The position numbers and the translations under genes were made by a program. From Terriglobia bacterium (GTDB taxonomy: Bacteria; Acidobacteriota; Terriglobia; Terriglobales; Acidobacteriaceae): DNA of 64,000 nucleotides. The DNA is taken from NCBI GenBank assembly GCA_020072815.1, contig JAIQGE010000005.1, forward strand, positions 124,001-188,000, in the 5' to 3' direction. Below, in pieces: positions 1-64,000 of the stretch. Below the pieces are notes generated by a model. It worked only from the letters and a program-made list of their open reading frames with translations, made no database searches and had not been told where the DNA came from. How positions within the stretch are numbered: the first letter of the stretch is position 1; every line of letters begins with the position of its first letter.

Positions 1-1
1 C

Positions 2-880
2 GACTCTGACGATCCCAGCCAGGCCGAGCTGCTGGCCCAGATCATTGCCGGCTCGCAGAACATCAACGGCTTCATCGTCGTAGCCGACGCTGCCGGCATC
101 CACTGGAACGGGATTCATGAGGCCGCCCGCGTCATCAAGTATCTGGAAGAGCATACTGACCATGGCGACGGCAACTTCCGCTTCGCCGCGGCGGCTTTTC
201 CTCCCGCCAACGCGCCCTTCTTCCCGGTGTCCTACACGCAGGGAACAGGCCATGGATTCGCCATTGGACTGGAATCGGCGGGCATCGTGAACCAGGCGTT
301 TACCTCCGCCGGAGGCGATCTGCCCACTGCCAGCCTGCAGCTTACCGAAGCTCTGGGCGCTGAAGCCAAGAAAGCGGAAGAGATGGCCCGCCGCATTGAG
401 AAGCTTACCGGCTGGAGTTACCTGGGCATTGATCTCACTCCGGTCCCGCTGAAAGAAGTTTCCATCGGCGCGGCGATGGAAACGTTGCTGGAAGGTCCCA
501 TTGGTTCACCCGGAAGCCTGAGCGTGGCCTTCGCCATCACTTCAGCCCTGCGCCGCATTCCGGTGCTGCAAACCGGGTACAGCGGACTGATGCTTCCTGT
601 TCTCGAGGACACGGTGCTGGCCCGGCGCTGGGAAGCTGGCCGCATCACACGCGACGCTTTGCTCTCTTACTCCGCCGTTTGCAGCGCCGGCCTGGACGCC
701 ATTCCACTGCCCGGCGACATATCGCAACGCGAGCTGGCCAGCATCATCTCGGACATGGCCAGCCTGGCCGTGAAGTGGAAAAAGCCTCTCTCCGCGCGGC
801 TGCTGCCCGCTGCCGGAAGAAGAGTCGGCGAGATGACCGACTTCAGCAGCCAGTATCTGGTGAACATCAGGATTCGCTAG
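2..880 (+). CDS. DUF711 (UPF0210) family protein, 5' end outside window
   Basis: Only the C-terminal ~290 residues are present; the reading frame is open from base 2 without a start, so the gene begins upstream. The C-terminal signature GLDAIPLPGD followed by a KPLSARLLP stretch and MTDFSSQYLVN matches my recollection of the DUF711/UPF0210 family, a widespread group with a pyruvate-formate-lyase-like fold and no settled biochemical role. A GTG at 227 is internal, because the conserved reading continues well upstream of it. No partner gene is visible upstream. Downstream sequence is disturbed by a truncated nuclease-like gene on the other strand. I am confident of the family and make no functional claim. 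Confidence 0.85.
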   Translation, partial: DSDDPSQAELLAQIIAGSQNINGFIVVADAAGIHWNGIHEAARVIKYLEEHTDHGDGNFRFAAAAFPPANAPFFPVSYTQGTGHGFAIGLESAGIVNQAFTSAGGDLPTASLQLTEALGAEAKKAEEMARRIEKLTGWSYLGIDLTPVPLKEVSIGAAMETLLEGPIGSPGSLSVAFAITSALRRIPVLQTGYSGLMLPVLEDTVLARRWEAGRITRDALLSYSAVCSAGLDAIPLPGDISQRELASIISDMASLAVKWKKPLSARLLPAAGRRVGEMTDFSSQYLVNIRIR

Positions 881-941
881 GCATTCCTATGTGCGCGTGT
901 GGATGTCGATGGGAAAAGTGACGGTGGGCGTGACTGCAAGC

Positions 942-1850
942 TCAAACAGCAGGCATCGCGGCAGAATAGCGTATGTTGAATTGTGGGTACTTAGCGATCA
1001 AACCATCTAGTGCTGGAAGGTCGTACTTGGACCACTGATTGCTCAGTGCATACGTCTTGCCCTGACAATTGATCAGGTGTTCATTCGCGCAGATAAATCT
1101 TGTTAGCTTCTCCTCGCTCACCCCGTGATCCTGCGCTGCTGCCCTGAATTCCTCCTCATTCAACGTCCCGTCAAACAGAAGCCAAGTTCCCGATCCAAAT
1201 GCACTCGCTATCTCTTCCGGACTGATCTCTTTAGAAATAAGCTCCTTCACGACCGAGTAGATAAGCCATCGTTTGTACAATGATTTTTCTTCTCGATCGT
1301 TGACGTACAGATCGAACCGAGTCCAGTCCGCACTTCCAGAGGACGGTTGCTTCTCTTCGGCGAGTTTCTTTCTCAATTGAATCTGATACCCAGCTGCTTC
1401 GGGCAAAGGGATTATTTGTTGAACGTCGAGAATTACGCGCCCGGCAATCTCATAAGGCTGCAATTTCACGCACCTCACGTTCAGCCCGGATTCGTTCAGC
1501 CAGAGCACCGAGCTCGTGAGCTCTTTGGCGAACTCGGCCGCGACTAACACGATGTGCACCATTTGACCAAACCTGTCTTCCTGGGGCGCATCCCAACCTA
1601 AGAACTTTAGTATGGACGGTTCGGCACTTTCGGATCTTCCAGACTTTACAAGATACTCGCCGAATGCAGTGACGACTTCACTGAATGTCATGACGCTGAT
1701 CATTGCGGCGTAACGAATGGCCTGTAAATCCATGAAAGCGTTTTCGTCGCGCTTCAGTTCAACCACTACTAAGTTAGCCGACTTATCAATGCACAAGAGA
1801 TCAATCCTGCGACGGCTGTCTTCCCAATTTGTGAATTCTTCGCTGACTAC
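942..1850 (-). pseudogene. 5'-truncated PD-(D/E)XK nuclease-like (NucS/DUF91-type) protein
   Basis: The frame encodes WEDSRRRIDLL followed by VVVELKRD, the Asp and Glu-x-Lys pattern of PD-(D/E)XK nucleases, then a conserved QAIRYAAMIS block and a helical C-terminal half (about 300 residues in all). From memory, homologues of this family carry about 50 further residues before the EEF-x-x-WEDS block. Here, upstream of about 1842-1850, the sequence changes to the antisense of another coding tail (1845-1943). The frame runs to a stop at 1950-1952 with no ATG or GTG. The only plausible start is a TTG at 1796, which would remove the first catalytic Asp. I therefore call it a broken gene. It looks AT-richer than its neighbours, which suggests transfer. 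It could still be translated as a remnant. Confidence 0.6.
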
Positions 1851-1943
1851 GCCATCATCACCAAGGCTTACGTGCCGATCATCGCTCTGGGGGCCGTTGG
1901 CGGGACTCTGATCGGGTTCGTGGTGCAGAGATTTGGCAGATGA
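1845..1943 (+). pseudogene. C-terminal remnant of an unidentified membrane protein gene
   Basis: Read on the plus strand, this stretch encodes a hydrophobic segment (IIALGAVGGTLIGFVV) followed by QRFGR and a TGA stop at 1941-1943. That is the usual look of the last transmembrane helix and basic tail of an inner-membrane protein. The matching 5' part is not present, because the frame runs directly into the nuclease-like gene on the opposite strand. The simplest reading is that insertion or deletion replaced the upstream part of this gene. I cannot name the family from about 32 residues. Confidence 0.4.
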
Positions 1944-1981
1944 TACGTCCTATTTATCGCTGCTTTGTCGTTAACCAGACG

Positions 1982-2010
1982 TTGACATTGGCCCCTGCAA
2001 GGTCTATGGT
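1982..2010 (+). promoter_or_regulatory. sigma70-type promoter for the esterase-like gene
   Basis: A perfect -35 hexamer TTGACA (1982-1987) is separated by 17 bases from TATGGT (2005-2010). It lies 45 bases upstream of the ATG at 2055, which has a GGAGG ribosome-binding site. No other gene start is near. Confidence 0.55.
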
Positions 2011-2054
2011 TTCGGGCGGCCCTTTCTGCACTCTCCCTGGAGGTTCTCACCGCC

Positions 2055-4259
2055 ATGCATCAGCCTATTGCTGAAAAACATTCATTTCTAGGTCGCGCTG
2101 GATTGTTCCTTTGCGCGGCCATTTTGTTGGTGCCTACTTTTGTCGCGGCGCAAACCCGGCCGCTGTTCAATTTGCAGTCCACCACGCAGTCGCCTTTTCC
2201 CAGTGACCGCTTTACCGTCCTCGATCCCGGCCAGAACACCGGCATTCGAGTGGCGCTGCCGCTGCCAAACTGCGCCACCAATCCATCGGACTGCGCCGAT
2301 CTATCGCTGCTGAACCAGCTTGACGGCTTCAATCCCCAGCCCCGGCTCTCCATACCTTTTGACGGCGCCATTGACGTGAGCACGGTCAACAGCAGCACCG
2401 TCTTTCTGGTGGGGTTGCCGGCCGGTTTCGCCTTCGGCCAGCAAGCGGACGACAACGTCTTTCACGGCTTTACGCCCAACATCATCGGCATCAACCAAGT
2501 GGTCTGGGACCCGGCTTCTCTGACGCTGTTTGCCGAATCCGACCAGCATCTTGACCAGCATGCCAGCTACCTGCTGGTGGTGACCGACGGCGTGCACGAT
2601 TCGGCCGGCAATCCGGTTGTTGCCACCCGCGACTTCCGCAACCTGGATGCCGACGAGAGCGCCGACGCCCAGGCCCGCCTTTATCGCCAGGCTCTCCGCA
2701 GCCTGATTGACAACGGCACCCTGCACCGCATTGCTCCCGGCCTGGAAAAGAAGCACATTGCCGCAGCCAGCCTGTTTACCGTGGAAAGCGTGACTTCCAC
2801 CCTGGAAAGCATTCGCAACCAGGTCAAGGCCGCGGCAGCGCCCAGCGTCAACTTCAACCTGGGCAGCGGTGGTGAGAAGACGGTGTTCCCGCTCAACACT
2901 GTCACCGGGCTTACCTGGAACGTCCAGGCGTTGACCGTGGGTCCGCTCATCCCGACAAGCCTGAACGGCAACTTAGGGGCCTTGCAGGTTTTCCCCGGTT
3001 CCATCAGCACCATGGCGTTCGGCAAGTTCACTTCAACGCAGTGGAAGAACGGCAACGTGTTCATCCCCGCGGTCCCCACGCGCAGCGACGTGCCGCCGAC
3101 GGGCACCGAAGACCTGTACTTCAACCTGTTCATTCCTTCCGGCCCGCGTCCCACCAACGGCTGGCCAGTGGCCATCTTTGGCCACGGATTCACTGACAGC
3201 AAGCAGGGCGCGCCGTTTGCCGTGGCGTCCACGCTGGCGCATAACGGCATTGCCAGCATCTCCATCAACGTGGTGGGCCATGGTTTTGGCCCCAACAGCA
3301 CGCTGACGGTGAAGCAAGGCGCGACTTCTGTGACGTTCCCCGAAGGCGGCCGAGGTTTTGACCAGGACGGCAACGGCCAGATCACTTCCGCGGAAGGCTC
3401 TTCCACGTTCTTTGCCAGCCCGCAAGGGACTGTCGGCTCGCGTGACGCGCTGCAGGAAACCGTGGCTGATCTGATGCAGTTGGTCCGCGCCATCCAGGGC
3501 GGCATTGATACCAACGGTGACGGCCTGCCTGACCTCGACGCCAATCGCATTTACTACGCCGGGCAGTCCTTCGGCGGGATCTATGGCACCATCTTCCTCG
3601 GCATCGAGCCTGACGTCCGCGCCGGCGTGCCCAACGTTCCCGGTGGAGCGATCATTGATATCGTCCGGCTCAGCCCGTCGTTCAAACTTTTGCTGACGCA
3701 GGCGCTGGCCGTGCGCGTACCTGCGTTGCTCAACGCCGGGCCGCCGTTCTTCTTCAATGACAACAGCCCGCTGCGCAATCTGCCGCCGGTGATCAACGCC
3801 GTGCCGGGGGCGGTTGCCATTCAAACCGTGGAAGACACCAGCCGCTGGCTGGGCCAGGCCGGCGACCCCGTCGCCTGGGCGCCCTTCATCCGCAAATCAC
3901 CACTTCCCGGTGAGAGTGCGAAGAGCGTGATCATCCAGTTTGCCCGCGGCGACCAGACGGTACCCAACCCCGCGGCCACGGCGCTCATCCGCTCCGGCGA
4001 TCTTGCTGACCGCGCCACTTTCTTCCGCAACGACATTGCGTTCGCGTTGGGAGTCGGTTTCGGCAAGAACCCGCACACGTTCCTGACCAACATCGGCGGA
4101 ACACCGCCGGTGGCGGGAGTCGCGGTGGGAGGGCAGAGTCAGATTGCCATCTTCTTCGCCACCGACGGCGCGCTGATCATTGATCCTGATGGTCCAGGGC
4201 CGTTGTTTGAGGTCCCAATTTTTGGGGCGCTGCCGGAAGACTTGGGGTTCATTCCGTAA
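2055..4259 (+). CDS. secreted alpha/beta-hydrolase (esterase/lipase-like) with N-terminal Ig-like region
   Basis: The 734-residue product begins with a signal peptide (hydrophobic core about residues 12-32, VAAQ cleavage region), so it should act outside the cytoplasm. Residues about 90-200 look like a bacterial Ig-like (SbsA type) segment: IPFDGAIDVSTVNSSTVFLV. The second half has alpha/beta-hydrolase features: an FGHGF segment near residue 375 and the nucleophile elbow GQSFGG with Ser at about 505. The overall order resembles the large extracellular lipases with an N-terminal Big domain. The substrate cannot be read from sequence. ATG 2055 is preceded by GGAGG and a good promoter at 1982. 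The gene is monocistronic and converges on the YfiT-like gene. Confidence 0.7.
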   Translation: MHQPIAEKHSFLGRAGLFLCAAILLVPTFVAAQTRPLFNLQSTTQSPFPSDRFTVLDPGQNTGIRVALPLPNCATNPSDCADLSLLNQLDGFNPQPRLSIPFDGAIDVSTVNSSTVFLVGLPAGFAFGQQADDNVFHGFTPNIIGINQVVWDPASLTLFAESDQHLDQHASYLLVVTDGVHDSAGNPVVATRDFRNLDADESADAQARLYRQALRSLIDNGTLHRIAPGLEKKHIAAASLFTVESVTSTLESIRNQVKAAAAPSVNFNLGSGGEKTVFPLNTVTGLTWNVQALTVGPLIPTSLNGNLGALQVFPGSISTMAFGKFTSTQWKNGNVFIPAVPTRSDVPPTGTEDLYFNLFIPSGPRPTNGWPVAIFGHGFTDSKQGAPFAVASTLAHNGIASISINVVGHGFGPNSTLTVKQGATSVTFPEGGRGFDQDGNGQITSAEGSSTFFASPQGTVGSRDALQETVADLMQLVRAIQGGIDTNGDGLPDLDANRIYYAGQSFGGIYGTIFLGIEPDVRAGVPNVPGGAIIDIVRLSPSFKLLLTQALAVRVPALLNAGPPFFFNDNSPLRNLPPVINAVPGAVAIQTVEDTSRWLGQAGDPVAWAPFIRKSPLPGESAKSVIIQFARGDQTVPNPAATALIRSGDLADRATFFRNDIAFALGVGFGKNPHTFLTNIGGTPPVAGVAVGGQSQIAIFFATDGALIIDPDGPGPLFEVPIFGALPEDLGFIP

Positions 4260-4260
4260 A

Positions 4261-4371
4261 GAATTTGGTAAATGAGTAAATTGGTAATTGGGTAATTTGG
4301 CGTGCACGAGTACAGCCAAGTTACCCAATTGCTTCAATTACCAAATTACGAAATTACCCAATTACCAAATC
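4261..4371. repeat. AT-rich imperfect palindrome between convergent genes
   Basis: Both halves are built from short words such as GGTAATTGGGTAA and its complement TTACCCAATTACC, so the region can fold into a long AT-rich imperfect hairpin around GTGCACGAGTACAGCC. It fills the space between two convergent genes and has no coding potential. It could act as a bidirectional terminator or be a copy of a dispersed element. No second copy was found in the window. Confidence 0.55.
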
Positions 4372-4896
4372 TCAGAATTTCAGCCGTTCTCGCGTGGTGG
4401 TGATGTGCGCCAGGTGGTGGTTGCCGTGCCATGAGTACAGCGCCACCAGCCAGTCAATGTTGTGCACGCCGGATTCCGGATGGTTGAGCTTGCGCCTGAA
4501 ATCTTCTTCCTTGAGCGACTTCAGCAGCGGCACCCAGCGCGCGTGAATAGACTCCAGCAGCGTGAGTGAAACCTCCACCGGCGCCAGTTCTGAATCTTTG
4601 AGCCGGGCCCAGGCCGCTTCATCGTAGGGCTTGATGGTCGGCACGTTCTCGGTCAAAGCGAGTTTGGTGCGGATGTAGGCGTTCATGTGGCTGTCAGGCA
4701 CATGGTGGACGACCTGGCGCAGGGTCCACCCGCCATCGCGGTAGGTCGTTTCCCATTGCTGGGAAGTCAGCCCGGCAACGGCCTGGCGCATCTTGGCGGG
4801 CAGGGCGGCAATGGTTTCAATATGCTTGGCCCGGGTTTCGGACGTTGGGTCGGACTCCGGAGTAAAGTGGCCGGTGGGATACCTCAGATCGGGCAT
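4372..4896 (-). CDS. YfiT/BstA-like DinB-superfamily metal-dependent transferase
   Basis: This 174-residue protein matches the YfiT (DinB_2) family throughout. The start YPTGHFTP, the VVHHVPDSHMN helix and the C-terminal WHGNHHLAHI helix give His65, His160 and His164 as probable metal ligands, the spacing known from Bacillus YfiT. Family members include bacillithiol S-transferases of Firmicutes. Whether this organism makes bacillithiol is not shown here, so the thiol substrate is open. The start ATG at 4896 has TGAGG five bases upstream. The protein should be cytosolic. It is transcribed alone, convergent with the esterase gene. Confidence 0.85.
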   Translation of the reverse strand: MPDLRYPTGHFTPESDPTSETRAKHIETIAALPAKMRQAVAGLTSQQWETTYRDGGWTLRQVVHHVPDSHMNAYIRTKLALTENVPTIKPYDEAAWARLKDSELAPVEVSLTLLESIHARWVPLLKSLKEEDFRRKLNHPESGVHNIDWLVALYSWHGNHHLAHITTTRERLKF

Positions 4897-5000
4897 AAAA
4901 CCTCACAAAAACTGGCGGTGCAGGGCCAAAAGAGTACTGTATCAGGCAATTATATGAAGAAAAATAAGGACTTACACATAATTTGAACCATAAAAATTTC

Positions 5001-5029
5001 TTGACCTTAGGGCGGTTTACCATTAATTT
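5001..5029 (+). promoter_or_regulatory. promoter upstream of rpoZ-rho with a long leader
   Basis: TTGACC (5001-5006) and TAATTT (5024-5029) are spaced by 17 bases. The promoter would give a leader of roughly 275 bases before rpoZ at 5314. Apart from this promoter I see no gene in 4897-5313; a short GTG-initiated frame at 5044-5265 has no family features. Confidence 0.5.
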
Positions 5030-5313
5030 ATAGCCATCCACGGGTGGACGCGCGAATCTTTAACCAGCATTCCAGGAAGGTCAGCCGCTCCCTTAAGTCA
5101 AAGTTGAAGATAATTGTGCAACGCAGATACCGCCGTTGGCGTCTAATAAGCGCAAATAGGTCTCTGGTCATTCCCACAAACAAGTTTTGGCGTGCCGGAA
5201 CCTCTCGGCATAAAGAATGCAGCGTTTTTGCTCCGCCCAGATTTGTGGTGGCTGTAAAGATTTGAATTCATTAGGAATCGCGAAGAAACCGAACTAATAC
5301 ATAGGAGGAACGT

Positions 5314-5535
5314 ATGCGCTCAAACCTCATTTACGACGCGCTCGACACTGTCAACAACCGCTATCTGCTGTGCCAGATCGTTTCCAAGGCGACGCGGAAG
5401 TTCCATAAGCCGACCACCCGCATCCAGGAGACGATGAATGACGTGCTGGTTCGCGTTGGAGGCGCCGATGAGCAGCAAGAAGTCATGACCGCGCCCAACG
5501 GTGATGTTGCAGAACCACAGCGTCGCGCTGCATAA
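5314..5535 (+). CDS. rpoZ: DNA-directed RNA polymerase omega subunit
   Basis: The 73-residue product has the omega/Rpb6 core: YDALDTVNNRYLLCQIVSKATRK, then a conserved KPTTRIQETMNDVL. Omega binds the beta-prime C-terminus and assists RNA polymerase assembly; in many bacteria it is also part of a ppGpp site. The length is close to that of short omega proteins. The tail (residues about 53-73) is polar and probably disordered. A strong AGGAGG sits seven bases before the ATG. The gene is directly upstream of rho, with two hairpins between them, so a transcription subunit and the termination factor appear to share a transcript. Confidence 0.85.
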   Translation: MRSNLIYDALDTVNNRYLLCQIVSKATRKFHKPTTRIQETMNDVLVRVGGADEQQEVMTAPNGDVAEPQRRAA

Positions 5536-5550
5536 TAGACATTCCTGAAA

Positions 5551-5598
5551 ATCCCGCCGGGCCTGGCCGCCTGGCGGGTCCTCAGGTTAGACCTGAGG
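5551..5598 (+). promoter_or_regulatory. rho: paired hairpins in the rpoZ-rho spacer
   Basis: Two adjacent inverted repeats occur 76 bases before rho. The first, CCCGCC and GGCGGG arms, lies at about 5553-5578. The second is a perfect 8-bp stem, CCTCAGGT and ACCTGAGG, with a 3-base loop (5580-5598). No U-run follows, so they are not classical terminators. Rho genes are often autoregulated by attenuation in their leader, which these could serve; this is inference. Confidence 0.4.
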
Positions 5599-5673
5599 CA
5601 AGAAGTTCTCGCCTTCTGAAATTCCAACGTTTACGTCCTCCCTGTCCATCAAGAAAATCCTCATAGGTGACAA

Positions 5674-6924
<1,251 letters not shown>

Positions 6925-6925
6925 A

Positions 6926-6963
6926 GCAGCAATTAGCAACTGGCAATTGGCAACTAGCCAAAC
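6926..6963 (+). repeat. copy of dispersed GCAAYTRGC-type repeat, after rho
   Basis: The sequence consists of tandem words GCAATTAGC, AACTGGC, AATTGGC and AACTAGCC starting just behind the rho stop codon. Related arrays occur at 12541-12573 and 40074-40110 (minus) and at 42038-42076 (plus). All are intergenic and close to gene ends. Confidence 0.6.
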
Positions 6964-7185
6964 CAAAAACAAGCCGCGAGTTTCGCGAATCAACACGAAT
7001 CAAAGCTAAAGGAATTGACCAGCGTGTTGGCCCTTATTCGCGGACCCCTTGCCCAGGTTTGCCCAAGGCGACTGGGAGGCGGGAACTCCCCGGCCCAATC
7101 GCCGTGCTGTGCACGGGAGTGCAGCTTTTTGTGCAGCGCGGTGCAGCTTCAGCCGCTTTTCTTTCGTTTTCTTATCTAAAGTCTT

Positions 7186-7214
7186 TTGACATTTGGGCGC
7201 AACGATACTACCTT
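7186..7214 (+). promoter_or_regulatory. promoter for the protease-FHA-phosphatase-kinase operon
   Basis: TTGACA (7186-7191), a 17-base spacer and TACCTT (7209-7214) form a reasonable sigma70 promoter 250 bases upstream of the first gene. Apart from this and the repeat behind rho, I see nothing coding in 6925-7464. A frame at 7059-7340 has no conserved features. Confidence 0.45.
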
Positions 7215-7464
7215 AATCTGCACTTATTGATGTCGGAGAAAGTTTGTCTGCGCCCGAATCAAGTTAAAAAGCAAGATCAGGCCCCAGGTGATTGCCCTCA
7301 ACCCCCATCCGCGGGACGGGCAATGACCATGCTAGTCTAAGACCGGACGCAAGCACCTTCCCCCGAAGATCAATCTGTACCACATAGGAAATCACCGTCG
7401 AGCGAGTCGCTAAAAGGTCCCCCTCGATATCGCCCGGCCGGACTTAAAAGACGGAGGTGGCACA

Positions 7465-9111
7465 ATGAGGAAGTTATCCGCGATCGGGGCTCTTCTTATT
7501 GTTTTGTCCAGTATTCCGCTTTGGGCGGGACAGCTCAGACCAGAGGAAAAGCGCGCGCTGGAGTTGAAGCCGGCGGTGGTCCTGGTTCTGGTGGATTTCA
7601 AGACCAAGTGGACCCTGGAAGTCTTCCCTAAACCAATCGAGTTGCGCCACACTTCCACCGGCACCGGGTTCCTGTTCCGGCCAGACGGCTATCTCATCAC
7701 CAACGGGCACGTGGTGGCTGACGCCAACATGAAGGACCCCGAGGCCTCAGACGCACTGAAGCGCCGCCTGCGCGAAGAATTCCTGAACGCGCTGAAACAA
7801 GGCGCCATCTTTCGCGTCATCGAAAGCCAGATCAAGCGCAGTTTGACTGAGCAGGAGCAGATCGCGGTTGCCAAGTCCGAATACAGCATCACCATCTCCA
7901 AGCCGGAGCTGAAAGTGATCCTGGCCAACGGCAAGGCGCTGGACGCCGACATTCTGCAATACAGCGGCGCCGTAGATCAAAAAGGCAAGGACGTGGCCAT
8001 TCTCAAGATTCCCGGCACCAATCTCCCCACCGTGTCGCTGGGCAACTCTGAGGATGTCCGCCTGCAAGAACAAATCATGGTGCTGGGCTATCCCGGATTG
8101 GCGTCTCCCTGGGGCGGAAGTTCGGTGAGTTCGCTCATCAGCCAGGAATCCAGCCTGGAGCCCACCGCGACCAACGGGCATATTTCGGCCCTCAAGACCG
8201 AGAGCATCGGCACGCCTCTGCTGCAGTCGGATGTGGCCATTACCCACGGCAACAGCGGCGGTCCCGCGTTTAACGACAAAGGCGAGGTCATAGGCCTGGC
8301 CACCTACGGCGCGCAGGAAGTGCAAGGCTTCAACTTCCTGGTGCCGATTAACACGGCCATGGAGTTCGTCCGCCAGACCGGCGTTTCGCCGGAAATCGGC
8401 ACCTTCAACCGCCACTGGGCCAACGCCCTGGATCTGTACGACGAAGGCCAGTGCAACAAGGCCATCACCGAAATTGACAACGTGTCCCAGTTCATGCCGA
8501 ATTTGCCTGACGCGGCGCGCTATCGTTCGGCCGCGGTTTCCTGCGTGGACAAGATGAGCGTTGTCCAGAAGACCATGGAAACGGTGGGCAAAGGGCCGGC
8601 CATTGCCATTGCCGCTGTGGTGGTCCTCATCGTGGTGGTATTGCTGGTGATGTTGGCCCGATCAGGCGGCAAGGCAGCGCCCGCCCAGGTGCCCGCGCAG
8701 GCGGCCGCTGGTGTGGCAAATGTGGCAACTATGGGCAGCGCTCCCACCCTGCCGGTCCAAACGGCGCCATCACCGGCGCTGGCGTCCACCACGGTGGAGC
8801 AATCTTTCGGACGTATCCAGTTCATTGGCGGATCGCTTTCCGGCCGCACCTTCAAAGTCAGCAAGAACGGGCTATGGATCGGGCGCGATGCATCCAAGTG
8901 CGAAGTTGTGGTCACTGACGATTCGGTTTCCGGCCAGCATGCGTGGATTGTCCCCGCCGATGGCCACGTGGTGGTGATTGACAAAGGCTCCACCAACGGT
9001 ACTTATCTGAATTCTGCCGACGCGCCGCGCGTGAGCAAAGTCGGGTTGCACAACGGTGACCGCGTCTTTCTGGGGAAAAAGGGTTCAGTGTTTACCTACT
9101 TTGCGGGATGA
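7465..9111 (+). CDS. membrane-anchored trypsin-like serine protease with C-terminal FHA domain
   Basis: The product (548 residues) starts with a signal sequence (residues about 5-22) and carries a trypsin-fold protease with the catalytic triad visible as ITNGHVV (His82), KDVAILKI (Asp176) and GNSGGPAF (Ser264), as in DegP/HtrA proteins but without a PDZ domain. A transmembrane helix follows at about 377-399, then a Pro/Ala linker and an FHA domain (about 470-530: IGRDASKCEV, SGQHAW, STNGTYLN). FHA domains bind phosphothreonine. The topology implies a periplasmic protease tied to a cytoplasmic phosphopeptide reader. It leads an apparent operon with an FHA protein, a PP2C phosphatase and a Ser/Thr kinase. 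Start ATG 7465 is preceded by GGAGG. Confidence 0.85.
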   Translation: MRKLSAIGALLIVLSSIPLWAGQLRPEEKRALELKPAVVLVLVDFKTKWTLEVFPKPIELRHTSTGTGFLFRPDGYLITNGHVVADANMKDPEASDALKRRLREEFLNALKQGAIFRVIESQIKRSLTEQEQIAVAKSEYSITISKPELKVILANGKALDADILQYSGAVDQKGKDVAILKIPGTNLPTVSLGNSEDVRLQEQIMVLGYPGLASPWGGSSVSSLISQESSLEPTATNGHISALKTESIGTPLLQSDVAITHGNSGGPAFNDKGEVIGLATYGAQEVQGFNFLVPINTAMEFVRQTGVSPEIGTFNRHWANALDLYDEGQCNKAITEIDNVSQFMPNLPDAARYRSAAVSCVDKMSVVQKTMETVGKGPAIAIAAVVVLIVVVLLVMLARSGGKAAPAQVPAQAAAGVANVATMGSAPTLPVQTAPSPALASTTVEQSFGRIQFIGGSLSGRTFKVSKNGLWIGRDASKCEVVVTDDSVSGQHAWIVPADGHVVVIDKGSTNGTYLNSADAPRVSKVGLHNGDRVFLGKKGSVFTYFAG

Positions 9112-9214
9112 ACCGGGCAAAGAGCGCGCCGCCTGCTTGGGAAATGAAACCTGAGCGCGGCGCGGTCACAGTGAGCCAGAGCATGGCCAGCGACAATCAT
9201 GGAGGGTCTTGAGC

Positions 9215-9709
9215 ATGTCAAAGTTTTGTGTAAACGGGCATCAGATGGAAGATTCCTGGGAGCTGTGTCCTTTTTGCCAGAAGACGGGCTTTGCTGCGGC
9301 GGTCCCGGCCAGCGCCAAGACGCGGATTGAAACCGCCACCGCCCCTGACATGCCGCCGGCCGCGTCGGGCGGGCGCAAGACCGTCCTGATTTCTGAGCGC
9401 CGCAAGGCCCCGGTGGTCGGCTGGCTGGTGGCCATGTCCGGCGAGCAGAAAGGCGACGACTTTCGCCTCCGCGACGGCCAGAATATTCTGGGGTCGGCCC
9501 CCGATGCAGAAGTCCAAATCAAGGACCCCACGGTTTCCTCCAAACACGCCAGCTTGCGCTACAAGGACGCCAAGTTTTTCCTCACTGATCTGGATTCCAG
9601 TAACGGGACGTTCTTGAACGACGGCGCCACGGCGATTGCCCGCGAGGAACTGAAGGACAACGATACAATTCGCATCGGTGAAGTCGTTCTGAAATTCAAG
9701 TGCTTATAA
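9215..9709 (+). CDS. FHA-domain protein with N-terminal zinc ribbon
   Basis: The 164-residue cytosolic protein begins with a small Cys-rich motif (Cys5, His9, Cys18, Cys21 in FCVNGH and LCPFC), probably a zinc ribbon. A short linker follows, then an FHA domain (about 68-160: ILGSAPDAEVQI, SSKHASLRY, DLDSSNGTFLN). It should bind Thr-phosphorylated partners, presumably targets of the kinase two genes downstream. ATG 9215 is chosen over the in-frame TTG at 9209, because GGAGGG at 9201-9206 is correctly spaced for the ATG. It lies between the FHA protease and the phosphatase, on the same strand with short gaps. Confidence 0.85.
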   Translation: MSKFCVNGHQMEDSWELCPFCQKTGFAAAVPASAKTRIETATAPDMPPAASGGRKTVLISERRKAPVVGWLVAMSGEQKGDDFRLRDGQNILGSAPDAEVQIKDPTVSSKHASLRYKDAKFFLTDLDSSNGTFLNDGATAIAREELKDNDTIRIGEVVLKFKCL

Positions 9710-9722
9710 CTTTCCCAGGCCA

Positions 9723-10529
9723 ATGGTGAACCCGACGAAACCGATGACTGATCCCGGGCAGACCGCCAAGGTCCGTCCCGGCGTGGAAGTGGGCAGCGTT
9801 TCTGATCCCGGGTGTGAGCGTCCGGACAACCAGGACAACTATTGTTACGCCGAGCCGGAAAGCGATGAGCAGTTCGCCAAGAAAGGCCGGCTGGCGGTGG
9901 TGGCCGACGGCATGGGCGGCTACGAAGGCGGCGCGCTGGCCAGCGGAATCGCCGTGGAGGTGATCCGCTCCAAGTATCTGAACAGCGAGCTCAACGCTCC
10001 GGAAGATGCTCTGGTGGACGCGCTGGTCTCAGCCCACGTGGCCATTCGCAACGCCGCCCGGGAAAGCCCTGAGGATTCCCGCATGGGCACCACCTGCACC
10101 GCAGCCGTGATCCACAACAACCAGCTCTTTTACGTTCACGTTGGGGACTCGCGGCTGTATATGGTGCGTAACGCGGGGATCACCCAGGTGACGCGCGACC
10201 AGACCATGATCGAAAAACTGGTGGATGAGGGAATCCTCACGCGGGAGCAGGCCAAGACCCATCCTGACCGCCACGTGTTGATGACGGCGCTGGGCGTGGG
10301 CGAAGAAGTGCCCGCCGAACTCCCGGAGAATCCCATTCCGCTGCGCGACGGAGACGTCCTGCTGCTCTGCTCTGACGGTCTGCACGACCTGGTCAGCGAT
10401 GAAGAGATTCTTCAGACGGTCCTGCAGGACATTCCTGAAGCGGCTTGCCACAAGTTGGTGGACCAAGCCAAGGCCCGCGGCGGCTATGACAACATTACCG
10501 TCCAGATCGTCAAGATCCATCCGCGCTGA
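9723..10529 (+). CDS. PP2C-family Ser/Thr protein phosphatase
   Basis: All PP2C metal-binding and core motifs are present in this 268-residue protein: RPDNQDN (Asp35/Asp38), DGMGG (Asp62), GTTCTAAV, HVGDSRLY, SDGLHDLV and the terminal GGYDNITVQIV. It needs Mn or Mg and removes phosphate from Ser/Thr, and should antagonise the kinase encoded 43 bases downstream, as PrpC/PrkC and Stp1/Stk1 pairs do. It is a bare catalytic domain with about 20 extra N-terminal residues and no membrane segment. The start is 13 bases after the FHA gene stop, consistent with one operon. Confidence 0.92.
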   Translation: MVNPTKPMTDPGQTAKVRPGVEVGSVSDPGCERPDNQDNYCYAEPESDEQFAKKGRLAVVADGMGGYEGGALASGIAVEVIRSKYLNSELNAPEDALVDALVSAHVAIRNAARESPEDSRMGTTCTAAVIHNNQLFYVHVGDSRLYMVRNAGITQVTRDQTMIEKLVDEGILTREQAKTHPDRHVLMTALGVGEEVPAELPENPIPLRDGDVLLLCSDGLHDLVSDEEILQTVLQDIPEAACHKLVDQAKARGGYDNITVQIVKIHPR

Positions 10530-10572
10530 GCAGCGCCCGAGCTGCAGCAGCGCATGAGAAAGGCGCCAGGAC

Positions 10573-12474
10573 ATGATCGGTAACCAGATTGCGAACTTCC
10601 GCATCGTCGAAAAGCTCGGCGCGGGCGGTATGGGCGTGGTTTACAAGGGAGTGGATATCCAACTCGACCGCCCTGTCGCCATCAAAGTCCTGAGCACGGA
10701 GTTTGTAGGGAATCCCGAACTGATGCAGCGCTTCCAGGCGGAAGCCAAGGCCCAGGCCAATCTAAACCACACCAATCTGGCCACGCTGTACGCCTTCCTC
10801 ATCGTGGAGGGCAACGCCTTCATGGTCATGGAATTCGTGGACGGCGAAAACTTTGACCAGATCATTCACCGCGCCGGCCCCATGCAAGCCAAAGACGCGG
10901 TGCCCTGGTTCAAGCAGGCGCTGCTGGGCATCGGCGCGGCGCATCGCGTGGGCATCGTCCATCGCGATATCAAGCCCAGCAATCTCATGCTGAACCGGCA
11001 GGGAATCGTCAAAGTCATGGACTTCGGCATTGCCAAAGCTTTGGGCACGCGGGGAATGACCAAGACCGGAATGCAGTTGGGGACCCTGAACTACATGTCG
11101 CCGGAACAAATACAGAACCGCGGCGTGGACGTGCGCTCTGACATCTACGCTCTGGGCATCACGCTGTACGAGATGCTCAGCGGCCATACGCCGTTTGAAG
11201 GCGACAGCGATTTCCAGATCATGCATGACCACGTGACGGCCACCCCGCCGCCGCTGCATCGCTACTACCCGTACGCGCCGCGGGAATACGAGCCGGTGCT
11301 GGCCAAGGCGCTGGCCAAAAATCCTGACGACCGTTTTCAAACCGTGGAAGAGATGGGAGCCGGTCTGGAACATCCGGAGAACGTCATTGTTCCTCCGCCG
11401 CTGGCGGCCCCGCCCATGGTCCGCGGCACCGTGATGGACTCTACAGGTTCCAGGGTCAGTTCTTCCGCCGTCACCATGCCGCTGAACCCGACAGCGCCGC
11501 CCGGGCCGGCGCCGGCAGCAGGCGCGGGAATGACGGTTCTGGCGGGAACCGGATACGCCATGCCGGCAGCAGGAACGCGACAGCCAGCGCCGGTCGCGGG
11601 AACCGGACAAGCAGTGCCAGCCGGGGGAGCGGGACAAACTGTGCCGGCATCGCCCTCCGCGATGACCGTGCCCATGGGCGTGACGTCCATTCCGCAAGGC
11701 GTGGCGACGATTCCGCCTGCGCCGCCGGCCGCTGCGGGTACCTCGCGCCGCACCATACTAATGCTTGCTATCTCGCTGGTCGGATTATTGGCGGTGGCCG
11801 TGATGGCGGTGGTTTTGTGGCCCAACAAAACAGCGAAGGGTGGGGGCGGATCCGTGCCTCCGCCTCCCCGGCAAGAACAGCAGGCGGGAGGGGCTTCCGC
11901 CACTTCGTCGCCGGAGGAAATTGTGATGGCCACCGGAGGCGAGAAATCATCAGGTCCGGCGGTCGGCGCCGATGACTCTGCCAGCGCAACTCCGGCCGCG
12001 ACTCCTCACAAACTGGTCCCGCCGCCTGGCCCTTCGTCCGGCGAGCAGACCGCCCAGCGGACTCCGCCGCCCACGCCGCCTCCCACGCCCCGGGTGCAGG
12101 CGCAAGCTCAGCCGAGTCAGGACCAGTTGCAGCGTTACCAGCAGGAACAATTGCGGCAACAGCAGAACGCCCAGGGAAAGAACTTCCTGGTGAAACATCG
12201 CCACATCGTCGGCGCGCAGACGTACTACTGCGCGGGCTGGATGAATGTCAAGCCGGATGGCACGGTGTCTTACGTTTGCGCCGCCAGCAATGACCCCTCG
12301 GGCCGCTGTGAGCGCGTCACGTTCCCGGCCGGAACTTTCAAACAAGTCAAGCTCGTCGGCGGAGGAATGCTTCACCTCTCCACCAGCGGCATGGGCAACT
12401 GGGATTTCTTTGATTACAACGTGGCGGGAAGCGCCGTGGGCGCGTACCAATCCATACAGGGTTCATCGAAGTGA
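10573..12474 (+). CDS. membrane-anchored Hanks-type Ser/Thr protein kinase
   Basis: The kinase domain spans residues about 6-265: glycine loop GAGGMGVVYKG, VAIKVL lysine, catalytic loop HRDIKPSN (Asp132), DFG (Asp150) and APE-equivalent MSPEQI. A Pro/Ala/Gly-rich linker with repeated AGTG words follows (about 270-390), then one transmembrane helix (about 393-415), a Pro/Gln-rich stretch and a C-terminal ~100-residue extracytoplasmic domain (YYCAGWMNVKPDGTVSYVC) with two cysteines that may pair. That domain is not PASTA or WD-like and I do not recognise it; it is presumably the sensor. The gene ends the protease-FHA-FHA-PP2C-kinase operon. Confidence 0.92.
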   Translation: MIGNQIANFRIVEKLGAGGMGVVYKGVDIQLDRPVAIKVLSTEFVGNPELMQRFQAEAKAQANLNHTNLATLYAFLIVEGNAFMVMEFVDGENFDQIIHRAGPMQAKDAVPWFKQALLGIGAAHRVGIVHRDIKPSNLMLNRQGIVKVMDFGIAKALGTRGMTKTGMQLGTLNYMSPEQIQNRGVDVRSDIYALGITLYEMLSGHTPFEGDSDFQIMHDHVTATPPPLHRYYPYAPREYEPVLAKALAKNPDDRFQTVEEMGAGLEHPENVIVPPPLAAPPMVRGTVMDSTGSRVSSSAVTMPLNPTAPPGPAPAAGAGMTVLAGTGYAMPAAGTRQPAPVAGTGQAVPAGGAGQTVPASPSAMTVPMGVTSIPQGVATIPPAPPAAAGTSRRTILMLAISLVGLLAVAVMAVVLWPNKTAKGGGGSVPPPPRQEQQAGGASATSSPEEIVMATGGEKSSGPAVGADDSASATPAATPHKLVPPPGPSSGEQTAQRTPPPTPPPTPRVQAQAQPSQDQLQRYQQEQLRQQQNAQGKNFLVKHRHIVGAQTYYCAGWMNVKPDGTVSYVCAASNDPSGRCERVTFPAGTFKQVKLVGGGMLHLSTSGMGNWDFFDYNVAGSAVGAYQSIQGSSK

Positions 12475-12540
12475 AATCAGCGAAGCATGGGCCTCTATCG
12501 TGACGACTGGATGGCGGCGCTCGTTGGTTTTGGCCTTGGC

Positions 12541-12573
12541 TATTTGCTAATTGCCAGTTGCCAATTGCTCTTC
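12541..12573 (-). repeat. copy of dispersed GCAAYTRGC-type repeat between convergent genes
   Basis: Reverse-strand reading gives GCAATTGGC, AACTGGC, AATTAGC and AAATAGCC, the same word pattern as behind rho. It fills the 100-base gap between the convergent kinase and nucleotide-sugar dehydrogenase genes. Confidence 0.55.
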
Positions 12574-12574
12574 T

Positions 12575-14008
12575 TCAGCAGTGGACGACCTTCTCTGACT
12601 TGATCCCCTTGGTTGCGTTGCGCGTGTCCACCACCAGTTGCGATTCGTTGACGATCTTCTGGTAATCGTAATCGGAGTGGTCGGTCACAATCAGCACGCA
12701 GTCGTATTGCTGCAGGTTGTCGAGCGGCGCGCAGGTCATCTGCAAGTTGTATTTGCGTCCGCGGCCCACGCGAGGAAAGTAAGGATCGTTGTAAGCAACT
12801 TCCGCTCCCCGTCCCTGCAGTTCTTCAATAATGGTCAGCGACGGCGACTCGCGGAGATCATCAATATCGCGCTTGTAGGCCACTCCCAGCACCAGCACTT
12901 TGGCCCCGTTCAGCGCTTTCTTCTTCTTGTTGAGCGCTGACGCCACGGAGTTGACCACGTGATAAGGCATGGCGGTATTGATTTCCCCGGCGAGCTCGAT
13001 GAAGCGAGTGTGGAAGTCAAACTCTTTGGCTTTCCAGGAAAGATAAAAGGGATCAACCGGAATGCAGTGTCCGCCCAGTCCTGGTCCGGGATAAAACGGA
13101 TGGAACCCGAACGGCTTGGTGGAAGCTGCGGCAATCACTTCCCAGATATCAATGCCCATGCGCAGGCAAAGCAGTTTCAATTCATTCACCAGCGCGATGT
13201 TCACGCAGCGATAGATATTTTCCAGCAGCTTGGTCATCTCGGCCGCGGCCGGACTCGAAACCGGCACCACGCGGTTGAAGATGGCGTTGTACAGAGCGCC
13301 GGCCATCGCGGACGCCGCCGGGCTCATGCCGCCCACGACTTTGGGAATGTCCTTGCGCGCAACGGTGTCATTGCCGGGATCTTCGCGCTCGGGAGAGAAG
13401 GCGATGAAGAAAGTCTTGGCAGGATCGTCATCATCCTTATCGCTGCGCGCGGCTTTGAGCCCCAGGGAGTTGCCTGCTTCCAGAATCGGCGCCAGCACTT
13501 CTTCCGTGGTGCCGGGATACGTGGTGCTTTCCAGGACGACCAACTGTCCGGCGCGCCGGTGCGGCGCCAGCGAGCGCGCGGTGGCTTCAATCGCGCTCAA
13601 GTCCGGTTCGCGATACTCATTCAGCGGCGTGGGGACGCAGATAATGATCGCGTCCATATCCCGGGCGCGCGAGTAGTCGTTGGTGGCGGAAAAGCCTTGC
13701 GTGCGCGCCGCTGCGATCTCCGCTGGCTGAATGCGGTAGATGTAAGACCGGCCGCTGTTCAACGCCTGGACTTTTTCCGGGTCAATATCAAAGCCGGTGA
13801 TGGCGAAGCGCTGTTCGCTGAACAGCAGCGCCAAGGGCAGGCCGACGTAGCCCAAGCCGACGATCCCAACTTTTGCGGTGCGCGCTGTGATGCGCGCGCG
13901 GAAGAGCTCGGCGTGCGGAGACAGGCGGCCGGGTTGAGGAGACATGCGGTTCGGCAAGATTTTCTCCTCCATTGTAGGGCCGCGTGTCCGCCGGAAAAGC
14001 CGGGCCAT
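12575..14008 (-). CDS. nucleotide-sugar 6-dehydrogenase (WbpA/WecC-like)
   Basis: This 477-residue protein has the full UDP-sugar dehydrogenase order: NAD-binding GLGYVG (51-56), the VPTPL segment, the ESTTYPG motif, the central dimerisation helix and the catalytic thiol loop GLGGHCIPVDP (Cys315), then the C-terminal UDP-binding domain (LGVAYKRDIDDLRESP). It oxidises C6 of a UDP-activated sugar to a uronic acid using two NAD. The family features point to UDP-N-acetylhexosamine (WbpA/WecC type) rather than UDP-glucose, for surface polysaccharide synthesis. A short acidic insertion (SDKDDDDPAK) precedes the FSPERE motif. The exact start is uncertain: in-frame ATGs occur at 14008, 13972 and 13945, none with a clear ribosome-binding site. 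Confidence 0.88.
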   Translation of the reverse strand: MARLFRRTRGPTMEEKILPNRMSPQPGRLSPHAELFRARITARTAKVGIVGLGYVGLPLALLFSEQRFAITGFDIDPEKVQALNSGRSYIYRIQPAEIAAARTQGFSATNDYSRARDMDAIIICVPTPLNEYREPDLSAIEATARSLAPHRRAGQLVVLESTTYPGTTEEVLAPILEAGNSLGLKAARSDKDDDDPAKTFFIAFSPEREDPGNDTVARKDIPKVVGGMSPAASAMAGALYNAIFNRVVPVSSPAAAEMTKLLENIYRCVNIALVNELKLLCLRMGIDIWEVIAAASTKPFGFHPFYPGPGLGGHCIPVDPFYLSWKAKEFDFHTRFIELAGEINTAMPYHVVNSVASALNKKKKALNGAKVLVLGVAYKRDIDDLRESPSLTIIEELQGRGAEVAYNDPYFPRVGRGRKYNLQMTCAPLDNLQQYDCVLIVTDHSDYDYQKIVNESQLVVDTRNATKGIKSEKVVHC

Positions 14009-14211
14009 GAACAGCGGTGATTCAGGGGTACCTGCGTAGCTACTATTCCGCGCCGACGGCTCCTTTTAATTTACTGATTTGGCGGGGGTTCCTGTCCTTG
14101 GCGGCGGCTGGTTGCGGCCCTTTTGGGCTGCCTGCCGCATAGATTAAAGACCTACGGAAGTATGGTAATCTTAGTTACTAACTGGAAACTCCCCTCAGTT
14201 CAGTCAAACGC

Positions 14212-15507
14212 GTGGCACAGAAGCGCAAATCCGCCTTTCAGATTTCTTACGTCACCATCACTTACCGCAGTGTGTTCATGGGGGCGTTGAGCGTGCTCGC
14301 CCTGGCGGCGGTGGTGATGTACTTTGCGTTTCCGGATACATCCAACCGCGTGATCCTCGCCGGCCAACTCAGCTTCAGCAAGGTTCTGGCCAAGTTGGGC
14401 GTCTCCGGCAGCGCCAGCGCCAGTCCCAACACCGAGCCCGGCCCGCGGCAGGCGCATTTCACGAACATTGACGGGACCGTGCGGGTGAAAAAAGCCAGCA
14501 CCAATTCCTGGATTCCCGCCGACTACAGCCTGGCCCTGGAACCCAATGATGTGGTGCAGACTGCACCGGAAGGTATGGCGAAAGTGGCGTTCACGGATGG
14601 CACCAGCTACACCGTGAAGCCGGGCGGGCTGATCGTGATCCAGGAGAACACCGTCAATGCCTCGAAGCAAAGCCGGGTGGCGGTGCAGGTCAAAGCGGGT
14701 ACGGTGGACATGGCCACCGCTACCAACATGGCCGTGGGTTCCAAGTCAGAAGTCATCGTTGCGGGCGCCACAGCCAGAATCGGTCCGGAGAGTTCGGCCA
14801 CCACCATGGCTGATCCGCGCAATGACCAGAACGAGATTCTGTTGAAGAAGGGCACCGGCGAAGTGGTCCGCGGCAGCGAGAGCGTCAAGCTGGTGGACAA
14901 CGAAAAGGTCACCTTCGCGGCCGACGACACGCGGCACATGGTGAAAAGCAAAGAGATTGGCCCGCCGATTCTGATTGATCCTCCGAATCTGCGTCCCGTC
15001 TTTGTGCCGCCCGGTTCCAAGGGCGTGAGTTTCTCCTGGTCAGAAGTGGAAGGCGCCAAGCGCTACCGCATCAAGATCGCGCGGACTACCTATTTTGCGC
15101 CGCCCCTGGAACTGGACAGGGAAGTCAAATTCTCCCAGGTGACGGTTTCCGGCCTGGCCGAAGGCCCTTTTTACTGGCAAGTGCAGTCCATTGACGAAAA
15201 CGGCAAGCTCTCCGCCGAGAGCGAGCGAAACCGGTTTGTGGTGATTGCCAAGGCGCAGGACAAGGCAGAGATTCTGCTGGAACTGGAACCGTTCCGGCAG
15301 ATGGGCCACGTGTTTGAGGTGCGCGGCCGGACGGAGCCCAACGCCCGGGTGATGGTGAACGGCCAGGAAGTGGCCATCATTAACAGTGACGGCACCTTCC
15401 ACCACTTCACCAACCCTCTCCCGACGGGAGAGAACTTTATTACGATTACGGCCCAAAATTCCAAGGGCCAGGCCCATACGGAAACAAAAAATGTGACGAT
15501 CCAGTAA
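14212..15507 (+). CDS. FecR-domain membrane protein with fibronectin-like tail
   Basis: The 431-residue product begins at a GTG with a basic N-terminus and one transmembrane helix (about 20-41), so most of it is extracytoplasmic. Residues about 80-180 form a FecR domain (GTVRVKKA, NDVVQTAPEGMAKVAF, DGTSYTVKPG), a fold found in regulators of TonB transport and in many standalone Acidobacteria proteins. The second half has Ig/fibronectin-like strands (about 255-345, RYRIKIA, FYWQVQSID) and a final bacterial Ig-like domain (VRGRTEPNARVMVNGQEV). No sigma factor lies beside it, so a structural or cell-surface role is as likely as signalling. It is divergent from the sugar dehydrogenase and 145 bases before mreB. 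Confidence 0.75.
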   Translation: MAQKRKSAFQISYVTITYRSVFMGALSVLALAAVVMYFAFPDTSNRVILAGQLSFSKVLAKLGVSGSASASPNTEPGPRQAHFTNIDGTVRVKKASTNSWIPADYSLALEPNDVVQTAPEGMAKVAFTDGTSYTVKPGGLIVIQENTVNASKQSRVAVQVKAGTVDMATATNMAVGSKSEVIVAGATARIGPESSATTMADPRNDQNEILLKKGTGEVVRGSESVKLVDNEKVTFAADDTRHMVKSKEIGPPILIDPPNLRPVFVPPGSKGVSFSWSEVEGAKRYRIKIARTTYFAPPLELDREVKFSQVTVSGLAEGPFYWQVQSIDENGKLSAESERNRFVVIAKAQDKAEILLELEPFRQMGHVFEVRGRTEPNARVMVNGQEVAIINSDGTFHHFTNPLPTGENFITITAQNSKGQAHTETKNVTIQ

Positions 15508-15652
15508 TATTCCCTATTGCTCCGGCGCGGATTTTGTTCCACATTTAGTTGTTTCCAGACAGGTTGTGGATTTGGTGCGGCAGCGATTTCCGCAAAAGAC
15601 GCTGCGGCGGGGAAATTTTTGCGGGCTTAGGAAATAAGAGAGAGAAGCGGGT

Positions 15653-16717
15653 ATGTCGAAAAACGGACTCAAGTCAGAAAATTCGCGCATTCATAATCTG
15701 CGCTCATTGTTCAGCATGTTCTCCAGCGACCTGGCGATTGATCTGGGGACAGCCAACACGCTGGTGTATGCCAAGGGCAAAGGCATTGTGGTGAACGAGC
15801 CATCCATTGTGGCCATCAACAAGAACACCGGTGAAGTGGAAGCCGTGGGCAAAGAAGCCAAAGAGATGCTGGGCCGCACGCCGGGAAACATCGTGGCCAT
15901 CAAACCGATGAAAGACGGCGTGATCGCCGACTTCAAAGTCACCGAAAAGATGCTGAACTATTTCATCCAGAAGGCGCACAACCGCAAGATGCTGGTGCAC
16001 CCGCGCATCGTGATCGGCGTGCCCTCGGAAATCACGCAGGTGGAAAAGCGCGCGGTCATGGATTCGGCCTATCGCGCCAAGGCCAGTGAAGTCCATCTGG
16101 TGGAGCAGGCCATGGTGGCGGCCATCGGCGCCGGGCTACCCATCACCGAACCCAGCGGCAACATGGTGGTGGACATCGGCGGCGGCACCACGGACATCGC
16201 CGTGATCTCGCTCAGCGGCATTGTGTATTCGCGCTCCGTGCGCATGGCCGGTAATCAGATGGATGAAGCCATCATGAATTACCTGAAGCGCAAATACAAT
16301 TTGCTGATCGGCGAACGCACCGCGGAAAATATCAAGCTGGAGATTGGCTCGGCGTATCCCCTGGACAAACCGCTCACCATGGAGATCAAGGGCCGCAACC
16401 TGATTGAAGGCGTGCCCAAAACCATCACCATTGATGACAGCGAAATTCGCGAGGCCTTGAGCGAGTGCATCAGCACCGTGATGAACGCCATCCGCGTCGC
16501 TCTGGAGCGCACACCGCCCGAGTTGAGCGCCGACATCAGCGACCGCGGAATCGTGCTCACCGGCGGCGGTGCTCTGCTCAAGAACCTGGACAAGCGTATC
16601 CGCGAAGAAACCGGATTGCCGGTTTCCATCGCCGATGATCCCCTGGCCAGCGTGGTGCTGGGCACGGGCAAGATGCTCAGCGACTTTAAACTCTTGCGCA
16701 AGATCTCAATCGAATAA
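15653..16717 (+). CDS. mreB: rod-shape-determining actin homologue MreB
   Basis: The 354-residue protein matches MreB across its length: phosphate-1 loop [10 protein letters not shown] (30-39), conserved [13 protein letters not shown], phosphate-2 [14 protein letters not shown] (about 168-181) and adenosine motif [13 protein letters not shown]. It polymerises on the inner membrane and guides lateral cell-wall synthesis by the PBP2-RodA pair encoded downstream. It has an N-terminal extension of about 20 residues before the first beta strand. A purine-rich AGAGAGAAG precedes the ATG. It heads the mreBCD-mrdA-rodA set. Confidence 0.97.
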
Positions 16718-16722
16718 TCCTG

Positions 16723-16749
16723 CAGGGCGGCCTTGGCCGGTCCGCCCTG
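16723..16749 (+). promoter_or_regulatory. hairpin in the mreB-mreC gap
   Basis: CAGGGCGG (16723-16730) and CCGCCCTG (16742-16749) form a perfect 8-bp GC stem immediately behind the mreB stop, followed by AATTGTTTT. The weak U-run suggests partial termination or 3'-end stabilisation, which would let mreB be expressed above mreC. The effect is inferred. Confidence 0.45.
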
Positions 16750-16797
16750 AATTGTTTTCCTGGACGTGTTTTTTTAACCGACCCTCCACAGCGCAAC

Positions 16798-18219
16798 ATG
16801 GAAAATTTCTTCAGCCGGTATAAGAATCCGCTTGTCCTGATGTTGGTGCTGTTCATTCAGGTGGTCGGCCTGGCCACCCAGGTCAAGCGGTCGGAATCGG
16901 CCAAGCCCTCCGGTGGCGGCGGCCCGCGGCTGATCCGCGTGTGGACAGTGAGCATCATTACTCCTTTTGAAAAGGCCTTTACCGGCACCGGGCATTTTTT
17001 CCGTCATGCCTGGAGCAACTACATTGATCTGCATGGGGCGCGCAAAGAAAGCCGCGAATTGCAGGAGCAGCTTTCCCGCATGAAGATGGAGCAAATGCGG
17101 CTGCGGGAGGAAGCGGGGCAGGCCAAGCGGCTGCAAGTTCTCCTCGAATTCAAGGAGCGCTACGTCGGCCAGACGCTGGCCGCGCAGGTCATCGGCACCA
17201 GCGGCAGCGAACCGTCTCGCGTCATCTACATTGATAAAGGTTCCAAGAACTCAACCGGCCTCAGGCCTGATTTGCCGGTCATCACACCGGACGGCGTGGT
17301 CGGCAAGATCAAGGAAGTTTTTCCTTTCACGTCACAGGTGCTGCTGGTCAGCGATCACAGCAGCGGCGCCGGCGTGCTTCTGCAAGACTCCCGTCTGCAG
17401 GGAGTCTTGAAGGGAACTTCACAAGGACAGCTCGTGGTGGACCACGTGATGTCTGATGAAGACATCAAGGCCGGAGAGCGCATCGTCACCAGTGGCGGCG
17501 ACGGTATTTATCCCAAAGGCGTTCCCGTGGGGGTGGTCATCAGTTCGGGGAAAGATCCGGAGACGGACCCGTTCCTCAAGATCCGCGTGAAACCGGCTGC
17601 CAACCTGGACAAGCTGGAAGAAGTGCTGGTAATCACCAAGATGGCGGAAGAAGCGCCGTCGGCGGCCGCGGACTCCGGGCCGCAGCGCGCCGCCGATATC
17701 CTCTCCCAGCGGCTGCCCAGCGCCAAGAAGCAGGATGCAACGGACACCGGCAAAATTCCGGCAAGCGCCGCAACGCCCGTGCCATCGGGCGCACGTCCAG
17801 ACGAGAAAAAATCTGCCGCACCCGCAGGCGAAAAGAAATCCGTGGCTCCGGTGAGCGTGCCCAAGGGTTCAGAGCAGAAGGGTTCGGAGCAAAAGGCTGG
17901 GGAGCAAAAGAAGAAGCTGGCCGTTTCCGGACAAGCCAGCGCCAGCCCAACTCCGTCCGCGAAACTTGGCGCCGAGACGAAGAAGCCCGCTACTGACCAG
18001 AAGAAGACTCAGCCTTCGGGCGCCGCCGCGGCGGGAAGTCCGGCCACCGGAAGTCCAACGACCAAGAAGGCCAAGCCCCCGGTCGCCAAACCAACGCCCG
18101 CGGCTCCAGCCCAGACCGGCGCGCCTGCCGCTACTCCAACCGAAACGCCGGCCTCCAAGAAACCGGAAGCGGAAGGCCAAGAGCAGCCGCCTCCCGGTGG
18201 GGAGAAGCCGCCGCAATGA
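16798..18219 (+). CDS. mreC: rod-shape-determining protein MreC with long disordered tail
   Basis: The first ~280 residues are a standard MreC: transmembrane helix (7-27), periplasmic coiled coil (about 70-115, RELQEQLSRMKMEQ) and the two beta-barrel domain (VIGTSGSEPSRVIYIDKG, TPDGVVGKI, LVSDHSSGAGVLL, TSGGDGIYPKGVPVG). It scaffolds PBP2 and MreB in the elongasome. The remaining ~190 residues (about 285-473) are an Ala/Pro/Lys/Gly-rich, low-complexity tail with repeated EKKS and GSEQK words, absent from textbook MreC. It overlaps mreD by four bases (ATGA), indicating translational coupling. Confidence 0.95.
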   Translation: MENFFSRYKNPLVLMLVLFIQVVGLATQVKRSESAKPSGGGGPRLIRVWTVSIITPFEKAFTGTGHFFRHAWSNYIDLHGARKESRELQEQLSRMKMEQMRLREEAGQAKRLQVLLEFKERYVGQTLAAQVIGTSGSEPSRVIYIDKGSKNSTGLRPDLPVITPDGVVGKIKEVFPFTSQVLLVSDHSSGAGVLLQDSRLQGVLKGTSQGQLVVDHVMSDEDIKAGERIVTSGGDGIYPKGVPVGVVISSGKDPETDPFLKIRVKPAANLDKLEEVLVITKMAEEAPSAAADSGPQRAADILSQRLPSAKKQDATDTGKIPASAATPVPSGARPDEKKSAAPAGEKKSVAPVSVPKGSEQKGSEQKAGEQKKKLAVSGQASASPTPSAKLGAETKKPATDQKKTQPSGAAAAGSPATGSPTTKKAKPPVAKPTPAAPAQTGAPAATPTETPASKKPEAEGQEQPPPGGEKPPQ

Positions 18220-18740
18220 ACATCGGCGTTTCCCTCACATCGCGCGAGGAAATCGAGGTCCATCGGTTTAGCTGGATCGTTTCGCTGGGGGTCCCCGCCC
18301 TGGCTTTGCTGATCCAGTCTTACCTGCCGTTGAAGATGGGGTTTCTGAAGATCTTTGATCTGCCCTTGCTGGTGGCCATATTTTTTGCCGTCGCCCGCCG
18401 CCGGCCGGTGCCGGGCATGATCACCGGAGCGCTGATTGGGACCGTCCAGGATGCTTTGGCCGGCCAGAAGATAGGCTTGTTCGGAATCTCCAAGACCATC
18501 ATTGGCTATCTGGCCTCGTCTCTGGGGGTCAAAGTGGACGTGGACAACCCCGGCTCGCGCTTCCTGATGACCCTGGCCTTTTACGTGATTCACCACATTG
18601 TGTACATGGTGGTGAACCTGGGGCTGGTGGGCGCCAGCGAACCCTGGCAATGGGGCCATACGCTGCTTCGCGCCCTGGCCAACGCCCTGCTGTCGGTGGT
18701 GCTGTTCGCTTTGCTGGATAAGTTCAAGCAAAGGATATAA
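18216..18740 (+). CDS. mreD: rod-shape-determining membrane protein MreD
   Basis: A 174-residue polytopic membrane protein with about five hydrophobic helices, located directly behind mreC with an ATGA overlap. Family identity rests on position plus the LPLKMGFLKIFDLPLL and GLFGISKTIIGYLAS segments, as in MreD proteins of this group. It is the integral membrane partner of MreC in the elongation complex. The region behind it is filled by a repeat array before the PBP2 gene. Confidence 0.9.
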   Translation: MNIGVSLTSREEIEVHRFSWIVSLGVPALALLIQSYLPLKMGFLKIFDLPLLVAIFFAVARRRPVPGMITGALIGTVQDALAGQKIGLFGISKTIIGYLASSLGVKVDVDNPGSRFLMTLAFYVIHHIVYMVVNLGLVGASEPWQWGHTLLRALANALLSVVLFALLDKFKQRI

Positions 18741-18953
18741 ACGTCTGCCCAATCATTCTGTCGCTCCGCTCCAAACCGCCGACGGCTGACTTCCGCTCAA
18801 CAACCCTCTTGCGCCTAAGCGGCAGCGGGCTCGGCGCGCAAGTCGGCCTCGCCCTTGCGTTCACTTAATCCAAATTATTCTGTCGCTTCGCTCCAAACCG
18901 CTGGCGGCTGACTCCCGCGCAGCAACCCTATTTGCGACTAGGGCAGCGGGCTC

Positions 18954-18998
18954 CCACCCCATCACGCCAAACCCGGGCGCGCTGGGGGCCCCGGGCTC
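18954..18998 (+). repeat. REP-like 45-bp element inserted in 97-bp repeat copy 2
   Basis: Relative to repeat copy 1, 45 extra bases follow the word CGGGCTC (18947-18953), and the same 7-base word recurs at the far end (18992-18998), like a short target duplication. The insert contains an imperfect palindrome, CCCCATCACGCC against GGCGCGCTGGGG, with a 7-base loop. Confidence 0.7.
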
Positions 18999-19118
18999 GG
19001 CGTGCAAGTCGGCCTCGCCCTTACGTTCACTTAATCCAAATTATTCTGTCGCTCCGCTCCAGACCGCCGGCGACTGATTCCCGCTCAACAACCCTTTTGC
19101 GCCTGCGGCAGCGGGCTC

Positions 19119-19163
19119 CCACCCCATCACGCCAAAACCGGGCGCGCTGGGGGCCCCGGGCTC
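19119..19163 (+). repeat. REP-like 45-bp element inserted in 97-bp repeat copy 3
   Basis: This is the same 45-base insert at the identical position of repeat copy 3, again flanked by CGGGCTC at 19112-19118 and 19157-19163. The identical site in copies 2 and 3 suggests that the unit was duplicated after a single insertion. Confidence 0.7.
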
Positions 19164-19502
19164 GGCGCGGCTTTTCTTGCTGTCGCTCCGCTTCAAACCG
19201 CTTACGGAAATTTACCAATCAGAGATTCCTCCAGCACCTGTAATAGGCAGTTCGCCGCGCAAGCCGGGCTCGCTGCCATAGCTCAAGTCATGTCACTTCG
19301 CGTCAACCTGCACGCGGGACGGTTGCAGGTGACTGGTCTCAAGCGTTTAAGGCCGCTTCTGTGCGTTCAACGTAATCCTTCAGTAACGCATCTCGGGTCT
19401 TTGTCCTACCCTGGAGCGGGCGAAAATGCGGTAATCTAGAGGTATCGGCGTCAGCCTGATTCCACGCATACCCGGTTGTCACGGCGACAGCACGTAACAG
19501 AT

Positions 19503-21563
19503 ATGTCCGGTCGCGAAGAAAAAATTCCGAACCTTAAACTGACGGTCATCCAGTACATCACGCTGGCAGTGTTTCTGTTCCTCGCCTATGGACTGTGGAG
19601 CCTGCAGGTGCGCAAGAGTGATGACTACGTGGTGCGCGCTGAGAACAATCGCATCCGGAAGATTCCGATCCTTGCGCCGCGCGGCAAGCTGCTGGACCGC
19701 GACGGGCAAATCATCGTTGACAACTATCCTTCCTTCTCCGCGCTGCTGCTGCGCGACCAGATGCGCGACTTGAACGCCGACGCGCAAAAAATCGCCGACG
19801 GCCTGCATCTTCCGGTGGAGGAAGTGCTGGACAAGGTCCGCCGCTACCAGCTGGCGCGCAAGCCTACGTCGGACCCCATCATCATTAAGGAAGACATCAC
19901 TCCCGACGAACTGGCGTTCATCGAATCGCACAAAGACGATTTTCCCGAACTGGAAACGCTGATGATCCACCGGCGCCTGTATCCGCGGGACGGATTCATG
20001 GCGCACCTGATCGGCTACGTGGGTGAAGTGAGCGAAGACATGTTGAACTCGCCCAAGTTTGAGGTGTACCAGCGCGGCGACACGGTAGGCCAGTCCGGCG
20101 TGGAACTGGAATACAACGATCTGCTCATGGGCAAAGACGGTTCGCGCCGCGTGCTGGTGGACAGCAAAGGCCGCGAAGTTGGCCGCCCCAAGGATTCCAC
20201 CATTCCCGCGGTGCCTGGTCAGAAGCTCAAACTCACCATTGATATTGATCTGCAGAAGGCGGCCGAACAGGCGCTGGAAGGGAAGAACGGCGCCATCGTG
20301 GCCATGGACCCGCGCAGCGGGGAAATCCTGGCCATGGTCAGCCGTCCCACTTTCGATCCCAACGATTTTGCCGTGCGTATCTCGCGCGACGAGTGGAACC
20401 AGTTGATCACCGATCCAGCGCACCCTCTGTTGAACAAAGCGATTCAAGCCCAAGCGGCTCCCGGCTCGGTGTTTAAGATCGTAGTGGCCACAGCGGGTAT
20501 GCAGGAAGGCATTGCCCAGAACTTGAAGGTAAACTGCCAGGGCGGCGCAATATTCTACGGGCGATATTTCAATTGCTGGGTGAAAGAAGAGCATCGCGTC
20601 CACGGCGCAGTGGACATTTCCAAGGGAATTTATCAATCGTGCGACGTCTTCTTTTACACGCTGGCGGAACGGCTGGGGATTGAGAAGATCGCCAAATGGG
20701 CCAGTGCCATGGGGATTGGCAAAAAGACGGGAATTGATCTTCCCAACGAAGCCACCGGCCTCATGCCTTCCGAAGAATGGAAGATGAAGACCTTCCGGCA
20801 AAAGTGGTATGCCGGTGAAGTCATTTCCGTGGGGATCGGGCAGGGGGCCGTAACCGTGAGCCCCATTCAGCTTGCGCGCACCATCGGCGGGATTGCCATG
20901 GGCGGCGTCTTCTACCGGCCTCATGTGGTGAACCCCGGCGATCTGCCTAAGGAGTTCCGCAACGTTGCGCAATCTGACGTGCCGGAAGTTGTGCATGTTC
21001 CCATCGAGCCGCAGAGCTGGATCACCATCACCAACGCCATGGCCAACGTGATCAGTCCGCTCGGCACTGCCAATGCCTCTCACCTGCAAGGCGTGGATTT
21101 TGCCGGCAAGACGGGAAGCACGCAGAGGGTCAGCCACCAGTACCTGGAGCAGCACGGATTGAAGACCAAGGGCTTAAAAGACGAGCTGAAGGGCAATGGG
21201 TGGTTTGCCGGCGTCACGCCGCGGCGTAATCCGGAAGTAGTCGTCGTGGTGTATTTTGAAGGCGGCGAACACGGTCCGCTGGCGGCGCGCGTGGCCGCAC
21301 AGGTGATCAAGGCCTTTGTGGACAAGCAGCGCCGCGTCCGCAACAATCCCATGCTGTTCAGTGACAAAGCTGATCCCGGATCGGTGCCCATTGCCGGAGT
21401 ATGGAATTATCCCGACCTGGGCGGCGATCATCCTGCTGAGGCCGGCGAGGCCGAGAACCATTTGCAGGGGGGAACCTTCCTGGTAAAGATGGGCCGGTCC
21501 AAAGCTTTTCGTCCGGCGCAGCCGCAAAAGCCGGTCGCCGTGGGTACTGCGGGAGCCGACTGA
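19503..21563 (+). CDS. mrdA: penicillin-binding protein 2 (elongation transpeptidase)
   Basis: The protein (686 residues from ATG 19503) has one N-terminal transmembrane helix (about residues 10-30), a PBP dimerisation domain with the RGKLLDRDG motif, and a transpeptidase domain with SVFK (Ser322, Lys325), the SCD motif in place of SxN and KTG (Lys536). Together with RodA, encoded just downstream, it cross-links peptidoglycan during elongation. An in-frame TTG at 19476 is the alternative start. I prefer the ATG, although neither has a strong ribosome-binding site. The stop overlaps the rodA start. It is separated from mreD by the repeat array. Confidence 0.95.
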   Translation: MSGREEKIPNLKLTVIQYITLAVFLFLAYGLWSLQVRKSDDYVVRAENNRIRKIPILAPRGKLLDRDGQIIVDNYPSFSALLLRDQMRDLNADAQKIADGLHLPVEEVLDKVRRYQLARKPTSDPIIIKEDITPDELAFIESHKDDFPELETLMIHRRLYPRDGFMAHLIGYVGEVSEDMLNSPKFEVYQRGDTVGQSGVELEYNDLLMGKDGSRRVLVDSKGREVGRPKDSTIPAVPGQKLKLTIDIDLQKAAEQALEGKNGAIVAMDPRSGEILAMVSRPTFDPNDFAVRISRDEWNQLITDPAHPLLNKAIQAQAAPGSVFKIVVATAGMQEGIAQNLKVNCQGGAIFYGRYFNCWVKEEHRVHGAVDISKGIYQSCDVFFYTLAERLGIEKIAKWASAMGIGKKTGIDLPNEATGLMPSEEWKMKTFRQKWYAGEVISVGIGQGAVTVSPIQLARTIGGIAMGGVFYRPHVVNPGDLPKEFRNVAQSDVPEVVHVPIEPQSWITITNAMANVISPLGTANASHLQGVDFAGKTGSTQRVSHQYLEQHGLKTKGLKDELKGNGWFAGVTPRRNPEVVVVVYFEGGEHGPLAARVAAQVIKAFVDKQRRVRNNPMLFSDKADPGSVPIAGVWNYPDLGGDHPAEAGEAENHLQGGTFLVKMGRSKAFRPAQPQKPVAVGTAGAD

Positions 21564-22657
21564 TGCGGCGCATGATCTCCTACCGGGACTTTGATTGGGT
21601 CCTGCTGTTTTTTGTTCTGCTGATCTGTGCGCTGGGCGTGCTGGAAATCTACAGCACCACGGCCGGGACCAAGTTTGCCGGGGCCCACGTCCGGCAAATC
21701 TACTGGATCATGGGCGGCTTGTTCCTGATGTTCATGGTCAGCCTGGTGAACTACCAAATCCTGCTGGAAAACGCGCATTGGTTCTACATTGCATCGGTCA
21801 TGGCTTTGCTGGCTGTGGCCCTCTTCGGCAAAAAGTACTTGGGTGCGCGACGCTGGATCCAGCTTCCCGGGGGCCAGCATTTTCAGCCTTCGGAGTGGGT
21901 CAAGCTGGTGCTGATCATCGCTCTGGCCAAGTATTTCAGCGAGGAAAATGACCGCTCGGCCACGCTGGGCGACGTGGTGAAAGCCGGATTGATTGCGGCC
22001 GTCCCCATGCTGCTGGTGCTGCGGCAGCCGGACATGGGCACGGCGCTTACCTACATCCCGATCGCGATCATGGGGCTGTTCCTTGGCGGCATGCAGATAC
22101 GCCATGGTGTGATCCTGTTGCTGGTGGCCGGCGTGCTGGCGCCCGCCGTGTGGATGAAGGGGTTGAAGCCGTACCAGAAAGAGAGGCTCACCAACTTCAT
22201 GCACCCTGACGCCGATCCTAAAAACCGCGGATACCAGTTGGAGCAATCCAAGATCGCGGTAGGTTCCGGGGGCATTTGGGGGAAAGGTGTGCGCAAAGGC
22301 ACCCAGACCCAGGGATCGTTCATCCCGGAACCGCATACTGACTTTATCTTTGCCGCGTGGGCGGAGGAGCATGGGTTTGTCGGCGCTATGGGGTTGCTGC
22401 TGCTATACTTTATGGTGCTGATGCGTTTGATCCACAACGCCCAGACCGCGCCTGATCGCGCGGGAGGTTTTGTGGTGATGGGCGTGGTGGCAATCTTGCT
22501 ATTCCACGTCCTGGTCAATGCCGGCATGGTGGTTGGGTTTATGCCCGTCACCGGAATTCCTTTGCCTTTGATGAGCTACGGAGGCTCGTCCGTGCTGTTC
22601 ATGTTCCTCTCTTTGGGGATTGTGATGAACATCCGGATGCGCCGTTTCGTGAACTAG
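21563..22657 (+). CDS. rodA: peptidoglycan polymerase RodA (SEDS family)
   Basis: The 364-residue integral membrane protein has about ten helices and SEDS signatures: YLGARRWIQLPGGQHFQPSE early, QPDMGTAL in the middle, the catalytic-loop region PYQKERLTNFMHPDADPKNRGYQ, and FMPVTGIPLPLMSYGGSS near the end. It polymerises lipid II into glycan strands in partnership with PBP2. Its ATG overlaps the mrdA stop codon by one base (TGATG), so the two are translationally coupled. Confidence 0.96.
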   Translation: MRRMISYRDFDWVLLFFVLLICALGVLEIYSTTAGTKFAGAHVRQIYWIMGGLFLMFMVSLVNYQILLENAHWFYIASVMALLAVALFGKKYLGARRWIQLPGGQHFQPSEWVKLVLIIALAKYFSEENDRSATLGDVVKAGLIAAVPMLLVLRQPDMGTALTYIPIAIMGLFLGGMQIRHGVILLLVAGVLAPAVWMKGLKPYQKERLTNFMHPDADPKNRGYQLEQSKIAVGSGGIWGKGVRKGTQTQGSFIPEPHTDFIFAAWAEEHGFVGAMGLLLLYFMVLMRLIHNAQTAPDRAGGFVVMGVVAILLFHVLVNAGMVVGFMPVTGIPLPLMSYGGSSVLFMFLSLGIVMNIRMRRFVN

Positions 22658-23061
22658 GAAGGGAATTTCAAACCGCGCCCTGGAGGGGCGCGCAAAGGGA
22701 ATAAGTTTTTAACGTTACGCCCTTACGTTTTAAGAGGGCGCCGGCCCTGGAGAGAGCCGGAGAGAATTCAGAGAGCATGACCGGGCAGGTAACGGCCCCG
22801 CGAAAAACGCAGGGTGGCCACAACCCCGGGAATGCAAAGGTGCCAAGATTTTTCAAACAAGCCATGTGCAGGTTGCAGAGCCGCTCCGGGACAACTTTCC
22901 GGAGCACGCGTCTTCTCCCTGCCGGCGAACAAGATTGAATCTCCGCACACCTCTATGCCTGAACGCCGGCGTGATTTTTGCCCCGGCGCTCAACTTGCTC
23001 TGGATCTTCTCCTCTTAGTTCCTGGTTCTTACCCGGTCCGGTCAACACCGGAGAGAAATTG
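22658..23061 (+). other. rne: non-coding leader between rodA and rne
   Basis: About 400 bases without a supported gene. It contains GC-rich complementary words (for example GCGCCCTGGAGGGGCGC near 22675 and CCGGCCCTGGAGAGAGCCGG near 22741) that could pair, and it ends with the GGAGAG ribosome-binding site of rne. RNase E genes are commonly autoregulated through a long structured 5' leader, so this may be such a leader. I see no named RNA motif. Confidence 0.3.
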
Positions 23062-26000
23062 ATGTCGAAAGAACTGTTTGTCTCTTCGACGCCGCACGAA
23101 ACCAAAGTTGCGATTGTCGAAGAAGATTTGCTCGCTGAGATTTATTACGAACGCGAGAACGAATACACCCTGGCAGGTTCCATCTACAAAGGACGTGTGA
23201 CCCGCGTGCTTCCCGGCATGCAGTCGGCCTTTGTCAACGTTGGTTTGGAGCGCGACGCCTTCCTGTACGTCACCGATTTCCTGCTGGAAGAAGATGAGGA
23301 CGCGGAAGGGCTGGAGCAGGCGGTATCACGGTCACGCATTGAAGTGCTGCCGCAATCCGACGAACGCGGCGCCGGGGAAGATGCTGCCCCGCTGGAAGCG
23401 CAGGACATTATGCCGCCCATGGAAGTCCTGGGCGAGCCGCCGGCCGAGGAAGAACGCGGCCCGGCTGCCGGCGAAGAAGCCGCGGGAGAAGATCAAGACC
23501 GTGAAGGATCGCGCAAGTGGCGCGGACGCCGCCGCCGCCGTGGCGGGCGCGGCCGTTTCCAGGAGCGTGAAGACCGCCCGGCTGAAGCCACGCCGGAAAG
23601 CCGTCCTGAATTTCGTCCTGAAGCTCGTCCTGAAGCTCGTCCTGAAGCCCGTTCTGAAGGCCGCCCTGAATCGCGGCCGGAATTCCGTCCGGAGCCACGG
23701 CGTGAATTCCGCCAGGACAACCGGCCGGAGCGCAGCTTTGATCGTGATCGCGAGCGCCGGCCTGAAAGCGCGCCTCCTCCGGGCTATGAGCCCATCGTGC
23801 TGCCGGGAGAGTCCATCCGCAAGTACCAGCCGCAATCGGCCACGCCGGCGGCAACGGAGTCCGGGCCGCAAGCGCCGGTGCGGCGTAACGCCGCCAAGCC
23901 ATCCACCGAGTATTCGATTGATCCCTCGCAATTTTCGCCCGGCTCCATGACGCTGCCCGGCGAGACCATTTCAAAGTACCGGCATCCCGCATCGCAGAAG
24001 CCGGCCGCTGCCGTGGAAACACCCGTTAGGCCGGAAACCGAGGAACACGGCTTTCTGCAAGACGCGGAATCCACAGGGCCGGTTCCGCGCCAGTACAAGA
24101 AGGAAACGGAGCCTGAAGCGCGCGTTGAAGCGCCGCCGGTGATCGCGCCCATGGTGGTTCGGGAAACGCCGGTTCGGGAAACGCCGGTTCGCGAAGCGCC
24201 GCCGGTGCGTGAAGCCGCGCCCGTTAGCGAAGCAACTCCAGTAATCGAGACCGAACTCCCTGCGCACGCGCATGAACCCGAGCCGCGGCACGATGAGTCG
24301 CGCTTTGAATCCATGAACGTGGCCGCCGTGTTTGGTGGCGCTGCGGCGGAGCCTGCGGAAGAATCGTTTGCGGAAAGTGAAGAAGAGCCTTCCGAAGAAG
24401 CTTCCTCAGAAGGCGGGCGAAGCCACGCTGCAGAAGACGCCTCCACTGGTGACGGCCAGCCGTGGAAGGCAGCGGCCAGCGGAGTGGTGGAAGAGGAAGA
24501 GATCGAAGAAGACGAAAGCGATCTGCCGGGATTTGAAGAAGACGTTGACCTGGTGGAGTACGAAGAACTGGAAGAGGAAGTATTGGGTCCGGGCAACGAA
24601 GCCATGGTCGCCATGGGACGCGAGCTGACGGAAGCTGTGCGCGACGCCCACGTCAACGAACATGCCACCGGCCAGTACGAAGCCGATGGCTTGGAAGGTC
24701 CGGAAGAAACCGAAGAGGGCGTTGAAGGCGAGTCGGGAATGTTCGGCCTGGCCCAGGAAGATGTCGAAGAAGACATGGAAGCGGCCCTGGAAGAAGAGAA
24801 CGAAGATCAGGAGGGCGCAGGCGCTGAACATCGTGCGGCTCCCGCAAGCGCCGGCTATCAGCAGGGCCAACCGGAGCGACGCCCCGTGGACCGTCGCGGT
24901 GGACGCCGCCCGGCACGCCGCATGCGCGGCGGGGGACGACGCCCCCACGTGCAGCGCCAGATCCCGGTCATCAGCGATCTGCTGAAAGAAGGCCAGGAAA
25001 TCCTGGTGCAGATCGCCAAGGAACCTATCGCCAAGAAAGGCGCGCGCATCACCAGCCACATCGCGCTGCCGGGACGCTACTTGGTGTACATGCCCACGGT
25101 GCATCACACCGGCGTTTCGCGCAAGATTGCGTCGGACGAGGAGCGCCATCGCCTGAAGCGCATTGTGCTGAGCGAACGGGGCGAAGCCAACGGCGGATTC
25201 ATAGTCCGTACCGCGGCGGCGGGCGCCAATGAAGATGATCTTCGCGCCGACATTCGCTTCCTCATCAACCTGTGGACGGAAATTCGCGGGCGCGCGGAGA
25301 AATCCAAGGCCCCGGCTTTGATCTATCACGACCTCAACCTGGTGGAACGCATCCTGCGCGATCAGGTGACCACCAGTTTCTCCAGCATATGGGTGGACAC
25401 CGAGCCGGAATACGAACGCATCTTGCGCTTTGTCAGCCGTTTTCAGCCTTCGCTGCTGAAGCGGGTAAAGCTTTACAGCAAGGAAACGCCGCTGTTCGAG
25501 CAGTTCAACATCAATGAGGAAATCAACAAGGCGCTCAAGTCCAAGGTCTGGCTCAAGAGCGGCGGCTACATCGTCATCAACCAGACCGAAGCGCTGGTGG
25601 CGATTGACATCAACACGGGCAAGTACGTCGGCAAGACCACGCGGCTTGAGGACACCATCGTCAAGACCAACCTGGACGCGGTGAAGGAAATGGTCCGCCA
25701 GATCCGCTTGCGCGATCTGGGCGGGATCATTGTGATTGACTTCATTGACATGGATGAGCGCCGCAATCGCCAGAAGGTGATGCAGGCGCTGGAAGAGGCC
25801 CTCAAGGCCGATCGCGCGCCCTCCAAGGTCCTGCAGTTTAACGATTTTGGCCTGGTGGCGATTACCCGCAAGCGGGTCAAACAATCCCTGGAGCGCACGC
25901 TGGGCCAGACTTGTCCCACGTGCCAGGCCACGGGCATGATCAAGTCCGTGAGCACGGTGTGCAATGAAATCTATGTCGAGATGCGCAAGATGGCGCGCCA

Positions 26001-26160
26001 TTTTGAGCACGACGTGATGCTGCGCGTGAATCCTGAAGTCGCCAAGGCGCTCAAGAGCAACGCCGGGAAGTGGCTGCAAGAGATGGAAGAGCTGACCAAA
26101 CGAACCATCCTGGTTAAGTCTGATCCTCTGGTGCATCCGGAACAGTTCGACATCCAATAA
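23062..26160 (+). CDS. rne: ribonuclease E/G with ~545-residue insertion in the S1 domain
   Basis: The start is ATG 23062 (GGAGAG upstream), which gives 1032 residues. The N-terminus (1-80) holds the first half of an S1 domain: GSIYKGRVTRVLPGMQSAFVNVG, then FLYVTDFL. The S1 fold resumes at about residue 630 with IPVISDLLKEGQEILVQI. Between them lies an acidic and Arg/Pro-rich low-complexity insertion with RPEARPEA-type and PVRET repeats. The catalytic DNase-I-like domain has both acidic residues (Asp849 in AIDINTGKYVG, Asp893 in IVIDFIDMD), followed by the CPTC zinc-link (Cys951, Cys954). It starts mRNA decay and rRNA processing. The insertion resembles the disordered scaffold tail of E. coli RNase E but sits inside S1, so it may recruit partners; this is inference. 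Confidence 0.94.
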   Translation: MSKELFVSSTPHETKVAIVEEDLLAEIYYERENEYTLAGSIYKGRVTRVLPGMQSAFVNVGLERDAFLYVTDFLLEEDEDAEGLEQAVSRSRIEVLPQSDERGAGEDAAPLEAQDIMPPMEVLGEPPAEEERGPAAGEEAAGEDQDREGSRKWRGRRRRRGGRGRFQEREDRPAEATPESRPEFRPEARPEARPEARSEGRPESRPEFRPEPRREFRQDNRPERSFDRDRERRPESAPPPGYEPIVLPGESIRKYQPQSATPAATESGPQAPVRRNAAKPSTEYSIDPSQFSPGSMTLPGETISKYRHPASQKPAAAVETPVRPETEEHGFLQDAESTGPVPRQYKKETEPEARVEAPPVIAPMVVRETPVRETPVREAPPVREAAPVSEATPVIETELPAHAHEPEPRHDESRFESMNVAAVFGGAAAEPAEESFAESEEEPSEEASSEGGRSHAAEDASTGDGQPWKAAASGVVEEEEIEEDESDLPGFEEDVDLVEYEELEEEVLGPGNEAMVAMGRELTEAVRDAHVNEHATGQYEADGLEGPEETEEGVEGESGMFGLAQEDVEEDMEAALEEENEDQEGAGAEHRAAPASAGYQQGQPERRPVDRRGGRRPARRMRGGGRRPHVQRQIPVISDLLKEGQEILVQIAKEPIAKKGARITSHIALPGRYLVYMPTVHHTGVSRKIASDEERHRLKRIVLSERGEANGGFIVRTAAAGANEDDLRADIRFLINLWTEIRGRAEKSKAPALIYHDLNLVERILRDQVTTSFSSIWVDTEPEYERILRFVSRFQPSLLKRVKLYSKETPLFEQFNINEEINKALKSKVWLKSGGYIVINQTEALVAIDINTGKYVGKTTRLEDTIVKTNLDAVKEMVRQIRLRDLGGIIVIDFIDMDERRNRQKVMQALEEALKADRAPSKVLQFNDFGLVAITRKRVKQSLERTLGQTCPTCQATGMIKSVSTVCNEIYVEMRKMARHFEHDVMLRVNPEVAKALKSNAGKWLQEMEELTKRTILVKSDPLVHPEQFDIQ

Positions 26161-26214
26161 TGTAGCGGAATTCAGCCGGGGACGCGCGTGGCGCGTTCCC
26201 GGGTTGTAGCACTT

Positions 26215-26240
26215 CCGGACTGTGCAGTCCGGGGTTTTTT
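26215..26240 (+). terminator. rho-independent terminator after rne
   Basis: CCGGACTG (26215-26222) and CAGTCCGG (26225-26232) form a perfect 8-bp stem with a 2-base gap, followed by GGTTTTTT. A second GC-rich hairpin (about 26179-26200) precedes it. Confidence 0.85.
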
Positions 26241-26282
26241 ATTGATATCGTTCTCGTGCCCCGAAAGGACGGCTTCCGGTAT

Positions 26283-26735
26283 ATGGGGAAAAATTTCAAA
26301 GGCACGCCCCGCGAGGAGCGTGCCCTGAGCGCCTACGTAAAACTGGCGCGCGCCGCCAATGCGGCCCTGGTTTACGCCCGTGCCAGTTTTGACGATTCCG
26401 GCCTTACGCCCAGCCAATTCGCAGTGCTGGAGGCGCTCTTCCACGTGGGGCCTCTTTGTCTGGGCGATTTGGCGCGTCGCATCCTGACCAGCGGCGGCAA
26501 CCTGACTCTGGTGGTGGACAACCTGGAAAAGCGCGGTCTGGTCAAACGGCAGCAACAGAACCCGGACAAGCGCTTTGTGCTGGCCACCATCACGCCCGCG
26601 GGGCGCAAATTGATCGCCAAAATCTTCCCTGACCATTCCCGCCGCATTGCTGAAATCATGGGCCGGCTCAACAGCGCCGAGCAACAGCAACTGGGCGATC
26701 TCTGCCGCAAACTGGGTAAGGGCCTGCAGTCGTAA
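26283..26735 (+). CDS. MarR-family transcriptional regulator
   Basis: The 150-residue product has the winged-helix layout of MarR dimers: an N-terminal helix (SAYVKLARAANAAL), a recognition region (LGDLARRILTSGGNLTLVVDNLEKRGLV) and the beta wing with RQQQNPDKRFVLATITPAG. It belongs to the branch that typically starts MG-x-x-YKGT; here MGKNFKGT supports ATG 26283 over the upstream GTG 26256. It should repress a nearby or autologous promoter in response to a small molecule. The next gene, a membrane spermidine-synthase-like protein, is 46 bases downstream, but a regulatory link is only positional. Confidence 0.88.
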   Translation: MGKNFKGTPREERALSAYVKLARAANAALVYARASFDDSGLTPSQFAVLEALFHVGPLCLGDLARRILTSGGNLTLVVDNLEKRGLVKRQQQNPDKRFVLATITPAGRKLIAKIFPDHSRRIAEIMGRLNSAEQQQLGDLCRKLGKGLQS

Positions 26736-26781
26736 GACAATCCTCAAGTCACGGCGCGCGGCATGATATCTTTGTCCGCTC

Positions 26782-28968
26782 ATGTCACTTTCAGCCTGGT
26801 TGTATGCCATCGCCATTTTTCTGGGCAGCTCTCTGCTTTTTCTGGTCGAACCCATGGCCGGGAAGCGGCTCACTCCGCTTCTAGGAGGGTCCGCCGCCGT
26901 TTGGATCACCTGTCTGGTCTTCTTCCAGTCGGCGTTACTGCTGGGCTACCTGTGCGCGCACTGGATGGCCAGCCGGCTGCGGCCGCGCGTGCAGGCCCTG
27001 GTTTACATGGCGTTGCTGGCGGCCAGCCTGGCGCAGGCGATTTTCAATCTGCGTCCCAGCCTGCAGTCTTCCAGCGCGCATCCGGTGGCGAGCGTTTTCT
27101 GGCTCCTCAGCGTGCTGATTGGCTTGCCGTTTCTGACTCTTTCGGCGACCAACCCCCTGCTGCAATCCTGGTACGCGCGGGGTTTTGCGCGAAAAGCGAA
27201 CGCCGGCGAATCCGGCTCCGCCGTCACCCCGCCTTATCGTCTGTTTGCCTTGTCGAATTTCGGTTCTCTGCTGGGGCTGGTGGTGTATCCGTGGCTGATT
27301 GAGCCGCGTTTTACTTTGCACGCGCAGGCCGTGGCCTGGCTGGGCGGCTTTGTTGTCTTTGTTATCGTCTGCGGAACCATTCTTTGGAAGCTGGTTCGCG
27401 TTGCGGAGCTTCAGCCCGCCGCGCCGGTTGCATCGGCGACGGAAACGGCGTCCACGCCAGCGCCGTCCATGTCACCATCAGCCGCACCCAGTCTGGGTGA
27501 TCGCGCTCTGTGGGTGCTGCTCGCAGCGTGCGGATCGCTGATGCTCTGCGCGGTGACCAACCACATCAGCCAGAACATCGCCGCCATCCCGCTGATGTGG
27601 ATTTTGCCGCTCACCATCTACCTGCTTACGTTTGTGCTGGCGTTTAGCCCCAGGCAGCGTCCCTGGCGGCTGATGGCCATGCAGGTCCCCGGTCTGGGCG
27701 TGAGTGTTGCCCGCCTGATCATGCTCATTCTTCTGGCTGCGGCCGTCTTTTCCATGGGCTACGTGCTGTACAGCAAGACCCTGACCCTGCTGTTTCAGGT
27801 TTCCATCGCATTCTTTTGCCTGGCGCTGTTCATTGTTTGTTTGTTCTGCCATACCGAACTGCACCGGCTGCGTCCTGCGCCACGCTACGCGACTGCGTTT
27901 TATCTGCTGATTGCCGCCGGCGGGGCCTTGGGGTCCATTTATGTAGGCATTGTGGCGCCTGTGGTCTCTTCCGCCAACTACGAGCTGGTCTGCGGACTTG
28001 CCGTTACCACCCTGCTGGCGGTGCTGGTGAGCTGGCGGCTGCCGGTCGGCTGGCGCGTCTTCTGGTCGGCGGCCACGCTGGCGATGATCGCGGTGGTTTA
28101 CTTGCAGGTCCAGTACAACGGAAAGCACAGCATCGCCCAACTGCGGAACTTCTACGGTACCCTGCGCGTCACTGAATCCTTTAATCCGCCGGACACCGCA
28201 GCCACCCGCACGCTCATGAATGGGACCATCATTCACGGTCTGCAGATTTTTACCGACGAGCTGCGCCGCACGCCCACTTCCTATTACACGCACGATTCCG
28301 GCGTGGGCATTGCGATAGATAATTGCTGCGGAGAGCGGCGGCGCCGCATCGGAGTCATCGGTCTGGGAACAGGCACGGTGGCGGCTTACGGCCGCCCCGG
28401 GGACGTGATTCGTTTTTACGACATCAACCCGCAAGTGGAGCGGATCGCCCGCAGTCTGTTTTCTTATCTGCGCGAGTCCCAGGCTTCGATTGAAATCGTG
28501 ACCGGCGACGCGCGCGTGTCGCTGGCTGCTGAACCGCCGCAAAACTATGACGTGCTGATCGTGGACGCTTTTTCCGGCGACGCCATTCCCGTCCATCTGC
28601 TTACCCGGGAGGCGATTGCCCTCTACCGTCGCCATCTCAGTCCCGGGGGAATTCTGGCGGTCCACGTTTCCAACCGGTATCTGAATCTGGCACCGGTCGT
28701 GCTGCAGCAAGCTGAGGAAGCCGGACTACCGGCAACCGTGGTGGGTACGGAAGACCGCGAAGATCAAGGAGAAGGCGGGTATAGCTCGGATTGGGTCTTG
28801 GTCACCGCGAACCAGGCTTTCCTGGATCTGCCCGCGGTGACCGAAGGCGCGGAGGACATCGCCCCGTTGCCTGGGCTCCGCCTGTGGACCGACGACTACA
28901 ATAGCCTGCTCCCGCTGCTGAAGCTGGAGAAGTTCAAGTGGTACACGCGGGAGGAAAACGACGAGTAA
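26782..28968 (+). CDS. polytopic membrane protein fused to spermidine-synthase-like domain
   Basis: The 728-residue protein has about ten or more transmembrane helices in residues 1-450, including a motif typical of this group (LLFLVEPMAGKRLTPLLGGS), followed by a Rossmann methyltransferase/aminopropyltransferase domain (about 500-690: IGVIGLGTGTVAAYG, YDINPQVERIA, DVLIVDAFSGDAIPVHLLT). Fused MFS/spermidine-synthase-like proteins are frequent in Acidobacteria and Planctomycetes; their substrate is unknown. The SpeE fold does not guarantee aminopropyl transfer. ATG 26782 is chosen because the hydrophobic N-terminus starts there. Confidence 0.8.
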   Translation: MSLSAWLYAIAIFLGSSLLFLVEPMAGKRLTPLLGGSAAVWITCLVFFQSALLLGYLCAHWMASRLRPRVQALVYMALLAASLAQAIFNLRPSLQSSSAHPVASVFWLLSVLIGLPFLTLSATNPLLQSWYARGFARKANAGESGSAVTPPYRLFALSNFGSLLGLVVYPWLIEPRFTLHAQAVAWLGGFVVFVIVCGTILWKLVRVAELQPAAPVASATETASTPAPSMSPSAAPSLGDRALWVLLAACGSLMLCAVTNHISQNIAAIPLMWILPLTIYLLTFVLAFSPRQRPWRLMAMQVPGLGVSVARLIMLILLAAAVFSMGYVLYSKTLTLLFQVSIAFFCLALFIVCLFCHTELHRLRPAPRYATAFYLLIAAGGALGSIYVGIVAPVVSSANYELVCGLAVTTLLAVLVSWRLPVGWRVFWSAATLAMIAVVYLQVQYNGKHSIAQLRNFYGTLRVTESFNPPDTAATRTLMNGTIIHGLQIFTDELRRTPTSYYTHDSGVGIAIDNCCGERRRRIGVIGLGTGTVAAYGRPGDVIRFYDINPQVERIARSLFSYLRESQASIEIVTGDARVSLAAEPPQNYDVLIVDAFSGDAIPVHLLTREAIALYRRHLSPGGILAVHVSNRYLNLAPVVLQQAEEAGLPATVVGTEDREDQGEGGYSSDWVLVTANQAFLDLPAVTEGAEDIAPLPGLRLWTDDYNSLLPLLKLEKFKWYTREENDE

Positions 28969-29068
28969 GCGCCGTTTTCGCGGCGGCCGGGGCCCCTGAA
29001 TCTATTTTGACATCAAAGCATCTAACCCAAGTGAACGGACAACAACCTTTGCTTCACGGGGGCTGAAT

Positions 29069-29776
29069 ATGATCCAGGTTAGACGCGCCGACCAACGCGG
29101 CCACGCCAATCATGGCTGGCTGGACACTTACCATACGTTCTCATTCGCCAACTATTTTGATCCAGAGTTCATGGGGTTCCGCAGCCTGCGGGTGATCAAT
29201 GAAGACCGGGTCAAGCCGGGATACGGCTTTCCTACTCATCCGCACAACGACATGGAGATCATTACTTACGTGCTGGAAGGATCGCTGGAGCACAAAGACA
29301 GCATGGGGACGGGGTCGGTGATCCGCCCGGGCGACGTGCAGAAGATGAGCGCCGGCACCGGGGTGCGTCACAGCGAGTTCAACCACTCGGAAGACGACCC
29401 GGTGCACCTTTACCAGATATGGATTCTGCCGGAGAAGAAGGGCATCCAGCCCATGTATGAGCAGAAGGCCATTCCCGCGGAAGAGAAGAAAGGCAAGCTT
29501 CGCCTGGTGGCTTCACCGCGGGGCGGCAATGGAAGCAGCGCGGTCAAGCTGTACCAGAGCGTGGAGTTGTTCGCCACCGAACTGGACTCCGGCCAGTCTG
29601 TGGAGCATGAACTTGCCGCGGGACGCTACGCCTGGATCCAGGTGGCCCACGGTTCCGTGGAACTCAACGGCCAGGAATTGAAAGCCGGCGATGGAGCGGC
29701 GGTTTCGCAGGAGACGCGGCTTCAGATCACCGGAGCTTCGGCCAAGAGCGAAGTCCTGCTGTTTGATCTGGCATGA
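29069..29776 (+). CDS. pirin-family protein (YhhW-like quercetinase)
   Basis: A 235-residue bicupin of the pirin family, with all four metal ligands at the positions known for E. coli YhhW: His57 and His59 (THPHND), His101 and Glu103 (RHSEFNHS). YhhW opens quercetin with dioxygen in vitro; the physiological substrate of such bacterial pirins is unsettled. N-terminal hallmark residues (HGWLDTYHTFSFANYFDP) are intact, and the second cupin (about 130-235) lacks metal ligands, as usual. It is a cytosolic, single gene. Confidence 0.9.
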   Translation: MIQVRRADQRGHANHGWLDTYHTFSFANYFDPEFMGFRSLRVINEDRVKPGYGFPTHPHNDMEIITYVLEGSLEHKDSMGTGSVIRPGDVQKMSAGTGVRHSEFNHSEDDPVHLYQIWILPEKKGIQPMYEQKAIPAEEKKGKLRLVASPRGGNGSSAVKLYQSVELFATELDSGQSVEHELAAGRYAWIQVAHGSVELNGQELKAGDGAAVSQETRLQITGASAKSEVLLFDLA

Positions 29777-30043
29777 GCTAGCTGCCGGGAGCAGCCGCGA
29801 AGCAGGGCTGACGAAAAGCAAAAGGTCTTTCCGTTTCGGGAGGACCTCCTGCTTCGTCGGCAAGTGGGTTCAGCTTCGAGCGAACACAGCCGAGGGCGGC
29901 TGTGCCACACGAGCCCGGTCTGCGCTTGATTCGCGGCTTCGCCGCTTGCGCAGGCGGTTCCGGTTACTTTCGCCATTACCAGCGGCTCCAGTTGCTCGCG
30001 TCCTTGGTAACATACGGGCCAAATTGTGAGCATTGTGCATTAA

Positions 30044-30063
30044 CACCACAATATCTTGTGGTG
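30044..30063. promoter_or_regulatory. palindromic operator-like site upstream of the pilus cluster
   Basis: CACCACAA and TTGTGGTG form a perfect 8-bp inverted repeat around TATC. It lies about 100 bases upstream of a strong promoter. A second inverted repeat, GTACCA...TGGTAC (30095-30116), follows. The first resembles NrdR-box palindromes in its AT centre, but no ribonucleotide reductase gene is near. In the rest of 29777-30289 I see only this site, the second palindrome, the promoter and scattered low-complexity sequence. Confidence 0.35.
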
Positions 30064-30165
30064 CACTGGCCTTGGTGACCCGCCATTTTGAGATGTACCA
30101 GGCAGAAAAGTGGTACTAGCCCCAAAGATACACCGGAAACACGGGTAGAAACCGGAAGTTCCCTA

Positions 30166-30194
30166 TTGACCTCCTGAAGTAGGCCAGCTATAAC
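30166..30194 (+). promoter_or_regulatory. promoter for the HTH-pilMNOPQ cluster
   Basis: TTGACC (30166-30171), a 17-base spacer and TATAAC (30189-30194) give a strong sigma70-type promoter about 95 bases before the HTH gene start. Confidence 0.6.
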
Positions 30195-30289
30195 TCGCTT
30201 CGACCTGAAGTTTTCCCCCCCGAGAAGACAAAGGATTTATCCAAGGCCTGGGTGGAGCCCAAGAACCCACCGTGGAAAGGCTAACGCTT

Positions 30290-30526
30290 ATGGCGGCAGA
30301 CTCGCGTGAAGTGATGAACATTCGACAGGCTTCGCAGTATCTGGGAGTCAGTGCGGACACGCTGTACAAGTACGTGACCGAGGAAAAGATCCCTGCCTTC
30401 AAACTCGGGAACCGCTGGAAATTCAAGAAAACCATTCTGGACCAATGGATGGAACAGAAGAGCACCATGAACATGAGCGGCGCCAAGAAGAAACCAAAAG
30501 GCGCCAAAGCGGCGGGCGGACGATAA
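30290..30526 (+). CDS. small excisionase-type (MerR-like) helix-turn-helix DNA-binding protein
   Basis: The 78-residue protein contains a complete HTH_17 motif: MNIRQASQYLGVSADTLYKYV then IPAFKLGNRWKFKKTILDQWM, followed by a Lys-rich tail (KKKPKGAKAAGGR). Such domains bind DNA as excisionases or as small developmental regulators of the BldC type. ATG 30290 has AAAGG at a good distance; an upstream GTG (30272) is less likely. With no integrase nearby and pilM 40 bases downstream, I infer a regulator of the pilus genes rather than a phage excisionase. Confidence 0.8.
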   Translation: MAADSREVMNIRQASQYLGVSADTLYKYVTEEKIPAFKLGNRWKFKKTILDQWMEQKSTMNMSGAKKKPKGAKAAGGR

Positions 30527-30566
30527 GGTCCAGGATCCCAGGCAGAGTGAGAACAAGGCGGACAGC

Positions 30567-31619
30567 ATGTTTGGTTCAGGAAAATCAATCGTAGGGTTGG
30601 ACATCGGCTCCAGTTCCATCAAGGCCATTGAGTTGAAGCGCTCCAAGGGCGAGATCGTGGTGTCCCACCTGGGCGTGGAGCCGCTGGCCAGCGACATCGT
30701 GGTGGACTCCATGATCGTGGATTCGGGCAGCGTTTCCAGCGCGATCAGCAAAATCTTCGCCGACCACAACATCAAGACCAAGAACGTGGCCACGTCCGTC
30801 AGCGGGCACTCGGTGATTGTAAAGAAGATCAACGTGAACCCCATGAGCGAAGCGGAACTGGCGGAGAGCATCACCACGGAAGCCGCCCAGCATATTCCCT
30901 TTGACATTGCTGACGTGAACGTGGACTTTGACATCCTGAACCCGGAAGATACCGGCCCGCAGATGGACGTGCTGCTGGTGGCCGTGAAAAAAGACAAGAT
31001 CCTGAATTACACCAACGTGCTCTCGCTGGCCGGCAAAGCTCCGGCCATCGTGGACATTGACGCTTTCGCGCTGCAGAACTGCTACGAATACAACTACCAG
31101 CCCTCCCCCAACTCCACCGTGGCCCTGCTGAACCTGGGGGCCAGCGTGATGAACATCAACATCGTCAAAGGGACCACGCCGCTGTTCACGCGCGACGTGA
31201 GCGTGGGCGGCAACCAGTACACCGATTCGCTGCAGAAAGAACTGGACCTGAGCTTTGACGACGCCGAAGCGCTCAAGCTGGGCAAGAAAGTGGGGACGGT
31301 CAGCGAAGACGCCAAGCAGCCGATCCTGCAACAAGTAACGGAAATCATCGTGCTTGAAATCCAGAAGACGTTTGACTTCTTCCGGGCCACGGCTTCGGGC
31401 GAGCACATTGAGCGCATTTTCATTGCCGGCGGTTCATCCAAGGTGCCGGGGCTGGTGGAGGCCCTGCGCCAGGAATTCTCGCTGCCGGTGGAGATCCTGA
31501 ACCCGTTCCAGAGAATTATGCCGCCCATGGACGCCATGGAGAACGAAACCCTGGAACAGAACCCGGGACAGCTCGCAGTGGCTGTGGGTTTGGCCCTCAG
31601 GAGCTTTGAGAACCTATGA
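30567..31619 (+). CDS. pilM: type IV pilus inner-membrane platform protein PilM
   Basis: The 350-residue actin-like ATPase shows LDIGSSSIKAIELKR at the N-terminus (phosphate-1 loop), LNLGASVMNINIV in the middle and IFIAGGSSKVPGLVEAL near the end. PilM sits on the cytoplasmic face of the inner membrane and binds the N-terminal peptide of PilN. The stop overlaps the pilN start (ATGA), and the gene order M-N-O-P-Q is the canonical one, which secures the call. Confidence 0.95.
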   Translation: MFGSGKSIVGLDIGSSSIKAIELKRSKGEIVVSHLGVEPLASDIVVDSMIVDSGSVSSAISKIFADHNIKTKNVATSVSGHSVIVKKINVNPMSEAELAESITTEAAQHIPFDIADVNVDFDILNPEDTGPQMDVLLVAVKKDKILNYTNVLSLAGKAPAIVDIDAFALQNCYEYNYQPSPNSTVALLNLGASVMNINIVKGTTPLFTRDVSVGGNQYTDSLQKELDLSFDDAEALKLGKKVGTVSEDAKQPILQQVTEIIVLEIQKTFDFFRATASGEHIERIFIAGGSSKVPGLVEALRQEFSLPVEILNPFQRIMPPMDAMENETLEQNPGQLAVAVGLALRSFENL

Positions 31620-32221
31620 TTCGCATCAACCTGCTCGGAACACCGCGAAAAACACGAGGGGGCAAACGTCCCTCAGCGCCCTCCATGCCGGGAGAAGGCT
31701 CCAGCACGATTGTGATGGTGATCGCTTTCCTGGGGCTGCTGGCGGTTGGAATCGGAGGTTCGTACTGGTATTACGTGCGCGTAGAACGCCCCAAGCTGAA
31801 CAAAGACCTGGAATTCGCGCTGGCTGAGAACCGGCGTTTGGCGGACGTGAAAGTGAAATACGAAGCCAGCCAAAGAAAAGCCGACATGTTCAAACGGCGG
31901 CTGAAAGTGATTGACGATCTGAAAGAGGCCCAGAAAGGGCCGTTTGAGATGCTCAACCGGATCGCGGACACGGTCAACAGGACGGACGCCGTGTGGCTGG
32001 AAGCCATGACCGATGACGGCCGGAGCATTGACTTTACCGGGATGGCGCTCAGCGCCGATGCGGTGGCCGACTTGATGGCCAACTTGAGAAAGAGCGGGGC
32101 GTTCAAGTCCGTGGAGATCAAGGAAACCGCGCAGGACACCGCGGTGAAAGAGCTGCAGGCATTCAAGTTTGAGTTGATTTGCGAAAAGGCATTGACAGGA
32201 AAGATACAGAAGGAATCTTAA
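31616..32221 (+). CDS. pilN: type IV pilus assembly protein PilN
   Basis: The 201-residue bitopic protein begins with the conserved PilM-binding peptide MIRINLLGTPRK, then a transmembrane helix (about 30-52), a coiled coil and a ferredoxin-like periplasmic domain (about 115-195). It forms a heterodimer with PilO that links PilM in the cytoplasm to PilP and the secretin. It overlaps pilM by four bases and is 30 bases before pilO. Confidence 0.93.
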   Translation: MIRINLLGTPRKTRGGKRPSAPSMPGEGSSTIVMVIAFLGLLAVGIGGSYWYYVRVERPKLNKDLEFALAENRRLADVKVKYEASQRKADMFKRRLKVIDDLKEAQKGPFEMLNRIADTVNRTDAVWLEAMTDDGRSIDFTGMALSADAVADLMANLRKSGAFKSVEIKETAQDTAVKELQAFKFELICEKALTGKIQKES

Positions 32222-32251
32222 CGTAAGCGGCGGTTGGGGACGGTTGAGCTT

Positions 32252-32920
32252 ATGGCGAAATTCAATGAAATGTCGTTTGGCGCACGATTCGGCATCATGG
32301 TGCTGGTGGTGGCGATTGCGGCTGCGGTCTACTGGTACGCCTTTCTGAATGGCGAGGTGCAGGCCAACCAGGCGCTCAAGACCAGAATCGCAGACAAGAA
32401 CCGGGAAAACGCCCAGCTCCGGGAGTTTGAGCCCAAGCTGCAAGAGCTGAACCGGCAAATGGCCATCCTGCAGCAGCAAATGGAAATCCAGAAGAAGATT
32501 GTGCCGGACGAGAAAGACGCGGACCAGTTTATCCGCCTGCTGCACGATACAGCGGCGACTTCAGGCATTGAGATCCGCCGTTACACGGCGCTGCCGATCG
32601 CCAACAAAGAGTTCTACAGTGAAGTGCCGTTTTCCATTGATGTTGACGGGCCCTATTATTCGGTCTTGAACTTCTTCCAGCGGGTTTCCGAGCTGGAGCG
32701 CATCATCAACATTGACAATCTGCAGATGGCCAACACCAAAAACTCCAACGCGGCGAAGGTGAAAAACACCTATACCTACGCGCAGGGGGAAACGGTGGTA
32801 GCCAGCTGCACAGCAACCACGTTTTACAGTCACGAGCCGGAGCCTCCGGCGCCGGCCGGGCCGGTTCGTCCGGGACAGCCGCCAGCAGCGGCCGCACCGG
32901 TACAGCCCAGGCCGAATTGA
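32252..32920 (+). CDS. pilO: type IV pilus assembly protein PilO
   Basis: A 222-residue bitopic protein: short cytoplasmic N-terminus (MAKFNEMSFGARFG), transmembrane helix (about 15-33), coiled coil (about 38-85) and a periplasmic domain with IRRYTALP, DGPYYSVLNFFQRVSELERIINI. A Pro/Ala-rich tail ends the protein. ATG 32252 is preferred over the in-frame TTG 32234, which would add six residues. It pairs with PilN in the alignment complex. Confidence 0.92.
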   Translation: MAKFNEMSFGARFGIMVLVVAIAAAVYWYAFLNGEVQANQALKTRIADKNRENAQLREFEPKLQELNRQMAILQQQMEIQKKIVPDEKDADQFIRLLHDTAATSGIEIRRYTALPIANKEFYSEVPFSIDVDGPYYSVLNFFQRVSELERIINIDNLQMANTKNSNAAKVKNTYTYAQGETVVASCTATTFYSHEPEPPAPAGPVRPGQPPAAAAPVQPRPN

Positions 32921-32949
32921 GCTCGATGATGAAGCCAGGGGAACTTAAG

Positions 32950-33762
32950 ATGAAGCTGATTCAAATTCTCGCGCTAACGGCAGCCATGGCGACAATGGCC
33001 ACGGCGCAGAATGCCGGCAAGTCGCCGGCCCCGGCCGCGACGCCCGTCAAATCGCCGGCCGCTGCCGCCGGTAAACCGCAGCCTGCGGGGCAGCCCCCGG
33101 CATCCAAGAAGCCGGCGGCCAGCGCACCCGCTGGCGCCGCCAAGGGCGCAGCGGCAAAACCGGCCGCCACTCCTGCCACGGCAGGCAAGCCGGCGGGTAC
33201 AGCTCCAGCAGCAAGCAAGACCGGCCCGGCGCCGCAGATCGTCGCCAAACCGTCACCGGTTCCGGCGACAAAAGCCGGGAAGAAGCCGGCCATCGTAGCC
33301 ACCGCCCCGGCGAAGAAGAAGAAATCCGCAAAGGGACAGACCGCGGCCACCAAGAAGCCCGCGACCGGACAACCCAAGGTGGCGGAAACGGCGCAGCCGG
33401 AGAAGAAGAAGCCGGCCCAGAGGTTGATGGGCGCGGCGGGGCGCCGCGATCCGTTCGTCAGCCCGATCCGCGGCATCGAAGGTCCGCGGGGGCCACTGCC
33501 CGGCTGCAACACGGGCAAGCGCTGCTTGAACATTCCTGAGCTGGTCCTGCGCGGGACCGTGCGCGACATCAGCGGGAAGATGCTGGCGGTGGTCTCCAAC
33601 AGCGTGCAGAAAACTTATACGCTGCGGGAAAACGACCAGGTTTTCAACGGAAGCGTGGAAAAGATCACTAGTGATTCCATTGTTTTTCGCGAGTTTGTGA
33701 AAGACGCGCTGGGCCGTGAGACGGCGCGTGAAGTGGTAAAGAAGATGACCCCGCCTTCGTAG
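32950..33762 (+). CDS. pilP: type IV pilus assembly protein PilP with Ala/Pro/Lys-rich spacer
   Basis: Starting at ATG 32950 (GGGGAA upstream), the 270-residue product has a cleavable-type signal peptide (MKLIQILALTAAMATMATAQ), a ~130-residue low-complexity Ala/Pro/Lys stretch, and the C-terminal PilP domain (about 155-270: GRRDPFVSP, LVLRGTVRDISGKMLAVV, YTLRENDQVFNGSVEKI). PilP bridges the PilNO complex to the PilQ secretin. The N-terminal Cys of classical PilP lipoproteins is not seen. In-frame ATGs at 32926 and 32929 are alternatives. Confidence 0.88.
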   Translation: MKLIQILALTAAMATMATAQNAGKSPAPAATPVKSPAAAAGKPQPAGQPPASKKPAASAPAGAAKGAAAKPAATPATAGKPAGTAPAASKTGPAPQIVAKPSPVPATKAGKKPAIVATAPAKKKKSAKGQTAATKKPATGQPKVAETAQPEKKKPAQRLMGAAGRRDPFVSPIRGIEGPRGPLPGCNTGKRCLNIPELVLRGTVRDISGKMLAVVSNSVQKTYTLRENDQVFNGSVEKITSDSIVFREFVKDALGRETAREVVKKMTPPS

Positions 33763-33965
33763 GCGAGGGCCAGATGATATTCGATCAAGATGCGGCGAAA
33801 ACATTGACGGGCCGAACAAGTTTTGGGAGCACAGGAAAGTGATTACAAAGGCGTCATACATGAATCGTTCATTATCAGCGACAGCGGCCCACGGCGTTGG
33901 CAAGACGTCCGGGAAGGCCGCGCACGCCCAGCGAAACTGTGATCGTTGCCGTAGGGAGACAAAAG

Positions 33966-36458
33966 ATGAGGCTTAAGAAACTGCTAGGAATCGTTACGTT
34001 GGCCATCGCGACCACCGCCGTGGCGTCAGCATCCGTGGCGCAACTGTCGGGAATCCTGGTGAAGGGCCGCGACAGCGCCGGTGTGGTCACCATCATGGCC
34101 AGCGGGACGTTTACTCATACCGAGTATCGCCCTGCCGACAACCTGATGCTGGTGGACCTGGCGGGAGTTTCCATGCCGCGTCCGGACCCGCGAGCCCATG
34201 CGGTCTTCGCTCCCGGAGTGCGCTCCTATCGCGTGTCAACCTACCGCAGTGGAAGCGGCGCGGAAGTAGTGCGCGTGGAGTTGAGTCTGGTGTCCGGCGC
34301 CAAGGCGTCCGTGGTTGACGTGGAAGGCGGCGTGGAGGTGCGGGTGACCGGCGCTCCTGCCGTGGTCCCCTCGAAGCAGGACATTGAAGCGGCTTCTCAC
34401 GCGCCGGCCCCGGTTGGCTTCCATGCCTCGTCGCGTCGCGCGGCCATCACGCGCGTGCAAGGCATCTCCGTGGTCCGCGCCGGCGACGGCCTGAACGTGG
34501 AGATTACCGGCAGCGGTCCCATGACCGCCAGCACCATGAAGTTGAAATCGCCAGATCGCCTGGTGGTGGACATCCCCAACGCGCTGCTGGAAGGCCGGCC
34601 GCGGGACATCTCGGTCAATTCCCACGACGTGAAGGCAGTCCGCGCGGCGCGCTATCAAGATGCGCCCCCGGCCACGCGTGTGGTTGTGGACCTGGCAGCG
34701 ATGCATGACTTTGAAGTAGTGCCGCAGGGCAACAAGCTGGTGGTCCGGATGAAAGATGCCGGCAACCATGCCCAGCCCGCGACCCAGGCTGCGGTGGCAA
34801 CCGCCGCTGTGAAGCCCGCACAACTGAATACATTGGCCGCGATTGAAACGCCCGCTGCCGCAACTGCGCCCACCAACCCGTCACTCAGCAACCAGGGGCA
34901 GGCTCCGGATGTGGTCTTCTCCAACCCAGTTTTTACCGGCAAACCAGCCACAAAGACTGCCACGCCGGAGAAAATGCAAGAAGCCATGGTGGAAGCCCGG
35001 CCGTCGCGAGCTGACGTAGCTGCTTCGCGCTTCGCACAGCTTCAATCCAAAGTGCCCAGCACCAACGAACCTCCATTCCCGGCCAGCGCAAGCCTGTCCG
35101 CGCCGCCGGCCATGATCAACGCGGCCTTGCAAAATCAACAGGCACAACCGGGCTCCGGAGGGGGAAGCAGCACGGTGGGCAACTGCACCACCGGCCGCTA
35201 CACCGGCGAGCCGATTGGCATGAACTTCAAAGACCTGGACCTGAAGGATTTCTTCCGGGTCATCCACGAAATCAGCGGCTTGAATGTGGTGCTGGACCCG
35301 GCGGTCAAAGGCAGCGTCACGCTCGTGATCGACGACGTGCCCTGGGACCAGGCCCTGGCCATTGTGCTGCACAACAACGGTCTGGAATGTCAACTGCAAG
35401 GTAACGTTCTGCGTATTGCCACGCTGGAAACCATGAAGACGGAAGCCGACGCGCGGCGCGCCCAGCAGGAAGCCCAGGCGCTGGCGGTCCCCAAAGAGAG
35501 GATCACCCGCTACCTGAGCTATGGCCAGGCCAAAGACGCGGTCACCATCGTCAAGAAGTTCCTCTCCACGCGCGGCGACGTGGTTGCCGATCAGCGCAGC
35601 AACGCGCTGATTATTGAAGATATCCCGCTGTATCTGGAAAAGATTGATCCGCTGCTTAAGACGCTTGATCGCAAGACTCCGGAAGTTGAAATTGAAGCGC
35701 GCGTGGTGGCGTCCACCCGGACGTTTGCCCGCGACATCGGCACCCAACTGGGCGCCGGCTTTGGTTCCGGCCACAGCGCCGTAGGCGGCGCAACGGCCAA
35801 TAGCCCGATTGCCGTGACCTTGCCGACCGGCGTGGTCCCGCGTTTCATTACCGGCGCGAACGATGCCACCAGCATTCCGCTGTTCTCTGATTTGGGCGCA
35901 ACCGGTCCCAGCAGCGGCATTGAATTCACCACCGCCACGGCTGGCTTCCGCCTGGACTTTATTCTGACCATGGCGGAGAGCCGCGGCCTGCTGAAAGTGC
36001 TGTCGCGTCCGCACATCACCACTTTTAACAACATCAAGGCGCTGATTCGCCAGGGCACGCGCGTGCCGGTGGTTACCGCCGCGCAGTTGGGTGGTCCGCC
36101 TACGGTGCAGTACATTGACGCGTTCCTGCGCCTGACGGTCACCCCGCAGATCACCGCGGAGAACACCATCTTCCTTGACGTGGACGTGGAAAACACCGTG
36201 GCTGATACCACCAGCATTACCGGTTCGCAGGTGAACCCCACGCTGGATACGCAACAAGCCACCACGCAGGTGCTGGTTGCCGACGGCGGCACGGTGGTCA
36301 TCGGCGGCGTGGTGCAGACGCAGAACAACCTGGCCATTGCGCAGGTCCCGCTGCTGGGCAGCATTCCGATCCTGGGCAACCTGTTCAAACATCAATCGGT
36401 GAAAACCTCAACGCAGGAGCTGATCTTCTTCATCACGCCGAAGATCATTCAAACCTAA
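33966..36458 (+). CDS. pilQ: type IV pilus secretin PilQ
   Basis: From ATG 33966 (GGGAGA upstream) the 830-residue protein has a signal peptide (1-24), two AMIN peptidoglycan-binding domains (about 27-130 and 160-260), a low-complexity spacer (about 265-405), an STN/N0 domain (about 418-490: MNFKDLDLKDFFRVIHEISG), an N1 domain (LSYGQAKDAVTIVKKFL) and the secretin barrel (about 575-830) ending in PLLGSIPILGNLFKH and ELIFFITPKII. It forms the outer-membrane gate for pili, so the organism has an outer membrane. A terminator follows. Confidence 0.95.
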   Translation: MRLKKLLGIVTLAIATTAVASASVAQLSGILVKGRDSAGVVTIMASGTFTHTEYRPADNLMLVDLAGVSMPRPDPRAHAVFAPGVRSYRVSTYRSGSGAEVVRVELSLVSGAKASVVDVEGGVEVRVTGAPAVVPSKQDIEAASHAPAPVGFHASSRRAAITRVQGISVVRAGDGLNVEITGSGPMTASTMKLKSPDRLVVDIPNALLEGRPRDISVNSHDVKAVRAARYQDAPPATRVVVDLAAMHDFEVVPQGNKLVVRMKDAGNHAQPATQAAVATAAVKPAQLNTLAAIETPAAATAPTNPSLSNQGQAPDVVFSNPVFTGKPATKTATPEKMQEAMVEARPSRADVAASRFAQLQSKVPSTNEPPFPASASLSAPPAMINAALQNQQAQPGSGGGSSTVGNCTTGRYTGEPIGMNFKDLDLKDFFRVIHEISGLNVVLDPAVKGSVTLVIDDVPWDQALAIVLHNNGLECQLQGNVLRIATLETMKTEADARRAQQEAQALAVPKERITRYLSYGQAKDAVTIVKKFLSTRGDVVADQRSNALIIEDIPLYLEKIDPLLKTLDRKTPEVEIEARVVASTRTFARDIGTQLGAGFGSGHSAVGGATANSPIAVTLPTGVVPRFITGANDATSIPLFSDLGATGPSSGIEFTTATAGFRLDFILTMAESRGLLKVLSRPHITTFNNIKALIRQGTRVPVVTAAQLGGPPTVQYIDAFLRLTVTPQITAENTIFLDVDVENTVADTTSITGSQVNPTLDTQQATTQVLVADGGTVVIGGVVQTQNNLAIAQVPLLGSIPILGNLFKHQSVKTSTQELIFFITPKIIQT

Positions 36459-36476
36459 ACCCTGTTTGCGCATGTG

Positions 36477-36506
36477 CCCCCGGGAGAGTATTTCCGGGGG
36501 CTTTTG
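36477..36506 (+). terminator. rho-independent terminator after pilQ
   Basis: CCCCCGG (36477-36483) and CCGGGGG (36494-36500) form a 7-bp stem with a 10-base loop, followed by CTTTTG. It lies between the pilQ stop and the next gene start at 36522. Confidence 0.75.
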
Positions 36507-36521
36507 TCTTTGACCCTCCTC

Positions 36522-37610
36522 ATGGACTTTCTTGCCCGACAAAAGAGAACGGCTGCGGCACTGCGCGACGCAGGCGTGGATGCCTTGCTGGTAACCCATC
36601 CGGCCAACATCTACTATTTGTGCGGCTTTACCGGAAGCTCCGGAGCTTTGCTCCTGCAAGCAGGCCAGCGCGGAGCCAAGCTCACCTTTTACACGGACGG
36701 CCGCTACACCCAGCAGGCCGCCGACGAAGTCAAGGGCGCCAAGATTGTGATCGCCGCCAAAGCTGCGCTGGCGCTGGCTGCCGAAGGCGCACTCAAAGCC
36801 AGAATCAAAGTCCTGGGATTTGAAGCCGAGCAAATGCCGGTCAGCCAGTTCAAATATCTGGGGCAAATTTTGCGAGGCAAGACCAACCTGAAGGCCATCG
36901 CCGGACTGGTGGAGCAGATGCGCGCGGTCAAAGACGCCGATGAGATCGAGCAGATTCGCGCTTCGGTCCTGCTGGCAGCCAGCCTGTTCCCCACGGCGCT
37001 GGGGGCGATTCGACCTGGGGTATCGGAGACCGCGGTGGCCGGGGAAATGGAGCATCAGGCGCGCCGCGCCGGAGCGGAAAAGATGTCCTTTGATACGATC
37101 GTTGCCTCGGGCCCGCGCTCCGCGCTGCCCCACGGACGGGCCTCGGCCCAGTCCATCCCCGGCAACGGGTTCATAATATTGGACTACGGTGTTATACTCG
37201 CAGGTTACTGTTCGGACATGACCCGCACAGTCCACGTGGGCCCTGTTTCCAATACCCACCGCCGCATGTATGATGCTGTTCGGCAGGCCCAGCAGGCTTC
37301 CCTTGACGCCGTGAAGCCCGGTGTGGAAACGGGCGAAGTGGACCAAAAAGGCCGTAAAGTGCTAGAAGATGCTGGGTATGGCCCCTACTTTACCCACTCC
37401 ACAGGGCACGGAGTGGGAATTGAGATCCACGAGCTGCCTCGGCTGGCAAAAGGCCAAACCCAGAAGCTTCTGCCAGGGATGGTAATCACGATTGAACCGG
37501 GCATCTACTTGCCGGACGAAGGTGGAGTGCGAATCGAAGACATGGTGCTGGTCACTGAGTCGGGCCATGAGGTCCTGACGCCCACCACAAAGGACCTGAT
37601 CACGCTTTAG
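36522..37610 (+). CDS. M24-family Xaa-Pro aminopeptidase/dipeptidase
   Basis: The 362-residue protein has a creatinase-like N-domain (about 10-130, NIYYLCGFTGSSG) and a pita-bread catalytic domain (about 140-360). All five metal ligands can be placed: LDYG and CSDMTRT (two Asp), STGHGVG (His), ITIEPGIYLP (Glu) and GVRIEDMVLV (Glu). It removes N-terminal residues preceding proline, with two divalent metals. ATG 36522 is chosen because an upstream in-frame start would lie inside the pilQ terminator. The gene is 69 bases before accB, as in many genomes where a pepQ-like gene precedes accBC. Confidence 0.9.
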   Translation: MDFLARQKRTAAALRDAGVDALLVTHPANIYYLCGFTGSSGALLLQAGQRGAKLTFYTDGRYTQQAADEVKGAKIVIAAKAALALAAEGALKARIKVLGFEAEQMPVSQFKYLGQILRGKTNLKAIAGLVEQMRAVKDADEIEQIRASVLLAASLFPTALGAIRPGVSETAVAGEMEHQARRAGAEKMSFDTIVASGPRSALPHGRASAQSIPGNGFIILDYGVILAGYCSDMTRTVHVGPVSNTHRRMYDAVRQAQQASLDAVKPGVETGEVDQKGRKVLEDAGYGPYFTHSTGHGVGIEIHELPRLAKGQTQKLLPGMVITIEPGIYLPDEGGVRIEDMVLVTESGHEVLTPTTKDLITL

Positions 37611-37679
37611 CTCCACAAATCCCAGGGCGCGGGACGGCATTGCGCGCGCGGGAGCAGGAGAGAGCTGACGGACACGCGC

Positions 37680-38171
37680 ATGAATCAAAAGGAAATCAAA
37701 GAACTGATCGAGTTCCTGGTCGAAAAGGACATCGCCGAATTCGAACTGGAGCGTGGCGACGTAAAGGTGCGCGTGAAGCGCGGAGCGGACGTCCACGTAA
37801 CGCACGCCGCGCCGGTCATCGCCGCCGCGGTGCCGGTTTCGGCCGCGCCGCCGGTCCCGACGGCCGCTGCCCCTCCTCCTCCGCCCCCAACCACTGCCAC
37901 AGCGCCGCCGCCCCCCGTGGAAGAGGAACTTCATATGGTCAAGTCGCCCATCGTGGGGACGTTTTATGAAGCTCCGGCGCCCGGCGCTCCGCCCTTCGTC
38001 AAACCCGGGGACACGGTCCAGGCCGGCCAGGTGCTGTGCATCATTGAAGCCATGAAGCTGATGAACGAAATTGAGAGCGACGTGTCCGGCGAAGTGGTCA
38101 AGACCGTCGCCGCCAACGGACAGCCCGTGGAATACGGCCAGCCGCTGTTTGCCATCCGGCCACGAAAATAA
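37680..38171 (+). CDS. accB: biotin carboxyl carrier protein of acetyl-CoA carboxylase
   Basis: The 163-residue protein has a short helical N-terminus (KEIKELIEFLVEKDIAEFELERGDVKVRVKR), a Pro/Ala hinge (about 40-78) and a biotinyl domain with EAMKLMNEI, where Lys126 is biotinylated by BirA. It shuttles CO2 between biotin carboxylase and the carboxyltransferase in the first step of fatty-acid synthesis. It is followed by accC, but a copy of a dispersed repeat separates them. Confidence 0.96.
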   Translation: MNQKEIKELIEFLVEKDIAEFELERGDVKVRVKRGADVHVTHAAPVIAAAVPVSAAPPVPTAAAPPPPPPTTATAPPPPVEEELHMVKSPIVGTFYEAPAPGAPPFVKPGDTVQAGQVLCIIEAMKLMNEIESDVSGEVVKTVAANGQPVEYGQPLFAIRPRK

Positions 38172-38177
38172 AAAATA

Positions 38178-38274
38178 CAAGGGCGAGGCCGACTGGCGCG
38201 CCGAGCCCGCTGCTTCAAGCGCAAGAATGCTCCTCCCGAAAAACTTGAGTCGCAGGCGGTGTGGAGCGAAGCGA
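38178..38274 (-). repeat. 97-bp dispersed repeat inserted between accB and accC
   Basis: Read on the minus strand this element starts TCGCTTCGCTCCACACCGCC and ends CAGTCGGCCTCGCCCTTG. It has exactly the same length as repeat copy 1 at 18761-18857 and near-identical ends; the middle third has diverged. It begins 7 bases after the accB stop and ends 8 bases before the accC ATG. Confidence 0.85.
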
Positions 38275-38282
38275 CATGAATA

Positions 38283-39668
38283 ATGTTTAAAAAGATTCTC
38301 ATAGCAAACCGAGGCGAGATTGCTCTGCGCGTGATCTGCGCCTGCAAAGAGCTGGGCGTAAAGACAGTCGCCGTCTACAGTGACGCCGACCGCAATTCGC
38401 TGCACGTCCGCTTTGCCGACGAAGCCATCTGCATCGGCCCGCCGCGCTCTTCGGAAAGCTATCTCAACATTCCCGCGGTGATCAGCGCCGCGGAGATCAC
38501 CGGCGTGGACGCCATCCATCCCGGCTACGGCCTGCTGAGCGAGAACGCCAACTTCGCCGAAGTGTGCGAGACCAGCCATATCAAGTTCATTGGGCCGCCG
38601 CCGGAAGTCATCCGCCTGATGGGCGAAAAAGAAAAAGCCCGCCAGGCGATGAAGAAGACCAACGTGCCCATCCTGCCTGGCTCGGAAGGCGTGATCGCCA
38701 CGGCCGACGAAGCCAAGGAATGGGCCAAGCAGATCGGCTATCCGGTGATCGTCAAAGCGTCCGCTGGTGGCGGAGGCCGCGGCATGCGCGTGATCCGCGC
38801 GGAACCGGAACTCGAAAACCTGTTCAACTCCGCCCAGGCCGAAGCCGCCGCCGCGTTCGGCAACGGCAACCTCTACATGGAGAAGTTCATTGAGCAGCCG
38901 CGCCACATCGAGTTCCAGGTGCTGGGCGACGCCTACGGCAAAGTGATCAGCCTGGGCGAACGCGAGTGCAGCATCCAGCGCCGCCACCAGAAGCTGCTGG
39001 AGGAAGCGCCGTCACTGCAGGTGAGCGAAGAGCTGCGCGAACAGATCGGCAAGAAGCTTTCTGAATGCCTCTCGGAAATCGGTTACGTCAACGCCGGCAC
39101 GGTTGAGTTCCTCATGGACGAAGACCGCAGCCTGCACTTCATTGAAATGAACACGCGCATCCAGGTGGAGCATCCGGTCACCGAGATGGTCACCGGGATT
39201 GACCTGGTGAAGTCGCAGATCCTGCTGGCCGCCGGCGCCAAGATGGCGGACATCATCCCCCGCCTGGACCGCAAAGGCCGGCGCGGACACGCCATTGAGT
39301 GCCGCATCAACGCCGAACACCCGGAGAAGTTCACGCCGTCGGCGGGCAAGATCAAGACTTTCCACACGCCCGGAGGCCTGGGCATCCGCATGGACACCGC
39401 CGCCTACGCCGAAGGCGTGATCCCGCCTTATTACGATTCGCTCATCGCCAAGCTCATCAGCCACGGCAAAGACCGCGCGGAAGCCATCATGCGCATGCGG
39501 CGCGCGCTGGAGATGTTCATCGTGGAAGGCATCCATACTACGATCCCGCTGCACCGCCGCATCCTGGCCGACCCCGAGTTCCAGGCCGGCCACTTTGACA
39601 CCAAGTACATGGAACGCTTCCTGGCACGGCTGCAGGAGGAACGGGCGGAAGCGGCTGCGACGGTCTAG
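38283..39668 (+). CDS. accC: biotin carboxylase subunit of acetyl-CoA carboxylase
   Basis: The 461-residue protein is a complete biotin carboxylase: N-terminal [17 protein letters not shown], the [14 protein letters not shown] motif, glycine-rich ATP loop ([11 protein letters not shown]), catalytic [14 protein letters not shown] and C-terminal RINAEHP with the closing domain. It carboxylates the biotin of AccB using ATP and bicarbonate. The ATG is fixed by the conserved N-terminus, yet has no recognisable ribosome-binding site, because a repeat ends 8 bases upstream. A short read-through frame from the repeat (ATG at 38276) could couple translation. Confidence 0.96.
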
Positions 39669-39734
39669 CCTCCGCCTTTGTGTTTCGATCACCGGATCAC
39701 TCTTCTCCCGTCATCACCGATACCAGAAAAAGTA

Positions 39735-39767
39735 ATTCCACCACGGAGGCACGGAGACACGGAGAAA
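39735..39767 (+). repeat. dispersed CACGGAG repeat, copy 1
   Basis: Heptamer-like words (CACGGAGG, CACGGAGA) run behind ATTCCAC. The same sequence occurs inverted at 46065-46098. This kind of element is common in intergenic DNA of several phyla. It lies in the non-coding 39669-40511 stretch with other repeats. Confidence 0.55.
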
Positions 39768-39858
39768 AATGGGGAGCCCCACCCCTCCCTATTCATCCCA
39801 ATGATCCCAATAAACAAAGGACTTAGCCACGGTTGATCCCAATCGGGTCCCAATCGAT

Positions 39859-40035
39859 CGGCTGAGAGGTCGCAGCTTTGTTGTCAGGAATGTAAGGCCA
39901 AGGAGCCAAAATGCGGTTAGCTGCTTAAGTTGTCTGTTTTCAATGAACTAGTGGCTTTCACACCCTGAGGCGCAGTACATTATAACGCGCCTTTGATAGC
40001 GAATCAAGAACGAAGTAGTACACCTTGACAGCGCG
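39859..40035 (+). repeat. left long inverted repeat flanking the AIPR cassette
   Basis: Three blocks recur in inverted order and orientation on the far side of the AIPR gene: CGGCTGAGAGGTCGCAG (39859-39875), CACACCCTGAGGCGCAG (39959-39975) and a 39-base block beginning TAGCGAATCAAG and ending CAGCGCG (39997-40035). The sequence between the blocks has diverged. Weaker similarity extends left to about 39830. Confidence 0.8.
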
Positions 40036-40073
40036 GCGTTACCGCGCTGTTCACTTTCGCGCATCTGCTTCGG

Positions 40074-40110
40074 ACAAATTGCCAGTTGCTAGCTGCTAAC
40101 TGCTTTCTTT
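40074..40110 (-). repeat. copy of dispersed GCAAYTRGC-type repeat inside the cassette
   Basis: The reverse strand reads GCAGTTAGC, AGCTAGC and AACTGGC, matching the word pattern found behind rho and at 42038-42076. Confidence 0.5.
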
Positions 40111-40115
40111 TCGTG

Positions 40116-40168
40116 CCGACCCGCCGGGCGGAAGCCCTGGCGGGCTTCCGTATCGCGTCGCGTCGGCC
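40116..40168. other. two-level hairpin
   Basis: An inner stem CGGAAGCC/GGCTTCCG (40129-40136 and 40143-40150) is enclosed by an outer GCCGAC/GTCGGC pair. It has no coding potential. It may be a remnant of a repeat or a structured RNA; I see no named family. Confidence 0.35.
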
Positions 40169-40175
40169 CGAAACA

Positions 40176-40210
40176 AAAAACAAGAGACACCCGGCGAAGA
40201 CGCCGGGTGT
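40176..40210 (-). terminator. terminator-like hairpin, minus orientation
   Basis: ACACCCGGCG (40187-40196) and CGCCGGGTGT (40201-40210) form a perfect 10-bp stem. On the minus strand it is followed by CTCTTGTTTTTTG, a good U-run. No minus-strand gene is seen upstream of it, so it may block antisense transcription into accC or terminate an unseen minus-strand RNA. Confidence 0.5.
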
Positions 40211-40405
40211 CGGGGTTGGGGGTACTTGCCTTCGGTGGAAAAGCGGCCATTTATGGCCGCGTTGAGTCCTTTTAACCTGTCATCTCGAGCGCCCCCCGAA
40301 GGAGCGAATTTGCGACTGAGGGAAGTCGAGAGATCCCGAGGATGTGTCCTCCACCATGCAGCAAGGGTGTTTCCATCGCAAACTATTTCCCCAGTTGTGA
40401 TTGGG

Positions 40406-40435
40406 TTGACCTCAGGCTCCTAGATTTGCTATGGT
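40406..40435 (+). promoter_or_regulatory. promoter for the AIPR gene
   Basis: TTGACC (40406-40411), an 18-base spacer and TATGGT (40430-40435) lie about 75 bases before the gene start at 40512. AAGGAG (40497-40502) then serves as the ribosome-binding site. Confidence 0.5.
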
Positions 40436-40511
40436 TAAAAAGTCGATTGCTGGTGAGGATCGCGGATGCGGTTTCTCACGGGAGGCAACGACTTACAAGG
40501 AGAAAACAAAT

Positions 40512-41726
40512 ATGTCAACCACAATCAGTGGTTCGCAAACACCTTCAAGTGTGGTTCTGTCCTACCAACTGCTTCGGAATACAACTAGCCCTGACGAGAC
40601 CTTAACCGGCGTGAAATCGTTCGTCGCCAATCTTTCCGCTTTCGAAATCTTGAAACTCGGCACCAAGGAAAACTTACGTGCGTATATCGCCGAATATAAC
40701 CCAAAGAAACGGAATCGCGTTCATGATGCGATTCGGAACACCATACAGACCGAACCGCAGCGGTTTATTACCCGCAATAGTGGCTTTGTCATCGGTGCTG
40801 CGGGAATCGATGTTGACGACGGCAAAAAAGAAATTCGCCTAAAGGAGCCGAGCATTTTGAATGGTGCTCAGTCCCAGGGTGAGATTCGCCGCTGGATTCA
40901 AGAAGCCTACGGCGATGATTTGCCCGGCACACCGGAAGATCCGCCCTTTTACGTTCGTGCGGAAATAATCGTTGACCCGGATGCTGACGAGGTTGTCGAG
41001 ACCGCGATTGCTCGTAATACGGCTACTCCGGTCAAGTCCATCTCGCAAGCAGGTGCACGCGGTCACTTAGAGGAGTTGGAGGAAAGCATCCGCAAAGTGC
41101 GGCCTGACATAAAAATCCGCAAAAGTGAAACGGATGAAAATGTTTATGACACCCGCAAGATCCTGCAATATGCCCGATTGCTGATGCCGCTAAGTGTGTC
41201 ACTGAACGATACGCCAGCCGAAAAGCTTCGCCCGTACAAAAATCCTGAACAGTGCCTAACCGAATTTTCAAATTGGTACGAAAACAAAGACAAGAATCTG
41301 GATGCACGACGGAAGTATGAATTTACTGTCCAAATAGCTCCGTACGCGATCGCAGAATATGAGTACTGGGAACGACATGACGGCTGGAACGGGCACCATA
41401 TTTGGGACGAGACCAAGAAGGGCGGGCGGGCTTGTCGGCGCGACAAGAAAGCAGGAAGAATCGTTTGGGTTTCTCCCGGGCTGGTTTTTCCGCTCGTTGG
41501 AGCTATGAGTGAGTTCGTCGAAGAGAAATCACCCCATAAGTGGGCTATTTCAAAACCGGATTTGTTTAAGTCGGACGAGATGATAGCGCGAGCGGTCTCA
41601 CAATTTCGGAGCATAGACAGCGATCCCATGCAAATGGGACGTTCGGCGGGTGCCTATGACGCGTTGCGAATCTATCCTAGAACGCTAGTTGAAGTAATGC
41701 GTGACATGAAGAAAGCCACCAAATAA
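40512..41726 (+). CDS. AIPR-family putative abortive-infection/phage-resistance protein
   Basis: The 404-residue cytosolic protein carries the conserved AIPR segments: FITRNSGFVIGA (about 85-96), SILNGAQSQGEIRRW (114-128) and ETAIARNTATPVKSIS (163-178), corresponding to the F-x-x-x-N-x-G-I, I-x-N-G-x-Q-T and N-x-Q-x-P-V blocks. AIPR proteins were linked to abortive phage infection and often sit near restriction-modification genes; their enzymatic activity is not established to my knowledge. This copy is shorter than typical members (500-600 residues). ATG 40512 has a well-placed AAGGAG. The gene looks AT-richer than its neighbours, stands alone with its own promoter and terminator, and is bracketed by long inverted repeats, all signs of transfer. 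Confidence 0.7.
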   Translation: MSTTISGSQTPSSVVLSYQLLRNTTSPDETLTGVKSFVANLSAFEILKLGTKENLRAYIAEYNPKKRNRVHDAIRNTIQTEPQRFITRNSGFVIGAAGIDVDDGKKEIRLKEPSILNGAQSQGEIRRWIQEAYGDDLPGTPEDPPFYVRAEIIVDPDADEVVETAIARNTATPVKSISQAGARGHLEELEESIRKVRPDIKIRKSETDENVYDTRKILQYARLLMPLSVSLNDTPAEKLRPYKNPEQCLTEFSNWYENKDKNLDARRKYEFTVQIAPYAIAEYEYWERHDGWNGHHIWDETKKGGRACRRDKKAGRIVWVSPGLVFPLVGAMSEFVEEKSPHKWAISKPDLFKSDEMIARAVSQFRSIDSDPMQMGRSAGAYDALRIYPRTLVEVMRDMKKATK

Positions 41727-41751
41727 GTAACTTTATCTAAATCCAACAGTG

Positions 41752-41778
41752 CGCCGGCCCGTAGACAGGCCGGCGTTT
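41752..41778 (+). terminator. terminator after the AIPR gene
   Basis: CGCCGGCC (41752-41759) and GGCCGGCG (41768-41775) form a perfect 8-bp stem followed by TTTCCTGTTG. It lies 26 bases behind the stop codon. Confidence 0.65.
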
Positions 41779-41931
41779 CCTGTTGTGCTCATCTGATTGA
41801 AGTCTCCCAGGCCCCCTTCCTCCCGCTACCTATTCTCGACTTCGCCAACTTCGCTCCTAGGCGCGCCAGTAGTCTGGGCGCAGCATGGCTGTTAGTGACA
41901 CTGCTGACCGAAACCAAACGAGATTACTCGA

Positions 41932-42095
41932 CGCGCTGTAAAGATGTACTACTTCGTACTTGATTCGCTATACGAAATCTGCTATATTGCTGGCTGCGCC
42001 TCAGGGTGTGGAGTACGATAGGTCTTTGAAAAAAAAGCAATTAGCAGCTGGCAGCTAGCAACTAGCAACTGGCCAAATCTGCGACCTCTCAGCCG
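41932..42095 (-). repeat. right long inverted repeat flanking the AIPR cassette
   Basis: This is the reverse complement of the left repeat in the same block order: the 39-base block (41932-41970), the CACACCCTGAGGCGCAG complement (41994-42010) and the CGGCTGAGAGGTCGCAG complement (42079-42095). The two 17-base blocks are exact; the 39-base block differs at a few positions. Together with the left copy it encloses about 1.9 kb. Apart from the repeats and the terminator, nothing coding is seen in 41727-42214. Confidence 0.8.
42038..42076 (+). repeat. copy of dispersed GCAAYTRGC-type repeat
   Basis: It reads GCAATTAGC, AGCTGGC, AGCTAGC, AACTAGC, AACTGGCC after a run of eight A. It lies inside the right inverted repeat, in the gap between its conserved blocks. 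Confidence 0.6.
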
Positions 42096-42121
42096 ATTCT
42101 TGGGTGACATTGGGTGACCTT

Positions 42122-42160
42122 CCACCCCATCACGCCAAAAACGGGCGTGCTGGGGGCCCC
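42122..42160 (+). repeat. REP-like element upstream of thiE
   Basis: The element contains the palindrome CCCCATCACGCC against GGCGTGCTGGGG (one mismatch) plus a GGGGGCCCC end, like the two inserts at 18954 and 19119. Here it is flanked by 21-base imperfect direct repeats starting CTTGGGTGA (42099-42119 and 42163-42183). Confidence 0.7.
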
Positions 42161-42214
42161 GTCTTGGGTGAAATTGGGTGAAACCGGGGGGTACCATCGG
42201 TAAACTACAAACTG

Positions 42215-42853
42215 ATGAGGCTTCCTTCGCTCTATCCCATCCTCGACTTCTCTTGCTTCGCCGGAAGGCAAGATCCGCTGGCGGCGATGGTGAGCTACGC
42301 CGAAGAGCTTCTCGCTGCCGACGCGAGCATCATTCAATATCGCGACAAGACGTCTGGTCCGCAGACGTTCCTCCGCCACGCCCGCGAACTTCGTCGCGTG
42401 ACGCAAGGCCGAGCAACGTTCATCGTCAACGACCGCCTCGACATCGCCTTGGCCTGCGACGCCGACGGCATTCATCTGGGCCAGGACGATCTTTCTCCCG
42501 TCGCCGCGCGGAAGATTTTCGATCAGATAAAGGATGGGAAAGCCAAGATCATCGGCTTCTCCACCCACAACCTCGTCCAGGTCCGCGAAGCCGACTCGTT
42601 CCCCGTGGACTACATCGCCATTGGCCCGGTGTTTGCGACCGCCTCCAAGGCCAATCCTGATCCGGTGATCGGACTGGATGGCGTGCGTCAGGCGCGCGCG
42701 GCCACAACTAAACCTTTAGTCGCCATTGGCGGCATCACCCGCGAGAATTGCCTGCAAGTCAAAGCCGCGGGGGCGGACTCAGTGGCCGTGATCTCTGACC
42801 TTCTTGAGTCCCCGGCCAAAGCAGTTGCAGCTTTTCTCCGCGTTTTAGGGTAA
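42215..42853 (+). CDS. thiE: thiamine-phosphate synthase
   Basis: The 212-residue TIM-barrel protein has the ThiE motifs: IIQYRDK, FIVNDRLDIALACDADGIHLGQDDL, AIGPVFATASK and AIGGI. It joins HMP-pyrophosphate and thiazole-phosphate to give thiamine monophosphate. The start ATG 42215 matches the usual LYPILD N-terminus. No TPP riboswitch could be recognised upstream, where instead a REP-like element and direct repeats lie. The neighbouring permease starts 18 bases downstream. Confidence 0.93.
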   Translation: MRLPSLYPILDFSCFAGRQDPLAAMVSYAEELLAADASIIQYRDKTSGPQTFLRHARELRRVTQGRATFIVNDRLDIALACDADGIHLGQDDLSPVAARKIFDQIKDGKAKIIGFSTHNLVQVREADSFPVDYIAIGPVFATASKANPDPVIGLDGVRQARAATTKPLVAIGGITRENCLQVKAAGADSVAVISDLLESPAKAVAAFLRVLG

Positions 42854-42871
42854 AACATACGGAACAAAATT

Positions 42872-44422
42872 ATGTCCACCTCGGCAGAGCTTGGCTCGAA
42901 TAACGCGCAGACCACCAGTGAAGGCCTGGTCAAAGGCCTGGGCCTGACCAGTTCCACCACCCTGGTGATGGGGTCCATGATTGGCTCGGGCATCTTTATT
43001 GTGTCGGCCGATATCGCTCGCCTCACCGATTCGCCCGCGCTGCTGATTGCCGCCTGGGCGGTCACCGGATTCCTTACCATCGTCGGCGCGCTCAGCTACG
43101 GCGAACTTGCCGCCATGATGCCCAAAGCCGGTGGCCAGTACGTTTACCTGCGCGAAGCGCTGGGCCCGCTCTGGGGATTCCTCTACGGATGGACGTTGTT
43201 CCTGGTAATCCAGACCGGGACCATCGCCGCCGTGGGCGTGGCTTTTGGAAAATTTCTGGGATATTTTTTCCCCGGCGTTGCCGCCGACCACTGGATCGTC
43301 CATCTGTGGAAGGTCCCGCCGATTCCCATCGGCCCCATGGTGCTGGGCAACATGGACGTGGGCCTGAACACGCAGAACCTTTGCGGCATCGTCATTATTA
43401 TCTTCCTCAGCGTGCTGAACACGTTTGGGCTCAAGCTAGGCGCGGCGGTACAGAACGTTTTCACCATCGCCAAGGTCTCGGCGCTGGCCGCGCTGGTGTT
43501 TGCCGGAATTTTTGTGGGACGCAATGCTCAGGCCGTGGCTGCCAACTTCAGCAACTTCTGGCACAATGCCGCGTTGTCAGCGCAACACGCCGTGCCGGTT
43601 GGCATGGACGGAAATACCGTCCTGGTGGGCACGCTGACCATTCTGGCCGTCGCCCAGGTGGGCTCGCTGTTCTCCGCTGACGCGTGGAACAACGTCACCT
43701 TCACCGCGGGTGAAGTCCAGAACCCCAAACGCAATCTGCCGCTCTCGCTGGCGCTGGGGACGGGCGTGGTCATCCTGCTCTACATTTCCGTGAACTTCAT
43801 TTACCTGAGCGTGCTGCCTTTGAATGGCGACCCCGCCGGCGCAACCGTTTTTGCCCGCGGCATCAAGTACGCGACGGCGGACCGCGTGGGCACGGCCGCG
43901 ATGCTGCAGATGTTCGGCAGCACCGGCGCCGCGTTGATGGCCATCGCCATCATGATCTCGACGTTCGGCTGCTGCAACGGGCTTATCCTCTCCGGCGCGC
44001 GCGTCTATTACGCCATGGCCAAAGACGGCCTGTTCTTCAAGAAGGTCGGCGAAGTAGAGCCCAAGTTCCACACGCCGAAGAATGCTCTCGTCGTGCAGGG
44101 TATCTGGTGCTGCATCCTGTGCCTCTCCGGCACTTACGGCCAGCTGCTGGACTACATTATTTTTGCCGTGCTGGTCTTCTATATATTGACCATCGCCGGC
44201 CTGTTTGTGCTGCGGCGCAAGCAGCCGAATGCCGAAAGGCCATACCGCGCAATCGGCTATCCGATACTGCCCGCCGTGTATATTGTGATGGCATTATTTA
44301 TTGACATCGTATTATTGCGCTACAAACCGCAATACACCTGGCCGGGACTGATCATCGTGTTGTTGGGAATTCCGGTGTATCTGATCTGGCATCGCCGCGA
44401 GGGCGCGCTCCGCCAGGTGTAG
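42872..44422 (+). CDS. APC-superfamily amino-acid permease
   Basis: The 516-residue protein has about 12-13 transmembrane helices and the APC hallmark in helix 1, LVMGSMIGSGIFIVSADIA, plus the ALSYGELAAMMPKAGGQYVYLREALG consensus. It probably imports or exchanges neutral amino acids using a proton or antiport mechanism; the substrate cannot be read from sequence. A ~30-residue helix-6/7 extension (NFWHNAALSAQHAVPVGMDGN) is periplasmic. It lies between thiE and a second APC transporter, and the two may be cotranscribed. Confidence 0.9.
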   Translation: MSTSAELGSNNAQTTSEGLVKGLGLTSSTTLVMGSMIGSGIFIVSADIARLTDSPALLIAAWAVTGFLTIVGALSYGELAAMMPKAGGQYVYLREALGPLWGFLYGWTLFLVIQTGTIAAVGVAFGKFLGYFFPGVAADHWIVHLWKVPPIPIGPMVLGNMDVGLNTQNLCGIVIIIFLSVLNTFGLKLGAAVQNVFTIAKVSALAALVFAGIFVGRNAQAVAANFSNFWHNAALSAQHAVPVGMDGNTVLVGTLTILAVAQVGSLFSADAWNNVTFTAGEVQNPKRNLPLSLALGTGVVILLYISVNFIYLSVLPLNGDPAGATVFARGIKYATADRVGTAAMLQMFGSTGAALMAIAIMISTFGCCNGLILSGARVYYAMAKDGLFFKKVGEVEPKFHTPKNALVVQGIWCCILCLSGTYGQLLDYIIFAVLVFYILTIAGLFVLRRKQPNAERPYRAIGYPILPAVYIVMALFIDIVLLRYKPQYTWPGLIIVLLGIPVYLIWHRREGALRQV

Positions 44423-44469
44423 GGCTGCAAAAATCGGAACTCAATCTTAGAGAACTGAGAGGGACACGA

Positions 44470-45945
44470 GTGGCTGGCTCATTATTCAGGACGAAATCAA
44501 TTGATCGTCTCACCGCGGAAAGCGGTCAGACGCCGCTCAAGCGGACGCTGGGTCCGGTGTCGTTGGTCGCGCTGGGGATTGGGGCCATTATCGGCGCCGG
44601 CCTGTTTGTGCGGACCGCCGCGGCCATTGCCGACCGCTCCGGCCCATCGGTGACGTTGGCGTTCCTGCTCGCGGGCGTCGGTTGCGCGTTTGCCGGGCTC
44701 TGCTACGCGGAATTTGCTTCCATGATCCCCATCGCCGGCAGCGCTTACACCTATTCGTATACCACCATGGGCGAGCTTGTCGCGTGGATCATCGGATGGG
44801 ACCTGGTGCTGGAGTACGCCGTGGGCGCCGCCACCGTGGCCATCGCCTGGAGCGAGTACTTCAATAAAGTCCTGGAATATGTCGGCCTGCACATTCCGTA
44901 CCAGTGGTGCCATTCTCCGTTTGAAGTCGGCATGGGAGTGAACTCCGGTCTTCATGGAATCATCAATCTTCCTGCCGTCGGCATTCTCCTGATTTTGTCG
45001 CTGCTGCTGGTGCGCGGCACCCGCGAATCGGCGTTCGTGAACAGCCTTATCGTTGTGACCAAGGTCGCCATCGTCATAGTAGTTATTGTGGTTGGCTGGG
45101 GATTCATGAATCCGGCGAACCACACGCCGTATATTCCCGCGGCCACCACGTTTACCACCGCACAGGGAGTTACTCATCCTTACGGCGGCATCATGGGGAT
45201 TTTGGGGGCGGCGGGCGTGGTGTTCTTCGCGTTCATCGGATTTGACGCGGTGTCCACCGCCGCGCAGGAAGCCAAGAACCCCAAGCGCGACATGCCCATC
45301 GGCATTCTAGGATCGCTGGTGATTTGCACCATTTTGTACGTCGCGTTCTCGCACGTATTGAGCGGCGTGGCCACGGTGCAGGACTTCCGCACCGCAGGCA
45401 AGGAAGCTTCCGTTGCTTTCGCCATCTCCAAGTACATGATTGGCTATGCCTGGCTGGCAAAGTTTGTGACGGTGGCCATTCTCGCCGGCTTCTCATCGGT
45501 CATTCTGGTGATGTTGCTGGGCCAATCGCGCGTGTTCTACTCCATGAGCGAAGACGGCTTGGTTCCCAAAGTATTTTCGGAAGTTCATCCCACGTACAAA
45601 ACGCCGTGGAAGTCCAACATGCTGTTCTTTGTCTTCACCTCGCTGTTCGCGGCGTTCATTCCGGAGGACATCGTAGGAGAAATGACCAGCATCGGGACGC
45701 TGTTTGCCTTCATCCTGGTGTGCGCGGGCGTGTGGATTCTGCGCGTCAAGCGGCCGGAGCTGCCGCGGGCTTTCAGAGTTGCATGGTTGCCCGTGGTATC
45801 CGTTCTCGGCATCATCGTTTGCGGCGCCATGATCTACGGTCTGGGCTGGACGAACTGGCTGCGGCTCATTGTCTGGCTGGTCATCGGATTGGTCTTCTAT
45901 TTCCTGTACGGCATAAAGCGCAGCAAGCTGGCCAACGAAGTCTAG
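44470..45945 (+). CDS. cationic amino-acid transporter (CAT/APC family)
   Basis: A 491-residue APC permease of the CAT branch: SLVALGIGAIIGAGLFVRTA in helix 1, GLCYAEFASMIPIAGSAYTYSYTTMGE in helix 3, VFFAFIGFDAVSTAAQEAKNPKRDMP in helix 6. The CAT group transports Arg/Lys and related substrates, but bacterial members vary. It starts at GTG 44470 with GAGAGGG ten bases upstream. It is separated from the first permease by 47 bases. The two share only fold-level similarity, so they are not a recent duplication. Confidence 0.9.
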   Translation: MAGSLFRTKSIDRLTAESGQTPLKRTLGPVSLVALGIGAIIGAGLFVRTAAAIADRSGPSVTLAFLLAGVGCAFAGLCYAEFASMIPIAGSAYTYSYTTMGELVAWIIGWDLVLEYAVGAATVAIAWSEYFNKVLEYVGLHIPYQWCHSPFEVGMGVNSGLHGIINLPAVGILLILSLLLVRGTRESAFVNSLIVVTKVAIVIVVIVVGWGFMNPANHTPYIPAATTFTTAQGVTHPYGGIMGILGAAGVVFFAFIGFDAVSTAAQEAKNPKRDMPIGILGSLVICTILYVAFSHVLSGVATVQDFRTAGKEASVAFAISKYMIGYAWLAKFVTVAILAGFSSVILVMLLGQSRVFYSMSEDGLVPKVFSEVHPTYKTPWKSNMLFFVFTSLFAAFIPEDIVGEMTSIGTLFAFILVCAGVWILRVKRPELPRAFRVAWLPVVSVLGIIVCGAMIYGLGWTNWLRLIVWLVIGLVFYFLYGIKRSKLANEV

Positions 45946-46064
45946 TGAAAAGCGATTCTCGTGCTCTTCGGTTCTTCAAAGGCCCTTCGCTCCGGCGGGG
46001 GGCTTGGTTTTTCAGCAGCTCTGGACCTCTGGGTTTGTGCAGCGCTATTCGCGATCGATTTAGG

Positions 46065-46098
46065 TTTCTCCGTGCCTCCGGTGTCTCCGTGGTGGAAT
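46065..46098 (-). repeat. dispersed CACGGAG repeat, copy 2 (inverted)
   Basis: The reverse strand reads ATTCCACCACGGAG followed by CACCGGAGG and CACGGAGAAA, nearly the sequence at 39735-39767 with one extra base. It lies in the gap between the CAT transporter and the channel gene. Confidence 0.55.
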
Positions 46099-46141
46099 TT
46101 TGCTTTTGATCTAAAATGGACTCCGAATCAGGAGTCCCGCC

Positions 46142-47164
46142 CTGAACCTGCAAAGTTTCCGTCTACTGAAGATTTGCGCGATCGCCCTGCTGGCGCTCAC
46201 CGCCGCCGGCACCGTGGGATTTCACTACATTGAAGGCTGGAGCTGGTTTGACAGTTTTTACATGGTGGTGATTACGCTCAGCACGATCGGTTATCAGGAG
46301 GTCCGCCCGCTCTCGCACGCCGGACGGGTCTTCAACGTAGCGCTGATCACCGCCGGGGTCGGACTGGTGTTCCTGATGATCGGGGCGCTGACCCAGGCTT
46401 TGCTAGAATTCGAATTGGTCAAGGTGTTCGGAAGGCGCCGTATGCAACGTGAAGTGGCCAACCTGAAAAATCACTACATCATCTGCGGCGCCGGACGCGT
46501 GGGCAACAGCGTGGCCCTTGAACTGGCGCGCAAGCCCTGCCATTTCGTGATTGTAGAGAACGACGAGAAGAGCGTCGCTACCATGGACCCCAAGTGGCTG
46601 GTTCTCCTGGGCGACGCGGCCAGCGAAAAGGTCCTGCGCGAAGCCGGCATTGAGCACGCCGTTGGCCTGGTGGCGGCCACCACCACGGACGCCACCAATA
46701 TCTATATCGTGCTCACCGCGCGCAGCCTGAATCCCCGGCTCAAGATCATTGCCCGCGCCAGTGAAGAACACGCGCAAAAGCACCTGCGGACCGCCGGGGC
46801 TGACGTGGTGATCTCGCCTTACACCGCGGCCGGGCACCGCATCGCCCAGAGTTTTCTCCGTCCCAACGTCCTGGATTTTCTGGACATCACCACGGCCCGG
46901 GCCGGCGTTTTTGAAATGATCATTGAAGAGGTCCGCGTGGGCGAAGGGTCGGCCTTGTCGCAAACCACCGTAGGCGGCTCCGGCTTGCACCATCGCTTCG
47001 GCATCATGATTCTGGCCATCCGCCGCGCCGACGGCGAAACCCGCTTCAATCCCAAGGCCCAGGAAACCATCCGCACCGGCGACTACCTGATTGCCATGGG
47101 CGAACCCGGCCAGTTGGCCAAACTTGAAAAGCTGGCCACCCAGGCGGTCTCGCCAATCCTATGA
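46142..47164 (+). CDS. two-TM ion channel with RCK (TrkA-N/TrkA-C) domains, likely CTG start
   Basis: Residues 1-90 contain a first transmembrane helix (ICAIALLALTAAGTVGF), a pore region with the filter-like TLSTIGYQE and a second helix (FNVALITAGVGLVFLMIGAL). A Rossmann TrkA-N domain follows (about 100-220, YIICGAGRVGNSVALELA), then a TrkA-C domain (about 235-335). The layout is that of MthK-type potassium channels gated by cytosolic ligands. GTG 46214 would delete the first helix. The frame continues upstream to 46115 with no ATG, GTG or TTG, and CTG 46142 has AGGAG seven bases upstream, so I choose it. The filter GYQ differs from canonical GYG, so potassium selectivity is unproven. Confidence 0.8.
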   Translation: MNLQSFRLLKICAIALLALTAAGTVGFHYIEGWSWFDSFYMVVITLSTIGYQEVRPLSHAGRVFNVALITAGVGLVFLMIGALTQALLEFELVKVFGRRRMQREVANLKNHYIICGAGRVGNSVALELARKPCHFVIVENDEKSVATMDPKWLVLLGDAASEKVLREAGIEHAVGLVAATTTDATNIYIVLTARSLNPRLKIIARASEEHAQKHLRTAGADVVISPYTAAGHRIAQSFLRPNVLDFLDITTARAGVFEMIIEEVRVGEGSALSQTTVGGSGLHHRFGIMILAIRRADGETRFNPKAQETIRTGDYLIAMGEPGQLAKLEKLATQAVSPIL

Positions 47165-47183
47165 AAGCTGCGTCGCCTTTCTT

Positions 47184-48887
47184 ATGAAGATCGTAACCGC
47201 CGCGGAAATGCGGGAGATTGACCGCCTTACCACCGAACAGTACGGCGTGCCTTCCCTCACGCTCATGGAGAACGCGGGGACGGCCGTGGCGGAGTTCGCG
47301 CAGAAGCATTTTGATTTCAATTACGTTTGCGTGGTCTGCGGCAAAGGCAACAACGGCGGTGACGGCTTGGTCGCCGCGCGCAAGCTGCAGGAAGCGGGAA
47401 AGAAAGTTGCCGTCATCATTCTGGCGAAGTCCTCTGACGAACTGCGCGGCGACGCCGCTGAAGTGTTCAAGACGTTGCCGATGAAGCCTCTGTGGGTTGC
47501 TGAAGAGTCTGACTTCGAGAGGCCCGAAGTTCAATCGGAACTCAAGTCTGAACTAATCCTTGATGCCATCGTCGGCACGGGTTTCAAGTCGCCGCTACAA
47601 GGGCTGGGTCGCAAAGCTGTAGAAGTTATCAATCAGGCTGCTTCACCGGTGCTGGCAATAGATATTCCATCGGGTGCTTACTCCGATAGCTTTTTGCCCG
47701 CCAGGGCCCAGGGACTCATGGCCAAAGCTGACGCGGTCGTCACTTTTACTGCTCCCAAGCCGGTACACGTCTTTGGTGACCTCACGTCAGGGCCGATTGC
47801 CGTGGTTTCGATCGGCACAGAGTGGAAAATCGTCGAACAAGTCGCAGTAAGCTTGAAACTTCATGCGACCTTCAGCGGGCACGTAACTTCTTTTTTTCTT
47901 CCGCGCGAAGTTGACGCTCACAAGGGTAACTTCGGGCACATCCTGGTGATTGGCGGTTCGGTCGGCAAAGCAGGAGCTGCCGCGATGGCGGGGCTCGCTG
48001 CTCTCAGAACGGGTGCGGGTCTGGTGACCGTGGCGTCCCCCAAGTCCGTACAGCCCACCGTCGCCTCGTTTGCTCCGGAGTTCATGACCGACGCACTGCC
48101 AGAGACTTCTGAAGGCACCGTATGCTCCCAGGCGTTATCTCAATTGAAGAAACTCGCCGAGGGGAAAGATGTGATCGTTCTCGGGCCAGGGCTTTCGCAC
48201 AACTCTGAAACTGCGGACACAATTCGTCAGCTTCTGCCTGAGTTAAGCACACCAGTCGTCCTCGATGCCGACGGCCTCAATGCTTTTGAAGGCCACACTG
48301 ACCAACTCCGCAACGAGTCTGGCCTGATTCTTACCCCGCACCCCGGAGAAATGGCCAGAATTGCTGGCTCTCCGGTGGGCGAAGGCGCAGAGTCCCGTCT
48401 CAAGGTGGTGCGCGAGATCGCCCACAGGCACGATGCTATCGTGGTTCTGAAAGGTCATCGCACGCTGACCGCGTCAAAGAATGGGCAAGTATGGGTGAAT
48501 ACCTCCGGCAATCCCGGTATGGCCAAAGGCGGTTCCGGCGATGTACTCTCCGGAATAATCGCGGCCACTCTTCTCTTTCGAATGAACGACCGTGGATTCA
48601 TGTTAGGTTCACAGTCGGAAGAAGTAAAGGAGCTCCTTCGACGCCGCGACGCGGGAGATCAAGATGCGCAACAGGCCATCGATGAGTTCTCCGCGAATGC
48701 CATTTACGGCTGGGTGGCTACGATCGTCTCAAGCGCCGTCTATCTCCACGGCCTGGCCGGTGACATCGCCCGCGATTTGTACGGCGAGAATTCCATGATC
48801 GCCACGGACATGATCAACTGTCTGGGCGAAGCCTTTGACGTTTGCGAACATGAAGCCCACGGCAAGTTCGCCTACCTCCAAAGATAA
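47184..48887 (+). CDS. nnr: bifunctional NAD(P)H-hydrate epimerase/dehydratase
   Basis: The 567-residue protein joins an N-terminal YjeF_N epimerase (about 1-220: TLMENAGTAVAEF, GKGNNGGDGLVAARKL) to a C-terminal ribokinase-like ADP/ATP-dependent dehydratase (about 235-565: GHILVIGGSVGKAGAAAMAGLAALRTGAGLV, GPGLS, LDADGLNAF, LTPHPGEMARI, GNPGMAKGGSGDVLSGII). It repairs hydrated NAD(P)H. A ~35-residue insertion (about 470-510, SQSEEVKELLRRRDAGDQ) lies between SGIIAATL and YLHGLAGD, a place where most family members have a short loop. ATG 47184 is fixed by the usual MKIVTAAEMREID start. It is followed by tsaE, a common linkage. Confidence 0.93.
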   Translation: MKIVTAAEMREIDRLTTEQYGVPSLTLMENAGTAVAEFAQKHFDFNYVCVVCGKGNNGGDGLVAARKLQEAGKKVAVIILAKSSDELRGDAAEVFKTLPMKPLWVAEESDFERPEVQSELKSELILDAIVGTGFKSPLQGLGRKAVEVINQAASPVLAIDIPSGAYSDSFLPARAQGLMAKADAVVTFTAPKPVHVFGDLTSGPIAVVSIGTEWKIVEQVAVSLKLHATFSGHVTSFFLPREVDAHKGNFGHILVIGGSVGKAGAAAMAGLAALRTGAGLVTVASPKSVQPTVASFAPEFMTDALPETSEGTVCSQALSQLKKLAEGKDVIVLGPGLSHNSETADTIRQLLPELSTPVVLDADGLNAFEGHTDQLRNESGLILTPHPGEMARIAGSPVGEGAESRLKVVREIAHRHDAIVVLKGHRTLTASKNGQVWVNTSGNPGMAKGGSGDVLSGIIAATLLFRMNDRGFMLGSQSEEVKELLRRRDAGDQDAQQAIDEFSANAIYGWVATIVSSAVYLHGLAGDIARDLYGENSMIATDMINCLGEAFDVCEHEAHGKFAYLQR

Positions 48888-48897
48888 AAAGACAAAA

Positions 48898-49323
48898 ATG
48901 AAGATGAAATCCTTCACCACCCACTCCGCCGACGAGACCACCGAACTCGGGCGCAAGCTGGCCGGTGAACTCAAGCCTGGCAGCATTGTCCTGCTGCGCG
49001 GCGATCTGGGAGCAGGGAAGACCACGCTGGTCAAAGGCATTGCGGAGGGTTTTCACGCCGCAGAAGCCGAGGCCGTCACCAGCCCCACATTCACGCTCAT
49101 CCACGAATATCGCGGCCCGGAGGTTACGGTCTTCCATATTGATCTCTATCGTATTGACACGCAGCGCCAACTGGACACGCTGGCCCTCGACGACCTGATG
49201 GAGCCCAATACCATCCTGCTCATCGAATGGGGAGAGAAGTTTCCGCGCTTCGCCCAAGAGCGCGACGTGGAGATAGCGATTGAGCATAAGGGTGGAGATG
49301 ACCGACTCATAAAAATCGGGTGA
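48898..49323 (+). CDS. tsaE: tRNA threonylcarbamoyladenosine biosynthesis ATPase TsaE
   Basis: The 141-residue P-loop protein shows GDLGAGKTTLVKGIAEGF (Lys41), TSPTFTLIHEY, and IDLYRI...LDDL followed by LIEWGEKFP, which together define TsaE/YjeE. It works with TsaB, TsaC and TsaD to make t6A37 on ANN-decoding tRNAs. The ATG at 48898 lies just behind the nnr stop. In-frame ATGs upstream overlap nnr and would give a poorly conserved leader. Confidence 0.93.
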   Translation: MKMKSFTTHSADETTELGRKLAGELKPGSIVLLRGDLGAGKTTLVKGIAEGFHAAEAEAVTSPTFTLIHEYRGPEVTVFHIDLYRIDTQRQLDTLALDDLMEPNTILLIEWGEKFPRFAQERDVEIAIEHKGGDDRLIKIG

Positions 49324-49384
49324 TCGATAAATCTGGCGATTCGGAATTTCACTTAGCCGGATATCAGCAGAGGCTAAGCCGGAT

Positions 49385-50180
49385 CTACGGGAACTGCATG
49401 CTGACGGTGCCTGATTCCGAGCACGTGCCCTGGGTTGAGGTATAGGTGCCGGTAAAGAAGTCGCCGCCGAAGGCGAGGGGGGCAAAATCACCCTGCAGGA
49501 TTGTCTTGCCCGTGGTTCCCGGCTGGCTGTTGTCCAGAATCAACTGGCTTCCCGCGCCGATGAGAAGCGAAGCCGGGTCAACCGTGGCCGCGCTGAAACA
49601 GGTGCCGCCCGTGATGGTTGCGGTGCCGGTCCCGGAGAATAATCCATGAGCATCAGGGCCGGTCTGCGTGAGCGCCATGCTCATCTGCGAGGCCGTTCCA
49701 CCAGTCGAGGTAAAAGTCGCGCGCCAAATGCCGGTCAAAACCAATGTGTTGACGATGGCGCCCCCCCGAGGCGGGGCCGGCACAACCGGCGCCGGTAATA
49801 GAGTAGGTTCCGTCAAGTAAGCTCGGATGGACTGCCGGATGAGAGAGGCTGAAATTTAGGATCTGTCCGCTCGGCAACGTCAGACCAAGTTCGACGGGGA
49901 AATCCGGGGCGTCGCTCAGGGAGCCGGTCACCGGAATGTCAGTGCTGAAAGAAAAACAGGACGGCATCGTAATATGCATAATGCCGGAGACGCTGCGGCC
50001 GTTCTGCGCCAGGTTGCCGTTCAATCTCCAAATCGTGGCGGAGTTGGTATTTGAGGTGGCATTGATCTGATAAGCTCGGATAGCAGTGGTGGTGGAGGTG
50101 TTGTTTCCTCCGCCGCATCCAGCCATTGCCAGAGAAAGCAAAAGTAATATGCATAACTGCGAATGATGGATGCGTTTCAT
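49385..50180 (-). pseudogene. putative lipoprotein with frameshift at a C7 tract
   Basis: The frame starts at ATG 50180 behind a well-placed AAGGAG and encodes a lipoprotein signal (LLLLSLAMAGCGGG), then a Thr/Ser/Asn-rich beta-type domain. The reading TYSITGAGCAGPASGG ends the first frame at a run of seven C (plus strand 49761-49767). Continuing in the adjacent frame gives AIVNTLVLTGIWRATF, then a similar domain ending in GTYTSTQGTCSESGTVSMQFP and a stop. The two halves clearly belong together (about 265 residues), so a one-base indel splits the gene: true mutation, phase variation or base-call error. I do not recognise the family. Its location would be the outer or inner membrane surface. 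Confidence 0.65.
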
Positions 50181-50446
50181 GGAGTAACTCCTTCCAGGAA
50201 AGCCGCGACGCCAAGGATAAAACCTCATACGTGGATCTTATTCTGCTTCTAGTGCTAACTACCATTGCAAATCTTATCAAAACTCTTCCAAACTACATAC
50301 ATAGCTAGAAACCCAGCCGAGTAAGATGCGACTGAGGGGCGCTGCTTTGGGGCCAAGGCTACGCGTTGGTCGAGCAATTGACACTGGACAAGGCGCTGCC
50401 ATTGCGTGGGTCGGCCAGAAATAGAAGCAAACATCAGGAGCGAGTC

Positions 50447-51058
50447 ATGTTCAAAATGAATGATCGGCGGCCAGTTGTTGCGTTGATTGTCCTCGGAACG
50501 GCGCTGTGGGCCTCCGTCGCAGCAGCGCAACAGGAAGATGCCGGCAAATCAGGGAGCAAGGAAAAGGCCAAGCCTGCGGTGATGGTCCCGGCGCCGGTTC
50601 CGGCGCAAATCCGTTCGGCAAAGAGAGTCTTTATTGCTTACGCCGGCGGAGACAGCAACGCCGACTATGCCAGATACAGTGGATCGGCCACACGGACCTA
50701 CGATCAGTTCTATGCGGCCATGAAAACCTGGGGACACTACGAACTGGCGTCCAACCCCGCCGACGCCGAACTGGTGTTTGAGATATCTTTCGCGGAGCCC
50801 CAAGCAAGGGTGAGCGGCGGCAGTTCTTTTCCAGACCCGCACTTTAAACTGGCCATCGTTGATGTCCGGACCCGCATCTTGTTATGGACCGTCACCGAAC
50901 ACATTGATGTTGCGATGTTGCAGGAAAACCGTGACAAGAACTTTGATCAAGCCCTGGTGGACCTCGTCAACGACGTCTCCACGCTGGCTGGGCAACCCCC
51001 GGCCATCGTTGTGAAAAGGAAAAAAGATGCGCCTCCGTGGCAACCAACGCCCTACTAG
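50447..51058 (+). CDS. secreted protein of unknown function, paralogue 1
   Basis: From ATG 50447 (AGGAG upstream) the 203-residue product has a signal peptide (LIVLGTALWASVAAAQ), a Lys-rich linker and a conserved region: VPAPVPAQIRSAKRVFIAYAGGDSN, YDQFYAAMKTWGHYELASNPADAELVFEI, LAIVDVRTRILLWTVTEHI, and ALVDLVNDVSTLAGQPP. The arrangement recalls proteins that build a small alpha/beta domain around an 'LxDxxTxxxLW' motif, but no function is known to me. It is the first of a tandem pair. The 265 bases upstream hold no other gene. Confidence 0.75.
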   Translation: MFKMNDRRPVVALIVLGTALWASVAAAQQEDAGKSGSKEKAKPAVMVPAPVPAQIRSAKRVFIAYAGGDSNADYARYSGSATRTYDQFYAAMKTWGHYELASNPADAELVFEISFAEPQARVSGGSSFPDPHFKLAIVDVRTRILLWTVTEHIDVAMLQENRDKNFDQALVDLVNDVSTLAGQPPAIVVKRKKDAPPWQPTPY

Positions 51059-51142
51059 CGGAGACTGTGGGACCCGCGCCGGCGCAGTTGCCACAGCCGC
51101 CATCTTAAGCGCAGCGTTGCCGGCTTCAGAAGGAGAGCAATC

Positions 51143-51721
51143 ATGTTGAAAATCGTCAAGCCGGCAATCGCTGGTGTAATTCTTGCAATTGTGTTGACTG
51201 CAATGCAGGCCGTGGAGGGGCAAACACAACCGCCGAATCCGGCGCAAGTTTCGCAAGCTCCGGTTCCGGCACAGATATTCTCGGCAAAAAAAGTGTTCAT
51301 CTCCAACGTCGGCGGCGACGTTGACATTTCGCCCGACCACTACAGCGGAGGTCCTGACCGCGCGTACAACCAGTTTTATGCCGCCATCAAGAACTGGGGA
51401 CGATATGAACCAGTATTAACTCCTGCCGACGCTGAACTGATTTTTGAGCTCCACTTTGACGCTCCCATACGCGTTAACGAATCTGGCCAGACCTGGAGTC
51501 GTCCCCAATTTCGCTTGCTGATCACGGACGTAAAGACCCGTGCTGTGCTTTGGTCCTTTACCGAATATCTCCCAACTCGCGGAGCCACGCACGATCAGAG
51601 TTTCGATCGCGGCCTGGTGGCCCTGGTCAACGATGTGGCCAAATTGGCCGGCCAACCTCCGGCCATATCGACTGAAGAGCCCCGGAAGAAAGAGGCCAAG
51701 CAGACTGACGCCCGAGAATAG
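51143..51721 (+). CDS. secreted protein of unknown function, paralogue 2
   Basis: This 192-residue protein repeats the layout of the gene 84 bases upstream: signal peptide (VILAIVLTAMQAVEG), APVPAQIFSAKKVFISNVGGD, YNQFYAAIKNWGRYEPVLTPADAELIFEL, LLITDVKTRAVLWSFTEYL and ALVNDVAKLAGQPP. Identity between the two is high in these blocks and low elsewhere, indicating an old tandem duplication. AGAAGGAG precedes the ATG. Their similar size and export signal suggest related roles in the envelope. Confidence 0.75.
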   Translation: MLKIVKPAIAGVILAIVLTAMQAVEGQTQPPNPAQVSQAPVPAQIFSAKKVFISNVGGDVDISPDHYSGGPDRAYNQFYAAIKNWGRYEPVLTPADAELIFELHFDAPIRVNESGQTWSRPQFRLLITDVKTRAVLWSFTEYLPTRGATHDQSFDRGLVALVNDVAKLAGQPPAISTEEPRKKEAKQTDARE

Positions 51722-51758
51722 GAAAGACCGTACTGACGGATAGTAAACTGCGGCGCGG

Positions 51759-51950
51759 TTATTCGGCTCCGGTTTTTGGCGTGTTCTTCAGCGTCATCAC
51801 CACCAGCCACACGCCGTTCAGCACGAACAGCACTGCCGCCGGAACCAGGTACTTCATGACCGGCCAGCGGTGAAAGGCGCACCACACCGCCCCGCTGACG
51901 ATCAGCAGATTTACAACAACGTAAATGGCAAAGATTGTGCCGCGTGACAT
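51759..51950 (-). CDS. small two-helix membrane protein
   Basis: A 63-residue frame starting MSRGTIFAIYVVVNLL has two hydrophobic helices (about 5-24 and 33-54) joined by a short basic loop (FHRWPVMK) and a polar end. ATG 51950 is preferred, because the longer upstream extension would overlap the end of fabI and has no membrane or domain character. It lies directly behind fabI on the same strand and may be cotranscribed. Function unknown. Confidence 0.6.
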   Translation of the reverse strand: MSRGTIFAIYVVVNLLIVSGAVWCAFHRWPVMKYLVPAAVLFVLNGVWLVVMTLKNTPKTGAE

Positions 51951-51987
51951 GCTGTGCTCAAAATCCCTGATCTTAGAAGCCTTGATC

Positions 51988-52755
51988 TTAAAAACCCATG
52001 ATGTTGTAGCCGCAGTCCACGTAGAGCGTTTCACCGGTGATCGCCGAGCTCATGTCAGAGCACAGGAACAACGCCGTATCGCCAACTTCCTTTACGTCCA
52101 CGTTGCGCTTCAGCGGCGCGTGTTCGGCGTGGTTCTTGAGCATCTGTATGAAATCGCCTACACCGCGCGCGGCCAGGGTCTTGATGGGCCCGGCGGAGAT
52201 GGCGTTCACGCGAATCTTCTTCGGCCCCAGGCTGTTGGCCAGGTAGCGCACGGTGGCTTCCAGTGATGCCTTGGCCACGCCCATCACGTTGTAGCCGGGA
52301 ACCACCTTTTCCGCGCCGAAATAACTCAGCGTGATCACCGAGCCGCCTTCGCTCATCAGAGGCGCTGCGGCACGTGTGACGGCGATGAGCGAATAGACGC
52401 TGACGTCGTGCGCGATGCGGAAACCTTCGCGGCTGGTGTTCAGGAAGTCGCCTTTCATGTCTTCTGCGGGCGCGTAAGCCACGCAGTGGGCCAGGGCATC
52501 CAGACGGCCGAAGCGGGCCTTGAGCTGGGCGAAGAGTTGTTCAATCTCCGCGTCGTTCGCCACGTCGCATTGGAAAGCCTCGGCCCCCGGCAGGGAAGTG
52601 ATCAGGTCATGGGCTTCCTGCTTCAGTCGCTCGTTCTGGTAGGTGATGGCCAGCTTGGCGCCGGCTTCACTCAAGCCCTGGGCAATCGCCCAGGCGATGC
52701 TCCGTTTGTTCGCGACTCCAAAGATAACGGCGTTTTTGCCCTGCATGCTCAGCAT
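51988..52755 (-). CDS. fabI: enoyl-ACP reductase (NADH)
   Basis: The 255-residue short-chain dehydrogenase has FabI signatures: GVANKRSIAWAIAQGLSEAGA (nucleotide-binding, with the Ser of the FabI-specific loop), SYFGAEKVVPGYNVMGVAKASLEATVRYLA (catalytic Tyr and Lys) and LGPKKIRVNAISAGPIKTLAARGV. It carries out the last reduction in each fatty-acid elongation cycle and is the triclosan target in other bacteria. ATG 52755 has GAGGGG ten bases upstream; an internal ATG (52746) is possible. It is divergent from the formate dehydrogenase operon. Confidence 0.95.
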   Translation of the reverse strand: MLSMQGKNAVIFGVANKRSIAWAIAQGLSEAGAKLAITYQNERLKQEAHDLITSLPGAEAFQCDVANDAEIEQLFAQLKARFGRLDALAHCVAYAPAEDMKGDFLNTSREGFRIAHDVSVYSLIAVTRAAAPLMSEGGSVITLSYFGAEKVVPGYNVMGVAKASLEATVRYLANSLGPKKIRVNAISAGPIKTLAARGVGDFIQMLKNHAEHAPLKRNVDVKEVGDTALFLCSDMSSAITGETLYVDCGYNIMGF

Positions 52756-53100
52756 AGTGGTCAGTCCCCTCGCAAAGAAACTAGCAAGGATAACAGGAAG
52801 CATGTGATTCGTGCCTTGGCGGTCCCGGCTCGCCACGGCGGCCCCTGATTCGGCGCTGCGTCCGAAGCTGGTAAGACTTCAGGCCCGTGCGCGCAACCCT
52901 GGGAAATCAAGCGGGAATTAGCTTGATCAATCCGAAACACAAAAACATATAGACAAAACGGGTTGCTGGTTCTAACATTCTGTGCACTTTTTCAAGCAGC
53001 CTGGGAGCCGGGCTGTAATTTGCGGAATTATTGTGTTCAAAATTCGCCGAGTGCTGAATTTGACTCACCGGCCGTGATCGCCCAAGAGGAGGCAACCGCT
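52756..53100. other. divergent intergenic region fabI / formate dehydrogenase
   Basis: About 345 bases without a supported gene. The right end holds AAGAGGAGG, the ribosome-binding site of the dehydrogenase gene. An AT-rich patch (52915-52960, with TTGATCAATCC) might contain promoter elements, but no full -35/-10 pair or symmetric FNR/CRP site could be supported. Confidence 0.3.
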
Positions 53101-56100
53101 ATGGGCTTGTCTAGACGTGAGTTTTTCAAAGTTGGAACCGGCAGCGCCGCCGCGCTACTTTTAGGGTTTGACGCCAAACCGGTCCTTGCGCAAGCGAAAG
53201 AACTAAAAATCGCTCGCACCACGGAAACCCGCTCCACCTGTCCTTATTGTTCGGTGAGCTGCGGAGTCATCATCCACACTCTCGGCGATAAAGCCAAGAA
53301 CGTAACGCCCCAGGTGGTACATGTGGAAGGTGATCCTGACCATCCCATCAACCGCGGGACCCTCTGTCCCAAAGGCGCATCGCTCTACCAGGAAATCCTC
53401 AATAAGCGCCGGCTGCTGACGCCAGAGGTGCGGCGCCCTGGCTCGGACAAGTGGGAGCCCATCGAATGGGGCAAAGCCATTGATGAGATTGCCCGCCACA
53501 TCAAGAAGACCCGCGACGAAACCTTCGTGGAGAAGAACGCGGACGGCAAGACGCTGAACCGCTGCGAAGGCTTCGCGTTCAATGGTGGTTGCACCGACAC
53601 CAACGAATTCAATTACCTGGTGGTAAAGACGATGCGAAGTATGGGCGTCGTCTACATGGAAAACCAGGCCCGTGTTTGACATGGCCCCACGGTCTCAAGT
53701 TTGGGACCAACTTTCGGGCGCGGCGCAATGACCAATGGCTGGGTTGACATCAAGAACACTGACATGATGTTGATCATGGGCGGCAACCCGGCGGAAAACC
53801 ATCCCTGCGGTTTCAAGTGGGTGGTGGAAGCCAGAAAAGTCCGCAATGCCGGACTGGTGGTGGTGGATCCGCGCTTCCAGCGCACGGCGTCTCAGGCGGA
53901 CATCTTCTGCCAGATTCGCGCGGGTACAGACGTTGCTTTCCTGGGCGGCCTGATCAATTTCGCCATCCAGAACAACCGCTTTGCCAAGGAATACGTCACC
54001 AATTACACCAACGCGGCCCTCATCATCAAGAAGGGCTTCAAGCTGCCGGAAGACGGGCTGTTCTCCGGTTACGATCCCGCGGCCGGAAAGTATGACGTTT
54101 CTTCCTGGAACTATGAAGAGGGTGGAAACGTGACCGGCACGGCGGCTGCTGCCATTGCCGCCGGCGACGGCCCCATGACCGCCGAGGAAGCTGCCAAGCA
54201 AGCCGCCGCCAAGGCCGCTGCTCCGCCACCCAAGGTTGTGGCTGTGGCCGGCAAACCTGCTCCGCCGCCACCGCCCCTGGGTCTTCCGCCCAACACCGCG
54301 TATGACACGTCTCTTGAACATCCCCGCTGCGTTTTCCAGCTGATGAAGAAACACTTCTCCCGCTACACGCCGGAGATGGTCTCCAAAATCACTGGTATTC
54401 AGCCGGAGCAATTCAAGAAAGCCGCGGAACTGTTGACCTCCATCCGCAAAGATGGCGACACCAAGAAAGTCGGCACCATCATTTACTCGGTGGGCTGGAC
54501 GCAGCACAGCAATGGCGCGCAGATCATTCGCACTGCGGCCATGTATCAACTGCTCATGGGCAACGTGGGACGCGCCGGTGGCGGCGTGAACGCCCTGCGC
54601 GGCCACTCCAACATCCAGGGCGCAACCGATATGGCCGGCATCTTTGACATTCTGCCCGGCTATCTCAAGGTGCCAATCCCCGCGGATGCTGACTGGGCGT
54701 CGTACCTCAAGCGCACAACCCCGACCACGGCCAAACCCAAGGAGTGGGACTCGTTCAACTACTGGTCCAACACTCCCAAGTTTGCCGTTTCCTTGATGAA
54801 GGCCCTGTACGGAGACGCCGCCAAGAAGGAAAACGACTGGGCTTTCAACTATCTCCCCAGAATCGGCGACAAGCGGTTCTCCTGGACCGACCAGTGGGAA
54901 GCCATGCACCAGGGCAAACTTAAAGGCCTGATTGCCTTTGGCATGAATGGCGTGGCCATTGGACCCAACTCCCAGAAGAACATTGATGCTTTGAAGAAAG
55001 CTGAATGGCTGGTGGTCTGCGAGATCTATCCGGAGGAAACCGCCGAATTCTGGCAATCTCCGGGAATCTCTAAAGACGATATGGCCAAAATCAAGACTGA
55101 GGTCTACCGTCTGCCCGGCGCAGGCTTCGCTGAGAAGGACGGCACCTTCGTCAACTCGGCGCGCTGGCTGCAGTGGAAGTGGGCCGCATTGCCCACTCCG
55201 GGAGACGCGCGGCTCGATCACGCCATCCTGGCCAGCATCTTCCTCAAGGTCCGCGAACTGTATCAGAAGGAGAAAGACGATCCCAAGACCAAGTTCCCGG
55301 ACCCCATCCTGAATCTGACCTGGGCTTACAGCAATCCGGCCAGCCCGTCGCTCACCGAGATCGCCAAGGAGATCAACGGAAAAGCGCTGGCTGATCTGCA
55401 TGATGAAAAACAGACGCCCACGGATTGGAAAGCCGGCCAACAGCTTCCCGGCTTTGCCTGGCTGAAAGACGATGGCACCACGTCCTGCGGCAACTGGCTG
55501 TACTGCGGTTCCTGGCCGGACGCCGGTTCCAACACGCAACGTCGCAACCCAGACGATCCTTCCGGCCTTGGCATCCACCCCACCTGGGGTTGGTCATGGC
55601 CGATGAATCGCCGCGTCATGTACAACCGCGCCTCCTGCAACCTGGAAGGCAAACCCTGGGATCCCAGCCGCAAGCAGGTCTGGTTCAATGAGGCCAATGG
55701 GAAATGGGCCGGCAATGACGTCCCCGACTTCAAGCCGGATTCCAATCCCAAAGACCACATGGGCCCGTTCATCATGACTCCAGAAGGCCTGGCCCGCTTC
55801 TTTGTGCCGCTGGCCGGACTGGCCGATGGTCCGTTCCCTGAGCACTACGAGCCCACAGAGAGCCCGGTTGACAACCCGCTGCATGCCAAGCAGTCCACCA
55901 GTCCGGTGGTGAAGAAGTTCAAGACCGACGTGGACGCCAAGCAGTACGGTACCAAGGACAAGTTCCCGTACGTTTGCACCACGTACCGGCTGACCGAGCA
56001 CTACCACTACTGGACCAAGAACAATCCCATGAACATCCAGCTGGTTCCTGAGCCGTTCGTGGAAATTCCACACGAACTGGCGAAGAACCTTGGAATCAAA

Positions 56101-56364
56101 GGCGGCGACAAGGTCAAAGTCAGCTCAGCCCGTGGCGTTTACCACTGCAAGGCCATGGTGACCCACCGGATCAAGCCGATGCAGATTGATGGAAAGGAGA
56201 CTTTCCAGGTCGGAATACCCATTCACTGGGGCTACAAGGGGCTTGGCGACGGCCGTCCTGAAAACGAACGCGGCGGCGCCAACATCTTGTCCCCCACAGT
56301 CGTTGATCCCAACGCATTCACCCCGGAGTTTAAAGGCTTCCTGGTGAACATCGAGAAAGCCTAA
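53101..56364 (+). CDS. fdnG: selenocysteine-containing formate dehydrogenase alpha subunit (FdnG/FdoG type)
   Basis: The gene runs through an in-frame UGA (53677-53679) read as Sec193 in NQARV-Sec-HGPTV, exactly the context of E. coli FdnG Sec196. The 1087-residue product has a Tat signal (SRREFFK), a 4Fe-4S site (Cys47, Cys50, Cys54, Cys89), and the bis-MGD molybdenum/tungsten oxidoreductase domains. It oxidises formate in the periplasm and passes electrons to the beta and gamma subunits downstream. A Pro/Ala-rich insertion (about residues 345-398) is absent from the E. coli protein. ATG 53101 has AGAGGAGG upstream. selA, selB and selC must lie elsewhere in the genome. Confidence 0.95.
53677..53708 (+). 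promoter_or_regulatory. SECIS element for UGA selenocysteine decoding
   Basis: After the UGA at 53677-53679, a hairpin GGTCTC/GGGACC (53691-53696 and 53703-53708) encloses the 6-base loop AAGTTT, which has the G-U pair expected by SelB. The stem begins 11 bases behind the UGA, the position usual for bacterial SECIS. The same bases also code for the conserved VSSLGP segment. Confidence 0.75.
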
Positions 56365-56374
56365 GGAGCGCGCC

Positions 56375-57259
56375 ATGAGCAATGGAACATTGGAAGTGAA
56401 AGCAATTTCCGGCCATCGCGGCGGCACGCCCGGAAAAGGCGTTTCCCGCGACTACGACGTGTGCAAGCTGGTGGACACCACCACTTGCATCGGTTGCAAA
56501 GCCTGCGAGGTGGCTTGCCTGGAGTGGAACGGTTACGACTTCCGCGAAACCACCTTCGCTGATACCTATCAGACCATGCCGGATACGGCGTGGAATTTCT
56601 GGAACCTGATCCGCTTTGACGAGCGTCCCAGCGACGATGGCACCATGCAATGGCTCATGCGCAAAGACCAGTGCATGCATTGCGCTGAGCCGGGCTGCCT
56701 GGTCGCTTGCCCTGCCGATGGCGCCATCGTGCAATACAGCAACGGCATTGTGGACTTCAACCAGGAACACTGCATCGGCTGCCAGTATTGCGTCACCGGC
56801 TGCCCGTTCAATATTCCTAAATTCAATGCGGAAACCAAGAAAGTCTATAAGTGCACCTTGTGTTCTGACCGCGTAGGCGCCGGGCTGGAACCGGCTTGCA
56901 TCAAATCGTGTCCCACCGGCTGCCTGCACTTTGGCAGCAAGGAAGACATGCTGTTTGAAGCCAACAAACGCGTGACCCAGCTCCACGACAAAACGTCCTG
57001 GAAGAAGGCCGGCATCTATGATCCAGACGGCGTAGGCGGCACCCACGTGATCTATGTGCTGGGCGATGCCACGCGGCCTGAGGACTACGGCGGGCTGCCT
57101 GCCAATCCCACGGTCCCGTTCTTCGTCAAGATGTGGAAAGGCCCGCTCAAGTGGTTGGGCGGAATCGCCATGGGACTGGGCGTCGCTGCCCTGTTCGGCC
57201 ACTACGTTCGTTACGGACCGAAACCCCTGGATGGAGCCGATGGAGGGAGCAAACAATGA
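56375..57259 (+). CDS. fdnH: formate dehydrogenase beta subunit (4x[4Fe-4S])
   Basis: The 294-residue protein has four ferredoxin-type cysteine clusters: CIGCKACEVAC, CMHCAEPGCLVACP, CIGCQYCVTGCP and CTLCSDRVGAGLEPACIKSCP, followed by a C-terminal transmembrane helix (about 262-281, GGIAMGLGVAALFGHYV). This layout equals E. coli FdnH, with the clusters facing the periplasm. It relays electrons from the molybdopterin subunit to the cytochrome b subunit. AAGGAG lies seven bases before the ATG, and the stop overlaps the gamma-subunit start. Confidence 0.95.
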   Translation: MSNGTLEVKAISGHRGGTPGKGVSRDYDVCKLVDTTTCIGCKACEVACLEWNGYDFRETTFADTYQTMPDTAWNFWNLIRFDERPSDDGTMQWLMRKDQCMHCAEPGCLVACPADGAIVQYSNGIVDFNQEHCIGCQYCVTGCPFNIPKFNAETKKVYKCTLCSDRVGAGLEPACIKSCPTGCLHFGSKEDMLFEANKRVTQLHDKTSWKKAGIYDPDGVGGTHVIYVLGDATRPEDYGGLPANPTVPFFVKMWKGPLKWLGGIAMGLGVAALFGHYVRYGPKPLDGADGGSKQ

Positions 57260-57939
57260 GCAGCAACATTGTTGTCCGTCACGGAACTGATCTTCGCGCC
57301 GACGAGGTTGTCCGCTATACCCTCAAGGAGCGTATGTGCCACTGGATCTCAGGAGTGTCTTATCTATACCTCCTGTTCACCGGAATGGCCCTTTTCACGC
57401 CTTACATGTACTGGATTGCCATCGTGCTGGGCGGCGGAGCCACCATCCGCTTCTGGCATCCCTGGGCCGGATTGATCTTCACCGCCAGCTTGCTGTGGAT
57501 GCAAAACATGTGGGGCGGGGACATGAAGGTCACCGACGATGACCGCAAATGGAGCAAGACGATTGAGGCCTACGTCACCAACCGCGATGAACAGGTGGCC
57601 CCAGCCGGGCACTTCAATCACGGTCAGAAACAGTTCTACTGGGTCATGTTCATCGGCGGGATGGTCCTTCTGATTACCGGCGTGGTCATGTGGTTCCCGG
57701 AACTGATGCCGCGTGGCGCCCACTGGGTGCTGTCGCTGGTGGTTTTTCTCCATTGCGTCGGCGCGCTGGCCACCATCGGCGGGTTCATGATCCACGTCTA
57801 CATGGGCTTGTTCTTCGTCTCCGGCGGTCTCCACGGGATTTTGTGGGGACGGGTGCCGGCGAGTTGGGCCAAAGCGCATCACCGGCTCTGGTACGACAAA
57901 GTCGCGGGGAGCGACCGCGACCGCGTATCAACGAAGTAA
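57256..57939 (+). CDS. fdnI: formate dehydrogenase gamma subunit (cytochrome b556)
   Basis: The 227-residue membrane protein has four helices and conserved histidines for two haem b groups: CHWIS in helix 1, FWHPWAG in helix 2, and HCVGALATIGGFMIHVYMG in helix 4. It accepts electrons from the beta subunit and reduces quinone. ATG 57256 overlaps the beta stop (ATGA) and has GGAGGG upstream. The order alpha-beta-gamma-fdhE equals the E. coli fdo operon. Confidence 0.94.
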   Translation: MSSNIVVRHGTDLRADEVVRYTLKERMCHWISGVSYLYLLFTGMALFTPYMYWIAIVLGGGATIRFWHPWAGLIFTASLLWMQNMWGGDMKVTDDDRKWSKTIEAYVTNRDEQVAPAGHFNHGQKQFYWVMFIGGMVLLITGVVMWFPELMPRGAHWVLSLVVFLHCVGALATIGGFMIHVYMGLFFVSGGLHGILWGRVPASWAKAHHRLWYDKVAGSDRDRVSTK

Positions 57940-57948
57940 AGGAGCCGT

Positions 57949-58716
57949 TTGAAGTCTTCCTGGGACCTCCGCATTGCGCGGGCAGGCGAGCTGATAGAGA
58001 AGAATTCTACAGTCTCTGAAATGCTGAAGTTTTATCAGCAGCTTGCCCGCTTTCAAAAGTCCATCCATCACGATCTTGCTTCCGCCGGCGAGCATGACGC
58101 TTCCATGCTCATGCCGTATTTTTCTCCGCTGCTTTCACTGGTCAAGCAGTCCGGTTCTCCGGCGTTGCAGCAGGCCGCTGACGCGCTGGAGAAGGAAACC
58201 CCGCAGAGCCGCCTGGAACTGGTGCAGAGCATCTGGCAGCAGGAGCCCGAGAGCCGCGACCTGGCCCCCGAATTCGCTTTCTTCGCCAAGGCCCTCCTGC
58301 AGCCATATGCTGAGTTTCTATCGGAGAGAACGGCCGCCGTGGAAACCGACTCGGGACAGGTAAGGTGCCCGTTTTGCGCCTCGGCCCCGCAGTTTGCCGT
58401 CTTGCGGCCGGAGGGCGATGGAGGAAAACGCTCCCTGGTATGCTCGCTCTGTTTCAAGGAGTGGACGTTTCGCCGTCTGGTGTGTCCGGGTTGCGGCGAA
58501 GAGAACAAAGACAAATTGCCGGTGTTTATCGCTGAGGACTTCAACTTCATCCGCGTTGAAGCCTGCGACACCTGTCACACTTACATCAAGTCTTTTGATC
58601 TAACCAAGGACGGCCGCGTGGTCCCGGTGGTGGACGAACTGGCGTCGGTTTCGCTCAACCTCTGGGCCGCGGAACACAAGTATCAGAAGCTTGCCCCGAA
58701 CTTGTTTGGTGTTTGA
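57949..58716 (+). CDS. fdhE: formate dehydrogenase accessory protein FdhE
   Basis: The 255-residue cytosolic protein has the FdhE rubredoxin-like cysteine pairs: CPFCAS, CSLCFKEW, CPGCGEEN and CDTCHTYIKSFDL. FdhE proteins bind the catalytic subunit and are required for activity of the respiratory formate dehydrogenase before Tat export. The start is a TTG at 57949, five bases behind AAAGGAG, because no ATG precedes the conserved N-terminal helices. It closes the operon. Confidence 0.92.
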   Translation: MKSSWDLRIARAGELIEKNSTVSEMLKFYQQLARFQKSIHHDLASAGEHDASMLMPYFSPLLSLVKQSGSPALQQAADALEKETPQSRLELVQSIWQQEPESRDLAPEFAFFAKALLQPYAEFLSERTAAVETDSGQVRCPFCASAPQFAVLRPEGDGGKRSLVCSLCFKEWTFRRLVCPGCGEENKDKLPVFIAEDFNFIRVEACDTCHTYIKSFDLTKDGRVVPVVDELASVSLNLWAAEHKYQKLAPNLFGV

Positions 58717-58753
58717 CCGCCCTCCGTTTGCGGAAGCTGATCTTTCGCCATAC

Positions 58754-59380
58754 TCAAGCCCCGGAGTGCCCCGCGGCAGTTCCGCCGGCCGCGCCGGCGT
58801 CGGCCATCGCGTGAACAGAATTGCGCAGGCTCCGCAGCCGGAGCGCCAAGCCCACCATGGCTGCGCCGTTGACCAGAGCATACCCGCCAGTCCAGTTCAG
58901 CACCTCGGAAACCTCAGTCAGGCCGCCAAAAAAGAGAAACACGGCAAACGCCACTGAAGCCACGCCTCCCGCCATCAGCAGCCATTCGTCCAGTAAGTGT
59001 CTGCGCAAGCGCACGCTGATGGCGATCTCCAGCAGCCCGACGATCGCTGCCGTCGCGGCGATGATGCGGACAACGTGCCATAGCGTCAATCCCGGCGCCA
59101 GCAACAGAACCAGTCCGGCCGCGGTAACCGCGATGCCGTCGGCCAGCAGCAGTCCCAGGCCGCGTTTGCGCTCCGCGCCACGCAGGGCGGCAAGGATGGT
59201 AGCCATGCCGCACACCGAGGCAAACAGGCCAAACAGCACGGTCAAACCAGTAAGTGCTACCGCCTTCAGGAAAAGTGTGGACAAGAAAGGCTGAAACACA
59301 AAGACAAAAACGGCAAACGCCAGCGCGAAGCCGCCACGGATTGCCAGCAGCCACCAATTGTTGATCAGGAGGCGGATCAT
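58754..59380 (-). CDS. HdeD-family (DUF308) membrane protein
   Basis: A 208-residue protein with six predicted transmembrane helices in three similar pairs, typical of the HdeD/DUF308 family. Examples are WWLLAIRGGFALAFAVFVFV, IAVTAAGLVLLLAPG and LLMAGGVASVAFAVFLFF. E. coli HdeD contributes to acid resistance at high density; for this copy a stress-related envelope role is inference. The last ~20 residues are Ala/Gly-rich. It is convergent with fdhE, with only 37 bases between them. The next gene on the same strand starts 150 bases upstream of it; that gap holds no supported feature. Confidence 0.82.
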   Translation of the reverse strand: MIRLLINNWWLLAIRGGFALAFAVFVFVFQPFLSTLFLKAVALTGLTVLFGLFASVCGMATILAALRGAERKRGLGLLLADGIAVTAAGLVLLLAPGLTLWHVVRIIAATAAIVGLLEIAISVRLRRHLLDEWLLMAGGVASVAFAVFLFFGGLTEVSEVLNWTGGYALVNGAAMVGLALRLRSLRNSVHAMADAGAAGGTAAGHSGA

Positions 59381-59527
59381 AAGGAATCGGCTCCTCTTCT
59401 GCCGCGATTCCAGCGAGTCGTGGCGATGCCATTTCAGTGTGCGCCTGTGGCAGCGCCTAGGCTGTGACCAGCATCACCGGAGAAGTCCCAGGCATGGGCC
59501 TCTCCCGCCGATTGACCCTGCCGGGCG

Positions 59528-62263
59528 TCACGTCAGCGGCAACACCGCCGTCACCACGCCATCTTCCGGAGGAGAAAACTGGAAGCCCATCCGGGCGAAC
59601 ATGTCTTTCATCCCGTAATTGTCGGAGAGGGTCACGCCTTCCAGGGCGGAAATACCTTCTTTGCGCGCGATATGGATCATCCGATCCAGCAGGTGCGTGC
59701 CCAGACCGCGGTTCTGGAAGTGGTCGGCGATCAGGAACGCGACTTCAGCGCTGCTATCGGAATGCTTACGGATCATGCGCGCCACGCCGGCGATGCGGCG
59801 GGCCCCGGCTTCATCGTTGTACTCCGCCACCAGCGCGATCTCGCGATCGTAGTCAATAAAGCACTTGGTGAACAACCGCTCGTGGGTGGTCCTCACGTCC
59901 ACCTTCAGAGGCAAGAAGAAGCGCAGGTAAACGCTGGTTTCAGAGAGCTGATGATGGAAGTCCACCATGAGCGACTCATCGTCCGGCCGGATAGGACGCA
60001 GCGTAAACATGGTTCCTTCGCTTTCCCAGGTGGAAACATACTGGCTGGGATAGGGCCGTATCGCCGGACGCGGCAACTGAGCGTCTTTCACCGTGGCCGG
60101 ATGCAGGATCACGCGCGCGTCGAGCGCCAGGATGCCTTCCGGCCCGGCCAGCAGCGGATTGATCTCAATGTCGGCAATGCGCGGGTTCTCCACCACCAGT
60201 TCGCTGAAGCGCACCAGCAGCTCCTCCAGCTTTTCCAGGTCCACGGGTTTGTTGCCGCGGACGCCCTTCAGCGCCCGCAGAATCTTTGTGTGTTCCATCA
60301 TGCGGCGCGCCAGCGTGGTGGTGAGCGGAGGCAGAGCATGGGCCAGGTCGCGCAGCACTTCCACCAATTGGCCGCCCATGCCGAACACCATCACCGGGCC
60401 GAATTGCGGGTCCGTGGAGCTGCCCAGAATCAGCTCGCAACCGCCGCTGGTGTTGATCATCGGCTGCACGGTCACGCCCTGGAAGCTGTTGTCACGGCTA
60501 AACTCACTTTCAATTTTGGCGAATGCCGCGCGCACGGCCTCGGCGTTTTGCAGGTTCAGCTGGACGCCCCCGCGGTCAGACTTGTGGGTGACTTTTTCCG
60601 AATGCAGCTTGACCACGACAGGGAAGCCGATGGCGTCCGCCGCCTTCGCTGCCTCATCTGCGGTGAGAGCAAGTTTTGATGCTGTAACCGGCAGCTCATA
60701 GGCTGCCAGGATCTGGCGGGATTCGTGCTCCGTGAGCAGGGTGCGGTTCTTGCTCAGCGCCTCCGCGATGATGCCGGCCACGCGTTTGGGGCCGTCTTCG
60801 GGCAGATCGCCGGTGAACTCCGGTGCTTCATAAAGCGCTTGCAGGTTGGACGTGTAGCGCCACATGTAAGCGAAGCAGCGGGCGGCGGCGTCAGGGTACT
60901 CGAACGTTGGAATCTTGGCGTCATTCAGCACGTTGGCCGCAAGTTGCATGCGGGAGCCGCCCATCCAACTGGCCAGCAGCGGCTTCTTGGTGCCATCCGC
61001 CGTGTGGCTGAGAATCGTAGCAGCCGTTTCCGGCTCGGTCATGCCTTGCGGCGCCAGAATGGAAAGTACGGCATCGCAGCCGGGATCGCGCGCCACAATA
61101 CCCACCGCCTTGGCATAAACTTCCGGACCCGAGTCCCCCAGCGTGTCCACCGGATTCGAGTGGCTCCAGGCCTGGGGCAGCAGCTTATTGAGCTCTTCCT
61201 TGGTTTCCGCGGAAATCTCTGCCAGTTGTCCGCCCGCCGCCAACAGGGCGTCGGTGGCCAGCACGCCTGCGCCGCCGGCATTGGTCACCACCGCCAGGCG
61301 CGGTCCCTGCGGGCGGGGCTGCTTGCTCAGCACTTCAGCCATGTCAAACAATTCGCCGATGGTGGCCACGCGCAGGATACCGCAACGGCGAAACGCGGCT
61401 TCAAAGACTTCATCCGCGCCGGTCATGGCGCCGGTGTGCGACGCCGCGGCCTTGCGCGCCGCTTCCGTGCGGCCCGGCTTGATCACAATGATCGGCTTGC
61501 GCAAGGAGACTTCCCGCGCCGCGGAAAGAAATGAGCGCGCGTCGCTGATGGACTCCATGTAGATCAAAATGCTCGAGGTGTAAGCGTCGTCGCCAAAGTG
61601 GTAGATCAGGTCGCCCCAGCTCACGTCCAGCATGGAGCCCACGGAGACAAATCCGCTGAAGCCCACGTTTTCCCGGCGGCTCCAGTCCAGAATCGCTGTA
61701 CACAGCGCGCCGCTCTGGCTCAGGAACGCGATATTGCCGGGCAGAGCGTTGGATTGGGCAAACGTGGCGTTCAGCCCGGTGCGCGGATTCATCACGCCCA
61801 CGCAGTTGGGTCCCACCAGACGCATGCGGCTGGTGGACAGTATTTCCCGGATCTGGTTTTCCAATTCCTTGCCTGCGGCGCCAGTCTCGGCAAAGCCCGC
61901 TGAGATCACCACGGCCCCGCGTACGCCAGCGCCGGCGCACTCCCGCAGGACGTCCGGCACCGTGGCGGCCGGAGTGACGACGATTGCCAGGTCCACGGGC
62001 TCGCCGATGGCCGCGATGTTGGGATAACACCGGATCCCCATCACGTTGCTGCGGTGCGGATTGATGGGGAAAATGGTGGCTCCCGGCGGGTGCTCCAGCA
62101 GGTTGCGCAATATCGTGCGGCCCACGCTCGCCGGCTTTTCCGTGGCCCCGATCACCGCGATGGTTCGGGGATAGAAAATCGGCGCCAGCGGGCTGGGAGG
62201 CCAGGCCGGATTGCCCTGGTCCCGCGCCTGCTTTTCTCTGACAACTTCCGGTTTGATGGTCAT
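59528..62263 (-). CDS. ADP-forming acyl-CoA synthetase fused to GNAT acetyltransferase
   Basis: The 911-residue protein follows the order CoA-binding domain (about 25-165: [14 protein letters not shown]), succinyl-CoA-ligase-like domains (about 170-480, with [10 protein letters not shown] holding the phosphorylated His), ATP-grasp (about 500-720: [22 protein letters not shown]) and a C-terminal GNAT fold (about 735-905: [32 protein letters not shown]). This is the architecture of Pat/PatZ (YfiQ) lysine acetyltransferases. In the E. coli enzyme the ligase part is inactive and senses acetyl-CoA; here the catalytic His is present, so ligase activity cannot be excluded. The start ATG 62263 has only a weak AAGGG. 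Confidence 0.9.
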
Positions 62264-62296
62264 CGTGCCCTTAGGTTACTACTTTTGCCTGCGTAG

Positions 62297-62326
62297 AAAA
62301 AAAGGACGCGAGGAAATCTCGCGTCC
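62297..62326 (-). terminator. terminator behind the universal stress protein gene
   Basis: GGACGCGAG (62304-62312) and CTCGCGTCC (62318-62326) form a perfect 9-bp stem. Read on the minus strand it is followed by seven T (complement of 62297-62303), a strong intrinsic terminator between the Usp gene and the acyl-CoA synthetase gene. Confidence 0.8.
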
Positions 62327-62386
62327 TTCTTCATGGGGCGCATTGGTGGCTCATCCGTGAGGTTGCGGCCCCTTGGCTGGCTCCGC

Positions 62387-63268
62387 TTAGTTATTTCCCA
62401 GGTCGCGCACGGTCAGCACCGGGCATGGAGCCTGGCTGACCAGCCGGTAAGTTACCCCGGCGGCAAAGTGCGTGCTGAATTCTTTCTGGAACGGCAGCCC
62501 CAGGACGATCAAGTCCGGGCGCTCTTTTTCAGCGTAGCCCAGCACTTCCAGGTCCGGGTTGCCCACTTCCACAATCAGTTCCGGCTGGCACCATTGCCGG
62601 GCATCGGGCGGCACCAGTTTCTCCAGCTTTTTCCTGGAATCGGCGACCAGCTCGGCAGTGTTGCTCTGGAAAGCTTCGTCCTGTGTCACCACGTGCATCA
62701 GCATCACCTTGCCATGTGTTTCGCGGGCGAAGGAGAACGCGTAGGTCGCGGCAAAGTCAGCATGCGATCCCAGGTCGGTGGGAAACATGATGTTGTCTGC
62801 GGTGAATCCCTTGTAGGGCCTTCCGTTAACGTGCGGGCCCACGGTCAGCACCGGACAGGTGGTATTGCGGAAGATGAATTCCGCCGTTGATCCCAGCATG
62901 AACCGGCCGATCCCGCGGCGGCCATGCGTGCCGATCACTACCAGGTCAATCCCGTTCTCCTTGATCCAGCGTGGCAGGGCGGATTCCACCGTGCCATGGA
63001 CGAAAAGCGGATGAGTGACCACATCTTTGTCTTTTACCAATGTATCCAGCTGCTTGCGGCTGCTCTCCACAACTTCATCCACTACGTTGAGCGCCGCAGT
63101 CTCGCTCAGGACCACTGGGTCACAGGCGTGCGCGGGGAAGAGCTGCGCTTTGAAATGCCGGGCCAGACCCAGAGCGTAAGACAAAGCGCCTTCCGAAGCT
63201 TCGCTGAAGTCGGTAAGGAATAAGATGTTCTTGAAGGAAATACTCGTAACGGTTTCCAGGGCTTGCAT
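62387..63268 (-). CDS. tandem-domain universal stress protein
   Basis: The 293-residue protein contains two UspA folds (about 10-150 and 160-293). The first keeps the ATP-binding signature IGTHGRRGIGRFMLGSTAEFI; in the second the equivalent GLPFQKEFSTHFAAG lacks it, so only one half is likely to bind nucleotide. Such proteins are induced by starvation, redox and other stress. AGGAGG is six bases before the ATG. It lies between two terminators with nearly the same stem sequence. Confidence 0.9.
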   Translation of the reverse strand: MQALETVTSISFKNILFLTDFSEASEGALSYALGLARHFKAQLFPAHACDPVVLSETAALNVVDEVVESSRKQLDTLVKDKDVVTHPLFVHGTVESALPRWIKENGIDLVVIGTHGRRGIGRFMLGSTAEFIFRNTTCPVLTVGPHVNGRPYKGFTADNIMFPTDLGSHADFAATYAFSFARETHGKVMLMHVVTQDEAFQSNTAELVADSRKKLEKLVPPDARQWCQPELIVEVGNPDLEVLGYAEKERPDLIVLGLPFQKEFSTHFAAGVTYRLVSQAPCPVLTVRDLGNN

Positions 63269-63464
63269 AAAGACCTCCTCAAATTGAACTCAGCCTCAAC
63301 GGTGGCCCCGAGTTCGCCTTCCATGGCTGCTTGGGTCACGGTGCAAGCGGTTGGCGCCGGCTGTAATCGCGCACCACTGTTCTTGAAGCCTAAATCCGGT
63401 CCCACCAAGTATTCTGCCTTCGCCGCAGACCGGCGGCAGTGACCTGCATCACGCAAGTAAAAGC

Positions 63465-63498
63465 AAAGAAGGACGCGAGGTGACTCGCATCCTTCTTT
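63465..63498 (-). terminator. terminator behind the SRPBCC gene
   Basis: AAAGAAGGACGCGAG (63465-63479) and CTCGCATCCTTCTTT (63484-63498) pair with one mismatch around GTGA. The core stem equals that of the terminator at 62297-62326. It isolates the partial gene at the window end from the Usp gene. Confidence 0.7.
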
Positions 63499-63533
63499 GA
63501 GGTAATAGCCAATCGTAGCTTTTTGAGTAGCAA

Positions 63534-64000
63534 CTAGGTCGTTGCAGTTTTGAGAAGTTGTTCGTCACCTCCTTCTTGAAGTTCTTTGACAAGATTCTCA
63601 TCCTGTTCAAAAAGCCGCTTGAGCTGCTTCAGGTCATGGTCCAGCACTTTTTCCGGATCAGCGCCGAACAGTTCGGCCAGGAAGCGCCCCAGGATTCCCG
63701 CCGGCGGGCGATAAAACATGCGGACGCGCAGCCGGGTGCTGGCGTCGTAGTTGGCATCAAAGCGCGCGATGCCAAAATTCCCAACCATGGAACCGGGCAG
63801 GCTCTTCCATTCCACCGTGGTGTTGGGGACGGTCTGGGTAATCATGCCCTCCCATTGAATGGGTATGTTCGCCGGACCAACGATGGTCCAGCGGTACAGG
63901 TTCTCACCCAGCCGCTCAATATTGGAGATATGAGAAAAGACCTTGGGATAATTCTCCGGGTTGGTCCAGAAGCCGTAAAGGTCGGAAAGGGGAGCATTGA
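63534..64000 (-). CDS. SRPBCC (START-like, polyketide cyclase/CoxG type) protein, 5' end outside window
   Basis: The frame is open from the window edge (partial codon at 64000) to the TAG at 63534-63536 and encodes at least 154 residues. The visible portion, LSDLYGFWTNPENYPKVFSHISNIERLGENLYRW then IPIQWEGMITQTVPNTTVEWKS and RVRMFYRPPAGILGRFLAELFG, matches SRPBCC ligand-binding folds, which have a helix-grip pocket for lipids or other hydrophobic molecules. A Met at 63845 is internal. The ligand is unknown. Confidence 0.8.
   Translation of the reverse strand, partial: NAPLSDLYGFWTNPENYPKVFSHISNIERLGENLYRWTIVGPANIPIQWEGMITQTVPNTTVEWKSLPGSMVGNFGIARFDANYDASTRLRVRMFYRPPAGILGRFLAELFGADPEKVLDHDLKQLKRLFEQDENLVKELQEGGDEQLLKTATT

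Follow-up and report, generated by a model that had tools for sequence, protein, structure and literature searches.

Dispersed repeats resembling rRNA operon leaders flank an AIPR-family gene at a variable accC-thiE spot in a genus of Terriglobia

The accC-thiE spot and the systems closest to it

Interspersed repeats are usually dismissed as parasitic, and those of the BOX type are modular. The BOX, RUP and SPRITE repeats of pneumococcus have been described as interspersed and restricted to nearly one lineage, some of them being transcribed (PMC3049150). The elements reported here are also interspersed and nearly confined to one lineage, but differ in carrying promoter-like and boxA-like signals and in their polarity towards foreign DNA. 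Core defence hotspots are described as having fixed core-gene flanks (PMC10250203). The accC-thiE spot similarly keeps its core neighbours as its accessory content changes, although it is small (0 to ~4 kb among the species compared), and spots of this kind here frequently have one repeated RNA-type element at their border. Among the components, boxB, boxA and boxC are listed as cis signals in pre-rRNA (PMC10250234), and an association of AIPR proteins with restriction-modification is noted in the literature (PMC3506569). Titles and abstract openings on boxA with defence or hotspots, acidobacterial boxA repeats, boxA with CRISPR arrays, BOX-type repeats and boxA/boxB in rrn leaders describe no family comparable to the present one.

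In the window (the whole stretch of 64,000 nucleotides that was analysed) an AIPR-family gene lies between accC and thiE, enclosed by two inverted repeats, as claimed in an earlier note on this DNA (Table 1). Its product, scanned from the longer open reading frame, matches the Pfam family AIPR (PF10592) at 57.4 bits, where 25 is the cut-off, the alignment spanning profile positions 11-158 of 308 and thereby the N-terminal half only, and the PADLOC model AbiU weakly (25.3 bits). In both matches it resembles the AIPR/AbiU abortive-infection proteins, but a second defence gene is lacking in this spacer; by family membership it is presumably an anti-phage gene. A search for AIPR relatives in genome contigs gave 91 pattern stretches, none of which was confirmed, and a search of solved structures gave only matches at E ~0.7. 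The AT-richness claimed earlier was also found, as the gene has the second lowest GC (0.500, mean 0.594) and the lowest GC3 (0.529 against 0.734) of the 48 genes called in the window by a hexamer script of our own, which had the window as training sequence and was used in place of a standard gene finder. The promoter and terminator attributed to the gene exist as sites, although their kind is only modestly in excess over shuffled sequence (promoter-like 3 versus 1.3, terminator-like 7 versus 3.3). Judged from the list of reading frames, a transposase is probably absent from the interval, the remaining open reading frames of at least 80 aa overlapping AIPR, accC or thiE in other frames.

Table 1. 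Features of the accC-thiE interval (positions in the window).
Feature	Position	Strand	Remarks
accC, core gene left of the spot	38283-39668	+	PF02786, PF00289, PF02785
Terminator-like end of left putative non-coding unit, before accC	39772-39789	-	
Tail module TAAGTCCTTTGTTTATTGGGA	39805-39825	-	common to other copies
Left element core (promoter-like site, hairpin, boxA-like)	39927-40023	-	reads away from AIPR, to accC 3' end
Left boxA-like AGTTCATTGAAAA	39937-39949	-	compare 16S leaders of relatives
Left hairpin TGCGCC-UCAG-GGUGUG	39959-39974	-	sequence and family covariation
Left promoter-like TTGATT-17-TATAAT	39979-40007	-	10/12 consensus matches
Type A box	40024-40062	-	directly upstream of left core
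AIPR promoter-like TTGACC-18-TATGGT	40406-40435	+	consensus match only
AIPR-family gene	40512-41726	+	start 40512 likely (good Shine-Dalgarno aaggaga, read from sequence); longer ORF from 40431
Terminator-like hairpin after AIPR	41751-41776	+	poor T run
Right element core	41944-42042	+	reads away from AIPR, to thiE
Right promoter-like TTGATT-17-TATATT	41960-41988	+	9/12 consensus matches, with TG
Right hairpin TGCGCC-UCAG-GGUGUG	41995-42010	+	sequence and covariation; appears in predicted fold
Right boxA-like AGGTCTTTGAAAA	42020-42032	+	
thiE, core gene right of the spot	42215-42853	+	PF02581

The spot was compared between this genome and five relatives (G001, G003, G005, G007 and G008), with G002 and G004 split by contig ends and G006 uninformative. 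The accC-thiE gap is ~0 bp in G001, 20 bp in G008 and 157 bp in G003, so that the neighbours do occur without the cassette, as the earlier note had envisaged, while different genes occupy the spot in G007, G005 and G002. Across the genus the spacer is variable. In G007 it contains a single element, beside thiE; in G004 one element adjoins thiE, with none in 3 kb on the accC side; and G002, which has the closest thiE (82%), shows neither AIPR nor an element beside it on a 3-kb contig in which the accC end was not found. The AIPR gene itself was matched in none of six other genus members and in 10 of 297 other genomes of the order. The gene is not vertically inherited, and since accC directly neighbours thiE in three relatives, its gain at this spot is supported.

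Anatomy and distribution of the repeats

The inverted similarity around the gene was recovered (39996-40038 with 41929-41971, 91% over 43 nt; 39857-39880 with 42074-42097, 96% over 24 nt; a further pair of 50 nt at 74%). The notion that the repeats are the gene's own pair was not confirmed, as each carries a promoter-like site pointing outward and the family occurs at 12 further places in the same genome. At 71% identity the two copies rank only 28th among the 136 own-genome pairs and are, on this comparison, two separate members of a dispersed family and not each other's closest kin. As a counter-explanation the earlier note had named dispersed intergenic repeats together with a vertically inherited gene; the former is what was found, the latter is not.

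Two models of the family were used, R1 and R2, with both window copies in the seed of both; the left core scores 99.7 and 86.1 bits and the right core 98.3 and 94.3 bits, respectively. R1 gave 73 matches in five of nine genus genomes, with 10-18 in each of the five. R2 (E<=0.01) gave at least 34, 29, 16 and 23 matches in four of these, counts which may be low as 150 at most of ~800-1100 candidates were scored per genome. A survey confined to the bacterial family, run with stricter filters and 20 candidates scored per genome, matched seven of 200 genomes, six of them belonging to this genus. Nothing in the window reached the gathering score of Rfam, and none of the weak Rfam matches in the interval and ten element loci covers the element core.

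The repeats have many intergenic copies, built of separable head and tail modules. Pairing in the hairpin, which was proposed by the analyst and to which A2 and A5 were fitted, holds at 96.3% on 38 copies and at 91.1% on 76. Cells changed on both sides number 14 and 50, respectively, against 1.6 and 14.8 in shuffles; another covariation measure is weak on the 76 copies, pairs changed on both sides numbering 5 against 3.7, a value reached by 18 of 500 shuffles. The hairpin appears in the predicted folds of five of seven element stretches, the exceptions being L163 and the left window copy, for which the minimum-energy fold of a 55-nt stretch favours a different pairing. The boxA-like pattern is present in 70 of 76 copies, a count biased upward by the choice of later copies with models that contain boxA; two of the first 14 copies (L007 and L011) are without it. 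Folding of whole tails was no better than that of upstream DNA (mean z -0.78 versus -0.65). Two candidate functions were rejected. Elements as promoters of the downstream gene were ruled out, the neighbours lying in either orientation, and so were the A and B boxes as transposon ends, these being located in the scanned loci at the upstream edge of the element. There are two exceptions: L165 has a further A-like match 124 bp upstream, identically oriented (29.8 bits), and a weak inverted B-like match lies 1.9 kb upstream of the L084 element (16.0 bits, compared to 39-45 for true boxes).

No 16S match was obtained in the genome itself, and the leaders of relatives were therefore used. The 16S leaders of four members of the bacterial family (L019-L022) have a predicted hairpin with the same UCAG loop together with TCTTTGACAA, while those of another family of the order (L017 and L018) lack a UCAG hairpin, so that the loop is shared by four of six leaders. 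When R2 was run against 17 sources (115,788 bases), the sole match outside the elements fell in the L022 leader (model positions 50-89, E 0.14). Like an rRNA operon leader, the elements show a promoter-like site, then a hairpin just upstream of boxA, then the boxA-like sequence, within ~25 nt, and they have the UCAG loop and the TCTTTGA core of the four family leaders. They differ in having no rRNA behind them, in their many copies and variable non-coding tail, and in a promoter that, by eye, is unlike the rrn promoter of G004. Because the promoter, the covarying UCAG hairpin and the boxA-like sequence occur as in the 16S leaders of four relatives, the elements resemble rrn-type antitermination leaders of a putative non-coding RNA.

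Polarity of the flanking DNA

Upstream DNA is AT-richer than downstream DNA in 48 of the 59 testable copies (sign p 1.2e-6; 15 of 74 copies were dropped for having <1000 bases on one side) and in 46 of 57 when this locus is left out, the direction being identical in all five genomes. Gene GC is 0.542 upstream and 0.572 downstream (p 1.5e-6; 123 versus 111 genes, in sets that excluded the AIPR locus and L034). Orthologous copies have the downstream core gene in common, and their upstream cargo is often different. In six of 11 orthologous pairs, picked by downstream-gene similarity and hence biased towards a shared downstream side, homology begins at or just before the 5' edge of the element and resumes in the downstream core gene (L104/L106, L144/L154, L076/L160, L108/L147, L100/L155 and L090/L138, with upstream DNA short for three: 890 bases at L144, 655 at L138 and 425 at L100). 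Past ~+130, too, sequence is lost until the core gene is reached, and for L102/L097 and L109/L139 the element itself has no DNA match. In five of 13 syntenic pairs no copy of the other genome matches better than the counterpart (L104/L106, L103/L107, L144/L154, L100/L155 and L034/L148), so that some copies have stayed in place; in the remaining eight the counterpart ranks 2 to 16, and the right window copy compares with the thiE copy of G004 at 0.58, rank 16 of 19.

Some upstream genes encode restriction, GmrSD, HEC-01A or PDC-M70 proteins; ten cargo proteins were hand-picked, nine from AT-rich or odd upstream genes and one from beside thiE in G002. In a sample drawn evenly from the 57 copies that have a 120-aa gene upstream as well as downstream, PADLOC matched four of 20 nearest upstream and two of 20 downstream proteins (Fisher p 0.66, falling to 0.11 when the two downstream matches, judged generic, are set aside). 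The PADLOC models matched, 153 upstream versus 25 downstream, overstate the contrast because a single AAA protein accounts for 66 of the 153. The accC-thiE spot offers AIPR plus one SIR2_2 match below cut-off. The defence link of the upstream side is weaker than its polarity. The suspicion that these repeats signal foreign or defence cargo did bear fruit, in a form that had not been foreseen.

Explanations and their implications

The best explanation, held here with moderate confidence, is that the repeats are dispersed, almost genus-only short transcription units with an rrn-like leader, that foreign genes collect mostly upstream of them, and that AIPR was gained between two outward units. 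Each unit comprises a promoter-like site, often a fixed upstream box, a UCAG-type hairpin, a boxA-like sequence and a modular non-coding tail. Transcription would begin at the element, Nus factors would then join RNA polymerase at boxA, and the polymerase would read away from AIPR across non-coding sequence; the left unit probably ends before accC and the right one probably continues into thiE. Foreign genes gather mostly on the upstream side, presumably untranscribed, with the spacer of this species holding one gained AIPR gene between its two outward-reading units. From the sequences we infer transcription and antitermination of the elements, a reason for cargo to collect beside them and perhaps a role in its capture. 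Against this explanation, cargo adjoins thiE without an element in G005 and G002. A bolder version, regarded as rather unlikely, has rrn-like antiterminated ncRNA genes, which one lineage would have spread around its chromosome, serving as directional anchors: foreign and defence genes would turn over just upstream of them, protection would extend over the transcribed side and the core gene beyond it, and the result would be landing spots for immunity genes with an RNA element at the border.

The alternative taken most seriously, possible if somewhat doubtful, is that the elements are parasitic modular interspersed repeats comparable to pneumococcal BOX and RUP and devoid of host function, in which promoter and boxA would serve the repeat and polarity would arise from insertion or survival. 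Tail modules do occur apart from heads (one tail has 50 matches in its own genome, many where no element was found), the family is nearly restricted to the genus, and G000 copies are closer to one another than to some counterparts at matching positions in other species, a pattern expected from amplification within a lineage. However, the syntenic best matches indicate copies that stayed where they were, the hairpin shows covariation, boxA persists while sequence is lost on both flanks, and the GC polarity is not predicted by the plain form of this account.

The mobile cassette proposed in the earlier note, a non-autonomous repeat-AIPR-repeat unit with the inverted repeats as its ends, is improbable. 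Where accC directly adjoins thiE, AIPR and the two repeats are missing, the empty site being the part of the proposal that stood, and neither AIPR nor an element was seen beside the closest thiE, that of G002, on its 3-kb contig. Close outward pairs are in excess, two being seen in four genomes (this locus and L147 in G007) where 0.15-0.26 were expected (P ~0.01-0.03), with a 2.2 kb limit set after the pairs were seen and an expectation that depends on the copies counted. Yet the two ends are not closest kin and pairing is rare, since R1 over the window and 14 stretches of up to 20 kb found 17 elements with two outward pairs, this one (1.9 kb) and one other (11.7 kb). The single elements of G007 and G004 also count against the cassette, as does the absence in the scanned loci of any strong A or B box in inverted orientation on the far side of the cargo, where only the weak L084 match was seen; the cassette is mostly not supported. 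About equally improbable is a related scheme in which the 5' edge of the element is an attachment site, cargo being inserted repeatedly by a recombinase acting in trans. The loss of homology at that edge in the six pairs, with differing cargo and a conserved core side, would fit, but a conserved functional edge beside DNA in free turnover would look identical. In addition, the sequence beyond ~+130 is lost as well, and neither a recombinase gene in the interval nor any strong box repeated on the far side of the cargo was recognised.

One interspersed family combines a covarying hairpin, an rRNA-leader-like boxA signal and a strong polarity towards foreign DNA. Inverted repeats that flank a defence gene need not be the ends of a carrier. 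If the explanation favoured here is true, the elements would provide a sequence handle for variable, perhaps defence-rich, spots in these genomes, and would make it testable whether antiterminated transcription shapes where acquired genes survive.

Repeats on either side of the AIPR gene

Inverted similarity on either side of the AIPR gene, as claimed in the earlier note, was borne out by sequence comparison. With an identity of 71%, only rank 28 of the 136 own-genome pairs, the two copies are not the matched pair of cassette ends that had been proposed. Used as a query against the own genome, the left copy returned 15 places, namely itself, the right copy in two pieces and 12 others. Aligned on one strand, most copies carry ATGTACTACTTCG, TTGATT-17-TATNAT, the hairpin TGCGCC-UCAG-GGUGUG and then AGATCATTGAAAA or GGTCTTTGAAAA, this final part missing from 2 of the 14 aligned copies. 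A covariance model of the element (R1) recovered 73 copies, in five of the nine genus genomes. Within the family, where a second model (R2) was applied with stricter filters and 20 candidates scored per genome, 7 of 200 genomes matched, six being genus members and one, elsewhere, having a single copy; four genomes gave at least 34, 29, 16 and 23 matches at E<=0.01. The element L191, found in another genus (E 2e-13), may represent transfer or a stray contig.

Coordinates of features in the window and at other loci
Feature	Location	Remark
accC	window 38283-39668	left of AIPR gene
thiE	window 42215-42853	right of AIPR gene
Terminator-like site	window 39789-39772	
Strong GC hairpin with T run	window 40186-40211 (-)	between AIPR and left element
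Called gene with lowest GC in window (0.495)	window 942-1796 (-)	284 aa; DUF91/RecB-like nuclease resemblance, by eye only
Lone strong element (L191)	G203:C152:3769-3865	
Outward-facing element pair (L147)	G007:C88:9345-11661	2.1 kb apart
Region bordered by gyrA-like gene (by eye)	L131:13564-18858	own genome; holds defence-like cluster beside element
Region bordered by gyrA-like gene (by eye)	L112:1501-4082	G235; holds AIPR relative
Small basic protein locus	L185:479-748	
Plasmid R1162 antisense RNA match	L102:2646-2716 (-)	upstream side of element; 39.7 bits, below cut-off 55

RNA-like features and likeness to rrn leaders

Covariation is seen in the hairpin: 96.3% of cells are paired among 38 copies, where double-changed cells number 14 and shuffles give 1.6; among 76 copies the values are 91.1% and 50 against 14.8, and slid controls collapse. 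Counted as pairs with a double change, the 76-copy set yields only 5 against 3.7, a value reached by 18 of 500 shuffles. The G-U pairs common in the hairpin fit an RNA. When element stretches were folded alone, the hairpin appeared in five of seven; other pairings were favoured by the left window copy and by L163. The boxA-like pattern is found in 70 of 76 copies, the later of which were selected by models containing it. One of two fixed boxes, A (21 copies) or B (11), precedes many cores in the loci scanned; apart from these there was just a single A-like match, which is displaced, and a single weak B-like match, which is inverted. After boxA comes a modular tail, which as a whole folds no better than upstream DNA. 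A GCGACC-like motif is present in 27 of 73 tails on the transcribed strand and in none antisense, and the corresponding counts are 29 versus 2 for TTTGTTTKCAA and 42 versus 3 for G-runs. Tail modules are also found alone elsewhere: in the own genome (e.g. L199-L228) the TAAGTCnnTTTnnnnTTGGGATGAA..GGGGAGGGG and ATCGCCGTGATCG types are dispersed dozens of times, also at places without a detected promoter head.

A hairpin with a UCAG loop, as in the elements, is predicted in the 16S leaders of four relatives (L019-L022), followed by TCTTTGACAA 182-232 nt upstream of 16S; it is not predicted in two leaders from another family of the order (L017, L018). Over 17 sources (115,788 bases), R2 returned four known elements and one further match, to the hairpin-boxA part of the L022 leader (E 0.14), which is weak alone yet at the expected place. 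In our view, each element would be an antiterminated non-coding transcription unit. Transcription from the left copy would probably stop at the terminator-like site, and the right copy may supply a leader for thiE, since a scan found no terminator-like site on the + strand between that copy and thiE. The minus-strand hairpin beside the AIPR gene is likely a terminator separating leftward transcription. The elements find parallels in rrn leaders for the signal, in BOX-type repeats for dispersal and, for the accC-thiE spot, in core defence hotspots; we know of no system combining all three, and no title or abstract opening among the literature matches listed describes such an element family.

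The AIPR gene and the accC-thiE spot

The own genome comprises 5.29 Mb in 32 contigs. The single gene between accC and thiE scores 57.4 bits against the Pfam AIPR profile (cut-off 25), with positions 11-158 of 308 covered, and matches AbiU weakly in PADLOC; a start at 40512, after aaggaga, is probably better than 40431. The gene is most likely foreign, because its GC of 0.500 lies below the mean of the 48 called window genes (0.594), its GC3 is the lowest of these, no second AIPR match occurs in the own genome and none in six other genus members searched, and elsewhere in the order matches occur in 10 of 297 genomes (top identity 37%).

The accC-thiE spot is variable, and elements are there in some species. 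Relatives with neighbouring accC and thiE and no cassette, for which the earlier note had suggested looking, do exist, the gap being about 0 bp in G001, 20 bp in G008 and 157 bp in G003. In G007 and G005 the spot holds an aldo-keto reductase-like gene, a small helix-turn-helix-like gene and others (names by eye); an element adjoins thiE in G007, and none lies beside it in G005. The spot is split over contigs in G004, with an element beside thiE; a 3-kb contig of G002 has a SIR2_2-like gene and no element, and in G006 no thiE match was found. Across four genomes there were two outward pairs within 2.2 kb, at the AIPR locus and L147, where 0.15-0.26 would be expected (P about 0.01-0.03, the limit having been fixed after the pairs had been seen), so that pairing may still play some part. 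Within the L147 pair lie the small basic protein and an ORF that by eye resembles a carbonic anhydrase, not evidently a defence cargo.

Polarity and cargo of the flanking DNA

Among the 59 copies with enough flank, 48 have a higher AT content in the upstream 1.8 kb than in the downstream 1.8 kb (mean GC 0.527 versus 0.569; sign p 1.2e-6). All five genomes share this direction (12/16, 6/7, 11/13, 12/14 and 7/9), as do 46 of 57 copies when the AIPR locus is left aside. Orthologous copies were identified through their common downstream gene. In 6 of 11 such pairs, three having less than 900 bases of upstream sequence on one side, DNA homology starts at or just before the 5' edge of the element, with none upstream. 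It starts inside the element in two pairs with L094 (277 bases of upstream sequence) and extends on upstream in L103/L107; in L102/L097 and L109/L139 the element has no DNA match and the far flank returns upstream at differing distances. Upstream of one orthologous element stands a GmrSD gene in G005 (L106); G007 (L104) has another ORF there, an AT-rich one.

The Pfam scan of ten hand-picked genes named GmrSD, Eco57I methylase, AAA_21 (AbiEii-like), nucleotidyltransferase and, barely above cut-off, DUF3800; a zinc ribbon and, for the gene next to thiE in G002, SIR2_2 fell below it, and three genes had no family. In PADLOC, 123 upstream proteins matched 153 models, 66 of them due to one AAA protein. 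Among the 153 are a type IIG enzyme (E 0), MTase_II (2.8e-166), Orf5, PDC-M70A and B, HEC-01A and HEC-06. The 111 downstream proteins gave matches to 25 models, for the most part apparent cross-hits of regulators, radical SAM proteins and helicases. An even sample of 20 nearest proteins per side had 4 with any match upstream and 2 downstream (Fisher p 0.66, or 0.11 with the two downstream matches set aside as generic).

The gyrA-like neighbourhood is perhaps another shared hotspot. A family of small basic proteins (about 80-160 aa, C-terminal GxWxxIKxWxPI) recurs close to elements in three species, at sites unrelated to one another (upstream side in L079, L137, L147, L095 and L136), with a relative directly downstream of accC in G004 (39% over 76 aa); the L079 copy has no Pfam family. 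Related genes lie about 1.0-2.2 kb downstream of elements in the own genome (L077, L080, L088) and G005 (L151, L152), and four downstream proteins match an IS1595-type transposase domain.

From the polarity data and the PADLOC and Pfam comparisons, the presence of foreign DNA upstream of the elements is well supported and defence enrichment there only suggestive. Cargo would gather on the untranscribed side of the elements, possibly because breaks in the transcribed side are selected against, or through targeting.
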